Shown in pieces: positions 1 through 42,868 of a stretch of 42,868 nucleotides of DNA (the first letter of the stretch is position 1; each line of letters opens with the position of its first letter). The DNA is from a virus, in IMG/VR virus record IMGVR_UViG_3300017779_000027, positions 1 to 42,868 of that record; one strand, given 5' to 3'. A program made the translations under genes and the position numbers. Under the pieces are notes generated by a model. That model had not been told where the DNA came from. It worked only from the letters and a program-made list of their open reading frames with translations, and did not search any database.

Positions 1-1
1 A

Positions 2-742
2 AAATTTGATATTGGAAGAGAACAATACGGAGGCGTTAAACCAGGGGATATGATTAGTGATGGTGAAGGTGGTTATGTTCCAAAGGAAGGTGCTAAAAGT
101 AAAGATGGTGATACTTGGGATTCAGAGCTTGGTGGTTGGAGAGACGATGCTACAGAAAAATATTTTGGTCCAGGTGGTGAAAAAATAACACCAGCAACTG
201 CTGAAAAATTATCAACTGCTCAAGAAGTTAAACTTGAAAAAGCAAAAGAAAGAGAAGCTGAAAACGTGAAGATTAGAGAGCGAAACGCTTTAGTAAAAGA
301 ATTTAAAGAAACTAATCCTGGTGAAAGAGTTACACCAACAGCGCTCGAAGCGTTTAAGCAAGATAAAATAGCTAAAGAGCAAGAGTTATTAGAAAAACAA
401 ACTACTGAGCAAGAATTAAGTGATTTACAAATAGAAGAAGATAGTTATGACAGATTTCTTGATCCTTTATATAGCGAAATAAAGGATACAAGTGAACTCA
501 ATAAAAACACGCAAGGCACAACTAAAGTTGAAGCTACTTTAGAAAAGCCTAATAAAAAAGATTTTAAAAGCTCTAGTGATTACATGAGAGCTCAAATGAA
601 ATATCTTAAAGCTGTAGAAAACCAAGAAGAGACTAGTGTAATGCAAAAAAGAGACGATAGAATATTTGCAAACGCACTTCCAAATGGAGTTTTAAGAAAA
701 AATATGATAAAAGGTGGGTATATTCCACGAAATCAAAGATAA
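2..742 (+). CDS. Hypothetical charged, coiled-coil-rich protein, 3' part only
   Basis: The frame is open from base 2 to the TAA at 740-742 (246 residues visible). The ATG at 50 lies inside a continuous reading frame (KPGDMISDGEGG) with no start-like leader, so I read this as the 3' end of a gene that begins before the window. The middle, from about residue 65 to 145 of the visible part, is rich in Lys, Glu and Gln and looks like a coiled coil. The C-terminus is basic (GGYIPRNQR). I recognise no domain. The many short charged helices and the position in a virion gene region would suit a structural or assembly protein, but that is a guess. Confidence 0.7.
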   Translation, partial: KFDIGREQYGGVKPGDMISDGEGGYVPKEGAKSKDGDTWDSELGGWRDDATEKYFGPGGEKITPATAEKLSTAQEVKLEKAKEREAENVKIRERNALVKEFKETNPGERVTPTALEAFKQDKIAKEQELLEKQTTEQELSDLQIEEDSYDRFLDPLYSEIKDTSELNKNTQGTTKVEATLEKPNKKDFKSSSDYMRAQMKYLKAVENQEETSVMQKRDDRIFANALPNGVLRKNMIKGGYIPRNQR

Positions 743-744
743 AA

Positions 745-759
745 TAGGGAAATACCCTA
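745..759 (+). other. Small inverted repeat after the first gene
   Basis: TAGGG at 745-749 and CCCTA at 755-759 form a perfect 5-bp stem with an AAATA loop just after the stop codon of the upstream gene. No U-run follows; the next bases are A/C-rich up to the ATG at 794. It could be a weak processing or pausing hairpin. It is too weak to call a terminator. Confidence 0.25.
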
Positions 760-793
760 GACCAAGTCAATATTAACCAAAAAAACCAAAAAA

Positions 794-1084
794 ATGACTT
801 ACTTATACTACAAGACCAGTTCAACTGGCACAATTAAACCAAATGAAACAACAATTAAACATTGGAAACACCTCGCTGAAAAGAAAAACTGGCGAATAAC
901 CCAATTACCTAACGGATTTTACCAAACAGAGTGCTTAAATCCTGATAAAGAGGATGCTTGGCAAGATGTTACGCGTAGAGAAACAATAGAAGGTGCAGAA
1001 ACTGCAATAAATGGCAGTGTCAAACACTTTGCAGATAAATTAGAGGCTACAAAAGGTCCAAAAGTTGTAAAAACGTTCGAATAG
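794..1084 (+). CDS. Hypothetical small protein (96 aa)
   Basis: This short gene follows an A/C-rich leader ending in AAAAAAATG, a Bacteroidota-type start with no Shine-Dalgarno sequence. The N-terminus (MTYLYYKTSSTGTIKPNE) looks like a beta-hairpin. A helix-rich middle contains two Trp residues (HWKHLAEKKNWRI), and the rest is soluble and mixed-charge. I see no signal peptide, membrane segment or catalytic motif, and no family is recognised. It sits 30 bases upstream of the phage groEL gene and may be transcribed with it. The frame is clean and compatible in codon use with its neighbours, so the gene is probably real. Confidence 0.7.
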   Translation: MTYLYYKTSSTGTIKPNETTIKHWKHLAEKKNWRITQLPNGFYQTECLNPDKEDAWQDVTRRETIEGAETAINGSVKHFADKLEATKGPKVVKTFE

Positions 1085-1114
1085 AACACAATTTAATCAA
1101 ATTTAATTTAATAT

Positions 1115-2680
1115 ATGGAATACAATCAGCCTAGCGAGATTGTCAAAGACATAAACTTTGGCAACGATGCTAAAAATAGAGTAATAGCTGGTGTTGAAAA
1201 GCTAGCAAAAGCAGTAAAATCAACACTTGGTGCATCTGGAAAGTGTGTAATATACGAAGATGCACGAGGTTTACCGGTAATAACAAAAGACGGAGTAACT
1301 GTAGCAGAATCAGTTGTCTTATTTGACCCGGTTGAAAATATGGGTGCTACCCTTATTAAAGAAGCTGCTAGAAATACAGTGAGAGAAGCAGGTGACGGTA
1401 CTACTACAGCTACCGTCCTTGCTGAATCACTATTAAAAGAAGTAAATAGCAGTAAAGGAACTGTTAGAGAAATAAAAGACGGGATTAAATCCGGTCTTAA
1501 AAAGGTAAATGATTACCTAGACAAGGTTTCTGTCAAGATCGAAGGCGACATGCTCGAATCTGTTAGCTCAATAAGTTGCAATAATGATGCAGAGCTAGGA
1601 AAGATTATAGCAGAGGCTTATACTAAAGTAGGTAAAGATGGTGTGGTATTAATGGAAGAGTCTCCAACTGAAGAAACTTATGTTGAAGTTGTAGATGGTG
1701 TACAAATAGATTCAGGACTCACATCTCCACATTTTGTTACTGATAAGGACAAGCAGATAGCTGAGCTTGATAACCCGTTAGTATTAATAGTATCTTCAGA
1801 AATACCAAACATAAGAAAAATACAAACAGTATTAGAACATGTTATAAAGACTAAGCGACCATTACTTATAGTAGCGCCAGTTGACCAACAAGTGAAAGCT
1901 GCTTTATGTATGAATAAAGTAAAAGGTAACATTAAGGTAAACATTATAGATCTTCCAGGCTTTGGTCCTACTAAAGACGACACTGTAGCAGACCTCGCGT
2001 TTCTTGTTGGCGCTAAAGTTATTAACGAGCAACTAGGCGATGATTTAGATTTAATAGATACAGATTGTTTAGGTGAAGCATACTCTGCGATAACTGATGA
2101 TAAAAATACAGTGTTGACTATAGAAACTCCAGAGGATGAGATGGAAGAGCGAATAGCTAGTATTAAGAAAACTATAGATGAATGGGAGAAGAACCCGTTT
2201 ATACAAAAGAAACATAGACAAAGACTAGCTATGCTATCAGGTAGCGTAGGTATGGTGAAAGTAGGTGCTGACTCTAAAGTTGAGCTCAAGGAAAAGAAAG
2301 ATAGAATAGAAGATGCGATATACGCAACTAAAGCTGCATTAAAAGAAGGTATTGTGTCAGGTGGTGGTGTAGCGCTACTAAATGCATCTCAAAAAATTTC
2401 GACCAACTGCGTTGGTGAAGAGATACTACTTAAAGCTATAACAGCACCTTTTCATACTATACTAGCAAATGCTGGTTTAGAGCAAGTAGCGCCAAGAGAA
2501 GAAAAAGGACTAGGTGTTAACGTTGTAACTGGTGAATCAGTTGATATGATTAAGTCTGGTATCATTGATCCAGTACTTGTAACTAAGTCTGCCCTCAAAA
2601 ATGCAGTGAGTGTAGTATCAACAATTATATCTGCAGATTGTGTAATTTCAAATATGAGAATGAATGAAAGCAATCAATAA
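1115..2680 (+). CDS. groEL: Phage-encoded chaperonin GroEL (Hsp60, 521 aa)
   Basis: This is a 60-kDa group I chaperonin subunit, which in known systems forms a tetradecameric ATP-driven folding chamber. The equatorial nucleotide-binding motifs are intact: ITKDGVTVAESV with Asp59 (E. coli Asp52), AGDGTTTATV with Asp94 (E. coli Asp87) and RIEDAIYATKAALKEG with Asp400 (E. coli Asp398, the ATPase residue). VSGGGVALLNAS follows. The apical domain has the usual SPHFVTD and PLLIVAPV strands and a LPGFGPTKDD segment. The C-terminus stops at MRMNESNQ, so the Gly-Gly-Met tail of bacterial GroEL is absent; total length is about 25 residues short of E. coli GroEL. The downstream groES overlaps by 17 bases. 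Likely clients are the capsid or the giant tail and ejection proteins (inference). Confidence 0.97.
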   Translation: MEYNQPSEIVKDINFGNDAKNRVIAGVEKLAKAVKSTLGASGKCVIYEDARGLPVITKDGVTVAESVVLFDPVENMGATLIKEAARNTVREAGDGTTTATVLAESLLKEVNSSKGTVREIKDGIKSGLKKVNDYLDKVSVKIEGDMLESVSSISCNNDAELGKIIAEAYTKVGKDGVVLMEESPTEETYVEVVDGVQIDSGLTSPHFVTDKDKQIAELDNPLVLIVSSEIPNIRKIQTVLEHVIKTKRPLLIVAPVDQQVKAALCMNKVKGNIKVNIIDLPGFGPTKDDTVADLAFLVGAKVINEQLGDDLDLIDTDCLGEAYSAITDDKNTVLTIETPEDEMEERIASIKKTIDEWEKNPFIQKKHRQRLAMLSGSVGMVKVGADSKVELKEKKDRIEDAIYATKAALKEGIVSGGGVALLNASQKISTNCVGEEILLKAITAPFHTILANAGLEQVAPREEKGLGVNVVTGESVDMIKSGIIDPVLVTKSALKNAVSVVSTIISADCVISNMRMNESNQ

Positions 2681-2921
2681 GTATATAATAGTAAACAAAA
2701 TAAAGACAGAGCCTAAAAAGGTTGCTGGTCTTATAATGACAGATGATACCGATGTTGACAATAGGTATTTAAAAGCAAAAATAATATCGTGTGGCAATTT
2801 AGTTGAAGGATTAAAAGATGGTGACACGATATATTACGATAAACATGCTGGGCACGACATATCATGGAAAGATACTCTTTATAGAGTTATTCGTGATGGT
2901 GACGTAGTTCTAGTAGATTAA
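2664..2921 (+). CDS. groES: Co-chaperonin GroES-like protein (85 aa)
   Basis: This is a cpn10-fold co-chaperonin that would cap the GroEL-like ring encoded just upstream. The N-terminal strand NKYIIVNKI is followed by a mobile-loop candidate VAGLIMTDD, which parallels the GGIVLTG loop of E. coli GroES and carries a hydrophobic tripeptide for apical-domain binding. Then come an AKIISCGN strand, DGDTIYYDKHAGHDI (the GDxVxF segment) and a C-terminal RVIRDGDVVLVD strand. It is shorter than E. coli GroES (97 residues). The start lies inside the groEL end (17-base overlap), so the two are very likely translationally coupled. The cellular family is clear; the match is remote at residue level, as is usual for phage cpn10 proteins. 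Confidence 0.88.
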   Translation: MKAINKYIIVNKIKTEPKKVAGLIMTDDTDVDNRYLKAKIISCGNLVEGLKDGDTIYYDKHAGHDISWKDTLYRVIRDGDVVLVD

Positions 2922-2993
2922 GCCCAAACCATAACCCTAAAACCAAAACCCAAAAACAATAAACAAATTATTAATTAACAAAACAAAAAAATT

Positions 2994-3401
2994 ATGGAAA
3001 CATATTTGTATTTTAGAGGCGTAGCAAATTTAGCTGCTGATGATGATGGTACTGCTGGGTCTTTACTTATGCCTCTAAGCAAACTTAAAGGTATGTGTAT
3101 GGGAACTGGTGCTATAACAGGCGCTATAACTGATGACGAAGACGCGTTTACTTTATTTTTTGAACCAGCTGGTATAGGTGAAGGAGATGGAGATATTGAT
3201 GCTGGTGATAACGATGTTGACGCTATAATCATAGCTCATACAACTGACAACGAGCCTCAACCAATTATGCAGGCTATCGTTGAAGCTGCTAACTCACATC
3301 CAAATTCAGATGGTTTTATCGTCATTTATGACAGTATAACTGGAGAAAGCGTTCACGCTGATATTGAAGGCGTAACTACTGCTAGAGCTTCTAACGACTA
3401 A
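2994..3401 (+). CDS. Hypothetical small acidic protein, paralogue 1 of a tandem pair
   Basis: This 135-residue protein follows a 72-base A/C-rich leader and starts at AAAAAAATTATG. It is acidic and has no Cys clusters, signal peptide or membrane segment. The pattern LLMPLSKLKGMCMGTGAITG, then DNDVDAI, then MQAIVEAANSHP, then FIVIYDS is shared in the same order with the gene just downstream. I therefore read the two as a duplicated small beta-rich domain. The function is unknown. Small, abundant-looking paired proteins in phage structural regions are often capsid decoration or minor virion proteins, but nothing here proves that. Confidence 0.8.
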   Translation: METYLYFRGVANLAADDDGTAGSLLMPLSKLKGMCMGTGAITGAITDDEDAFTLFFEPAGIGEGDGDIDAGDNDVDAIIIAHTTDNEPQPIMQAIVEAANSHPNSDGFIVIYDSITGESVHADIEGVTTARASND

Positions 3402-3428
3402 TTATTAACTTACTAAATTAAAAAAACA

Positions 3429-3842
3429 ATGAAAACAAAATTTTTACACGTGTGTACTACAGCTACTAAAGCTGACAACCACGACGAAGGAGGATCTGTT
3501 TGCTATCCAGTAAGTTCTATTAGATCAATAGGCATGGGTTCAATGGCAGTAACAGGTGTTATATCAGCATCAGAAACAGTTTATCATATAGCGCTTGATC
3601 CTATGTGTATTAGTAGAGGCGCTAGTGGTGCCGCAGCTGTTCTTGGTGATAATGTTGATGTTATTAACGTTACAATGACAACAGCTAATAATGCAAAAGC
3701 TCACATGCAAGGGCTTATTCAAAAGATAAACAGTAGCAGACCAACTGAAGGTGGGTACATAGATCTTTACGATGGTGTTAACGCGACTAAATTAATCGCT
3801 GATATTGCAAGTGCTGCGGCTCTTTTAAATAACAACTCTTAA
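3429..3842 (+). CDS. Hypothetical small protein, paralogue 2 of a tandem pair
   Basis: This 137-residue protein starts after an A-rich leader 27 bases behind its paralogue. Shared positions include S..YP.S...SIGMG..AVTG (versus MPLSKLKGMCMGTGAITG), DNVDVINVTMTT (versus DNDVDAIIIAHTT), HMQGLIQKINSSRP (versus IMQAIVEAANSHP) and YIDLYDG (versus FIVIYDS). The two differ throughout, so the duplication is old. The protein is less acidic than paralogue 1 and ends in an Ala-rich tail. The role is unknown; two diverged copies would fit a hetero-oligomer or two related virion surface positions. Confidence 0.8.
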   Translation: MKTKFLHVCTTATKADNHDEGGSVCYPVSSIRSIGMGSMAVTGVISASETVYHIALDPMCISRGASGAAAVLGDNVDVINVTMTTANNAKAHMQGLIQKINSSRPTEGGYIDLYDGVNATKLIADIASAAALLNNNS

Positions 3843-3845
3843 TAG

Positions 3846-4286
3846 TTGAGATTAACCGCGCAGGATCTGCGTGAAATGAATATCCTTAAGTATTACAGGC
3901 TCACTAGAAAGTGGGTCTGTAAAACTTACGGGTTAAAAGATGCAGATTTAGAATTATTAATTTATTTAGATTGTAAAGGAAGATTTACACGAAACGATTT
4001 TATCAACGGAGTTTACACATACTCATGGGATAAAGCAAGATGGGACAGATTAAGAAACGAAGGTTGGATCGATGTATGGAGACATAGAAATAGAACTACT
4101 ATAATGTACTCTGTATTTAAAACATCGTGGAAATGTTCACAAATGATTAGTAGGATATATAGAATCTTACTAGGTGAGGAAGACTTACCCACTTCAGAGC
4201 GAAGTGTATTTTATAAAAATAAATCATATACAGATAAAGTTTACAACAAAGCTATAGATGATATGATAAAAGATAAAGATAGATAA
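3846..4286 (+). CDS. Putative winged-helix (MarR-like fold) protein
   Basis: The frame opens with TTG at 3846, three bases after the previous stop; an in-frame ATG at 3876 would remove ten residues. I list the longer form, but either start is possible because no clear ribosome binding site decides it. The core has the layout of a winged helix-turn-helix: KYYRLTRKWVCKTYGLKDAD helix, LELLIYLDCKGRFTRNDF helix-turn, SWDKARWDRLRNEGWIDVW recognition-type helix, and a RNRTTIMYSVF wing. The protein is basic overall. Similar proteins are widespread in phages of marine Bacteroidota with no proven role. It could bind DNA to regulate late genes or act in packaging. It overlaps the next gene by one base. 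Confidence 0.75.
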   Translation: MRLTAQDLREMNILKYYRLTRKWVCKTYGLKDADLELLIYLDCKGRFTRNDFINGVYTYSWDKARWDRLRNEGWIDVWRHRNRTTIMYSVFKTSWKCSQMISRIYRILLGEEDLPTSERSVFYKNKSYTDKVYNKAIDDMIKDKDR

Positions 4287-4708
4287 TGGGATTTAAAATG
4301 GGTGCAAATAGAGGTAATTATGCTGTCGGTGGTGAGATCAAAACAAAAATGCGTTTTGGTAAACAAGCCGGGCAAGATGGCTCTGTACCTGGTACACCTG
4401 TTATTAGAGTACCTTTAGAAGAAGGTGTGATGGGAGAGGCCAATATGGATGGTAGTATATATATTAATAGTAACATAGTACCTGGCAGTGAAGAAGACAG
4501 ACAAGTAATAAACCACGAAATGAGACACGCTACTGATATGAAAATAGGTAAGTTAGCGTATAGTGATAACAGCGTAACGTACAACGGTGAAGTTTTTCCT
4601 AGAGAAACTATAAACGGCAAAGACATGATTAAAGTTGATGGCGTTTGGAAAGAAGCTGGTGATACAGGTTTTCCTTGGGAAGATGACGCGAACAACGGAA
4701 CTAGATAA
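4286..4708 (+). CDS. Small putative zinc metallopeptidase (HExxH)
   Basis: This 140-residue protein starts in a TAATG overlap with the preceding gene. It carries a clear zincin motif NHEMRHATD, with His77, Glu78 and His81, preceded by a strand-type segment GSIYINSNIVPG, as in many HExxH domains. PWEDDAN near the C-terminus supplies Glu132, a good candidate for the third zinc ligand. There is no signal peptide. Established knowledge: HExxH marks zinc-dependent peptidases. Inference: it could process virion proteins, or be a degenerate lytic or anti-host protease. It lies two genes upstream of a holin, but the fold does not resemble a known phage endolysin. Confidence 0.7.
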   Translation: MGFKMGANRGNYAVGGEIKTKMRFGKQAGQDGSVPGTPVIRVPLEEGVMGEANMDGSIYINSNIVPGSEEDRQVINHEMRHATDMKIGKLAYSDNSVTYNGEVFPRETINGKDMIKVDGVWKEAGDTGFPWEDDANNGTR

Positions 4709-4710
4709 AT

Positions 4711-5049
4711 ATGCCTAGACTAGCATTTCTTTCAGGAATACCTTTGTACAGCACTCAAGCAGAAGCTGAAGCTTGGGCTGCGGAAAACGGATTAAGTGGT
4801 TATCATACACATATGCTCTACGGTCAGACTGGCTATATGGGTGGATTTACTCACGACCAAAGTGTAGGTGCTGCACCACCGCCACCTACTTCACCGCCAC
4901 AGCAAACACCACCACCACCTACTCCACCACCACCTACTCCACCAACCCCACCAACTACACCAGCAGCGCCAGCCCCAGCAGCAACACCACCACCACAACA
5001 ATACAACACAGGCGGCGGAGGCGGCGGAGGCGGCGGAGGCGGATATTAA
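4711..5049 (+). CDS. Pro-rich, poly-Gly-tailed small protein with a His motif
   Basis: This 112-residue protein has three parts. The N-terminal 50 residues form a compact segment with GLSGYHTHMLYGQTGYMGGF followed by THDQ, giving three spaced His residues. Residues 54 to about 95 are almost entirely Pro, Thr, Ala and Gln. The C-terminus is a run of eleven Gly ending in Tyr. The N-terminal segment may be a small metal- or ligand-binding unit and the rest an extended flexible arm. The Gly run is encoded by a GGCGGCGGA triplet repeat, strikingly GC-rich in this AT-rich genome. The other forward frames are also open through the low-complexity stretch but look like shadows. Function unknown. Confidence 0.7.
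   Translation: MPRLAFLSGIPLYSTQAEAEAWAAENGLSGYHTHMLYGQTGYMGGFTHDQSVGAAPPPPTSPPQQTPPPPTPPPPTPPTPPTTPAAPAPAATPPPQQYNTGGGGGGGGGGGY
5011..5043 (+). repeat. GC-rich triplet microsatellite encoding poly-Gly
   Basis: Three copies of the nonamer GGCGGCGGA plus a partial copy run through the 3' end of the Pro-rich gene. The tract is pure G/C except for regularly spaced A residues. Such repeats are prone to replication slippage, so the length of the Gly tail may differ among relatives. Confidence 0.85.
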
Positions 5050-5059
5050 AATATAAAAT

Positions 5060-5452
5060 ATGAGTATACTAACAAAAATATTTTCTGGCGGAGCAGCTGA
5101 TCTTGTAAAAGGAGTAGGCGGTGTAATAGATAACCTACACACATCTGCAGAAGAAAAGCTAGAAGCAGAAAGAAAAATAAAAGAATTAATTGCTAACTAT
5201 GAAATAGAGATGGAAAAGAACATCACTAGCAGGTGGGAGGCAGATTTAAAATCAGACTCGTGGTTAAGTAAAAATGTTAGACCATTAGTATTAATATTCT
5301 TAATAGTATGCACCATGCTATTAATATTTATAGACGCAGGTGCATTAAAATTTGAAGTAAAATCATCATGGGTTGATTTACTTCAATTAGTATTAATAAC
5401 CGTGATCGGTGCTTATTTTGGCGGCCGATCATTAGAAAAAGTAAAAAAATAA
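5060..5452 (+). CDS. Putative holin of the 3TM / gene-transfer-agent type
   Basis: This 130-residue protein resembles the GTA_holin_3TM family. An amphipathic N-terminus (residues 1-30) is followed by a charged helix with TSRWEADLKSDSWLSKNVRP, then a strong membrane segment LVLIFLIVCTMLLIFIDAG (about 75-94) and a second one LLQLVLITVIGAYFGGRS (about 107-124). It ends with the basic tail EKVKK. Family members are thought to make inner-membrane holes at the end of infection so that a cell-wall enzyme can pass. The RPLVL entry into the membrane and the GAYFGGRSLEK end are family-like. A second holin-like gene lies at 42616 with a similar FEKVKKK tail. Confidence 0.82.
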   Translation: MSILTKIFSGGAADLVKGVGGVIDNLHTSAEEKLEAERKIKELIANYEIEMEKNITSRWEADLKSDSWLSKNVRPLVLIFLIVCTMLLIFIDAGALKFEVKSSWVDLLQLVLITVIGAYFGGRSLEKVKK

Positions 5453-5456
5453 AATT

Positions 5457-5825
5457 ATGGCAATATCACAAGATACAGCATATGGATTTGGTCAATTAGG
5501 ATCTTTATTCTTAGACGCTTCGGGAGCAGCAAGCCCTCCAACGGGTAAAGTTTTTGTAGCTATTACATTTTTAGCAGATACGGTATTTGACGCTTCGGGT
5601 GGTTTAGTTGCGGACACAACTAACACAGCAATAGCTGGTTTGGAATACGCAGGCACAGAAGCAGCTGCTCACAATTTAAGTGATGGTAGTGAAACTGCAA
5701 TATCAGGCTCTGGAGGTTTACAAATTGATGCTTCAAATACATTTCCAAAAGGAATTACTATTTACGGTAGATATACTGAAATAGACTTAACCTCAGGTAT
5801 GTGCATAGCTTATATAGGAGACTAA
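5457..5825 (+). CDS. Putative small virion structural protein
   Basis: This 122-residue protein is rich in Ala, Gly, Ser and Thr, has no Cys, and looks all-beta. It starts with MAISQDTAYGFGQLGSLFLD and ends with FPKGITIYGRYTEIDLTSGM, then CIAYIGD. The FPKGxTIYGRxTxxD pattern is typical of small conserved proteins in the structural gene clusters of marine podovirus-like phages. The start follows AATAAAATTATG. It may be a decoration or tail-associated protein; the exact role is not visible. Its stop codon overlaps the start of the LamG-like gene (TAATG), so the two are probably translated together. Confidence 0.7.
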   Translation: MAISQDTAYGFGQLGSLFLDASGAASPPTGKVFVAITFLADTVFDASGGLVADTTNTAIAGLEYAGTEAAAHNLSDGSETAISGSGGLQIDASNTFPKGITIYGRYTEIDLTSGMCIAYIGD

Positions 5826-6625
5826 TGTTAGGACTAGGAAATAGCATAACAGGTGGAGCTGCTCTTGAAGAAGCGGCTTTAGCACCATCAGATATATCTG
5901 GACTAGATGTTTGGTTTAAAGTTAACACAGGTATAGTTGCTAATAGTGGTAATTCAACCGCCGCTGGCAATATGGCAGATGGTGAAGATATTAATTCATG
6001 GGCTGACCAATCTGGAAACGATAGACACGCTTCTCAAACTACAGCTAGTCAAAAACCTCATTGGGAAACTGATGCCGCTGATTTTGGTGGATTAGTATGG
6101 CCTGACGACACCGCAGATACACATCTAGATATGGCTACTAACGTAGGTGGTAATTCAGATAACATTGCAGCGAATGAAGATTTTACCATTATGATAAGGG
6201 TAAAACTCACGGCTTTTAACACTGTTAACGCGTTGATAGGTAGCGCGGGTCAACAGGTAATTAAATGGAATTCAAATAAAAAAGTAACAATATTAATAGG
6301 TGGGGCGGGTGCCAGTCACTTTGAAGAATCTTCAGATACGTTAGCTACAGACACTTATTATATACAAACTCTTACTAGAAGTAACGGAGCAACTGGTAAT
6401 TTAACATATCACGTGCATGGTGGCTCTTATGATGATAAGAGTTGGGATGACGCAGAAAACCACACGGATACAGACGCTTTTGAATTAAACAATATAGGTT
6501 GTGCTGCAGATGGTGTATTACCAGTAGAAGGAGTATTTAAAGATGTTTTAGTTTGGAAAGGAACAGCGTTGAGCGATGAGCAAAGATCAGCTATGTACAC
6601 TTATATATTAGCACAAGATTATTAA
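5825..6625 (+). CDS. LamG / concanavalin A-like lectin domain protein
   Basis: I place the start at 5825 (TAATG overlap, with GGAG at 5817-5820), giving 266 residues; an upstream in-frame ATG at 5801 would lie inside the previous gene. The N-terminal 25 residues are a short linker, followed by a laminin-G/ConA-type beta-sandwich: DISGLDVWFKVNTG, then SWADQSGNDRHA near Trp59 (the usual W.D.SGN..HA signature), EDFTIMIRVKL, a central hypervariable region and a closing FKDVLVWKGTALSDEQR strand. In phages such domains bind surface glycans or proteins, often as tail fibre or capsid adhesins. There is no signal peptide. I infer virion surface attachment. Confidence 0.8.
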   Translation: MLGLGNSITGGAALEEAALAPSDISGLDVWFKVNTGIVANSGNSTAAGNMADGEDINSWADQSGNDRHASQTTASQKPHWETDAADFGGLVWPDDTADTHLDMATNVGGNSDNIAANEDFTIMIRVKLTAFNTVNALIGSAGQQVIKWNSNKKVTILIGGAGASHFEESSDTLATDTYYIQTLTRSNGATGNLTYHVHGGSYDDKSWDDAENHTDTDAFELNNIGCAADGVLPVEGVFKDVLVWKGTALSDEQRSAMYTYILAQDY

Positions 6626-6654
6626 AATAAAATTAACTTAAATTAAATAAAATT

Positions 6655-6957
6655 ATGGCAACAACAAAAGTAAAAGGCACGAGTAAAAGAATTAAAGAAC
6701 TTAAAGGTATTAAACCTGAAAAAATAACTGACGAACAGTTAGATAAAGTTCAAGACACTGTGAACAGTATCAACAGAGCGCAACTAGAAATAGGCTCTAT
6801 GGAACTTAAAAAACATGAGTTAATGCACAATATAGCTGGACTTAGAGAAGCGTTAACTTTACTGCAAAAAGAGTTTGAAAAAGAATATGGCACTTTTGAT
6901 ATTAATATTCAAGACGGAACAATAAACTACGAAGAAGATGGCAAAACTAATTCGTAA
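6655..6957 (+). CDS. Small coiled-coil protein (100 aa)
   Basis: The N-terminus is basic (ATTKVKGTSKRIKELKG). Residues 25-85 are a long amphipathic helix with heptad-like spacing (QLDKVQDTVNSINRAQLEIG, then LREALTLLQKEFEKEYG). The acidic end reads NYEEDGKTNS. It follows a 29-base AT-rich leader (TAAATAAAATTATG). Small coiled-coil proteins of this build are common beside the terminase genes in marine Bacteroidota phages, with no known function. The end overlaps the next gene by 20 bases, which suggests coupled translation. Confidence 0.75.
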   Translation: MATTKVKGTSKRIKELKGIKPEKITDEQLDKVQDTVNSINRAQLEIGSMELKKHELMHNIAGLREALTLLQKEFEKEYGTFDINIQDGTINYEEDGKTNS

Positions 6958-7159
6958 AATATCTGTCGGTAAAGACTACAAGAATGATGCAATGCATTAT
7001 GCTGTAGGTCAAGAAGTTTATGGTGGGCATACTATCTGTGATATATTAGAAGAAGATGATAAGTATTCTATTTATATTAAGAAAAACAAAGATGTTTTAC
7101 CGTGGAAAGACTTTAATAAAAACATGGCTGTATCAGTAGAATATAATCTACAATACTAA
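6938..7159 (+). CDS. Hypothetical small conserved-type protein (73 aa)
   Basis: The protein reads MAKLIRKISVGKDYKNDAMH, then YAVGQEVYGGHTICDILEED, then a Lys-rich end with LPWKDFNKNM. It is a mixed alpha/beta protein with no membrane segment or catalytic motif I can name. It overlaps the previous gene by 20 bases, and its TAA overlaps the ATG of the following frameshifted gene. The tight packing supports a real gene. Similar short proteins recur at this place, just before terminase genes, in related marine phages (from memory, not checked). Confidence 0.75.
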   Translation: MAKLIRKISVGKDYKNDAMHYAVGQEVYGGHTICDILEEDDKYSIYIKKNKDVLPWKDFNKNMAVSVEYNLQY

Positions 7160-7748
7160 TGAAAAGTGTTTACAACTTTGTTGTAACGCCAAAAGGAGAA
7201 AGATATAACAATAAAAAAAAGTTGGTGATTCAGAGTTAATACTTAATACTGAAATTTTTAATCATCAATATGTTAATAGACAAGCCGAAGTTATATCTAC
7301 GCCTATAGCGGGACATACTGAAATAAAAGCAGGAGACACTGTTGTAGTTCATCATAATGTCTTCAGACGCTGGCATGATGTTAAAGGTATAGAGAAAAAT
7401 AGTAGATCTTATTTTAATGAGTCTACATATTTTGTAAACTACGATCAAATATTTTTATATAAAAGAAATAAATCGTGGATAGCTCCAAAAGGTTATTGCT
7501 TTGTAAAACCTTTGAGAGCTGTAGATCAATTTAATATTGAATCTGAAAAACCTCTTCAAGGTATTGTTAAATATTCTGACGGTACAATTGAAGTTAATGA
7601 CTTAGTAGGTTTTACACCAAATAGTGAATATGAATTTATTGTTGATGGTGAAAGACTATATAGAGTTTTATCTAAATTTATTACAATTAAATATGAATAT
7701 CAAGGAGACGAAGAAGAATATAATCCAAGCTGGGCAAAAAGCAGTTGA
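7159..7748 (+). CDS. Frameshifted gene, possibly two GroES-like domains
   Basis: The ATG at 7159 (TAATG) opens a frame that stops after 26 codons at 7237. At 7215-7221 it contains A AAA AAG, and the -1 frame is then open to 7748, giving one 196-residue protein. Residues past the slip have two related beta patterns: ISTPIAGHTEIKAGDTVVVH, HNVFRRW, DQIFLYKRN and YCFVKPL; then QGIVKYSDGTIEVNDLVGF, YEFIVDGERLYRV and FITIKYEY. These recall the cpn10 layout (G.V strand, GD.V.F, late strand), so tandem GroES-like folds are possible. That is inference from pattern only. The gene is either decoded by programmed frameshifting or carries a one-A sequencing or mutational loss. It overlaps the next gene by 56 bases. 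Confidence 0.6.
7194..7221 (+). promoter_or_regulatory. Candidate -1 ribosomal frameshift site
   Basis: The run of eight A at 7213-7220 followed by G gives the slippery heptamer A AAA AAG in the correct phase (zero-frame codons AAA AAG). An AGGAG at 7194-7198 lies upstream and could act as a stimulatory Shine-Dalgarno-like element, although its 16-base spacing is longer than the roughly 10 bases in E. coli dnaX. I see no strong stem-loop just downstream. Confidence 0.45.
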
Positions 7749-7968
7749 AGAGCTAATTAAAGTAGCCAAAGAAGCAATCGTTGATTCGGACGATGATATA
7801 TCAGCAGATAGACTTAAAAATGCAGCTGCGACAAAGAAACTAGCTATATTTGACGCATTTGAAATACTTAACAGAATCCAAGAAGAAGAACAACTACTTG
7901 AAGGCAAAGCGCCTGAAGAGAAAAAGGAAAAAGTCTTTAAAGGATTCGCAGAAGGTAGATCTAAGTAA
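7693..7968 (+). CDS. Putative terminase small subunit (91 aa)
   Basis: I chose the ATG at 7693 because upstream in-frame ATGs lie deeper inside the preceding gene and would add a shadow sequence. The protein is helical and strongly charged: IQAGQKAVEELIKVAKEAIV, then DDDISADRLKNAAATKKLAI, then a long helix ending in KVFKGFAEGRSK. It sits directly in front of the large terminase, with the stop codon overlapping the terL ATG by one base. Small terminase subunits are short helical DNA-recognition proteins at exactly this position. There is no sequence signature strong enough to be certain, so the call rests mainly on size, fold type and context. Confidence 0.6.
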   Translation: MNIKETKKNIIQAGQKAVEELIKVAKEAIVDSDDDISADRLKNAAATKKLAIFDAFEILNRIQEEEQLLEGKAPEEKKEKVFKGFAEGRSK

Positions 7969-10181
7969 TGTACGAGCAAAGTTTAGTTAAAACTATCGAG
8001 CCTGTGAAAAGGACTACTATAAGTAGACTTAACAAAGGTAAGAAGTGGAAATACGGATACGACAAAGAACACGATATAGTTGTTATATCTAAAACTGGGC
8101 AAATAGGTGAGATAATAGAAATACAAAACTTAGCTATAGCGCTTCCAAAGCAACCTAAAGACGTATTTAAACACGAGAAAAATAAATGGGTTAAATTTGA
8201 ACAACCGAAAGAGTTAAGTCGTCTTAAAAATATATTTGATTGGAGAAATTATCCAGAAGAAAACAAAGAACAGTGGTATGATTATATAGACGAAGAATTT
8301 AAAAGAAGAGACGAGGGTTTTTGGTTTATGAATAATAATAAACCAACATATATAGTAGGAACTCACTATATGTATCTTCAATGGAGCAAGATAGATGTTG
8401 GCGCCGCGGACTTTAGAGAAGCAAACAGGTTGTTTTTTATATTCTGGGAGGCATGTAAAGCTGATAAAAGATGTTATGGTATGTGTTATCTAAAAAACAG
8501 AAGGTCAGGTTTTTCGTTTATGTCATCTGCAGAAACAGTTAATTTAGCTACTATATCGAGTGATAGTAGATATGGTATACTATCTAAAACAGGTTCAGAT
8601 GCAAAAAAAATGTTTACAGACAAAGTAGTACCGATTAGTATAAACTATCCTTTTTTCTTTAAACCTATACAAGATGGTATGGATAGGCCAAAATCAGAGT
8701 TAGCATATAGAGTTCCAGCTAGTAAGTTTACAAGAAAGAAAATGGCAGCTACTGATGGATTAGAAGAAATAGAAGGATTAGATACAACTATTGATTGGAA
8801 AAATACAGGTGACAATAGCTATGACGGTGAGAAATTAGCGTTGTTAGTACATGATGAAAGTGGTAAGTGGGAAAGACCAGATAATATATTGAATAACTGG
8901 CGTGTTACAAAAACATGTTTAAGGTTAGGTAGTAGGATTATAGGTAAGTGTATGATGGGCTCAACTTCCAACGCCCTAGATAAAGGTGGAGATAACTTCA
9001 AAAAACTATACAATGCATCAGATGTCACTAAGCGAAATAGAAACGGTCAGACAAAATCTGGTTTATACTCTTTGTTCATCCCAATGGAATGGAACTACGA
9101 AGGATTTATTGATGAGTACGGAGTTCCAGTTTTCACTACTCCTGATAGCGATGTCTTCGCCCCAGATGGCGAATTAATAGATATAGGTGTAATAGACAGC
9201 TGGCAAAACGAAGCTGATGGTTTAAAAAGCGATCAAGACGCTTTAAATGAATTTTACCGTCAGTTCCCTAGAACTACAGAGCACGCTTTTAGAGATGAAA
9301 CAAAAAACAGTATATTTAATTTGGTAAAAATATACGAACAAATAGATTACAACGAAGAAATGTCTAGAACTTTAGGAATTACAACTGGTAATTTTCAATG
9401 GGTAAACGGCATTAAAGACTCACAAGTAATATTTTACCCAGACCCAAAGGGTAGATTTAAAGTTAGCTGGGTTCCGCCTCAGCAATTACAAAATAGAGTG
9501 GTACTTAAAAATGGTGTAAAATATCCTGGTAATGAACACATGGGGGCATTTGGTTGTGACTCTTATGATATATCAGGAACCGTAGATGGACAAGGTTCTA
9601 AAGGAGCATTACACGGCTTAACCAGGTTTAGTATGGAGGACGCCCCTGCAAATAGCTTTTTTTTAGAGTACTTATCAAGACCACCTACGGCTGAAATATT
9701 CTTTGAAGATGTTTTAATGGCATTAATATTCTATGGTATGCCAATACTTGCAGAGAACAATAAACCTAGGTTGTTATACTATTTGAGAAGAAGAGGGTAT
9801 AGAGGTTTTAGTATGAACAGACCTGATAAGATATGGAACAAGTTATCTGTAGCAGAAAAAGAAGTAGGTGGCATACCTAACTCAAGCGAAGATATAAAAC
9901 AAGCTCACGCTGCCGCGATCGAGATGTATATCCAAGATCACGTGGGCATGAAGCAAGATGGAACATTTGGAAATCTTTACTTTAACGAGTTGTTAAATGA
10001 TTGGAGTAAGTTTGATATAAATAAAAGAACAAAGTTTGATGCATCAATAAGCTCTGGTTTAGCCATAATGGCTAACAACAGGCATTTGTACGCTCCAAAT
10101 GTAAAAATAGAAAAACAAAAACTGAACATAAATATTTCTAAGTATAGTAATACTGGAACTAATTCACAAATAATAAAATAA
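7968..10181 (+). CDS. terL: Terminase large subunit (TerL)
   Basis: This is the packaging ATPase and headful or site-specific nuclease that docks on the portal. In the 737 residues I see a degenerate Walker A KNRRSGFS (176-183, with Arg-Ser-Gly in place of the usual Gly-Lys), a hydrophobic Walker B LALLVHDE ending in Asp296-Glu297, and a coupling motif MMGSTSN (329-335). The C-terminal RNase H-like nuclease domain contains GAFGCDSYD with Asp531 and Asp534, followed by later acidic residues such as FFEDVLMAL. Length and order match large terminases of crAss-like and other Bacteroidota podophages. The stop is four bases before the portal gene. Confidence 0.93.
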   Translation: MYEQSLVKTIEPVKRTTISRLNKGKKWKYGYDKEHDIVVISKTGQIGEIIEIQNLAIALPKQPKDVFKHEKNKWVKFEQPKELSRLKNIFDWRNYPEENKEQWYDYIDEEFKRRDEGFWFMNNNKPTYIVGTHYMYLQWSKIDVGAADFREANRLFFIFWEACKADKRCYGMCYLKNRRSGFSFMSSAETVNLATISSDSRYGILSKTGSDAKKMFTDKVVPISINYPFFFKPIQDGMDRPKSELAYRVPASKFTRKKMAATDGLEEIEGLDTTIDWKNTGDNSYDGEKLALLVHDESGKWERPDNILNNWRVTKTCLRLGSRIIGKCMMGSTSNALDKGGDNFKKLYNASDVTKRNRNGQTKSGLYSLFIPMEWNYEGFIDEYGVPVFTTPDSDVFAPDGELIDIGVIDSWQNEADGLKSDQDALNEFYRQFPRTTEHAFRDETKNSIFNLVKIYEQIDYNEEMSRTLGITTGNFQWVNGIKDSQVIFYPDPKGRFKVSWVPPQQLQNRVVLKNGVKYPGNEHMGAFGCDSYDISGTVDGQGSKGALHGLTRFSMEDAPANSFFLEYLSRPPTAEIFFEDVLMALIFYGMPILAENNKPRLLYYLRRRGYRGFSMNRPDKIWNKLSVAEKEVGGIPNSSEDIKQAHAAAIEMYIQDHVGMKQDGTFGNLYFNELLNDWSKFDINKRTKFDASISSGLAIMANNRHLYAPNVKIEKQKLNINISKYSNTGTNSQIIK

Positions 10182-10185
10182 ATAT

Positions 10186-12606
10186 ATGGCAGAGTCTGGC
10201 ATAAAAAGTTATTTTCCAAGTCAAACCGTAAGTGATGCTGAAAAAATTAGCTATGATTATGGTTTAAAAGTAGCTAAAGCAATAGAAACAGAATGGTTTA
10301 ACGAAGACACAAGTATGAATAGATACTTGTCTAGTCGTAATGAGTTTCACAAACTAAGACTATACGCTAGAGGCGAGCAGTCTATACAAAAATATAAGGA
10401 TGAGCTATCTATAAACGGTGATTTGTCCTATTTAAATTTAGATTGGAAGCCAGTGCCAATAATATCTAAATTTGTAGATATAGTTGTAAATGGCATAGCT
10501 GAAAGAACATATGATATAAAAGCTTTTTCTCAAGATCCTTATGGCACGCAGGAAAGAACTAAATACATGCAGGATATTTTAGATGACATAGAGTTTAAGG
10601 AGTTTGATAATTTTGCTGCTGAAAATTTTGGCGTAAACACTAGAGATAGTGATTTACAAGAGTTACCAGAAACTACTGAAGAGGTGCAGTTGCACATGCA
10701 GTTAACATACAAACAAGCCGTTGAGTTAGCGGAAGAACAAGCTTTAAACGTGTTGTTTGAAGGAAATAAATACGAACTTATTAAAAAGCAATTCTATTAT
10801 GATTTAACAGTGTTAGGTATTGGCGCTGTTAAAACTAGTTATAATACTTCAGAAGGCGTTGTTATTGATTATGTAGACCCAGCTAATCTAGTTTATTCCT
10901 ATACAGATTCTCCTTATTTTGATGATATATACTACGTTGGCGAAGTTAAATCAATTCCAGTCAACGAACTTGCAAAACAATTTCCTCATTTAACAGAAAG
11001 TGATCTTGAAGATATAATGAAAAACAAATCTTATAATAGAAATAATTATAACACAAGGTATTCTGCAGACAAAGAAGATAATAACACGATTCAAGTTTTA
11101 TATTTTAATTATAAAACTTATATGAATGAGGTGTATAAGATAAAAGAAACCGGCACTGGTGCTGATAAAATCATACCTAAAGATGATAACTTTAATCCGC
11201 CAGAAAACAAAGAGGGTGGTTACTCACGACTGTTAAGATCTATAGAAACTCTTTATGAAGGAGCTTTAATACTAGGCACTAATAAATTACTTAAGTGGGA
11301 AATGGCTAAAAACATGATGAGGCCTAAAAGTGATTTTACTAAAATAAAAATGAATTATGCTATTGTTGCTCCTAGAATGTACAATGGTAAAATTGATTCA
11401 TTAGTAAGGCGTATAACTGGTTTTGCAGATATGATTCAACTTACACATTTAAAGCTACAACAAGTAATGGCTAGAATGGTACCAGATGGAGTTTATTTAG
11501 ATGCTGACGGTTTGGCTGAGGTTGATTTAGGCAATGGAACTAATTATAACCCGCAAGAAGCTTTAAATATGTTCTTCCAAACTGGTAGTGTTATTGGTAG
11601 GTCTTTTACTCAAGATGGCGATATGAATCCTGGTAAAGTGCCTATTCAAGAAATTACATCTGGTAGTGGTGGTAATAAAATGCAAGCACTTATTGGTAAT
11701 TACAATTATTACTTGCAAATGATAAGAGATGTAACCGGGTTAAACGAAGCTAGAGACGGTAGTATGCCAGACAAAAACGCCTTAGTAGGCGTGCAAAAGT
11801 TAGCTGCCGCTAATTCTAACACTGCGACTAGACATATATTACAAGCCGGATTGTATCTTACAGCTGAAACAGCTGAGTGTTTATCTCTTAGAATATCAGA
11901 TATTATAGAATACTCTCCAACCAAAGACGCTTTTGTAAGCGCTATAGGTGCTCATAATGTAGCAACACTAGAAGAAATTTCTAAATTACATTTATATGAT
12001 TTTGGTATATTTTTAAATTTATCGCCAGATGAAGAAGAAAAAATGTTATTAGAAAATAATATACAGATGGCATTACAACAAAAAAGTATTGAACTTGAAG
12101 ACGCTATAGATATTAGAGAAATAAAAAATATTAAACTTGCAAATCAATTGTTAAAAATAAGAAGGATTAAAAAACAAGACAAAGATAGGCAGGCTCAATT
12201 GGAAAATATACAAGCTCAATCTCAGGCTAATGCTCAAGCCGCTCAAGCTTCTGCTCAAGTAGAAATGCAGAAAGACCAAGCGTTAACACAAAGTAAATTA
12301 CAATTAGAGCAAGCAAAATCGCAGTTAGAATCTCAAAAAATGCAACAAGAAGTTATGCATAAAAAAGAACTAATGCAATTAGAGTTTCAATACAATATGC
12401 AATTGAAAGGTGTAGAAGTTGAAGGCATGAAAAGTAGAGAAAAAGAAAAGGAAGATAGAAAAGACGAAAGAACAAAGATACAAGCTACACAGCAATCAGA
12501 AATGATTGACCAAAGAAATAGTGGAAAACCACCTAAAAACTTTGAATCTGCAGGTAATGATATACTAGGTGGAGGATTTGATTTAGGTTCGTTTGATCCT
12601 AGTTAA
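10186..12606 (+). CDS. Portal protein
   Basis: This 806-residue protein follows terL immediately. It has the expected portal build: an N-terminal clip and wing region (residues 1-130, with LRLYARGEQSIQKYKDELS and SKFVDIVVNGIAER), a core with VIDYVDPANLVYSYTDSPYF, and a long helical stem (GFADMIQLTHLKLQQVMARM). The barrel tail is a Gln/Ala/Lys-rich helix from about residue 670 to 770 (QAQSQANAQAAQASAQVEMQ). Portals form the dodecameric channel at one capsid vertex. The order terL, portal, scaffold, capsid agrees. The long Gln-rich C-terminus suggests an extended barrel reaching into the head, as in P22-type portals (inference). Confidence 0.92.
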   Translation: MAESGIKSYFPSQTVSDAEKISYDYGLKVAKAIETEWFNEDTSMNRYLSSRNEFHKLRLYARGEQSIQKYKDELSINGDLSYLNLDWKPVPIISKFVDIVVNGIAERTYDIKAFSQDPYGTQERTKYMQDILDDIEFKEFDNFAAENFGVNTRDSDLQELPETTEEVQLHMQLTYKQAVELAEEQALNVLFEGNKYELIKKQFYYDLTVLGIGAVKTSYNTSEGVVIDYVDPANLVYSYTDSPYFDDIYYVGEVKSIPVNELAKQFPHLTESDLEDIMKNKSYNRNNYNTRYSADKEDNNTIQVLYFNYKTYMNEVYKIKETGTGADKIIPKDDNFNPPENKEGGYSRLLRSIETLYEGALILGTNKLLKWEMAKNMMRPKSDFTKIKMNYAIVAPRMYNGKIDSLVRRITGFADMIQLTHLKLQQVMARMVPDGVYLDADGLAEVDLGNGTNYNPQEALNMFFQTGSVIGRSFTQDGDMNPGKVPIQEITSGSGGNKMQALIGNYNYYLQMIRDVTGLNEARDGSMPDKNALVGVQKLAAANSNTATRHILQAGLYLTAETAECLSLRISDIIEYSPTKDAFVSAIGAHNVATLEEISKLHLYDFGIFLNLSPDEEEKMLLENNIQMALQQKSIELEDAIDIREIKNIKLANQLLKIRRIKKQDKDRQAQLENIQAQSQANAQAAQASAQVEMQKDQALTQSKLQLEQAKSQLESQKMQQEVMHKKELMQLEFQYNMQLKGVEVEGMKSREKEKEDRKDERTKIQATQQSEMIDQRNSGKPPKNFESAGNDILGGGFDLGSFDPS

Positions 12607-12633
12607 AATTATTAATTATTATTATATTATATT

Positions 12634-13812
12634 ATGGAAGAAAAATTAGAAGAAGTAGTTGAAAAAACTACGCAAGATAATGTTACAAAAGTTGAGATTA
12701 AAGATGAACAACAAGATGATAACATTACAAAAGTAAATTTAGATAAACCACCAACACCAAAAGAAAAAAATGAAACTAAAGAAGATAACGCTGACGACGG
12801 CGGAGTGGTTGCAGAGTCTAAAAACGCCGACACCACAGAAAAACAAGAAGAAGTACAACCGGAGGCAGAAACACAAGAAGCTCCAGTATTAGAAGAAATA
12901 ACTGAAGATTCTACAAAAGAAGAGGTTGCTGAAGCAGAAGAAAAAGTTGAAGAAGCTATAGCTGAAGCCGGGGCAAACGGAAAACCAATACCAGAAAACA
13001 TCCAAAAGTTAATGGACTTTATGGAAGAAACTGGAGGAGATTTAAGTGACTATGTAAAGCTTAATCAAGATTATTCTAAACTAGATGATAAAAATCTATT
13101 ATATGAATATTACAAGCAAACAAAACCTCACTTAAACAATGAAGAAATTAACTTCCTTATGGAAGATCAATTCTCTTATGACGAAGAAGTTGACGAAGAA
13201 AGAGATATACGAAGAAAAAAATTAGCGTTAAAAGAGCAAGTTGCCAACGCTAAAAGCCATCTGGACGGGCAAAAGTCCAAATACTATGAAGAAATTAAAG
13301 CTGGAAGCAAGCTCACTAACGAGCAGCAAAAAGCAATTGATTTCTTTAATAGATATAACAAGGAGTCAGAAGCAACTCAAAAAACAGTTAAAACAAACTC
13401 TGAAATTTTTACACAGAAAACAAACAATGTTTTTAACGACAAGTTCAAAGGTTTTGAATATAACGTCGGTGATAAAAAATACAGGTTTAATGTAAACAAT
13501 GCTGAAGAGGTTAAAAATACTCAGAGCGATATAAGCAATTTCACCAAAAAGTTTTTGGATAAGAACTCTGCCTTAAAAGACGCTAAGGGCTATCATAAAT
13601 CTCTATATACAGCAATGAATGCAGACGCTGTTGCAAAACACTTTTATGAACAAGGAAAAGCTGATGCTATGAAAGATAGTGTTGCTAAAGCCAAAAATGT
13701 TAATATGAATCCAAGACAAAGTCATGGGCAAATTGAAGCAGGAGGCATGAAAGTAAAAGTACTAGGTGATAATTCTTCTGATTTTAAGTTTAAAATTAAA
13801 AACAATAAATAA
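12634..13812 (+). CDS. Putative capsid scaffolding protein
   Basis: The 392-residue protein lies between portal and capsid, the classical scaffold position. The first 125 residues are extremely acidic and low in complexity (Glu, Lys, Thr, Asp). The rest is almost entirely helical and charged, with RRKKLALKEQVANAKSHLDG and SALKDAKGYHKSLYTAMNAD. The C-terminus (residues about 340-392) is basic (KAKNVNMNPRQSHG, FKFKIKNNK), which fits the basic capsid-binding tail of scaffolds. No enzymatic motif or protease site is visible. It starts after an AT-rich leader TTATATTATATTATG that recurs before 15423. The function is assigned from context and composition only. Confidence 0.75.
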   Translation: MEEKLEEVVEKTTQDNVTKVEIKDEQQDDNITKVNLDKPPTPKEKNETKEDNADDGGVVAESKNADTTEKQEEVQPEAETQEAPVLEEITEDSTKEEVAEAEEKVEEAIAEAGANGKPIPENIQKLMDFMEETGGDLSDYVKLNQDYSKLDDKNLLYEYYKQTKPHLNNEEINFLMEDQFSYDEEVDEERDIRRKKLALKEQVANAKSHLDGQKSKYYEEIKAGSKLTNEQQKAIDFFNRYNKESEATQKTVKTNSEIFTQKTNNVFNDKFKGFEYNVGDKKYRFNVNNAEEVKNTQSDISNFTKKFLDKNSALKDAKGYHKSLYTAMNADAVAKHFYEQGKADAMKDSVAKAKNVNMNPRQSHGQIEAGGMKVKVLGDNSSDFKFKIKNNK

Positions 13813-13831
13813 CAATTTAAAAAAATAAATT

Positions 13832-15349
13832 ATGGCAATTACAGGAGGGAGTTTGTTAAACAGCGTGCCTGCTGCACAAAAGCAGACGTTACAAACAAAC
13901 TATTTAGATTTTACGGGTACCACTGACGTGACGTGGGCTCAACAATACCTGCCAGACTTGATGGAGAAAGAAGCTGAGGTTTTCGGACCTAGAACAATTT
14001 CTGGTTTCCTTGCTCAAGTTGGTGCAGAAGAGGCTATGACATCTGATCGTGTCGTTTGGTCTGAACAATCAAGATTACATTTATCTTACAAAGGTAACGT
14101 TAATTCAGCGACTGCTGGTGCTGACGCTGGTTCTGGTGTTTCTAACATCGCTCAGGTTACTATTGAGGCTGATATTGACGAAACTTCAGGTTTTACAGCT
14201 GCTAATCACGGTGTTAGAGTTAACGATACTATTATCGTTGCTAACTCTGACGGTGTTTTCAAATGTTTAGTATCTGTTGTTAATGGCGCTGTGCTTGATG
14301 TACTACCTTACGGACAGTCTGCTTTATCAGCAAATACTACAACAAAAGCAACAACTATATTGGTTTATGGTTCTGAGTTTGGTAAAGGTATGAACTATAC
14401 AGCTGCTGCTGGTACTAATAACACTACTGATCAAAGAGGTGCTAACGAGCCTGACTTTAAATCTTTTTCTAATAAACCAATTATTATGAAAGATTACTAC
14501 GAAGTTTCAGGTTCTGATTCTTCTAGAATTGGTTGGGTTGAGGTTTCTACTGAAGCTGGACAAGCGGGGTATTTATGGTATTTAAAAGCTGAAGCTGATA
14601 CTAGAGCTCGTTTTACTGACTACATTGAAATGGCTATGTTAGAATCAGAGCTTGCTGATACTTCTTCTGAAGTTCAAGGTTCTACAATTTTACCTGGTTC
14701 TACTACAAATGCTGCTAATGATGCTGGTTCTGAAGGTTTATTTGCCGCTATAGAATCAAGAGGTAACGTTACTACTGGTGTTACTGGTGTTAACGCTGCT
14801 ACTGATTTAGCTGAGTTTGATGCAATACTTGCTGAGTTTGACAAGCAAGGTGCTATTGAAGAAAATATGATGTTTGTAAACCGAGCTACTTCGTTAGCAA
14901 TGGATGACATGTTAGCTTCAATGAATTCTTATGGAGCTGGTGGTACTTCTTACGGGGTGTTTAATAACTCTGAAGATATGGCGCTTAATTTAGGTTTCTC
15001 TGGATTCCGTAGAGGTTCTTATGATTTCTACAAGTCTGACTTTAGATACTTAAATGACTTAGCTACAAGAGGTGGTGTTAACGCTGCTGCTGGAGCTAAT
15101 GCTATTAGAGGGGTTATAATTCCTGCTGGTACTTCTTCAGTTTATGACCAAACTGTTGGGCAAAGCATAAAACGTCCTTTCTTACATGTTAGATATAGAG
15201 CTTCACAAACTGATGACCGAAGAATGAAAACTTGGGTTACTGGTTCTGTTGGCGCTGCTACATCTGCTTTAGATGCAATGCAATTACACTTCTTAACTGA
15301 AAGATGTTTAATTACTCAAGGTGCTAACAACTTTATGTTGATGAAGTAA
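13832..15349 (+). CDS. Major capsid protein
   Basis: This 505-residue protein has the composition of a major capsid protein: rich in Ala, Gly, Thr and Ser, with no Cys apart from a couple, and strongly biased toward favoured codons ending in T (GCT, GGT, TCT). Motif-like segments are an N-terminal arm FTGTTDVTWAQQYLPDLMEK, a spine helix region EQGAIEENMMFVNR-like (QGAIEENMMFVNRATSLAMD) and a C-terminal ITQGANNFMLMK. A long insertion at residues 85-160 (beta-rich, VNDTIIVANSDGVF) may form a surface or inter-capsomer domain. HK97-type fold is inferred from family context. A strong terminator follows, as expected for the most highly expressed structural gene. Confidence 0.88.
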   Translation: MAITGGSLLNSVPAAQKQTLQTNYLDFTGTTDVTWAQQYLPDLMEKEAEVFGPRTISGFLAQVGAEEAMTSDRVVWSEQSRLHLSYKGNVNSATAGADAGSGVSNIAQVTIEADIDETSGFTAANHGVRVNDTIIVANSDGVFKCLVSVVNGAVLDVLPYGQSALSANTTTKATTILVYGSEFGKGMNYTAAAGTNNTTDQRGANEPDFKSFSNKPIIMKDYYEVSGSDSSRIGWVEVSTEAGQAGYLWYLKAEADTRARFTDYIEMAMLESELADTSSEVQGSTILPGSTTNAANDAGSEGLFAAIESRGNVTTGVTGVNAATDLAEFDAILAEFDKQGAIEENMMFVNRATSLAMDDMLASMNSYGAGGTSYGVFNNSEDMALNLGFSGFRRGSYDFYKSDFRYLNDLATRGGVNAAAGANAIRGVIIPAGTSSVYDQTVGQSIKRPFLHVRYRASQTDDRRMKTWVTGSVGAATSALDAMQLHFLTERCLITQGANNFMLMK

Positions 15350-15362
15350 GCACAATTATTTT

Positions 15363-15398
15363 AAAAGACCGGGGCTTCGGCCTCGGCCTTTTATTTTT
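15363..15398 (+). terminator. Rho-independent terminator after the capsid gene
   Basis: AAAAGACCGGGGC (15363-15375), loop TTCG (15376-15379) and GCCTCGGCCTTTT (15380-15392) form a 13-bp stem with one A-C mismatch and one G-T pair. The loop is the very stable C(UUCG)G tetraloop, and ATTTTTATT follows. It is the only strong hairpin I see in the window. It probably terminates part of the transcripts and sets capsid mRNA level apart from the downstream tail genes. Confidence 0.92.
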
Positions 15399-15422
15399 AT
15401 TAATTTTATTATATATTATATT

Positions 15423-16241
15423 ATGGCAAAAAAACAAAAAACAGAAAAGGTAGAGGTACCTGTTGTTGAAACACCAGTTGTTGAAACACCAAAACCTAAA
15501 AAAGTTGAACCTAAAAAACCTAAGTGGGAAATAAAAGATAGGATTTACTATTTAAAAGGAGATAAAACACCTTTATCTTATATGTTAAGAAGTTCTAACT
15601 TGTATTGGTTTGATGAAGAAAAAGGCTATGAAAGAGAGCTTAAATATTGTCAAAACCAAAGAACTTCTTTTGTAGATGAAATGTCTGGTGATCAAAGATT
15701 AGAACATATAATTTTTAGAAATGGTAGTTTATTTGTAGAAAAAGAAAAAACAGTATTACAAAAATTATTATCTAACTATCACCCACACAGGGGGAATATA
15801 TATTATGAATACAATCCTGTTAAAGAAGCTGCAGAAGATATAGAAATTTTAGAACTAGAAGCAGATGCTATAGTTGTAGCTAGAGACATGGATGTTGATT
15901 TAGCAGAAGCTATTATGCGTGTAGAAAAAGGTTCTGAAGTGTCTAAGATGAGTTCTAAAGAGCTTAAAAGAGATTTATTAGTATTTGCTCGTAATAATCC
16001 AGCTTTGTTCTTAGAGTTAGCTACTGATGATAATGTTCAACTTAGAAATTTTGGAATTAAAGCTACTGAGCTTGGAATTATAAAATTATCTCAAGATCAA
16101 AGAAACTTTTTATGGGGATCAAATAATAGACCTATAATGACAGTTCCTTTTGACGAGCATCCGTATACCGCTTTAGCACATTGGTTTAAAACTGATGAAG
16201 GTATGGAAATATATTCAAATATTGAAAAAAGATTAAATTAA
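15423..16241 (+). CDS. Putative virion or head-completion protein (272 aa)
   Basis: The first 35 residues are a Lys/Pro/Val-rich arm that contains an exact 15-base tandem repeat (15462-15491) encoding two VVETP units. A globular part follows: RIYYLKGDKTPLSYMLRSSN, LYWFDEEKGYERELKYC, RLEHIIFRNGSLFVEKEKT, then a helical C-terminal half with DLLVFARNNPALFLELATDD and LGIIKLSQDQRNFLWG. I recognise no enzyme motif. Proteins with this arrangement sit just after the capsid gene in related marine phages (from memory). A role in head completion or as a minor capsid protein is inferred from position alone. Confidence 0.65.
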   Translation: MAKKQKTEKVEVPVVETPVVETPKPKKVEPKKPKWEIKDRIYYLKGDKTPLSYMLRSSNLYWFDEEKGYERELKYCQNQRTSFVDEMSGDQRLEHIIFRNGSLFVEKEKTVLQKLLSNYHPHRGNIYYEYNPVKEAAEDIEILELEADAIVVARDMDVDLAEAIMRVEKGSEVSKMSSKELKRDLLVFARNNPALFLELATDDNVQLRNFGIKATELGIIKLSQDQRNFLWGSNNRPIMTVPFDEHPYTALAHWFKTDEGMEIYSNIEKRLN

Positions 16242-16253
16242 TCTAACTGTAGA

Positions 16254-16279
16254 TGCAGTCGCTCTACGGGGCGATTGCA
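16254..16279 (+). other. Intergenic hairpin
   Basis: TGCAGTCGC (16254-16262) pairs with GCGATTGCA (16271-16279): 9 bp including one G-T pair, with loop TCTACGGG. It lies between the 272-aa gene and the short Cys-containing gene. No U-run follows, so it is more likely an RNA processing, stability or translation-control hairpin than a terminator. Confidence 0.5.
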
Positions 16280-16297
16280 AACTACAAATTATATTAT

Positions 16298-16462
16298 ATG
16301 GAAAATAAAAAATCAAAAGGTTTAGGGGATACTATAGCTAAAATAACAAAAGCAACTGGAATAAAAAAAGTTGTTAAAAAAGTTAGCGAAGCAACTGGTA
16401 AGGATTGTGGTTGTGACAAAAGGCAAGATACGTTAAATAGATTATTTCCTTATAATAATTAA
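16298..16462 (+). CDS. Small basic protein with a CGC motif (54 aa)
   Basis: I start at 16298 because the leader AAATTATATTATATGG resembles those before 12634 and 15423; the upstream in-frame ATG at 16253 would place the intergenic hairpin inside the coding region and add an unlikely 15-residue extension. The product is rich in Lys with KKSKGLGDTIAKITKATGIK, then KDCGCDKRQDTLNRLFPYNN. The Cys-Gly-Cys followed by KRQxxLNxLFPY is a recurring pattern in small proteins of Bacteroidota phages, often beside capsid and neck genes. The function is unknown; the two Cys could bind a metal or form a disulfide. Confidence 0.75.
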   Translation: MENKKSKGLGDTIAKITKATGIKKVVKKVSEATGKDCGCDKRQDTLNRLFPYNN

Positions 16463-16471
16463 AAAAAAATT

Positions 16472-17167
16472 ATGATTAGTATAGATACAGTATATCAAAA
16501 AGTTTTAGCATTTGCTAATAAAGAACAAAGAGGTTATATTACCCCTCAAGAATTTAACTTGTTTGCTGATCACGCGCAAAAAGAGATATTTGAACAATAC
16601 TTTTATGATTTAAATCAATTTTTAAGAGCTCCTAGTAACTCTGAAGAATATAGTAATATTATACACAATATAAATGAAAAGATTTCTTTTTTCGAAACTA
16701 CTGGGACAATAAATAACGGCGTACTTAATGAAGGTAATATATACAGATTAGGAACTGTAATAGCTAATGGAGTAACTATAGTAGAAGAAGTGCAGCAAGA
16801 TGATATTTTAGAAATGAATATGTCTCCTCTTACGAAACCTACCAAAGATCGCCCAGTATATGTTAGAACTGGAAAAAATACAATACAACATTACCCTATA
16901 AATTTACCTGATGGAAATTTATGGGGTTGGACAGGTACTTATACTTATATTAGAAAACCTTTAAAACCTAATTGGAGTTATGTTGTAGTTAATGGTAAGG
17001 CCATGTGGAATCCTGCAAACAAAATTGATTTTGAGTTACATCCATCGGAAGAAACTGAATTAACTTACAAAATATTAAAGTCTGCTGGTCTAGCGATGAG
17101 AAGAGATGATATTGCTAGTAGTGGGCAAGCATTAGAGTCTTTACAAATTCAACAAGAAAAACAATAA
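16472..17167 (+). CDS. Putative neck / head-tail adaptor protein (231 aa)
   Basis: This soluble 231-residue protein begins with SIDTVYQKVLAFANKEQRGY and TPQEFNLFADHAQKEIFEQY, a helical pattern common to adaptor-type proteins located between capsid and tail hub in Bacteroidota podophages. The middle is beta-rich (GNIYRLGTVIANGVTIVEEV, WGWTGTYTYIRKPLKPNW). The C-terminus returns to helices and ends Gln-rich (QALESLQIQQEKQ). No catalytic motif is visible. Position, size and fold pattern suggest a ring protein that joins portal and tail. It is followed after three bases by the next neck gene. Confidence 0.7.
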   Translation: MISIDTVYQKVLAFANKEQRGYITPQEFNLFADHAQKEIFEQYFYDLNQFLRAPSNSEEYSNIIHNINEKISFFETTGTINNGVLNEGNIYRLGTVIANGVTIVEEVQQDDILEMNMSPLTKPTKDRPVYVRTGKNTIQHYPINLPDGNLWGWTGTYTYIRKPLKPNWSYVVVNGKAMWNPANKIDFELHPSEETELTYKILKSAGLAMRRDDIASSGQALESLQIQQEKQ

Positions 17168-17170
17168 TAA

Positions 17171-18523
17171 ATGGGATTAATAAATCAAAATGCACAAAAT
17201 TACTACAATGGTAATAATCACGGTAATTATCAATTTACTTCTTTAAAAAATATAATAAATCAATTTATGGTTGCTTATGTTGGTGAAGACAAAACTATAT
17301 CTAAAGTTAAAAGGGTAGATGTTGCTTTTCACGCTCAAAGAGCTTTAGCTGAATTATCTTTTGATACATTAAAATCTATTAAAGCCCAAGAAATAACAGT
17401 GCCAGCAACATTACAAATGACATTGCCACAAGATTACGTTAACTACACTAAAGTTAGCTATGTAGATTCAGCTGGTATAAAACACATACTGTACCCAACA
17501 TCTAAAACATCTAACCCATTTAGTAATCCCCTTCAGGATTCTGATGGTAATTTTAAATTGCAAGCAGTTGGGGCTTTAGACGCCGCTTCTCAACATGTAG
17601 TACTAGACAGTGAATATAAAGATATTTTAATAGGCATGTATGTAGAATACACTACTATTTTACAGTATCCAACTATAGTAAGTAATATATCTAACAATAA
17701 CGGTATAACAACAATATCTTTGCAAGATGATCTTGGTAATGATGTTTTTCCTGCAGAAACTAATGCTAACGCAACTTTAACTTTTACTAATGCAGACTCA
17801 TCTTTAATTTTACCACAAAAATCAGCCCATATAGTTGAAAATTTAGCATACCATTATCTATCAAATCAAATAACTGGTACTGCTTCAGAGTTAACAAGTG
17901 TTGAGGTTGGCATGATTGTAAACAATGCTGACTTTCCTGATGGTACTTTTGTTACTGATGTTAGTGGTACTATAATAACTGTAAGTGAAAAACCAACGGT
18001 GCAATCATCTGGTTACCCTTCGGAAATTGCAGAAGTTATTTTTATAGACCCAAATACCGACACAGATACTTGGTCTAATTATAAATCACACACTCCCTCT
18101 GAAAACAACACACACGATTATCAAGATTATCAAAACGATACATATTGGCCAAACGAAGGCCAAAGATATGGACTAGATCCTCAGCACGCTCAAGTTAATG
18201 GATCTTTTTATATCGATGAAATTAGCGGAAAAATACATTTTAGCTCTAATATTTCAGGAAAAACTGTGATATTAGATTATATAAGCGATAGCTTGGGTAC
18301 AGATGGTGAAATGCAAGTACATAAATTTGCTGAAGAAGCCATATACAAATGTATAATATATGCAGTTCTATCTACAAGAGCTAACGTTCAAGAATATATT
18401 GTCCGAAGATTTAAAAAAGAAAGATTCGCTGCTATTAGAGCTGCAAAATTAAGATTATCTAACATTAAGTTAGAGGAATTAACTCAAATTTTAAGAGGTA
18501 AATCAAAACAAATAAAACACTAG
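17171..18523 (+). CDS. Putative neck/tail tube structural protein (450 aa)
   Basis: The N-terminal half has FTSLKNIINQFMVAYVGEDK and RVDVAFHAQRALAELSFDTL, a helical bundle seen in tail adaptor proteins (gp4 of P22 / gp11 of T7 type, by analogy), then beta strands TVPATLQMTLPQDYVNYTKV. A central insertion (about 165-300) contains repeated Ig- or carbohydrate-like strands (LTSVEVGMIVNNADFPDGTF, TIITVSEKPT). The C-terminal helices read EEAIYKCIIYAVLSTRANVQ and end in a basic RGKSKQIKH. Three bases separate it from the giant hub gene. The structural role is inferred from context and fold type; residue-level evidence is modest. Confidence 0.7.
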   Translation: MGLINQNAQNYYNGNNHGNYQFTSLKNIINQFMVAYVGEDKTISKVKRVDVAFHAQRALAELSFDTLKSIKAQEITVPATLQMTLPQDYVNYTKVSYVDSAGIKHILYPTSKTSNPFSNPLQDSDGNFKLQAVGALDAASQHVVLDSEYKDILIGMYVEYTTILQYPTIVSNISNNNGITTISLQDDLGNDVFPAETNANATLTFTNADSSLILPQKSAHIVENLAYHYLSNQITGTASELTSVEVGMIVNNADFPDGTFVTDVSGTIITVSEKPTVQSSGYPSEIAEVIFIDPNTDTDTWSNYKSHTPSENNTHDYQDYQNDTYWPNEGQRYGLDPQHAQVNGSFYIDEISGKIHFSSNISGKTVILDYISDSLGTDGEMQVHKFAEEAIYKCIIYAVLSTRANVQEYIVRRFKKERFAAIRAAKLRLSNIKLEELTQILRGKSKQIKH

Positions 18524-18526
18524 TAT

Positions 18527-21500
18527 ATGCCAGAGATGAAGCGTAATTTTACCAAGGGTAAAATGAACAAAGATCTTGATGAAAGACTTGTTCCACCAGG
18601 CGAATATAGAGACGCAATGAATATACAAGTATCAACTTCAGATGAGTCTGATGTTGGAACTGTTCAAAATATATTGGGTAATTTTCCTGGCTGTACGTAT
18701 AACAATGCGGTTAGTCCAAATCCAATACCAGAATATTCTACTACCGTAGGATCTATTTCTGACGAAAAAAACGACACTTTATATTGGTTAGTCGCTGGGT
18801 TTTCTAATATAAATAACTATCTACCTTTAAACCCTGGAGATAATATTTCTTTTAAAGATATTATAATGCGGACCAATCACTCTTCTGTTTCTGGCTGTGA
18901 ACCTGTGTTTGTAGATAAATATAGTTTTGTAGTTTATAATGAAAGTAATAGCAACGCTCCTACAAATACTATAACATTAGATAATGAAGATTGGTACGCC
19001 AATATTACACCTGGAATGACCGTTAGCGGTTATACCAATTGGGGGCAAAATAATGCGGCTGAACTTTTCACAGATGTTCCTATAGTCCATGTTGGTAATA
19101 TGGAAATACAAGGATTGCAGTACGAGTCAGCTCAAGATACAACTCCTGTTGCAACTACTACTATGCACAATGCTATGGTAGTGTTAAATAACGTAACCCT
19201 GTTTGATCCTAACGCACCTCTTGGGCTTCCTTCACCTTTTCAAAACATGAATTATTACAACTATGTATATATAGTTGATCAATTTTATAGCGGAGAAGAT
19301 ATTAATAATATAATAGGTGACACTTTTACTTTATTACCTGGAACTGATAACGAGCAAGTTTTTACTATTGTTTCAGCGGCAAATACTAGCGTTACCTATA
19401 CCAATACTGGACTTAGTCAATTTGTTATAAAACTTACTTTAGATGACTATTTAGATGTTTGGAGCCCAGAGATTGCTCAAGATTATATTTCCCCAATCGA
19501 CAGTTTGTCAGGGTTAGGTGTAGCTTCAAGTTACCAAGGTCAATCAATAAATGCGACTATTACTAGTATTGATCAAGTATCGCTCCCACCAACAAGTGTT
19601 ATCACTGTGTCTCCAAACTCTTCAGAGTTACTAGTAGATATTTACAGCGCACTTTTTGATGATAATGGAGATGAAACCGGTTTTAGTTTAAAAGTAAAAA
19701 ATAGTGTTGGCGCTGGGGGTGTTTGGCCTCAAGATACCTGTATAGATCCTACTTCTGTTAGTAGCATTAATGATGATGAGTACCAAATGGTAAAATGTAG
19801 TGATCTTACAACGTTGGTGTTGCCGTATGATTACTCTAACAAAGCGCTCACTTTTGAGATTGCCGGGGAAAATGCAGAAACCGTATTAAACTTAGCAGAT
19901 GAAGTTCAGCTTGGTTTTGGTGGTGGTGCGCTATACTTTAGGAATGATAGAGTTTTAAAATTTCACCCTGATAGATTAATTACTGGTATAAACATTGTTG
20001 ACGACATGTTGTTTTGGACTGATAACTATTCTGAACCAAAAAAAATAAATATACCACGTAGTATAAGTGGTACAGACCCACACGGTGATACTCACACTAT
20101 GAACGTAAATAGTGCTACTAGTGATTTGTCCCCTATTAAAGAAGAGCACGTTACTGTTATTAGAAAAGGCCCTAAAAACGCTTTATCTATAGATTTAAAG
20201 TCAAATAGAGATTCTGATAAAAATTATTCTGGTATAATAACTATTTCAAGCGCTACTAATGTTGCAGATTCAGATTTTTGGGACCAAAGAGGTTCCCCTG
20301 GCCCAGCTCCTGGCGCTAGCAATCCTTATGATTTTTCTTCTATTACCACTGAAGAGGGGAGTAATATATTTAGAACGCAAATAAAAAGTGATTTATCAGG
20401 AAATGCTAATTTTGATTTAAATACTTGGAAAGTTGGCGCTAAAGTTGTGTTGAAAGAATTTACAGACGATACCGCGCCGCCAATACCTATTGATGATTAT
20501 ACTATAAAAGGAACGATTATTGATTGGATATATCTAGGTAATGACGTTAATAGTTTTACTTCTACCGAACCATCTTGGGGAGCTAAAGTTGCTATTAAAG
20601 TAGATAGTATATCTAGACTACCCGAGGCTGCTGATTTAAACAATACTTTAAATTATGCTATAGATTTATTTGACGAGGCTGAAAGATTATTCGAGTTTAA
20701 ACTTCCTAGATTTTCTTATAGATATAAGTACGAGGATGGTGAATATTCTACTTTTGGTCCTTGGACAAAACCAGCTTTTTTACCAGGAAGCTTTGATTAC
20801 CACCCTAATCAAGGTTACAATTTAGGTATGACAAATAAAATTACTCACTTATACCTTAGAGATTTTATTAATACTGATTTGCCTTTAGACGTTGTAGAAA
20901 TTGATTTGTTGTATAAAGAAGAATCATCTCCAAGTATATACGTGGTAGAAACTATTAGACCTGATTCTCAAGCAACAATACCAAATGAATATGGTGTAAA
21001 ATTCAACAACTGGCAGTTAAATGAATTTTTAATTGACAATGAAAATATTAAAACTATTTTACCTTCTAATCAATTTCTTAGGGCTTGGGATACTGTACCT
21101 AAAACAGCCTTATCGCAAGAAATTACAGGTAATAGAATTGTTTATGGTAACTATAAACAAAATTATGACTTACAAGTTAATGGTAGTCAGTATAATCCAG
21201 ATTTTAGTAGTTGTAAACCTGTAGAAAACACCTCTAGTATTACCTCAATAAAATCACTTAGAGAATACCAACTTGGTGTTGTTTTTACTGATAAACACGG
21301 TAGGGAAACCCCAGTTATATCAAATAACACTGGTACTTTTAAAGTTGATAAAGATCAAAGCTCTATAGCTAACAGGTTACAATTGAATATAAAAAATGAT
21401 TCTATACCACACGACATGGAATACTACAAGTTTTATATTAAAGAAACTTCTGGAGAGTATTACAATATGGCTATGGATAGATATTGGGATGCTGAAGATG

Positions 21501-24500
21501 GTAACATGTGGGTCTCTTTCCCATCAAACGATAGAGATAAAATAGATATAGATTCTATTTTGATATTAAAAAAAGGAGTTGACGCTGACACGCCAGTAAA
21601 AGAACCTGCTAAATTTAAGGTGCTTGCTATAGAAAATGAAGCTCCAGATTTTATAAAACTTAACAAAACTATTATATCAGACGTGCAGCACCAGGGCCCG
21701 TCACAGCAAATACCAGCTCAAAATATATTTTTAACAGGAGATAATGAATTGCCAAAAGCTGGAGAAAATGATTTTGCTTTGGCTTATTGGGATGGTAGTA
21801 ATCATGTTTATAGTAATACTGCTATTAAAAACTTACATACTCAAGATAGTTTAGAAGGAGATATTTATTTTCAAATTACAAATAGCACTAGAACGCAATC
21901 ATCGAAACCTATAAAAATAGCTAAAATAGATGTTACTAATGATATGTGGAACCAAGAGGGGCCAAATAACGGAAGTTTTGATTCAGAGCTTGTAAAATGG
22001 GCAATTCGTTTAGAAGAACCTTTTGGTAATGATATAAATAAATTTACAAATAGCAATGATGGTAATGGAACAGCTATTAACGATGGTAATAGAGCTATTT
22101 TTTGGAATCATAAAAAAGAAAATTCAGCAGAGTTTGATGGTAGATTTTTTGTAAAAATTTATAAAGATACCGTGTTTGAAAAGTATATAATAACTCCAGG
22201 TGCAGCTGAAATATCTAATTTCAATGAAGATGTAACACAAAAAATTTATTCATTTGATAAATCTAAACATAGTAATGCTTGGGGTAATTTATCTAATTTA
22301 AATTTTCCTAATGGGGTTAATAGTAGAATAGCGACACATGACGAACAGATTAATAATAATCCAAACTGGCAAGATTATATAACCGTAACAAATAATGTTG
22401 GAAATCACGGTAATTCTGGAGAAAATTGGAAATCTCACGCTGCGTTTTTTAGAGGTATAAATATACACAAGTCAGAAAACTCTTATCTTGCCGATGACAA
22501 TTCTAATCCTGCTTTTGGAATACATGGTAATAATTACAAAAAAAGCTTTGGTGCTATGGATCTTCACATGGAAGGAACTGGTAGCGAGTGGGATTTTGAA
22601 GATGTTTGGTTTATTGATAGTGAAGTTAGTCAAGGAGAGCATTATGGCGTTTGGAGTGAAAATTATACAGACCAGAGCCATCTTGGTGTTGGATTAAACA
22701 CTGATACCAAAAGTATAGAATTAGGTTTTGGTGGTATACAACCTGAAGGAACTAATATAGCTAATGATTGGTATTGGGCTAGAGACAATAGTGGATTTTT
22801 AGAATCTGGAGATAATGATTTTTATGATTTAAGTAATAATGATCACTATAGTCAAAGCGCAAATAATTTAGCGAAAAACTTATCTCCTGGTAAATTTTTT
22901 AGATGGAAAAACGATCCTACAGGCCAAGTATTTAAAGTTAACGGCAGTCAACAGTATAATCTTTTAAGACACGAAGCTGATACAGATCCAAATAACACAG
23001 CGCAGCAATATAGAGCAGCTCTAGGTAAAAATGCATCTGGTATAGACCAAGTTGAAAACGGTATGACATATATCACTTCAACATTTTTTAGACCTGATAA
23101 TTATAGTAAAAATTATAAATTAACTTTTGTAGATCACATTGATCCTACTGGTGATATAAAATGGGATCCTTCTAGTCCTGGAGCAATAGATAACGGTTTA
23201 CATATGACGCTTTTGACTGACGCTGCCAACAACAGCCCTTCAAAACCTAGGGAAATAGTTGTTCAAAGTTTAATTGGTACTGATGTTAGCGGTTTAGGTC
23301 ATGGTGATAGATTAGTAGAGGTTGGTATGGTTATCACGTCTATTGATGGTGCTACAGATGATTCTGAGGGTGAGCCTTTAGAGGCTGTAATATCTAAAAT
23401 AGAAGGCAATACCTTATATCTAAAACATTACAACCCGGATCATTTAGCCAACGTATTCCCAACTGCTAACGCAGCTGGTGACACTATTGTTGTTAAGCAA
23501 TATGGAATGAATGGTTTAAGCCGTAATTCTGCTAAAAATATAAACTATTTTAACGAAGCTGTTGGCTTTAGCGATACAAATACTGGTGTCGATGCTGTTG
23601 GGTACGAAATAGAAATACTTGATCCACAGGTAATTGAATCATCATTTCCTCGTTTTCCTGCTATTTTCGAAACCGAACCAAAAGAAAGTGAGGCACTAGA
23701 TGTTTATTACGAAATAACTGATAATATACCTACTTTTTTAAATTACAATAATATAAAGTCAATACTTCCAATTAATCAACGTTTTGATATTTTAGCTGTA
23801 GATTCTAGCGTTGGAGATAACGGATTTTTGCAAGATGCTAGTTATGTACTTGCTCATCACCCAGTTGGAGACAAGGTGGTGGTTGATGTTGATTTAACTT
23901 CATCTAATATTGTTAGCGGCGATAAACTTATTGTTACAAAACCTAATGGAGATAGAGTTCAAATTGAAATAGCTAACCACACATCAACAGTGAACAATAA
24001 CTTTGGATACCCACAGTCTCCAACACGTAGTATTTTTGAGTTAAGAAGAAACTTAACAAACCAAATTATAACTTCATCGTGGCATAATTGCTATGCTTTC
24101 GGTAATGGTGTTGAGTCAAATAGAATTAGAGACACATTTAACCAAACTTATATACACAGTGGTGTTAAAGCATCTACAACTCTTTCTAAACAATACAAAG
24201 AAGAGCATAGAAAATACGGTTTAATATATTCTGGATTGTACAATTCAATATCTGAAACTAACAATTTAAATCAATTTATAGCTGCTGAGAAAATAACTAA
24301 AGAAATAAACCCTGTTTACGGTAGTATTCAAAAGTTATACTCAAGATCTACCGCTGATGGAGATCTTATCGCTCTATGTGAAGATAGAGTTTTAAAAATA
24401 TTAGCTAATAAAGATGCTGTTTACAATGCTGATGGCAATACTAATTTAGTTGCCACAGACAATGTTTTAGGCCAAGCAATTCCTTTTAGTGGTGAGTATG

Positions 24501-27500
24501 GTATATCAAAAAACCCAGAATCTTTCGCCGCTGAATCGTATAGGGTTTATTTTACAGATAAGGTTAGAGGTAAAATACTAAGATTATCTAAAGATGGTTT
24601 AACGCCTATATCTGATTATGGTATGAAAATTTGGTTTAGAAATAATTTAAAACTAAGCCCTAAATTAGTTGGTAGTTATGACGATAAAAAAAATGAATAT
24701 AATATAACTCTAAGGGGAACCGTGGACAAAACAGTTTCTTTTAAAGAAGATGTTAAAGGATGGGTTAGCTTTAAATCGTTTTTACCTCAAGATGGAATTA
24801 GCTGCGCCAATGAGTATTATACTTTTAAACAAGGTAACCTATGGCAGCACCACAGCACTAAATCAATTTTTATAAATGGTGGTTATATTACTAGCCGACC
24901 TAATAAATTTTACGGACAAATCCCGCCAACAGCATCTAGTTTAACAGTAATTTTAAATGACGCTCCTAATGTTGTAAAGGCTTTTCATACTTTAAACTAC
25001 GAAGGATCTCAATCTAGAGTCCTTCAATCATCGTCGTATAACATTCATGACGTAAGCTCTTGGGATGGTAATTTTGAAAACCCTGGCTTTTCTAATATCA
25101 CTGATAATTATAGTAATAACGATTATTACAACTTAGAATCAAAAACAGGATGGTTCGTGGATGAAATAAAAACCAACAAAGAGGTAGGTCAAATACACGA
25201 ATTTATAGAAAAAGAAGGTAAATGGTTTAATTATATAAAAGGCAAGCAATTAACTAATAATCTTGGTTTCTTCTCAACTAGTTTTGACAATGCAGATAGT
25301 ACCTTCCAAGGACTAGGCGTTTTAGCTGGTTCAAACGATTTTGCATACCAAGGTTGCACAGATAATTCGGCAAATAATTATAATCCATCTGCTACGGTTG
25401 ACGATGGTTCATGTTGTTATGTTGGTGGTTGTACTGATCCCACGGCAAATAATTATCTTGCAAATGCGTGTTATGATAATGGTTCTTGTGCGTACGACTT
25501 GCTAGGTTGTACAGATCCAGCTTACACAGGGTATAATCCTAATGCAAATGTTCATGATCAATCATATTGTGGAAATTTGATTACATACGGGTGTATGCTT
25601 AGCGGTCTTATTATAGGACCAAACAACACGATGATTAACGCGTATATTAATTACAATATTTCATATACAAACCCTTGTAATGGACAGTCTGGCCCTCCAA
25701 TTCCAGTGCTAGATTGTTTAAACGGTGAGGAAGGAGACAATTGTTGCTGTGATCCAGCTGTAGTAGGTTGTATGGATCCATTAGCTATTAACAATACTTA
25801 CAATCCAAGTGCAAATGTTTCAGATAACACACTTTGTGATTATCCAATTCCTGGTTGTATAGATCCTGTAGCACACAACTACTCTCCTACTGCGACAGTA
25901 GATGATGGTAGTTGTCTATACACACCTGGCTGTACTGATCCAACTGCGATTAACTATGATCCAGGTGCTAATTTAGATAATGGAACTTGTGAACCATTTA
26001 TATATGGATGTCTTTCGGATGTTAATGCTTGTAATTATGGCGGCCCAGGTAATACCAACAATATCAGTCCAGAGGTAAATACTGATGATGGTAGTTGTCA
26101 AAGTAATCTTGGTTGTATGGATGCCTCGGCTTGTAATTATGATGCGAATGCTAACTGTGATGATGGAAGTTGTGAATATAATTCTTGCCAAGGTTGTACA
26201 GATCCTCTTGCTGATAATTATGCTCCTGCCGCAACGGTTGATGACGGTAGTTGTTATATCGCGGGTTGTACAGATCCAGTTGGTACAACAAATTATAATC
26301 CAAATGCGACACAAGATGATGGTTCTTGTCTTGCTTGTGTATATGGTTGTACAGATAATAATGCTATTAATTATAATCCCGCGGCTACTTGTGATGATGG
26401 TTCTTGTATTCAACCTATACCTGGTTGTATGGATCCTAATGCCTGTGATTACAATGCGCTAGCTAATGTTAATAGTTGGTGTAATTATTTAAGCTGCGCA
26501 GGTTGTACAGACCCAACAGCAAGTAATTATGATGCCACAGCAACGATAGATAATGGTAATTGTATCGCGTGTATATATGGTTGCATGGACCCGCAAGCGT
26601 TTAACTATGATGCAAATGCTATTTGTGAAGCGACCGCGACAGATCCTGGTTCTGGCGAATGTATTGCTGTAGTTACAGGTTGTACAGACCCAACAGCGGA
26701 TAATTGGGGTGGTCTTGCTGTTAACACGGACGATGGTTCATGTCAATATTTTGGTTGTACAGATTCAGGCGCGAGCAACTACGATTCAAATGCCAATGTT
26801 GACGATGGTTCTTGTTTATATCCTGGTTGTACAGATCCATCAGCATGTAACTTTGATCCTAATATGAGTCCACCAGCAAATGATGATGATGGGTCGTGTA
26901 CATATCTTTTTGGTTGTATGGATCCAGCGGCGGACAATTTTGATGCAACTGCTGAGTGTAGTGATGGTAGTTGTCAATATTTAGGCTGTACAGATCCTAC
27001 GGCGTTGAACTATGATGCATCAGCAAATAATGATGATGGATCTTGTATTCCATATATATATGGATGTTTAGATCCTGCGGCGTTTAACTACGATCCAAAT
27101 GCTAACTGGGCGTGTTCTGCTAATAACCCTGGTTGTGACAATACCCCTGGTAATGAGTGTGTTGGATTTCCAGGTGGTGGTGGTGGCGTAGGCGGAGGAA
27201 ATGTTGGTGGATGTTGTGAAGCTGTTTCATATGGCTGTACAGATCCAACTGCTTGTAACTACATTCCTGGACCTAACACGGACGATGGATCTTGTCAGTA
27301 TAATTACGGGTGTGACGATCCAACAGCTATAAATTACGATCCTACTACCTGCCCTGACCCTAGCGCATGTGAGTACCAAGGTTGTATGGATCCTTCTGCG
27401 CAAAACTATTGGAACGAAGCAACGGTACCTGGTCCTTGTCTTTACGAAACGCCTTACGGTCTTATAGAATATTCTTCTTTCGTTTACGAAGATCCAACGA

Positions 27501-28216
27501 ATGGATTAAGCGTTAATCTAAGTTGGTCTTTTGCTTCTTCTGCAGACGGCGGTTGCGACACTGCTATTATGCACTACGGTGATTTAGGTGATATTCCTGG
27601 CTCGAATTCAACTTTAGCAGGTGGTCAACAACCTAGCTCTCCACACACGTTTGACGAGTCACACTTTGGAACTCCTTATAATAACACTTTTGTAGAAGGT
27701 AATGAGTATGAATGGAGAGTAAAATGTCAAGGAGACTCGTGGAATGCTGAAGGAGTCGGAAATAACCAACCTCCATATCACCCAATACATACTTTTAAAT
27801 TTGAAGTTAATCCTCTTGCTACTCAATCAGGGGCATACATGCCTGCACCTGTACAAGCTCTTGTTCTATATACCACTCAATACTTAGGTGAAGAAACAGC
27901 TGCCGTTTCTGGTGTTGATTTAGAACTTTTATTACAACAAATTGGTGCATTACCAACATTTACTAGTACTGGTGTATTTGGTAGTAATAACGGTACACAA
28001 TGGATTTCTATAACGCAAGCTTCTATTACTAATCCAGCTCTTCCTAATGGTGCTAACGTAGTAGTGAAACGTGATGGTTTAGTAGTGGCTAGTACAGCAG
28101 ACGGTGGTTTTTACATCGGTTCGAATAACTACAACAACGTCATTTTCCCTGGTGTTGGGGCGCTTAATATACCAAACTTTGATTTCCAACAAGGTGATAT
28201 AATTACTATTGAATAA
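18527..28216 (+). CDS. Giant tail hub protein with Cys-rich repeats (3229 aa)
   Basis: The N-terminus NKDLDERLVPPGEYRDAMN (14-32) is the entry of a family of tail hub/stabilisation proteins (P22 gp10- or T7 gp12-like beta-propellers, by analogy) in Bacteroidota podophages. The signature YRVYFTDKVRGKILRLSKDG at 2005-2024 belongs to the same family. Between them lie large beta-rich insertions. Residues 2276 to about 2973 carry about 24 repeats of GCTDPxAxNYxPxATxDDGSC type. About 2980-3090 looks like fibronectin type III (NLSWSF, YEWRVKC at 3060), and the last 130 residues form another beta domain. There are no frame breaks over 9.7 kb. It probably makes the tail nozzle and a long Cys-stiffened receptor arm (inference). 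Confidence 0.85.
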   Translation: MPEMKRNFTKGKMNKDLDERLVPPGEYRDAMNIQVSTSDESDVGTVQNILGNFPGCTYNNAVSPNPIPEYSTTVGSISDEKNDTLYWLVAGFSNINNYLPLNPGDNISFKDIIMRTNHSSVSGCEPVFVDKYSFVVYNESNSNAPTNTITLDNEDWYANITPGMTVSGYTNWGQNNAAELFTDVPIVHVGNMEIQGLQYESAQDTTPVATTTMHNAMVVLNNVTLFDPNAPLGLPSPFQNMNYYNYVYIVDQFYSGEDINNIIGDTFTLLPGTDNEQVFTIVSAANTSVTYTNTGLSQFVIKLTLDDYLDVWSPEIAQDYISPIDSLSGLGVASSYQGQSINATITSIDQVSLPPTSVITVSPNSSELLVDIYSALFDDNGDETGFSLKVKNSVGAGGVWPQDTCIDPTSVSSINDDEYQMVKCSDLTTLVLPYDYSNKALTFEIAGENAETVLNLADEVQLGFGGGALYFRNDRVLKFHPDRLITGINIVDDMLFWTDNYSEPKKINIPRSISGTDPHGDTHTMNVNSATSDLSPIKEEHVTVIRKGPKNALSIDLKSNRDSDKNYSGIITISSATNVADSDFWDQRGSPGPAPGASNPYDFSSITTEEGSNIFRTQIKSDLSGNANFDLNTWKVGAKVVLKEFTDDTAPPIPIDDYTIKGTIIDWIYLGNDVNSFTSTEPSWGAKVAIKVDSISRLPEAADLNNTLNYAIDLFDEAERLFEFKLPRFSYRYKYEDGEYSTFGPWTKPAFLPGSFDYHPNQGYNLGMTNKITHLYLRDFINTDLPLDVVEIDLLYKEESSPSIYVVETIRPDSQATIPNEYGVKFNNWQLNEFLIDNENIKTILPSNQFLRAWDTVPKTALSQEITGNRIVYGNYKQNYDLQVNGSQYNPDFSSCKPVENTSSITSIKSLREYQLGVVFTDKHGRETPVISNNTGTFKVDKDQSSIANRLQLNIKNDSIPHDMEYYKFYIKETSGEYYNMAMDRYWDAEDGNMWVSFPSNDRDKIDIDSILILKKGVDADTPVKEPAKFKVLAIENEAPDFIKLNKTIISDVQHQGPSQQIPAQNIFLTGDNELPKAGENDFALAYWDGSNHVYSNTAIKNLHTQDSLEGDIYFQITNSTRTQSSKPIKIAKIDVTNDMWNQEGPNNGSFDSELVKWAIRLEEPFGNDINKFTNSNDGNGTAINDGNRAIFWNHKKENSAEFDGRFFVKIYKDTVFEKYIITPGAAEISNFNEDVTQKIYSFDKSKHSNAWGNLSNLNFPNGVNSRIATHDEQINNNPNWQDYITVTNNVGNHGNSGENWKSHAAFFRGINIHKSENSYLADDNSNPAFGIHGNNYKKSFGAMDLHMEGTGSEWDFEDVWFIDSEVSQGEHYGVWSENYTDQSHLGVGLNTDTKSIELGFGGIQPEGTNIANDWYWARDNSGFLESGDNDFYDLSNNDHYSQSANNLAKNLSPGKFFRWKNDPTGQVFKVNGSQQYNLLRHEADTDPNNTAQQYRAALGKNASGIDQVENGMTYITSTFFRPDNYSKNYKLTFVDHIDPTGDIKWDPSSPGAIDNGLHMTLLTDAANNSPSKPREIVVQSLIGTDVSGLGHGDRLVEVGMVITSIDGATDDSEGEPLEAVISKIEGNTLYLKHYNPDHLANVFPTANAAGDTIVVKQYGMNGLSRNSAKNINYFNEAVGFSDTNTGVDAVGYEIEILDPQVIESSFPRFPAIFETEPKESEALDVYYEITDNIPTFLNYNNIKSILPINQRFDILAVDSSVGDNGFLQDASYVLAHHPVGDKVVVDVDLTSSNIVSGDKLIVTKPNGDRVQIEIANHTSTVNNNFGYPQSPTRSIFELRRNLTNQIITSSWHNCYAFGNGVESNRIRDTFNQTYIHSGVKASTTLSKQYKEEHRKYGLIYSGLYNSISETNNLNQFIAAEKITKEINPVYGSIQKLYSRSTADGDLIALCEDRVLKILANKDAVYNADGNTNLVATDNVLGQAIPFSGEYGISKNPESFAAESYRVYFTDKVRGKILRLSKDGLTPISDYGMKIWFRNNLKLSPKLVGSYDDKKNEYNITLRGTVDKTVSFKEDVKGWVSFKSFLPQDGISCANEYYTFKQGNLWQHHSTKSIFINGGYITSRPNKFYGQIPPTASSLTVILNDAPNVVKAFHTLNYEGSQSRVLQSSSYNIHDVSSWDGNFENPGFSNITDNYSNNDYYNLESKTGWFVDEIKTNKEVGQIHEFIEKEGKWFNYIKGKQLTNNLGFFSTSFDNADSTFQGLGVLAGSNDFAYQGCTDNSANNYNPSATVDDGSCCYVGGCTDPTANNYLANACYDNGSCAYDLLGCTDPAYTGYNPNANVHDQSYCGNLITYGCMLSGLIIGPNNTMINAYINYNISYTNPCNGQSGPPIPVLDCLNGEEGDNCCCDPAVVGCMDPLAINNTYNPSANVSDNTLCDYPIPGCIDPVAHNYSPTATVDDGSCLYTPGCTDPTAINYDPGANLDNGTCEPFIYGCLSDVNACNYGGPGNTNNISPEVNTDDGSCQSNLGCMDASACNYDANANCDDGSCEYNSCQGCTDPLADNYAPAATVDDGSCYIAGCTDPVGTTNYNPNATQDDGSCLACVYGCTDNNAINYNPAATCDDGSCIQPIPGCMDPNACDYNALANVNSWCNYLSCAGCTDPTASNYDATATIDNGNCIACIYGCMDPQAFNYDANAICEATATDPGSGECIAVVTGCTDPTADNWGGLAVNTDDGSCQYFGCTDSGASNYDSNANVDDGSCLYPGCTDPSACNFDPNMSPPANDDDGSCTYLFGCMDPAADNFDATAECSDGSCQYLGCTDPTALNYDASANNDDGSCIPYIYGCLDPAAFNYDPNANWACSANNPGCDNTPGNECVGFPGGGGGVGGGNVGGCCEAVSYGCTDPTACNYIPGPNTDDGSCQYNYGCDDPTAINYDPTTCPDPSACEYQGCMDPSAQNYWNEATVPGPCLYETPYGLIEYSSFVYEDPTNGLSVNLSWSFASSADGGCDTAIMHYGDLGDIPGSNSTLAGGQQPSSPHTFDESHFGTPYNNTFVEGNEYEWRVKCQGDSWNAEGVGNNQPPYHPIHTFKFEVNPLATQSGAYMPAPVQALVLYTTQYLGEETAAVSGVDLELLLQQIGALPTFTSTGVFGSNNGTQWISITQASITNPALPNGANVVVKRDGLVVASTADGGFYIGSNNYNNVIFPGVGALNIPNFDFQQGDIITIE
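25352..27447 (+). repeat. Array of about 24 Cys-rich coding repeats
   Basis: The repeat unit is about 24-30 residues: Gly-Cys, then T/M-Asp-Pro, an Ala-x-Asn-Tyr core, a variable Asn-Pro-Asn/Ala-Ala segment, and Asp-Asp-Gly-Ser-Cys. The acidic DDGS loops look suited to bind calcium, and the two Cys per unit could pair (inference). At DNA level GGTTGTACAGATCC recurs many times, for example near 25504, 26193, 26265 and 26824. Unit length varies and some copies are degenerate (about 25590-25780, and 27060-27230 with a Gly-rich insert). Confidence 0.92.
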
Positions 28217-28222
28217 TAAATT

Positions 28223-28636
28223 ATGATATTAAAAACATTAACATTTAGCAGTGAAATTAATTCTAGCTTACAGGTAGGTGATAAAGTATATTACTCTGCA
28301 ATAGCTGCTCCAGCAGGTGGTAGTCAATTTCAAAACATAAGTTCAAATCAAAGTGCGAATATAATAAAATTTGGAATTGTTGTAGAATTATTTCCGCATG
28401 GCAATCCACTAGCAAGCCCGCCAATACCATCTAATAGTATTGTTGTTATTTATGATGATAATTCTGGGGTTATGCCTCCTCAGCTCAACGATTATATTAT
28501 GTTTGGTAAAGATAAAGAAGTAAATTCTTCAAGTTTAATTGGTTATTACGCGGAAGTAACGTTTATAAATAATGCAACAACTGGAAAAATTGAATTATTT
28601 TCAATTGGTTCAGAAGTTTCGGAAAGTAGTAAATAA
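28223..28636 (+). CDS. Hypothetical tail-associated protein (137 aa)
   Basis: The gene starts six bases after the hub gene. The protein is beta-rich with no Cys: FSSEINSSLQVGDKVYYSA, then KFGIVVELFPHGNP, SIVVIYDDNSGVMPPQLND, IMFGKDKEVNSSSLIGYYAE and a strand-rich end. The VGDKVYYS and YIMFGKD patterns resemble small proteins that accompany tail hubs in marine phages, where strand segments start with GD and end with a FxKDxxVN element. I recognise no function. A structural, tail-tip role is inferred from the adjacent genes only. Confidence 0.65.
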   Translation: MILKTLTFSSEINSSLQVGDKVYYSAIAAPAGGSQFQNISSNQSANIIKFGIVVELFPHGNPLASPPIPSNSIVVIYDDNSGVMPPQLNDYIMFGKDKEVNSSSLIGYYAEVTFINNATTGKIELFSIGSEVSESSK

Positions 28637-28643
28637 ATAAAAT

Positions 28644-30470
28644 ATGGAAATAATAAAAAGTTTTAATTTAGATTTATCAGATTTACGAGCCATTTCTAAA
28701 ACTAGAAATTTTACAGTTATAGGCACTAATAATGCTGCGTTTAGTTTAGAAATAAAAAATGAAGATAATTATTATTATAATTTTACCACAAATGCTTTTC
28801 AAGCTACTAAAGCTAGGTTAAACAATGTGGCTATTGACAGTGGGATTTACAAAGGCCATATTACATTTCCAACAATTACAGACGATGATCAATATGATAT
28901 ATATTTGTTTGCTGAACCAGGAACTAAGCATGTTGATTACAACGAGGTTAGATTTGCTGATGGTAGTATAGATATAAACTCCTCAATAGGATCTAATTCG
29001 TTGTTAATGCAAAAAGTTATATATCAATACACAGATATCACCTTAACAATATCAACTACATCTCCAACTAGCGCTATTACAGGTAGTGCACTTTCTAACG
29101 ATACTCTAACAATATCAAGAGGTAAAAATAGTGGATTAATTCCTTTTTCATTGTCTAAAACTAGTTCTAGTGGAGAGTCTTATAAAATTTTAAAACAGCC
29201 TACCTCCGATGACATTTTGTCTATAGCATCAAGTAGAACAGTTGGTAGCGCGCCAGAGAAATTACCTGGTGAAAATGAATATCCAGAAAGTAGAACTGCT
29301 TTCACTGGTGATGATATTAATGGAGCCATTACTAGTGGTAGTGTAGTTAGGATGGACAATACTGATTTATCCGCAGTTATAGAAGTCGGAGATAAAATAA
29401 CTACTGACGCCACGCAAGATACTGTAGATGGAAATGTTCTTAGCGGTGTTAAAGTTGTTATGGACAACAACGTTGCTAATAATATGGCAGTTGGGGATAG
29501 AATAACCATGAGGGGTGGTGCTGCTATAACTGCGTCTCTTTTTGAAGAAAAAGTTATTACCGTGGCGGCTTTAGATCCAGATGGAGATAACCCAAAAGAA
29601 TTTTCTATGTCTCACTCTATAGCAATTTTGGATGGAACTACTTTGGTTTTTAACTCTACCATTAATAGAAGTTTAACGACCGTGACTGTAGTAGAGACTA
29701 GTGGCACTGCTACTGACTTTACAATGTCGCAAGATATTCAGTTCCGTGATAATGCCCCTTTAACTTTTTGGCCTAGAAAAAATTATCAATGGCCACTAAA
29801 CACTGTTCATGGTTTAGAGCCTAGAATGTTTGTTATAAGCGGGACAAACGTTACGTCTGATACTAGAATTAGTAAATACGAAGACACTATAACTGAACTT
29901 GCTAATACTGAAAAAGAAAGAGTAATAATAAAAAATAGAGCTCCAGCTCTTAATGCTAAAGGTGTAAAACCAACAGTTACCAAAGGATTAGTAACAGCAC
30001 AAAGTGGTAATGTTGTTTTCAACAAACAACAGAAGATTGCACTTGCTGGCGATACTATCCAAATAGCAGGATATGGTACTGATCAAATATTTAAAGTACA
30101 TGGTTATCAATTAAGGTTTACAGATCTAGCTATAGCATTAACACCTGTGACAACTACTACTACAGCGGCTTCTTTTGATAGCACCAGTGTAGTTGTAGCG
30201 GCTAGAGATGGTATAATGAATTCTGTTAGCACGGTTAGTGGTATAGGTATAGATCCTTCAGTTGTTCCTACTGTTAGTAGTGGTGCTAACGCGAGTGGAG
30301 CTGGTACTATAGTGCTTAGTACCGCTCAGACGTTAGAAAACGGCGTAACATTAACCTTTCCTGAGGCTGGAAAAGTTGCTACTATAACTGGTAATGTAGA
30401 AGTTATTAAGGCTGGCACAGGAGACGCTACAATATCTTTCGATGTAGAAAAGTTGATAGCAACATCTTAA
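28644..30470 (+). CDS. Putative tail protein, beta-rich with repeated modules (608 aa)
   Basis: The N-terminal region (KSFNLDLSDLRAISKTRNFT, IYKGHITFPTITDDDQYDIY) looks like the base of a tail fibre or tail-side protein. Further on, two related modules stand in tandem: GSVVRMDNTDLSAVIEVGDK (about 230-250) and GVKVVMDNNVANNMAVGDRI (about 268-290). Further TMS-type strands follow (ITVAALDPDGDNPKEFSMSH, VVETSGTATDFTMSQDIQFR). The C-terminus is Ser/Thr/Gly-rich and resembles Ig-like tail domains. It is Cys-free. It lies eight bases after the previous gene. I infer tail appendage; no enzymatic motif is visible. Confidence 0.68.
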   Translation: MEIIKSFNLDLSDLRAISKTRNFTVIGTNNAAFSLEIKNEDNYYYNFTTNAFQATKARLNNVAIDSGIYKGHITFPTITDDDQYDIYLFAEPGTKHVDYNEVRFADGSIDINSSIGSNSLLMQKVIYQYTDITLTISTTSPTSAITGSALSNDTLTISRGKNSGLIPFSLSKTSSSGESYKILKQPTSDDILSIASSRTVGSAPEKLPGENEYPESRTAFTGDDINGAITSGSVVRMDNTDLSAVIEVGDKITTDATQDTVDGNVLSGVKVVMDNNVANNMAVGDRITMRGGAAITASLFEEKVITVAALDPDGDNPKEFSMSHSIAILDGTTLVFNSTINRSLTTVTVVETSGTATDFTMSQDIQFRDNAPLTFWPRKNYQWPLNTVHGLEPRMFVISGTNVTSDTRISKYEDTITELANTEKERVIIKNRAPALNAKGVKPTVTKGLVTAQSGNVVFNKQQKIALAGDTIQIAGYGTDQIFKVHGYQLRFTDLAIALTPVTTTTTAASFDSTSVVVAARDGIMNSVSTVSGIGIDPSVVPTVSSGANASGAGTIVLSTAQTLENGVTLTFPEAGKVATITGNVEVIKAGTGDATISFDVEKLIATS

Positions 30471-30524
30471 AGTAAAAAAACAGTGAAAACTGTGACTATA
30501 ATACTTATAATTAAATAAAATATT

Positions 30525-30938
30525 ATGAGTAAAGATTTAGTAGTTCGTAATTTAAAAAAAGATGATTACAATTTTATAGCTGAATGGTGGAAATGGTGGA
30601 GATGGAAAGTTATACCAAGAGAAATGCTACCTGAAAATGGATTAAGTGGTTTGATGGTAGAAAAAAATGGAGTTAGAATAGTGTCTTGTTTTATAATAAT
30701 GACTAATTCAAAAGGCGCTATGATAGAGTGGGTTGTTTCTAATCCACAATATAGAGATAAAGATAGAAAGTATGCAATAGAGCTTTTAATAGAAACAGCA
30801 GAGCAATATTGCTTAGGTTTAGGTTTTGATTACATTTTTAGTATTGGTAGAAACAAACACTTAATAGAAACACACAAAAAATTAAAATGGACTGTAGATG
30901 AGAAGCCGTCCTACGAAATAATGAAAAAAATAAGATAA
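30525..30938 (+). CDS. Putative GNAT-fold acetyltransferase (137 aa)
   Basis: The length and strand-helix order match a GCN5-related N-acetyltransferase: an N-terminal VVRNLKKDDYNFIAEWWKWW, then GLMVEKNGVRIVSCFIIMTN (strands 2-4), AMIEWVVSNPQYRDKDRKYA leading into the helix AIELLIETAEQYCLGLGFDY (the acetyl-CoA pyrophosphate region in GNATs) and ending with THKKLKW. The typical R/Q-x-x-G-x-G/A loop is not well kept (NPQYRDKDRKYAIELL), so activity is uncertain. Similar GNAT-like genes recur inside phage virion clusters. Substrate unknown. It starts after an AT-rich leader (ATAAAATATTATG) and touches the next gene, with one base between. Confidence 0.7.
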   Translation: MSKDLVVRNLKKDDYNFIAEWWKWWRWKVIPREMLPENGLSGLMVEKNGVRIVSCFIIMTNSKGAMIEWVVSNPQYRDKDRKYAIELLIETAEQYCLGLGFDYIFSIGRNKHLIETHKKLKWTVDEKPSYEIMKKIR

Positions 30939-30939
30939 C

Positions 30940-31728
30940 ATGGGTACAATTTCAACAGCGATAATGGCGGGCACAGCTTTAATGGGTATGAAAAACGCTA
31001 GTAGAATGCGTAGAGATGCTAGGCAAAATGCAGCTGCAGCACTAGAGGAAAGGCAAAAGCAACAAGCAAAACTTGACGCTGAAGTAGCTAACTATAGAAA
31101 TATGAAATTTACAAATCCATACGCTGGAATGGAAAATCCTTTTGAGGATCTAACAGTGGCTACTGGTGCTGCTGAATTTCAAGCTCAACAAGGCGCTCAG
31201 CAAAGAGCAAATATACTAGAGCAACTTCGTGGTGCTGCTGGTGGTAGTGGTATAGCTGGCTTAGCGCAAGCCTTAGCTAATCAAGGGCAATTACAAGCTA
31301 GACAAATTTCAACAGATTTACAAAGACAAGAAATGATGAACGCTATGGCCGCAGCTAAAGGAGCTAGCATGATTGACGTGCAAGAAAGAGCTGGTGATGC
31401 AATGGTGCAGCAAGCCGAGTTTGGAAGACAAGCAACAATATTAGGTGCACAATATGGTCAAGCTGCTGGAGCTAATAAAAATTTACAACAATCTTTATTA
31501 AACCAAAGAAATGCTAATTTAGCGGCAAATCAAATGATGATGAATAGCATGAAAACTTTAGGTAGTCTTGATTTTAGTAGCCCTAGTAGCTCTAGTAACA
31601 ATTTTATTGATCAACCAACAAATGATCTTTATTCAGGTGGTGGTGGGTATGGAGGGGGAACTGATGTTATTCAAGAAACAAAAGTTTACACTGATCAATA
31701 TGGAAACCCAACAGTTGAAGGTTATTAA
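30940..31728 (+). CDS. Putative internal virion (ejection) protein, gp14-like
   Basis: The 262-residue protein begins with a hydrophobic Gly/Ala/Met segment (STAIMAGTALMGMKN), then a long Ala/Gln/Arg-rich helix (RRDARQNAAAALEERQKQQA). The core AAGGSGIAGLAQALANQGQL, then QARQISTDLQRQE, is the pattern of T7 gp14- and P22 gp7-type ejection proteins. The C-terminus is a Ser/Asn/Gly-rich tail (YSGGGGYGGGTD). Such proteins leave the capsid with the DNA and help build a channel across the cell envelope. Its position directly ahead of two larger virion proteins fits an ejection cluster. Assignment is by pattern and order. Confidence 0.78.
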   Translation: MGTISTAIMAGTALMGMKNASRMRRDARQNAAAALEERQKQQAKLDAEVANYRNMKFTNPYAGMENPFEDLTVATGAAEFQAQQGAQQRANILEQLRGAAGGSGIAGLAQALANQGQLQARQISTDLQRQEMMNAMAAAKGASMIDVQERAGDAMVQQAEFGRQATILGAQYGQAAGANKNLQQSLLNQRNANLAANQMMMNSMKTLGSLDFSSPSSSSNNFIDQPTNDLYSGGGGYGGGTDVIQETKVYTDQYGNPTVEGY

Positions 31729-31745
31729 AAATAAATAAATAAAAT

Positions 31746-33665
31746 ATGGCAACAAAAGGAGGAAGTTTATTAGGTAAAGCAGATTCAACACTAGCACAAA
31801 TGTCTTATAGAGAGGCAATGGCTGACGTTGCTCCTGATCTTAAAAGTGTATATCAAGAAGAAATGCTAACTCAAGCAATGTTTGAAAAGGGCGTTCAAGA
31901 TCATTTTGATACTTTATATGCTGATAACAATGCTTTATCAAAAGAATTAGAAGATGCTACGGCTAAAGCTATGACTGGTTTAGGTACTGACTACCAAGCT
32001 ATGGAATTATTTGATAACGAGCTTAGTTCTATGAAGCAAAGAATGAAAGCGCTTCCTAAAGATAAAAAAGGAAACTTTGAAAGAGCAAAGATAAGAGCGG
32101 AAATGTCTGAACTATTAAAATCAAGCGCTGATTTAGACGCAACGATAACTAAAATCGGTACAATGATAGATAATAAAGAATATAATAAAAACGCTACTGG
32201 ATCTAAAAATTTATCTTTACTAACTTCTATAGCTAATGGCACAGCTAAAAAAAATATTAAAAATGGTAAGTTGTTTTACTCAATGGATTATAATGGCGAA
32301 ACTGTGGAAATGGATAGAGACGCTGTAGAAAGCGCGTTGGTACAAAATGACCCTACGTTTCAAGCTAGTTTTGAAAAAATAAGTCCTATGTATAATAACA
32401 AAGGAAAACAAAAAGGTGCTAAATGGGAAGATTCTCGTCAAGCAGCTATAAATGATTATGCTGATTCTTTTACATCGGAAGCAGCTTACGCTGCAAATAT
32501 AAACGAAAGACAAGGCGGTTTAGGATATACATTTGTAGAGGCTTTGATGGGTAAAGATGGTTCAGATTCTATATATAAAGCTTTAATGAACATGGGTCCA
32601 GCTACTATAGAGAAATATGACGTGGCAGGTGGGGCTGATGGTAAGTCAGATGGGAAGATAACAGAGGCTGATTTCGCTAATCCAGAAAATGGAATTACTT
32701 TAATAAACTCTTTAACAGATATTCACGATAAAGAAAATTTTGATTTTGAAACTGCGAAGCTAGTGGCGGGAGAATTTTACGCTGATAAATTAGCTGGAAA
32801 AGAATTTGAAGATGGAACAAAAATGAGACCAAAATCTGGAACAGCGGAAACTTCTGATACTGATAAGCCTTTATTTAATCCAAATATGTATTATCCATTA
32901 GGAATCTTAGGAGGTTCTGTAACTGGTGGCCAAATAAATGGTTGGGTTGATTCTATTAAGGCAGGTAGAGAGTTTGATTTTGAAGGAAACTCTTATAGTC
33001 ATATTGACGGTGGTTGGTATTTAAACTATAATGATGGTAGTGAAGAAGGAAAAGAAAAATCTACAACAAATAGCGATAACTATATTGGTAGCGCTGATAA
33101 TTTAATTTTTAGCGCGTTTGGTGATGGTGGTAGCGACTCAAGATTTAAAAATATAACTACTGAAAAAATAAAAATAATAGATCATAAAACTGGAGTAGAG
33201 ATTGAAGATAGTACAGATAGTGTAGAAAACAAAGGTTTACATACAAAAATATTTGATCAAATAGCAACAGCAGGTATAAATGACGATACTGCTGCTGAAA
33301 AATTAAATACCTTGTTTGATTTAAACAAAGCAACAAGTAAAATTCAATTTATGCCTTTTACTAATAGATCTGAATTTGAGTTACGAAAAGGAGTTGGCGG
33401 AACAAGAGGTCTTAAGGCAGATGCACCTGGTACTGATGATATAATGCTTTTTAACCCTAGAACTGGAGAGGTTGTAAAAGATGAAAACAAAAATAGAATT
33501 AAATTTAAAACTGGCCAAGAAATAACAAGTTTAAATGAAAAAGGTTTAAGTCCTGAAATTTCTCAAATAATTAAAATACTTAAAGAGCAGAACATTAAGA
33601 TACCTGGTTCTGAGACTGATCAAACAGCTGGCGTTGGTAGTAAGTACCCAGTAGAAAAACAATAA
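31746..33665 (+). CDS. Putative internal virion protein (639 aa)
   Basis: It starts after AATAAATAAAATATGG and begins MATKGGSLLGKADSTLAQMS, then a long helical region (EDATAKAMTGLGTDYQAMEL, NELSSMKQRMKALPKDKKG). Further on is an EF-hand-like loop DGKSDGKITEAD (residues 298-309) with Asp at loop positions 1, 5 and 12 but Lys at 3, so calcium binding is only possible. The C-terminal half is mixed alpha/beta (GGQINGWVDSIKAGREFDFE, FNPRTGEVVKDENK). No lytic or protease motif is visible. Between a gp14-like protein and a giant polyvalent protein, it is best read as another ejected virion protein. Confidence 0.68.
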   Translation: MATKGGSLLGKADSTLAQMSYREAMADVAPDLKSVYQEEMLTQAMFEKGVQDHFDTLYADNNALSKELEDATAKAMTGLGTDYQAMELFDNELSSMKQRMKALPKDKKGNFERAKIRAEMSELLKSSADLDATITKIGTMIDNKEYNKNATGSKNLSLLTSIANGTAKKNIKNGKLFYSMDYNGETVEMDRDAVESALVQNDPTFQASFEKISPMYNNKGKQKGAKWEDSRQAAINDYADSFTSEAAYAANINERQGGLGYTFVEALMGKDGSDSIYKALMNMGPATIEKYDVAGGADGKSDGKITEADFANPENGITLINSLTDIHDKENFDFETAKLVAGEFYADKLAGKEFEDGTKMRPKSGTAETSDTDKPLFNPNMYYPLGILGGSVTGGQINGWVDSIKAGREFDFEGNSYSHIDGGWYLNYNDGSEEGKEKSTTNSDNYIGSADNLIFSAFGDGGSDSRFKNITTEKIKIIDHKTGVEIEDSTDSVENKGLHTKIFDQIATAGINDDTAAEKLNTLFDLNKATSKIQFMPFTNRSEFELRKGVGGTRGLKADAPGTDDIMLFNPRTGEVVKDENKNRIKFKTGQEITSLNEKGLSPEISQIIKILKEQNIKIPGSETDQTAGVGSKYPVEKQ

Positions 33666-33672
33666 TAAAAAT

Positions 33673-36600
33673 ATGAACAAAGAAGCTTTAAACGACGCAT
33701 ATCAGCATTTTGTAAATACCGGTTACCAAGGTACTATAAATGATTTTTCTATATTAATAAATTCAAATAAAAACGCTTTTAACGACTCTTATGGTTACTT
33801 TAAAGAAACCGGCTACAAGGGAAGCGTGGATGATTTTTCTACGTTATTAGGCGTGGGAAAAGCACAAGGCTCGACGGAAGATCCGACGATGGGCCAAGAA
33901 AGTATGGGGTCACAATCGGACAGTGGTTCTTCGGAATCAGTAAGTTGGTTTGATCAAACGTGGTTTGGTAGAGGTGTAAAGGCTGCCAGCACAACTGGTG
34001 AGGCCACCAACTTAATGTCTGAAAATTTTTCTAATATAAGCAAAGAAAGTATACAAGATTTTATAAAAGCTAAAGAACAAGAAGCTGGAAGCTATGTTGA
34101 GTCTGAGCGTATGAAAAAGTTTCAAGAGCAATACGTTAAAGAAGGTAAAACTTGGAGTGCTTTTTTTAGAGGTGTAAGTAAACAACCTGGTTTACTACCA
34201 GAATTATTTGTACAATCATTAGGTACTCAAGTTGGCACATTAATAGATTCTCCTGGCGCTTCATTGGCTGCCGCAGGCGCTGGTGCTGCAGGTGGTGCTG
34301 CTGTTGGCGCTGTACCAGGCGCTGTAGCTGGATTTATGGGTGGTTTAGCAACTTCAATGGAAGCTGCTTTAACGTTTGGTGAGTTAATAGAAACAAGATT
34401 AAAAGAAAAAAACCAAGAATTTACAGATGATAATATCAAAGCTTTATTAGAATCTGAAGGTAGAGAAATAAGAAACAAAGCTTTAGGTAGAGGTTTAGCT
34501 ATTGGTACTATAGAAGGTTTTAGTGGTGGTTTAGCAGGTAAAGCAGCTGTTGCTACTAAAGGAGCGGTACAAGCCACTAGAGCTGGTAAAGTAGGTAAGA
34601 CAGGTATTTTAGCCGCTGGCGCTTCTGGCGTTGGTGTTGAAGCTGTAGGTGGAGCAACAGGTGAAATAGCAGGTAGAGTTGTAGCTGGTCAAGAAATGGA
34701 TGCTGCTGAAATTGGTTTTGAAGCTATAACAGGTACGGTAACTGCACCTGTAAATGTATTAGCTGCGCTAAAATCTGCAAAGCAACCTACGTATAGGTTA
34801 AACGGTGAAAAAGTTACTTATAACCAAATGAAAGATTTTGTTGACACCGCTGACGATATGGATGTTGCTAAAGCTGATATTAAAATGCGTGACGATTACA
34901 CTGGTCTTGGTAAAAAAGCTAAGGCAAAACAAGAGGCTGCTGAAAAAATGATAGAACTTTCAGGTGATGTTGCGACACAGCAAGAGGTTAAAAAAGCAAA
35001 AGATCTAAATAAAATAGCTGCTACTATAGAGTTAGCAAAACAAGGTAAGCAAATAAGTAATGTTAAAGATGCTTTTGCTGTTGAAAACAATGAAGAAGCT
35101 ACAAAAGCTTATAAAGAATTACAAGATCAATATGGTAAAGATGTTATAAAAGATCAAGATGTTACTGATGCTGATGGATTTTTTGTTCCTACGCCTGATG
35201 GTAACGTAATAATAATAAACAAAGAAGTAGCTGCCGAAACAGGTCAAATAAACGTTGGTGGTCATGAGCTTCTACATGGAATAGTACAAGAGCATTACAA
35301 CTCCTTAACGCCTGAAGCAAGAGCTAAGTTTATAAATGATTTTAAAAACACTATATCTAAAGAGTCTTTAGAGTATATACAGAATATAATTGATGCTAGA
35401 AATAAAGATAGAGTTGATGAAAAAACAGGTAAAACTATTGAGGGTGAAAACATACAGGCTGATAGCGATGAATATCTAACTATATATTCAGATGGTATTG
35501 TTAAAGAACAAATAACTTATAACGAAGGTGTATTTACTAAGTTTAAAAACTTTTTGCAAGATATATTTAGAAAATTTGGTTATAATAAAGAGTTTGGAAG
35601 TGGCGCGGCTACTTATAATTTCATGCGTGATTATAACAAAAACATCATGGAGTTTAATAAAATCAGTGAAAGAGCCAAAGCAGTCGCTGGTACTAAAGCT
35701 GTTGCTGGTGATGCTAGTTTGTCTGTATCAGGTTTTGATCAAAATGAAGTTGCTGAAGATCTTGGGTTAAAAGAAACAACAGCCGGTATTGTGGCTAGAA
35801 ACAAAGAAATTGAAAATACAATATTAGAAGAGGGTATAAAAGACGAAGAAGGAAATATAAAAGCTTCACCTGTACAACAAAGAAAACTAGCAGAAAACAA
35901 TTTGCCAAGAGCTTTTGCACTAGCAAAACAAGCCGCTGGAAAAGCTAAAGATCTTACGCTAGACGACGCTTTAAAAATAGATGATGTAATGGAGTTTTAC
36001 AGTGAGTATAGTTTAAAGCTTACTGAATTAGCTAGAACGTACAAAGCGCAAATGCCCGATGGTACTAAAGTGCCTTTTGGCGCTTACATGAACAGTCTTT
36101 TGCCTTTAAAGTATTCTGGCATATTAGAAAAGTTAAAAAGCAAAATACAAACAACTAGCATGTCAGATGAGACTGTTGGTAAAAAAGTAAGAAGCATTGA
36201 AGATACTACTGATGAGACTGCTAAAACTAAAGGTACTAAAACAAGGTTAAAACAAAGAGCATCTAGAAAATTAACAAGCTTAGCTGATTTAGATATTGAA
36301 AGTTCTCCGTTGATAAAAGAAGTAACAAAAATTAAACTTAAAAAATTAATTGAGTCAAATCCTAAAAATTTAGTTGAACAAATACAAGAAATTTTAATAT
36401 CTGATTTAGTTGAGATTATAAGGCAAGAAATGGGTGTTATAGGGCAAAAAGATGGTAAGTTAAACATACCTGACGATTATAACGCTTATCTGTCAGACAC
36501 GTATCAATTAACTATTTCCAGCATGGAAATATCAAAAATAAGGGCTAATTACAAAAATTTATTTAGGAAAGAAAAAATGGGTTTTGCGGATTACAAAACT

Positions 36601-39600
36601 AAAAAATCTGACAAACCTAGTCTTAAAAAAGATAGTAATTACGTAAAAGACATTAACAGAAATGTTACAACAAAAGCTGAGTTTATAAAATACCATACTG
36701 AAGGTAAAAAAAATAAATTAATAGCTAACCAAAAAAATTTAGCTATAATGCGGGCTGAAGCGGAGGTTGTTAGAGCTGCAGATAACTATATAATAGATAA
36801 TTCGCAAAACTTAAATGAAGTTTTTGCCGCGGAACTTAGAAAATATATAGATTCTAAAACTATAGAAAAACAAAAATTAGAAGACAAAAGTTTTGATAGT
36901 GTTAAATTTAGCAAAACAATAGCTAACCCAGTTAATGTAAAGCATTTTAATGAGTTAATTAACGAGGGTATAAATGGTGAAATTGGTAGTGATATTTGGA
37001 TTTCTTTAACAAAAATAGCAAATCCAGTTATTGTAGAAAAGGTAATAAAAACAATAGATTTACATAACGCTGACTACGTAAAAGAAACTAGTGGTTTTAA
37101 AGATAGAGTTAGAAATTTAATATTTCCCAAAAAGATTAAAGAAAAATATTTCGCTAGACCAACGAACAAAAACCATACAGATTCCATTGCTGAATTATTA
37201 GACTTTACAGAAAGTCTAGCAGAAGTAATGGATCCAGCTTTAGTTTCAACAGGTTTATTTGAAGATATGTTTGGTTTTACTTATAGATATGGAGATAAAA
37301 ATCGTATAGGTAAGGATACATACGGCAGGGTTATGGATTCTGCTTCAAAAAGAAAATCTGACAAAAACTTTGGGGATAAATTCGGTTTTGATCCTGAGGC
37401 CGTTAAAAAATACATGTATAATTCTACGTTTGGGATAATGAACAGAATTAATACTATTGCTAATAAGTCTTTCAACACAGCAAAAGAAAAGCTACAAGCA
37501 ATGTTAGATAAAGAAGGAGCTAACATAGAGCAAGCAAATAAGCAAAACTACAAAGTATTAGAATATATAATAACAAAAGCAATACAAGTTGTTAATAAAA
37601 ACCCAGACAAACTAGTTGGCGCTTTAAGATGGTTAGAATCAGCGACGTCTACTATAAAAGGATTAAGAGGCTTAACTAGATTGACACATCTAGATGTTAT
37701 GGCTGAGTCACAAGCACCATCTACAAAGCATCCCGATTACGAAGCAACGTACAAAGTAGCCTTGGAAAGCGTTAGAAAGAAAAATAAAGCTAAAAAATTA
37801 GATTTAAGTAAATCTCAAATTGAAGAAACGGCAAAAGAATCTGCTTTGGCGCAGCTAAAACCTAAGGGCGAACATTTAAAACCAAGCGCTAATCTAATGG
37901 CATCGTTTGCTGAGCTTATAATAAAATATTCTAAACTTGATATGGGTAATCCAAAAACTTTAACCGAGTTTAAAAAAGATTTTAACAAGTTAATTGACGG
38001 TTATGACCAAGCATTGGGTAACAAAAGTACTTATGCTATTGTTGACAAAACAATGGGTTCTCAAGCTGAAGGCGATGTTAGATTGTTAACGGGATTACCT
38101 AAAAATAGAGCAAAACGTTTTTACCACGTAAGTGGTAACCAATCAGTTGGTTATATATCTAGAACAATTACTCAAAGTAAAGAGTTTGCAAAATTATCAA
38201 ACAAAGCAGACAAAGCGGCTAAACTAAATAACGCTGTTAAAAGGTCTAGATCTGTGAATAAAGAGTCTAAAGGTATTACTGTTCTAGATTTTGACGATAC
38301 CCTAGCTACAACTAAATCTTTAGTTAAGTATACTAGACCAGATGGAACTACCGGCACTTTAAATGCCGAGCAATACGCTAGTACATATGAAGATTTATTA
38401 GACCAAGGTTTTACATTTGACTTTTCAGATTTTAATAAAGTTGTAAAAGGTAAGGTTGCACCATTATTTCAAAAAGCATTAAAGTTACAAGGTAAGTTTG
38501 GTCCTGAAAATATGTTTGTATTAACAGCTAGACCACCTCAAGCTGCTAAGGCTATATTTGATTTCTTAAAAGCTAATGGTTTAAATATACCAATGAAAAA
38601 TATTACTGGCTTGGCTAATTCTACAGCAGAGGCTAAAGCGTTGTGGATCGCTGATAAAGTTGGTGAAGGTTATAATGACTTCTATTTTGCTGATGACGCT
38701 TTGCAAAACGTGCAGGCTGTTAAAAATATGCTAGAGCAATTTGATGTTAAGTCTAAAGTTCAACAAGCTAAAGTTAAATTTAGCAAATCAATGAACGATG
38801 ACTTTAATAGTATACTAGAAGAAATAACTGGTATTAATGCTGCAAAACGTTTTTCAGATATTAAAGCTAGAAAACGTGGCGCTAGCAAAGGTAAGTTTAG
38901 ATTTTTTATACCACCATCTCACGAGGACTTTGTGGGTTTGCTTTATAATTTTATGGGTAAGGGTAAAAAAGGTGATCAACATAGAGACTTTTTTGAACAA
39001 GCTTTAGTTAGGCCATTGAACAGAGCTTATAGAGAGGTAGACACGGCTAAACAAGCTATAGCTAATGACTACAAACAACTAAACAAACAGTTTACAGATG
39101 TAAAAAACAAACTAACAAAGAAAACTCCAGATGGTGACTTTACATTTGAAGACGCTGTTAGAGTGTACTTGTGGAATAAACATGGTTATGATATACCTGG
39201 CTTATCACCAACTGACCAAGCTAGTCTAACTGAGTTAGTAACAAACGATTCTCAACTAAGATCTTATGCTGAAACTTTAAATATAATATCCAAACAAGAT
39301 ACCTATGTAGACCCAGGTAAAGGCTGGGAAGGTGGTAATATAAAAACAGATTTAATAGATGCTACTGGTAGAGTTGGTAGAGCGCAATATTTTGCTGAGT
39401 TTAACGAAAATGCTGATATATTATTTTCGCCTGAAAACTTAAATAAAATTGAGGCTGCTTACGGTAAAGATTTTAGAAGCGCACTGGAAGATATGCTACA
39501 TAGAATTAGCACTGGTGTGAATAGGCCAAAAGGTCAAAGCGGGACCGTAAATGCATTTATGAACTATTTAAACGGTTCCGTTGGTACTGTTATGTTCTTT

Positions 39601-40866
39601 AACGTTAGATCAGCAATACTACAGCAAATGTCTATTGTTAACTATATAAACTTTGCTGATAATAATATGTTTGCCGCTGCCAAAGCTTTTGCTAACCAAC
39701 CTCAATACTGGAAAGACTTTGCCTTCATATTTAACTCAGACATGTTAAAGCAAAGGCGTGGTGGTATTGGAACAGATATTAACGGTAATGATCTTGCTCA
39801 AGCTGTAGCTGGCTCAAAAGATCCAACTAAAGTTGTTATAAGTAAACTTTTGCAATTAGGATTTTTACCTACACAAATAGGTGATAATATTGCGATTGCC
39901 ACAGGTGGTGCTACTTTTTATAGAAACAGAATAAACAAATATATAAAAGACGGTTTAAGTAAAAAAGAAGCTGAAACAAAAGCGTTTACTGACTTTCAAG
40001 ATTTAACACAGTCAACTCAGCAGTCATCAAGACCTGATATGACATCTAAACAGCAAGCCAGTTGGGTTGGTAAATTAGTGTTAAACTTTCAAAACATTAC
40101 ATCACAATACAATAGAATAATTAAAAAAGCAGCATTAGACATTGGTAAAGGTAGAATATCACCACCATATACAAGTAAAGCACAAAGTAATTTAGGTAAT
40201 TTATCTAAGATACTATATTATGGTGGTATACAAAATGTTATATTTTATAGTTTACAAACTGCTTTGTTTGCGGTTATGTTTGGAGACGATGAGGACGAAG
40301 AGCAAATACTAAAGAAAAAAGAAAGAGTTATAAATGGTAGTATTGATTCTATATTAAGGGGAGCTGGTGTATATGGTGCGATTGTTTCTACTTTAAAAAA
40401 TACTCTTATCAAGTTTAAAGAACAAAGAGAAAAAGGTTATAATAAAGATGAAAGCGCTGTACCATTAGAACTTTTAAACTTTTCACCAGTAGTTGGTATT
40501 AAAATTAGACAAATAGTTAACGCTGAAAAAACACTTAATTATAATGAAAATATAATAAGCGAAATGGAAACATTTGAAGCTGATAACCCGCAGTGGTCAG
40601 CCGTTACTAATTATACCCAAGCTTTAACTAATTTTCCGGCAAACAGATTGTATCAAAAAAGTATAAACATGCGTAATGCGCTTGATAAAGATTATACTAA
40701 TTTCCAAAGAGTAATGTTTTTTAGTGGTTATACAACGTGGAGTTTAGGTCTAGGTGATAATGAGAGAATTATTGAAGCTAAAGAAAAAGTTAAAATAAAC
40801 AAAGCAAACACTAGAAAAAGCAAAAAGAAAAAACGTGCTGACATAAAAATTAGAAAAAGAAGATAA
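33673..40866 (+). CDS. Giant polyvalent ejection protein (2397 aa) with HExxH and HAD
   Basis: It opens with two repeats (residues 5-29 and 35-59) of NDAYQHFVNTGYQGTINDFS type. A Gly/Ala-rich membrane-active stretch follows at about 192-233 (AAAGAGAAGGAAVGAVPGA). A zincin motif GGHELLHGIV has His531, Glu532 and His535. Long helical regions lead to an HAD phosphohydrolase-like domain: LDFDDTLA with Asp1539 and Asp1541, FVLTARPP with Thr1618, and FADDALQNV with Asp1674-Asp1675. The C-terminal part (FFIPPSHEDFVGLLYNFMGK; a hydrophobic segment at about 2184-2204) resembles large phage internal proteins of marine podoviruses. It ends very basic (KKKRADIKIRKRR). Polyvalent proteins are injected with DNA and carry several effector domains; that class fits best, though activity is unproven. 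Confidence 0.8.
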   Translation: MNKEALNDAYQHFVNTGYQGTINDFSILINSNKNAFNDSYGYFKETGYKGSVDDFSTLLGVGKAQGSTEDPTMGQESMGSQSDSGSSESVSWFDQTWFGRGVKAASTTGEATNLMSENFSNISKESIQDFIKAKEQEAGSYVESERMKKFQEQYVKEGKTWSAFFRGVSKQPGLLPELFVQSLGTQVGTLIDSPGASLAAAGAGAAGGAAVGAVPGAVAGFMGGLATSMEAALTFGELIETRLKEKNQEFTDDNIKALLESEGREIRNKALGRGLAIGTIEGFSGGLAGKAAVATKGAVQATRAGKVGKTGILAAGASGVGVEAVGGATGEIAGRVVAGQEMDAAEIGFEAITGTVTAPVNVLAALKSAKQPTYRLNGEKVTYNQMKDFVDTADDMDVAKADIKMRDDYTGLGKKAKAKQEAAEKMIELSGDVATQQEVKKAKDLNKIAATIELAKQGKQISNVKDAFAVENNEEATKAYKELQDQYGKDVIKDQDVTDADGFFVPTPDGNVIIINKEVAAETGQINVGGHELLHGIVQEHYNSLTPEARAKFINDFKNTISKESLEYIQNIIDARNKDRVDEKTGKTIEGENIQADSDEYLTIYSDGIVKEQITYNEGVFTKFKNFLQDIFRKFGYNKEFGSGAATYNFMRDYNKNIMEFNKISERAKAVAGTKAVAGDASLSVSGFDQNEVAEDLGLKETTAGIVARNKEIENTILEEGIKDEEGNIKASPVQQRKLAENNLPRAFALAKQAAGKAKDLTLDDALKIDDVMEFYSEYSLKLTELARTYKAQMPDGTKVPFGAYMNSLLPLKYSGILEKLKSKIQTTSMSDETVGKKVRSIEDTTDETAKTKGTKTRLKQRASRKLTSLADLDIESSPLIKEVTKIKLKKLIESNPKNLVEQIQEILISDLVEIIRQEMGVIGQKDGKLNIPDDYNAYLSDTYQLTISSMEISKIRANYKNLFRKEKMGFADYKTKKSDKPSLKKDSNYVKDINRNVTTKAEFIKYHTEGKKNKLIANQKNLAIMRAEAEVVRAADNYIIDNSQNLNEVFAAELRKYIDSKTIEKQKLEDKSFDSVKFSKTIANPVNVKHFNELINEGINGEIGSDIWISLTKIANPVIVEKVIKTIDLHNADYVKETSGFKDRVRNLIFPKKIKEKYFARPTNKNHTDSIAELLDFTESLAEVMDPALVSTGLFEDMFGFTYRYGDKNRIGKDTYGRVMDSASKRKSDKNFGDKFGFDPEAVKKYMYNSTFGIMNRINTIANKSFNTAKEKLQAMLDKEGANIEQANKQNYKVLEYIITKAIQVVNKNPDKLVGALRWLESATSTIKGLRGLTRLTHLDVMAESQAPSTKHPDYEATYKVALESVRKKNKAKKLDLSKSQIEETAKESALAQLKPKGEHLKPSANLMASFAELIIKYSKLDMGNPKTLTEFKKDFNKLIDGYDQALGNKSTYAIVDKTMGSQAEGDVRLLTGLPKNRAKRFYHVSGNQSVGYISRTITQSKEFAKLSNKADKAAKLNNAVKRSRSVNKESKGITVLDFDDTLATTKSLVKYTRPDGTTGTLNAEQYASTYEDLLDQGFTFDFSDFNKVVKGKVAPLFQKALKLQGKFGPENMFVLTARPPQAAKAIFDFLKANGLNIPMKNITGLANSTAEAKALWIADKVGEGYNDFYFADDALQNVQAVKNMLEQFDVKSKVQQAKVKFSKSMNDDFNSILEEITGINAAKRFSDIKARKRGASKGKFRFFIPPSHEDFVGLLYNFMGKGKKGDQHRDFFEQALVRPLNRAYREVDTAKQAIANDYKQLNKQFTDVKNKLTKKTPDGDFTFEDAVRVYLWNKHGYDIPGLSPTDQASLTELVTNDSQLRSYAETLNIISKQDTYVDPGKGWEGGNIKTDLIDATGRVGRAQYFAEFNENADILFSPENLNKIEAAYGKDFRSALEDMLHRISTGVNRPKGQSGTVNAFMNYLNGSVGTVMFFNVRSAILQQMSIVNYINFADNNMFAAAKAFANQPQYWKDFAFIFNSDMLKQRRGGIGTDINGNDLAQAVAGSKDPTKVVISKLLQLGFLPTQIGDNIAIATGGATFYRNRINKYIKDGLSKKEAETKAFTDFQDLTQSTQQSSRPDMTSKQQASWVGKLVLNFQNITSQYNRIIKKAALDIGKGRISPPYTSKAQSNLGNLSKILYYGGIQNVIFYSLQTALFAVMFGDDEDEEQILKKKERVINGSIDSILRGAGVYGAIVSTLKNTLIKFKEQREKGYNKDESAVPLELLNFSPVVGIKIRQIVNAEKTLNYNENIISEMETFEADNPQWSAVTNYTQALTNFPANRLYQKSINMRNALDKDYTNFQRVMFFSGYTTWSLGLGDNERIIEAKEKVKINKANTRKSKKKKRADIKIRKRR

Positions 40867-40910
40867 ATAAAAATTAGTAAACAATTCAAAAAATAAGTGA
40901 TAATAAAAAG

Positions 40911-42008
40911 ATGGTGAAAAGACTAATAATACTATTAACAATATTTATAATGGCATGTTCAGCGCCAAAAAAATGTTGTTCACAAACATTTGGAGTAGAT
41001 GATGTTAAGAAGATGCTTAAATTTTCTACGTTCTATGCCGCTGTAAACGGTGGAACGTCACTTTCTGATGTTGATGTATTCTCTGTAGATAATGGTTTGT
41101 CTACGCGGACTATTTCAACTCCTTATGATTATAATTTTACCATAGGTTTACGTAAGATAGCGAGGTTTGGCTATGAAAATAAAGCGCAAACATTTTATGA
41201 TGGAACGGAATCTAATTATAGTGATGCGGCCACTGTAGGTAAAGTTAAAGGAGTTGAATACTTATTTGAAGTTGATTACAAACGACAAGAAGGCGTAGAC
41301 TACATGGATCAACACCATTTTATTAGGTTTAGTTCTGATGATGGTTGTCAAGATGAAGTATGTATAAACTTTTTTGCTTTAAAGTTAGAGTATCTTGAAG
41401 ATGGTTTTGCTGATATTAAATATTTTGAAGCGTCAGAGAGATATAGACATCGTAAAGGCAAAGATTTATCATGGAATATTGGGTTAACACATAGACTTGC
41501 AGAGCCATATGGCTACAATGCTCTTGATGAGTGGATGTTGGTGAATAATAATATACATTATACTTATTTAGCTTTGCAAGAAGGGTATGAGGTAGATGTG
41601 TATAGCAACGAATACTATAGCCCTGATGGCGAGATAGTTGCTACTAGCGCTGAAGTTTGGGAGGCAGTTGTGATACCAACAGTACTATCAGATTACACTC
41701 AAAAGAAAAGAAACGAATTAAAGAAAACAATACAGCACTCACTTGTTGTGGGTTTTGATTATTATAAATATTCTAAAAAAACTTGGTTACACGCATGGGG
41801 AAGTTTAATGCCATACCACTACGATGATGGTAGTGAGTTTAGTTATCATAACTATGTTGATGGTCAATGGTATGATTACTCGGGTGGTTTGATTTACGGT
41901 ATAAAAGTTAACAAACAACTAGGATATTTTGTAGAAGGTAAATACAATAAGTACTGGAACAGAGAATGGTACGATTTTAAATTAGGTATGAATTACGTTA
42001 TATTTTAA
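40911..42008 (+). CDS. Exported outer-membrane-like protein, probable lipoprotein
   Basis: The N-terminus has a signal sequence (MVKRLIILLTIFIMACSAPK) with a lipobox-like IMAC, so lipidation at Cys16 is plausible. A CCSQTF segment offers an alternative cleavage. The rest, 340 residues, alternates strands with aromatic girdle residues (YAAVNGG, YDYNFTIGLRKIARFGYENK, LVVGFDYYKYSKKTWLHAWG, LGYFVEGKYNKYWNREW) and ends in YVIF, as in beta-barrel outer-membrane proteins. A phage gene for such a protein could remodel the host surface, block superinfection, or take part in lysis. Alternatively it is a virion protein. I cannot choose between them from sequence alone. It begins an exported-protein cassette, 44 bases after the giant gene. 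Confidence 0.7.
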   Translation: MVKRLIILLTIFIMACSAPKKCCSQTFGVDDVKKMLKFSTFYAAVNGGTSLSDVDVFSVDNGLSTRTISTPYDYNFTIGLRKIARFGYENKAQTFYDGTESNYSDAATVGKVKGVEYLFEVDYKRQEGVDYMDQHHFIRFSSDDGCQDEVCINFFALKLEYLEDGFADIKYFEASERYRHRKGKDLSWNIGLTHRLAEPYGYNALDEWMLVNNNIHYTYLALQEGYEVDVYSNEYYSPDGEIVATSAEVWEAVVIPTVLSDYTQKKRNELKKTIQHSLVVGFDYYKYSKKTWLHAWGSLMPYHYDDGSEFSYHNYVDGQWYDYSGGLIYGIKVNKQLGYFVEGKYNKYWNREWYDFKLGMNYVIF

Positions 42009-42009
42009 A

Positions 42010-42291
42010 ATGGCAAAAGAATTAAATGAAGATACTGGTTTTAATGTAAGTATTAAAACTTTACTAGCTATAGGTTTTGCTATGGCTACTATTATTGGGA
42101 TGTGGTTTGCTTTACAAGCGGATATTGCTGAAGCAAAAGAATTACCCGCACCATTACCTCCAGATGTAACACGTATGGAGTTTGACATGAAAGATCAAAT
42201 GATACGTAATACTATTATGACTACACAAAAAGATGTAGAAGAAATAAAAAAGTCCTTAGAAAAAATAGAGGATAAATTATATAATAGATAA
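42010..42291 (+). CDS. Single-pass membrane protein with coiled coil (93 aa)
   Basis: One membrane segment (residues about 15-35, KTLLAIGFAMATIIGMWFAL) follows a short polar N-terminus. A Pro-rich linker (ELPAPLPPDVTRMEF) and a C-terminal coiled coil (IMTTQKDVEEIKKSLEKIED) come next. Inferred topology is N-in, C-out. The build resembles phage inner-membrane spanin (i-spanin/Rz) or holin accessory proteins, but no partner is proven. The gene starts one base after the upstream stop and its TAATG end overlaps the next gene. Confidence 0.7.
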   Translation: MAKELNEDTGFNVSIKTLLAIGFAMATIIGMWFALQADIAEAKELPAPLPPDVTRMEFDMKDQMIRNTIMTTQKDVEEIKKSLEKIEDKLYNR

Positions 42292-42614
42292 TGAAAAAAA
42301 TATTAATACTAATGTTTTTTTGTAATAGTGCTTTTGCACAAATACAAGTGTCACAATTTAATGCTGAATGGAATGCTGCCAATGCTGTTAATTGGGTACA
42401 AGATCTTTCAGATTGCAAAACTATATCATACGTAGATATAAGCAAACAAGCTAAGCTAGCTACAGAACATAAAATAGCAGTAATACCTACTATTATAATA
42501 TTTAAAGATGGAGAAGAAGTTGCTAGGTTTCAAGCTGATCTTAGCTTTAAAATGGTAGCAACTAAAAAAGAAGTACAAGAAGAAATAGATAATCAATTAA
42601 TGAGCGATTTTTAA
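42291..42614 (+). CDS. Secreted thioredoxin-fold protein lacking the CxxC site
   Basis: The protein has a Sec signal peptide (MKKILILMFFCNSAFA, likely cut before Gln17), then the thioredoxin strand-turn FNAEWNAANAVNW. In active thioredoxins the WCGPC site sits here; in this protein Asn28 and Asn31 replace both cysteines. VDISKQAKLATEHKIAVIP keeps the cis-Pro66, and TIIIFKDGEEVARFQADLS completes the fold. It cannot do thiol-disulfide exchange in the usual way, so a binding or scaffold role in the periplasm is more likely (inference). It starts by TAATG overlap with the TM protein, within the exported cassette. Confidence 0.78.
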   Translation: MKKILILMFFCNSAFAQIQVSQFNAEWNAANAVNWVQDLSDCKTISYVDISKQAKLATEHKIAVIPTIIIFKDGEEVARFQADLSFKMVATKKEVQEEIDNQLMSDF

Positions 42615-42615
42615 T

Positions 42616-42834
42616 ATGTGGAGTTTATTTAAAGAAAAAAACGAAATTAACGAGAAGAATGTAGTTGGATTTGCATCATTTGTAGTAATGTGCTTATTTG
42701 CTGTTGCTGATTTATTAACAAGTATACTAGCAGATAAAGATTTAATTATAAATGAAGTTGTTTACAATTCATTTGTATGGGTTACGTTAGGGTGTTTTGG
42801 TATTAGTTCGTTTGAAAAAGTAAAAAAGAAATAA
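42616..42834 (+). CDS. Holin-like small membrane protein (72 aa)
   Basis: Two hydrophobic segments (VVGFASFVVMCLFAVADLLT and NSFVWVTLGCFGISSF) flank a short polar loop (ADKDLIINEVV). The N-terminus is charged (MWSLFKEKNEINEK) and the C-terminus is FEKVKKK, similar to the SLEKVKK tail of the holin at 5060. Size and topology suit a holin or an antiholin. It follows the thioredoxin-like gene after one base. No endolysin follows within the window. The next gene starts at 42836. Confidence 0.68.
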   Translation: MWSLFKEKNEINEKNVVGFASFVVMCLFAVADLLTSILADKDLIINEVVYNSFVWVTLGCFGISSFEKVKKK

Positions 42835-42835
42835 T

Positions 42836-42868
42836 ATGCCTGGAAGCGAAAGACAAAATAATATGTTC
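42836..42868 (+). CDS. Start of a further gene (partial)
   Basis: An ATG one base after the previous stop opens a frame reading MPGSERQNNMF to the window end. Only 11 residues are visible, so no function can be given. The tight spacing makes it likely to be a real, co-transcribed gene. Confidence 0.5.
   Translation, partial: MPGSERQNNMF

Follow-up and report, generated by a model that had tools for sequence, protein, structure and literature searches.

Gene content of the locus

The record IMGVR_UViG_3300017779_000027 is a linear viral fragment of 42,868 bases, and this whole stretch is referred to here as the window. GroEL, terminase, portal, capsid and further virion genes all lie on one strand of it; the phage-encoded GroEL is located at 1115-2680 (phrog_5725, 4.5e-137). 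The nearest relative of the terminase belongs to a metagenomic podovirus (64%), followed by phages of Flavobacterium, Cellulophaga, Tenacibaculum and Maribacter. Since the cultured terminase relatives infect Flavobacteriaceae, the host is probably a member of Bacteroidota, a call based on these relatives, on the export signals and on one MAG contig that is possibly misbinned. The right end of the window (40911-42834) carries four genes, designated OM, CC, TRX and HOL, all on the plus strand. These and the other features needed below are as follows.

5060-5452, plus strand: separate holin with three transmembrane segments (phrog_3427 holin, 3.9e-29; Pfam GTA_holin_3TM at 22.2 bits, below the cutoff of 24.8)
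33673-40866, plus strand: giant protein of 2397 aa, a probable virion component, immediately preceding OM in most loci of the window clade
40911-42008, plus strand: OM, 365 aa, signal peptide and predicted barrel of about 12 strands (AF2, Foldseek, family alignment, pN/pS)
42010-42291, plus strand: CC, 93 aa, one N-terminal transmembrane segment, Pro-rich linker and predicted periplasmic coiled coil (from sequence; conserved)
42291-42614, plus strand: TRX, 107 aa, Sec signal and thioredoxin fold (Pfam, PDB profile search, AF2 and Foldseek)
42616-42834, plus strand: HOL, 72 aa, two predicted transmembrane segments, Lys-rich at both ends, class II holin-like (from sequence and endolysin neighbours)
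42836-42868, plus strand: first codons of the following ORF (MPGSERQNNMF...), for which relatives have a small basic protein; the record stops here

The initial annotation had described four adjoining genes with overlaps or one-base gaps, and this arrangement was confirmed at the coordinates above, the intergenic spacings being 1, -1 and 1 nt. All four genes are under purifying selection. Measured against relatives, pN/pS was 0.10-0.15 for OM, 0.02-0.19 for CC, 0.24-0.44 for TRX and 0.09-0.16 for HOL, and because these values are low the four are taken as real genes. They are presumably late genes. The 2397-aa protein upstream contains a GHELLHG motif (HExxH-type zinc peptidase) and a FDDTLATT stretch resembling HAD-type phosphatases. 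The comparisons that follow draw on metagenomic contigs, which are fragments, with ORFs called by a simple script and clusters formed from BLAST and HMM thresholds; related loci among the counts are not independent.

Predicted products of OM, TRX and CC

The barrel-like strands that the initial annotation had noted in OM are borne out by an AF2 model with roughly 12 strands and a moderate pLDDT of 70. When the model was compared with the PDB by Foldseek, the top matches were all outer-membrane barrels, with low TM-scores. Membership of the outer-membrane barrel class is therefore credible, with no narrower family assignable. The C-terminus resembles a beta-signal (..LGMNYVIF). In the family alignment, identity is 67-93% within the clade and as low as 29% outside it, and the protein is strongly conserved along its full length in many phages. 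A lipobox, also attributed to OM at first, is not a feature of the family. About half of the N-termini are lipobox-like (...ACSAPKKCCSQ) and half end in ...VAQ, and 50 of the 105 OM proteins lack a lipobox-type start, on which ground a conserved lipoprotein was rejected. Q25 lies at the predicted signal-peptidase-I site and is invariant in a 52-row alignment.

The assignment of TRX as an exported thioredoxin-like protein with a Sec signal held up in each comparison made. TRX scored 27.3 bits against Pfam Thioredoxin (PF00085), for which the cutoff is 23.5, the TRX profile matched PDB thioredoxins down to 1.3e-7, and the AF2 model aligned to PDB thioredoxins with query-normalised TM-scores of 0.55-0.67. 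The site of the CxxC motif is occupied by N28-x-x-N31 in 141 of 141 sequences, and P66 (the cis-Pro) and F107 are likewise invariant. The invariant surface of TRX includes RFQADLSF and the terminal Phe. The alignment at this site has no gap: where an ordinary thioredoxin reads FWAEWCGPC, TRX reads FNAEWNAAN and the divergent L286 member FWAKFNEQN. Since both Cys are replaced by Asn, an active CxxC oxidoreductase was rejected, and the role of TRX is likely one of binding. Divergent TRX proteins in loci that combine HOL, an endolysin and a lipoprotein (L343, L354 and L386) also have NxxN (FNAGFNKSN, INAEFNKSN). Q17 occupies the cleavage site in 103 of 103 clade members. In the Bacteroidetes Q-rule, as outlined in two reports, cleavage by signal peptidase I exposes a Gln (PMC5837995, PMC10653852); Q17 of TRX and Q25 of OM, at their predicted sites, fit this rule.

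The transmembrane segment of CC, at about residues 17-36, and the two of HOL were read from the sequence and not assigned by a dedicated predictor. The charges flanking the CC segment point to an N-in/C-out topology, and the helix that follows the Pro-rich linker has a strongly conserved coiled-coil pattern. The predicted periplasmic part amounts to 57 aa, which is short for a spanin. Against PHROG, CC gave weak matches only; two of 43 members reached an Rz-like spanin, at a best value of 0.011, which is not significant. In four loci (L260, L264, L276 and L277, e.g. L277:9538-9882) an additional CC-like gene for a transmembrane coiled coil lies between CC and TRX, which suggests that a heteromeric coiled coil may form in these lineages. 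In 42 distinct loci a gap of 1 nt separates OM from CC. TRX and CC overlap by 1 nt in the window; among about 95 distinct loci, 56 have such an overlap, of either 1 or 4 nt.

Searches of a phage collection, which may leave out records very near the window, were made by tblastn. Three divergent OM queries and CC gave no match, and TRX gave partial thioredoxin matches only (E 0.03-0.07) and none of full length. This agrees with the remark in the initial annotation that the exact gene set is undescribed. None of the annotated PHROG families was convincing for OM, CC or TRX. The best viral structure match to OM was A0A516LKJ4 (21% identity, 6.6e-19), and a search run without a positive control found no OM homologue in the cultured phages immuto and elemo or in the complete metagenomic record MW202828.

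Conservation of the module across viruses

Scans of IMG/VR returned 450 OM and 145 TRX candidate matches, and 376 with the TRX profile. Across 158 loci the order OM, CC, TRX was kept in about 140, and CC and TRX occurred together throughout. OM was elsewhere in about 13 of these loci, and HOL, a facultative member in the window clade, was detected in about 17. A divergent TRX query located the module beyond the window clade. In L253, L254 and L256 the gene order is HOL, c6, OM, CC, TRX, where c6 denotes a secretion cargo gene described below. Among 18 further records, six have a T4-type portal, five have a strong match to the window terminase (G008, G009, G010, G016 and G019) and the others have neither. 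Joint function is the best explanation for a module that stays together across unrelated genomes, which goes beyond local synteny. The initial annotation had named a lack of synteny elsewhere as one finding that would speak against it; synteny proved strong, extending over hundreds of contigs and to unrelated types of virus. Its proposal of a joint job across both membranes draws support from this co-occurrence in unrelated viruses, although membership of the set varies, CC and TRX being its tightest pair.

HOL is linked to endolysins

No holin family matched HOL by HMM. A search with HOL only, which is unbiased towards OM and TRX, retrieved loci in which HOL stands beside four unrelated kinds of endolysin (M15, DUF5675-like, amidase and phrog_3000/33083). 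The endolysin is directly adjacent (gene distance 1) in 27 of 52 distinct HOL loci. Where a locus shows an endolysin, HOL lies within one to three genes of it in 30 of 34 cases (88%), as against 31% of the other genes in the same loci. Strong closeness was seen for HOL only: TRX is mildly closer to endolysins, and a preference of OM for an endolysin neighbour was not supported (29% within one to three genes versus 28% of other genes in the same loci). A HOL homologue (51%) in the cultured Flavobacterium phage immuto lies directly ahead of the annotated endolysin and holin, and in L253 and L286 an endolysin directly precedes HOL. HOL, CC and TRX follow one another with 4-nt overlaps in L343, L348, L349 and L354, and in L343 and L354 they are followed by an endolysin, without OM. 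The window record itself has no endolysin; in its clade the module comes after the virion protein, and an endolysin is either separated from it by several genes or not contained in the record. From these neighbours and its layout, HOL would be a class II-like holin or a holin partner in the inner membrane. Of the three roles offered by the initial annotation, namely lysis, superinfection exclusion and envelope remodelling, lysis gains most support, through the four endolysin families beside HOL and the immuto locus.

OM was not found together with a spanin-like lipoprotein

Many HOL loci without OM encode a lipoprotein of 137-161 aa with a lipobox, a beta-rich middle and a C-terminal transmembrane segment (L354:5039-5464, L367:10697-11116, L392:6214-6699 and relatives). 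This is the layout of the T1 unimolecular spanin as defined in PMC6139136. The family had no significant PHROG spanin match; we regard its members as candidate unimolecular spanins of Bacteroidota phages and call them spanin-like only. Among 61 distinct HOL loci the lipoprotein is present in 21, OM in 13 and both in none (Fisher p 0.002, an optimistic value since loci are related, and an exclusion that concerns OM alone). No lipoprotein homologue was found in 22 whole OM contigs of up to 181 kb, a search in which five positive controls were detected. A homology-independent screen of the flanks for a lipobox plus a C-terminal transmembrane segment retrieved 26 of 31 lipoprotein loci, none of 157 window-clade loci and, beyond this clade, two of 101 OM loci; in the window, too, no ORF has this unimolecular spanin layout.

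At least five distinct loci have CC and TRX as well as the spanin-like lipoprotein, which means that the pair is no plain substitute for it. CC and TRX may help to control the holin, or they may work with outer-membrane partners of either kind. According to a 2025 survey, Bacteroidetes phages use only unimolecular spanins (PMC12596118), and OM phages that lack one would therefore need another route. An earlier survey had found 91 of 677 phages without a spanin (PMC6139136), and the OM phages could be one group among such spanin-less phages.

A type IX secretion cargo beside the module

The gene c6 encodes a protein of 600-1,300 aa with a Sec signal, in part of the family a MAM domain, and a C-terminal type IX secretion system (T9SS) type A sorting domain. 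It lies downstream of the module in 67 of the 68 distinct window-clade loci with room for it, and beside OM in several other loci; in several loci its stop overlaps the OM start by 4 nt. The gene adjoins the OM module in hundreds of contigs (e.g. L018:8118-10985, L148:6544-9906 and L162:7983-9944). The sorting domain (TIGR04183) was detected in 12 of 20 scanned c6 proteins (E up to 0.01), some of which exceed the 23-bit cutoff, and the remaining ones end in a shorter tail without a detected sorting domain. An odd signal end, ...C(S/A)xPKxCC(S/A/G)Q, is common to about half of the OM proteins and some c6 proteins (L062, L113 and L116), which gives the impression that a signal piece had been swapped between the genes. 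The window record ends before the c6 position, and the window genome presumably carries the gene. L162, a contig of a Sphingobacteriales MAG, has c6, OM and TRX, and its terminase shares 83% identity with the window terminase; the assembly also has PorP-family and T9SS cargo genes. Many OM-CC-TRX loci lack c6, and eight OM contigs searched as a whole have no T9SS sorting domain; only some of the lineages therefore have c6 as a partner. A literature search for phage-encoded T9SS cargo found one earlier report, on Cryophage, where it was called a unique occurrence (PMC7468147).

A proposed role in lysis and the alternatives

Taken in general terms, the four genes are probably linked to lysis. 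This reading is favoured because HOL adjoins endolysins and because OM never occurs with the spanin-like lipoprotein. More specifically, we tentatively propose, at somewhat less than an even chance, that OM, CC and TRX form a spanin-like trans-envelope complex for the outer-membrane step of lysis. HOL would act in the inner membrane as a class II-like holin or holin partner. CC would be anchored in the same membrane and extend its coiled coil into the periplasm. Beside it, TRX would serve as an exported, redox-dead thioredoxin fold with a binding function, and OM would form a barrel in the outer membrane. Holin and endolysin would act first, after which the OM-CC-TRX complex would disrupt the outer membrane as spanins do elsewhere. 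What the data show is the genes, the predicted folds, the lost CxxC, the joint conservation and the two statistical associations; the topology of CC, the physical complex, the timing and the disruption itself are all inferred. Several points stand against the proposal, chief among them the coexistence of CC and TRX with the lipoprotein in some loci. In addition, OM is no nearer to endolysins than other genes of its loci are, the module of the window clade comes after a virion protein and at a distance from any endolysin, CC has a short periplasmic part, and a further holin is encoded in the window genome. A bolder version, in which a barrel, a redox-dead TRX and CC constitute together with holin and endolysin a spanin-independent disruption machine that is exchanged among unrelated Bacteroidota phages and replaces unimolecular spanins, we consider doubtful.

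The same gene set can be read in other ways. OM held by CC and TRX, often together with c6, might alter the surface of the infected cell and block adsorption, so that further phages, or released progeny that meet debris, fail to adsorb. The T5 lipoprotein Llp and Lom-type barrels are models for such superinfection exclusion or receptor masking. A barrel made by the phage for the outer membrane would suit this purpose, as would the Sec-exported c6, which has a T9SS sorting domain, in many cases a MAM domain as well, and neighbours OM in many lineages. However, OM is conserved over its whole length and not diversified as an arms race would predict, the genes sit among late structural and lysis genes, and the linkage of HOL to endolysins is left unexplained, which makes exclusion unlikely. 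Alternatively, OM, CC and TRX might assist the delivery of c6 to the host surface, or its retention there, by way of the type IX secretion of the host, where barrels of the PorP/SprF family partner T9SS cargo. The presence of c6 in 67 of 68 distinct window-clade loci and its 4-nt overlap with OM in several loci are in keeping with such a helper, but OM was rejected as a PorP/SprF protein (TIGR03519; hhalign probability 0.3% and 1.5% against six host PorP proteins), and the OM-CC-TRX loci without c6 and the eight whole OM contigs without a sorting domain further make this quite unlikely.

A role within lysis but different from outer-membrane disruption has also to be weighed, in which CC and TRX are periplasmic regulators of HOL and perhaps sense superinfection through OM. 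An analogue is offered by T4, in which RI is the antiholin of holin T. RI is described as periplasmic with a cleavable signal peptide (PMC8385771). HOL, CC and TRX are translationally coupled in a subset of loci, TRX is a binding fold without catalytic cysteines, and the persistence of CC and TRX beside the spanin-like lipoprotein argues for a role separate from it. In the window clade, however, an adjacent HOL is often absent from CC and TRX, and the family scans gave no sequence similarity to RI or T; regulation of lysis timing by these genes seems rather improbable. Least of all do we expect that the products are carried in the virion and form a conduit across the envelope for DNA ejection at entry. 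In the window clade OM does come directly after the giant probable virion protein, but the Q-rule export signals of OM and TRX are unsuited to packaging in the cytoplasm, and other virus types have the module with lysis genes and not with virion genes.

Breakage of the outer membrane by phages of Bacteroidota, which are abundant in the sea and the gut, has been little studied, and unimolecular spanins are held responsible in the cases known so far. With a barrel and an NxxN thioredoxin fold among its products, the module conserved across unrelated viruses supplies named genes with which this step can be tested. In addition, c6 brings in a large group of phages that apparently use host type IX secretion to export a surface protein.

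Comparison with known systems

As in the two-component spanins of lambda (Rz/Rz1) and T4 (PseT.3/PseT.2), neighbouring genes close to a holin and endolysin encode an inner-membrane coiled coil and a protein of the outer membrane. CC, as read from the sequence, might have the layout of an i-spanin, with one N-terminal transmembrane segment, a putative N-in/C-out orientation and a periplasmic domain; no spanin HMM matched it significantly. The differences are that the outer partner is a predicted beta-barrel and not a small lipoprotein, that a thioredoxin-fold protein always accompanies CC, and that the periplasmic part of CC is short and has no significant sequence match. OM was rejected as an o-spanin, given the predicted barrel and the lack of a conserved lipobox (about half of the proteins have none). 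Unimolecular spanins such as T1 gp11 occupy the same place in the lysis neighbourhood, and their layout is that of the lipoprotein family, which never occurs with OM, whereas none of the four window proteins combines a lipobox with a C-terminal transmembrane segment. HOL resembles class II holins of the lambdoid S21 type in its length of about 72 aa, its two predicted transmembrane segments, its charged ends and its adjacency to endolysins, and its sequence layout would suit an N-in/C-in topology; in contrast to these, it is matched by no holin HMM family, and a second holin, of canonical type, is encoded by the window genome and by some relatives. TRX shares with the thioredoxin family (PF00085) the fold, the cis-Pro and a score above the Pfam cutoff, and differs from it in having NxxN for CxxC in all members, a shortened alpha-2/beta-3 region and a predicted periplasmic location. 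The likeness of OM to PorP/SprF barrels is that of an outer-membrane barrel near a T9SS cargo, and the two have no profile similarity. Finally, the Cryophage cargos and c6 share the T9SS type A sorting domain (PMC7468147); the former comprise enzymes and PA14 proteins encoded in variable islands, whereas hundreds of contigs have c6 as a conserved companion of the OM module.
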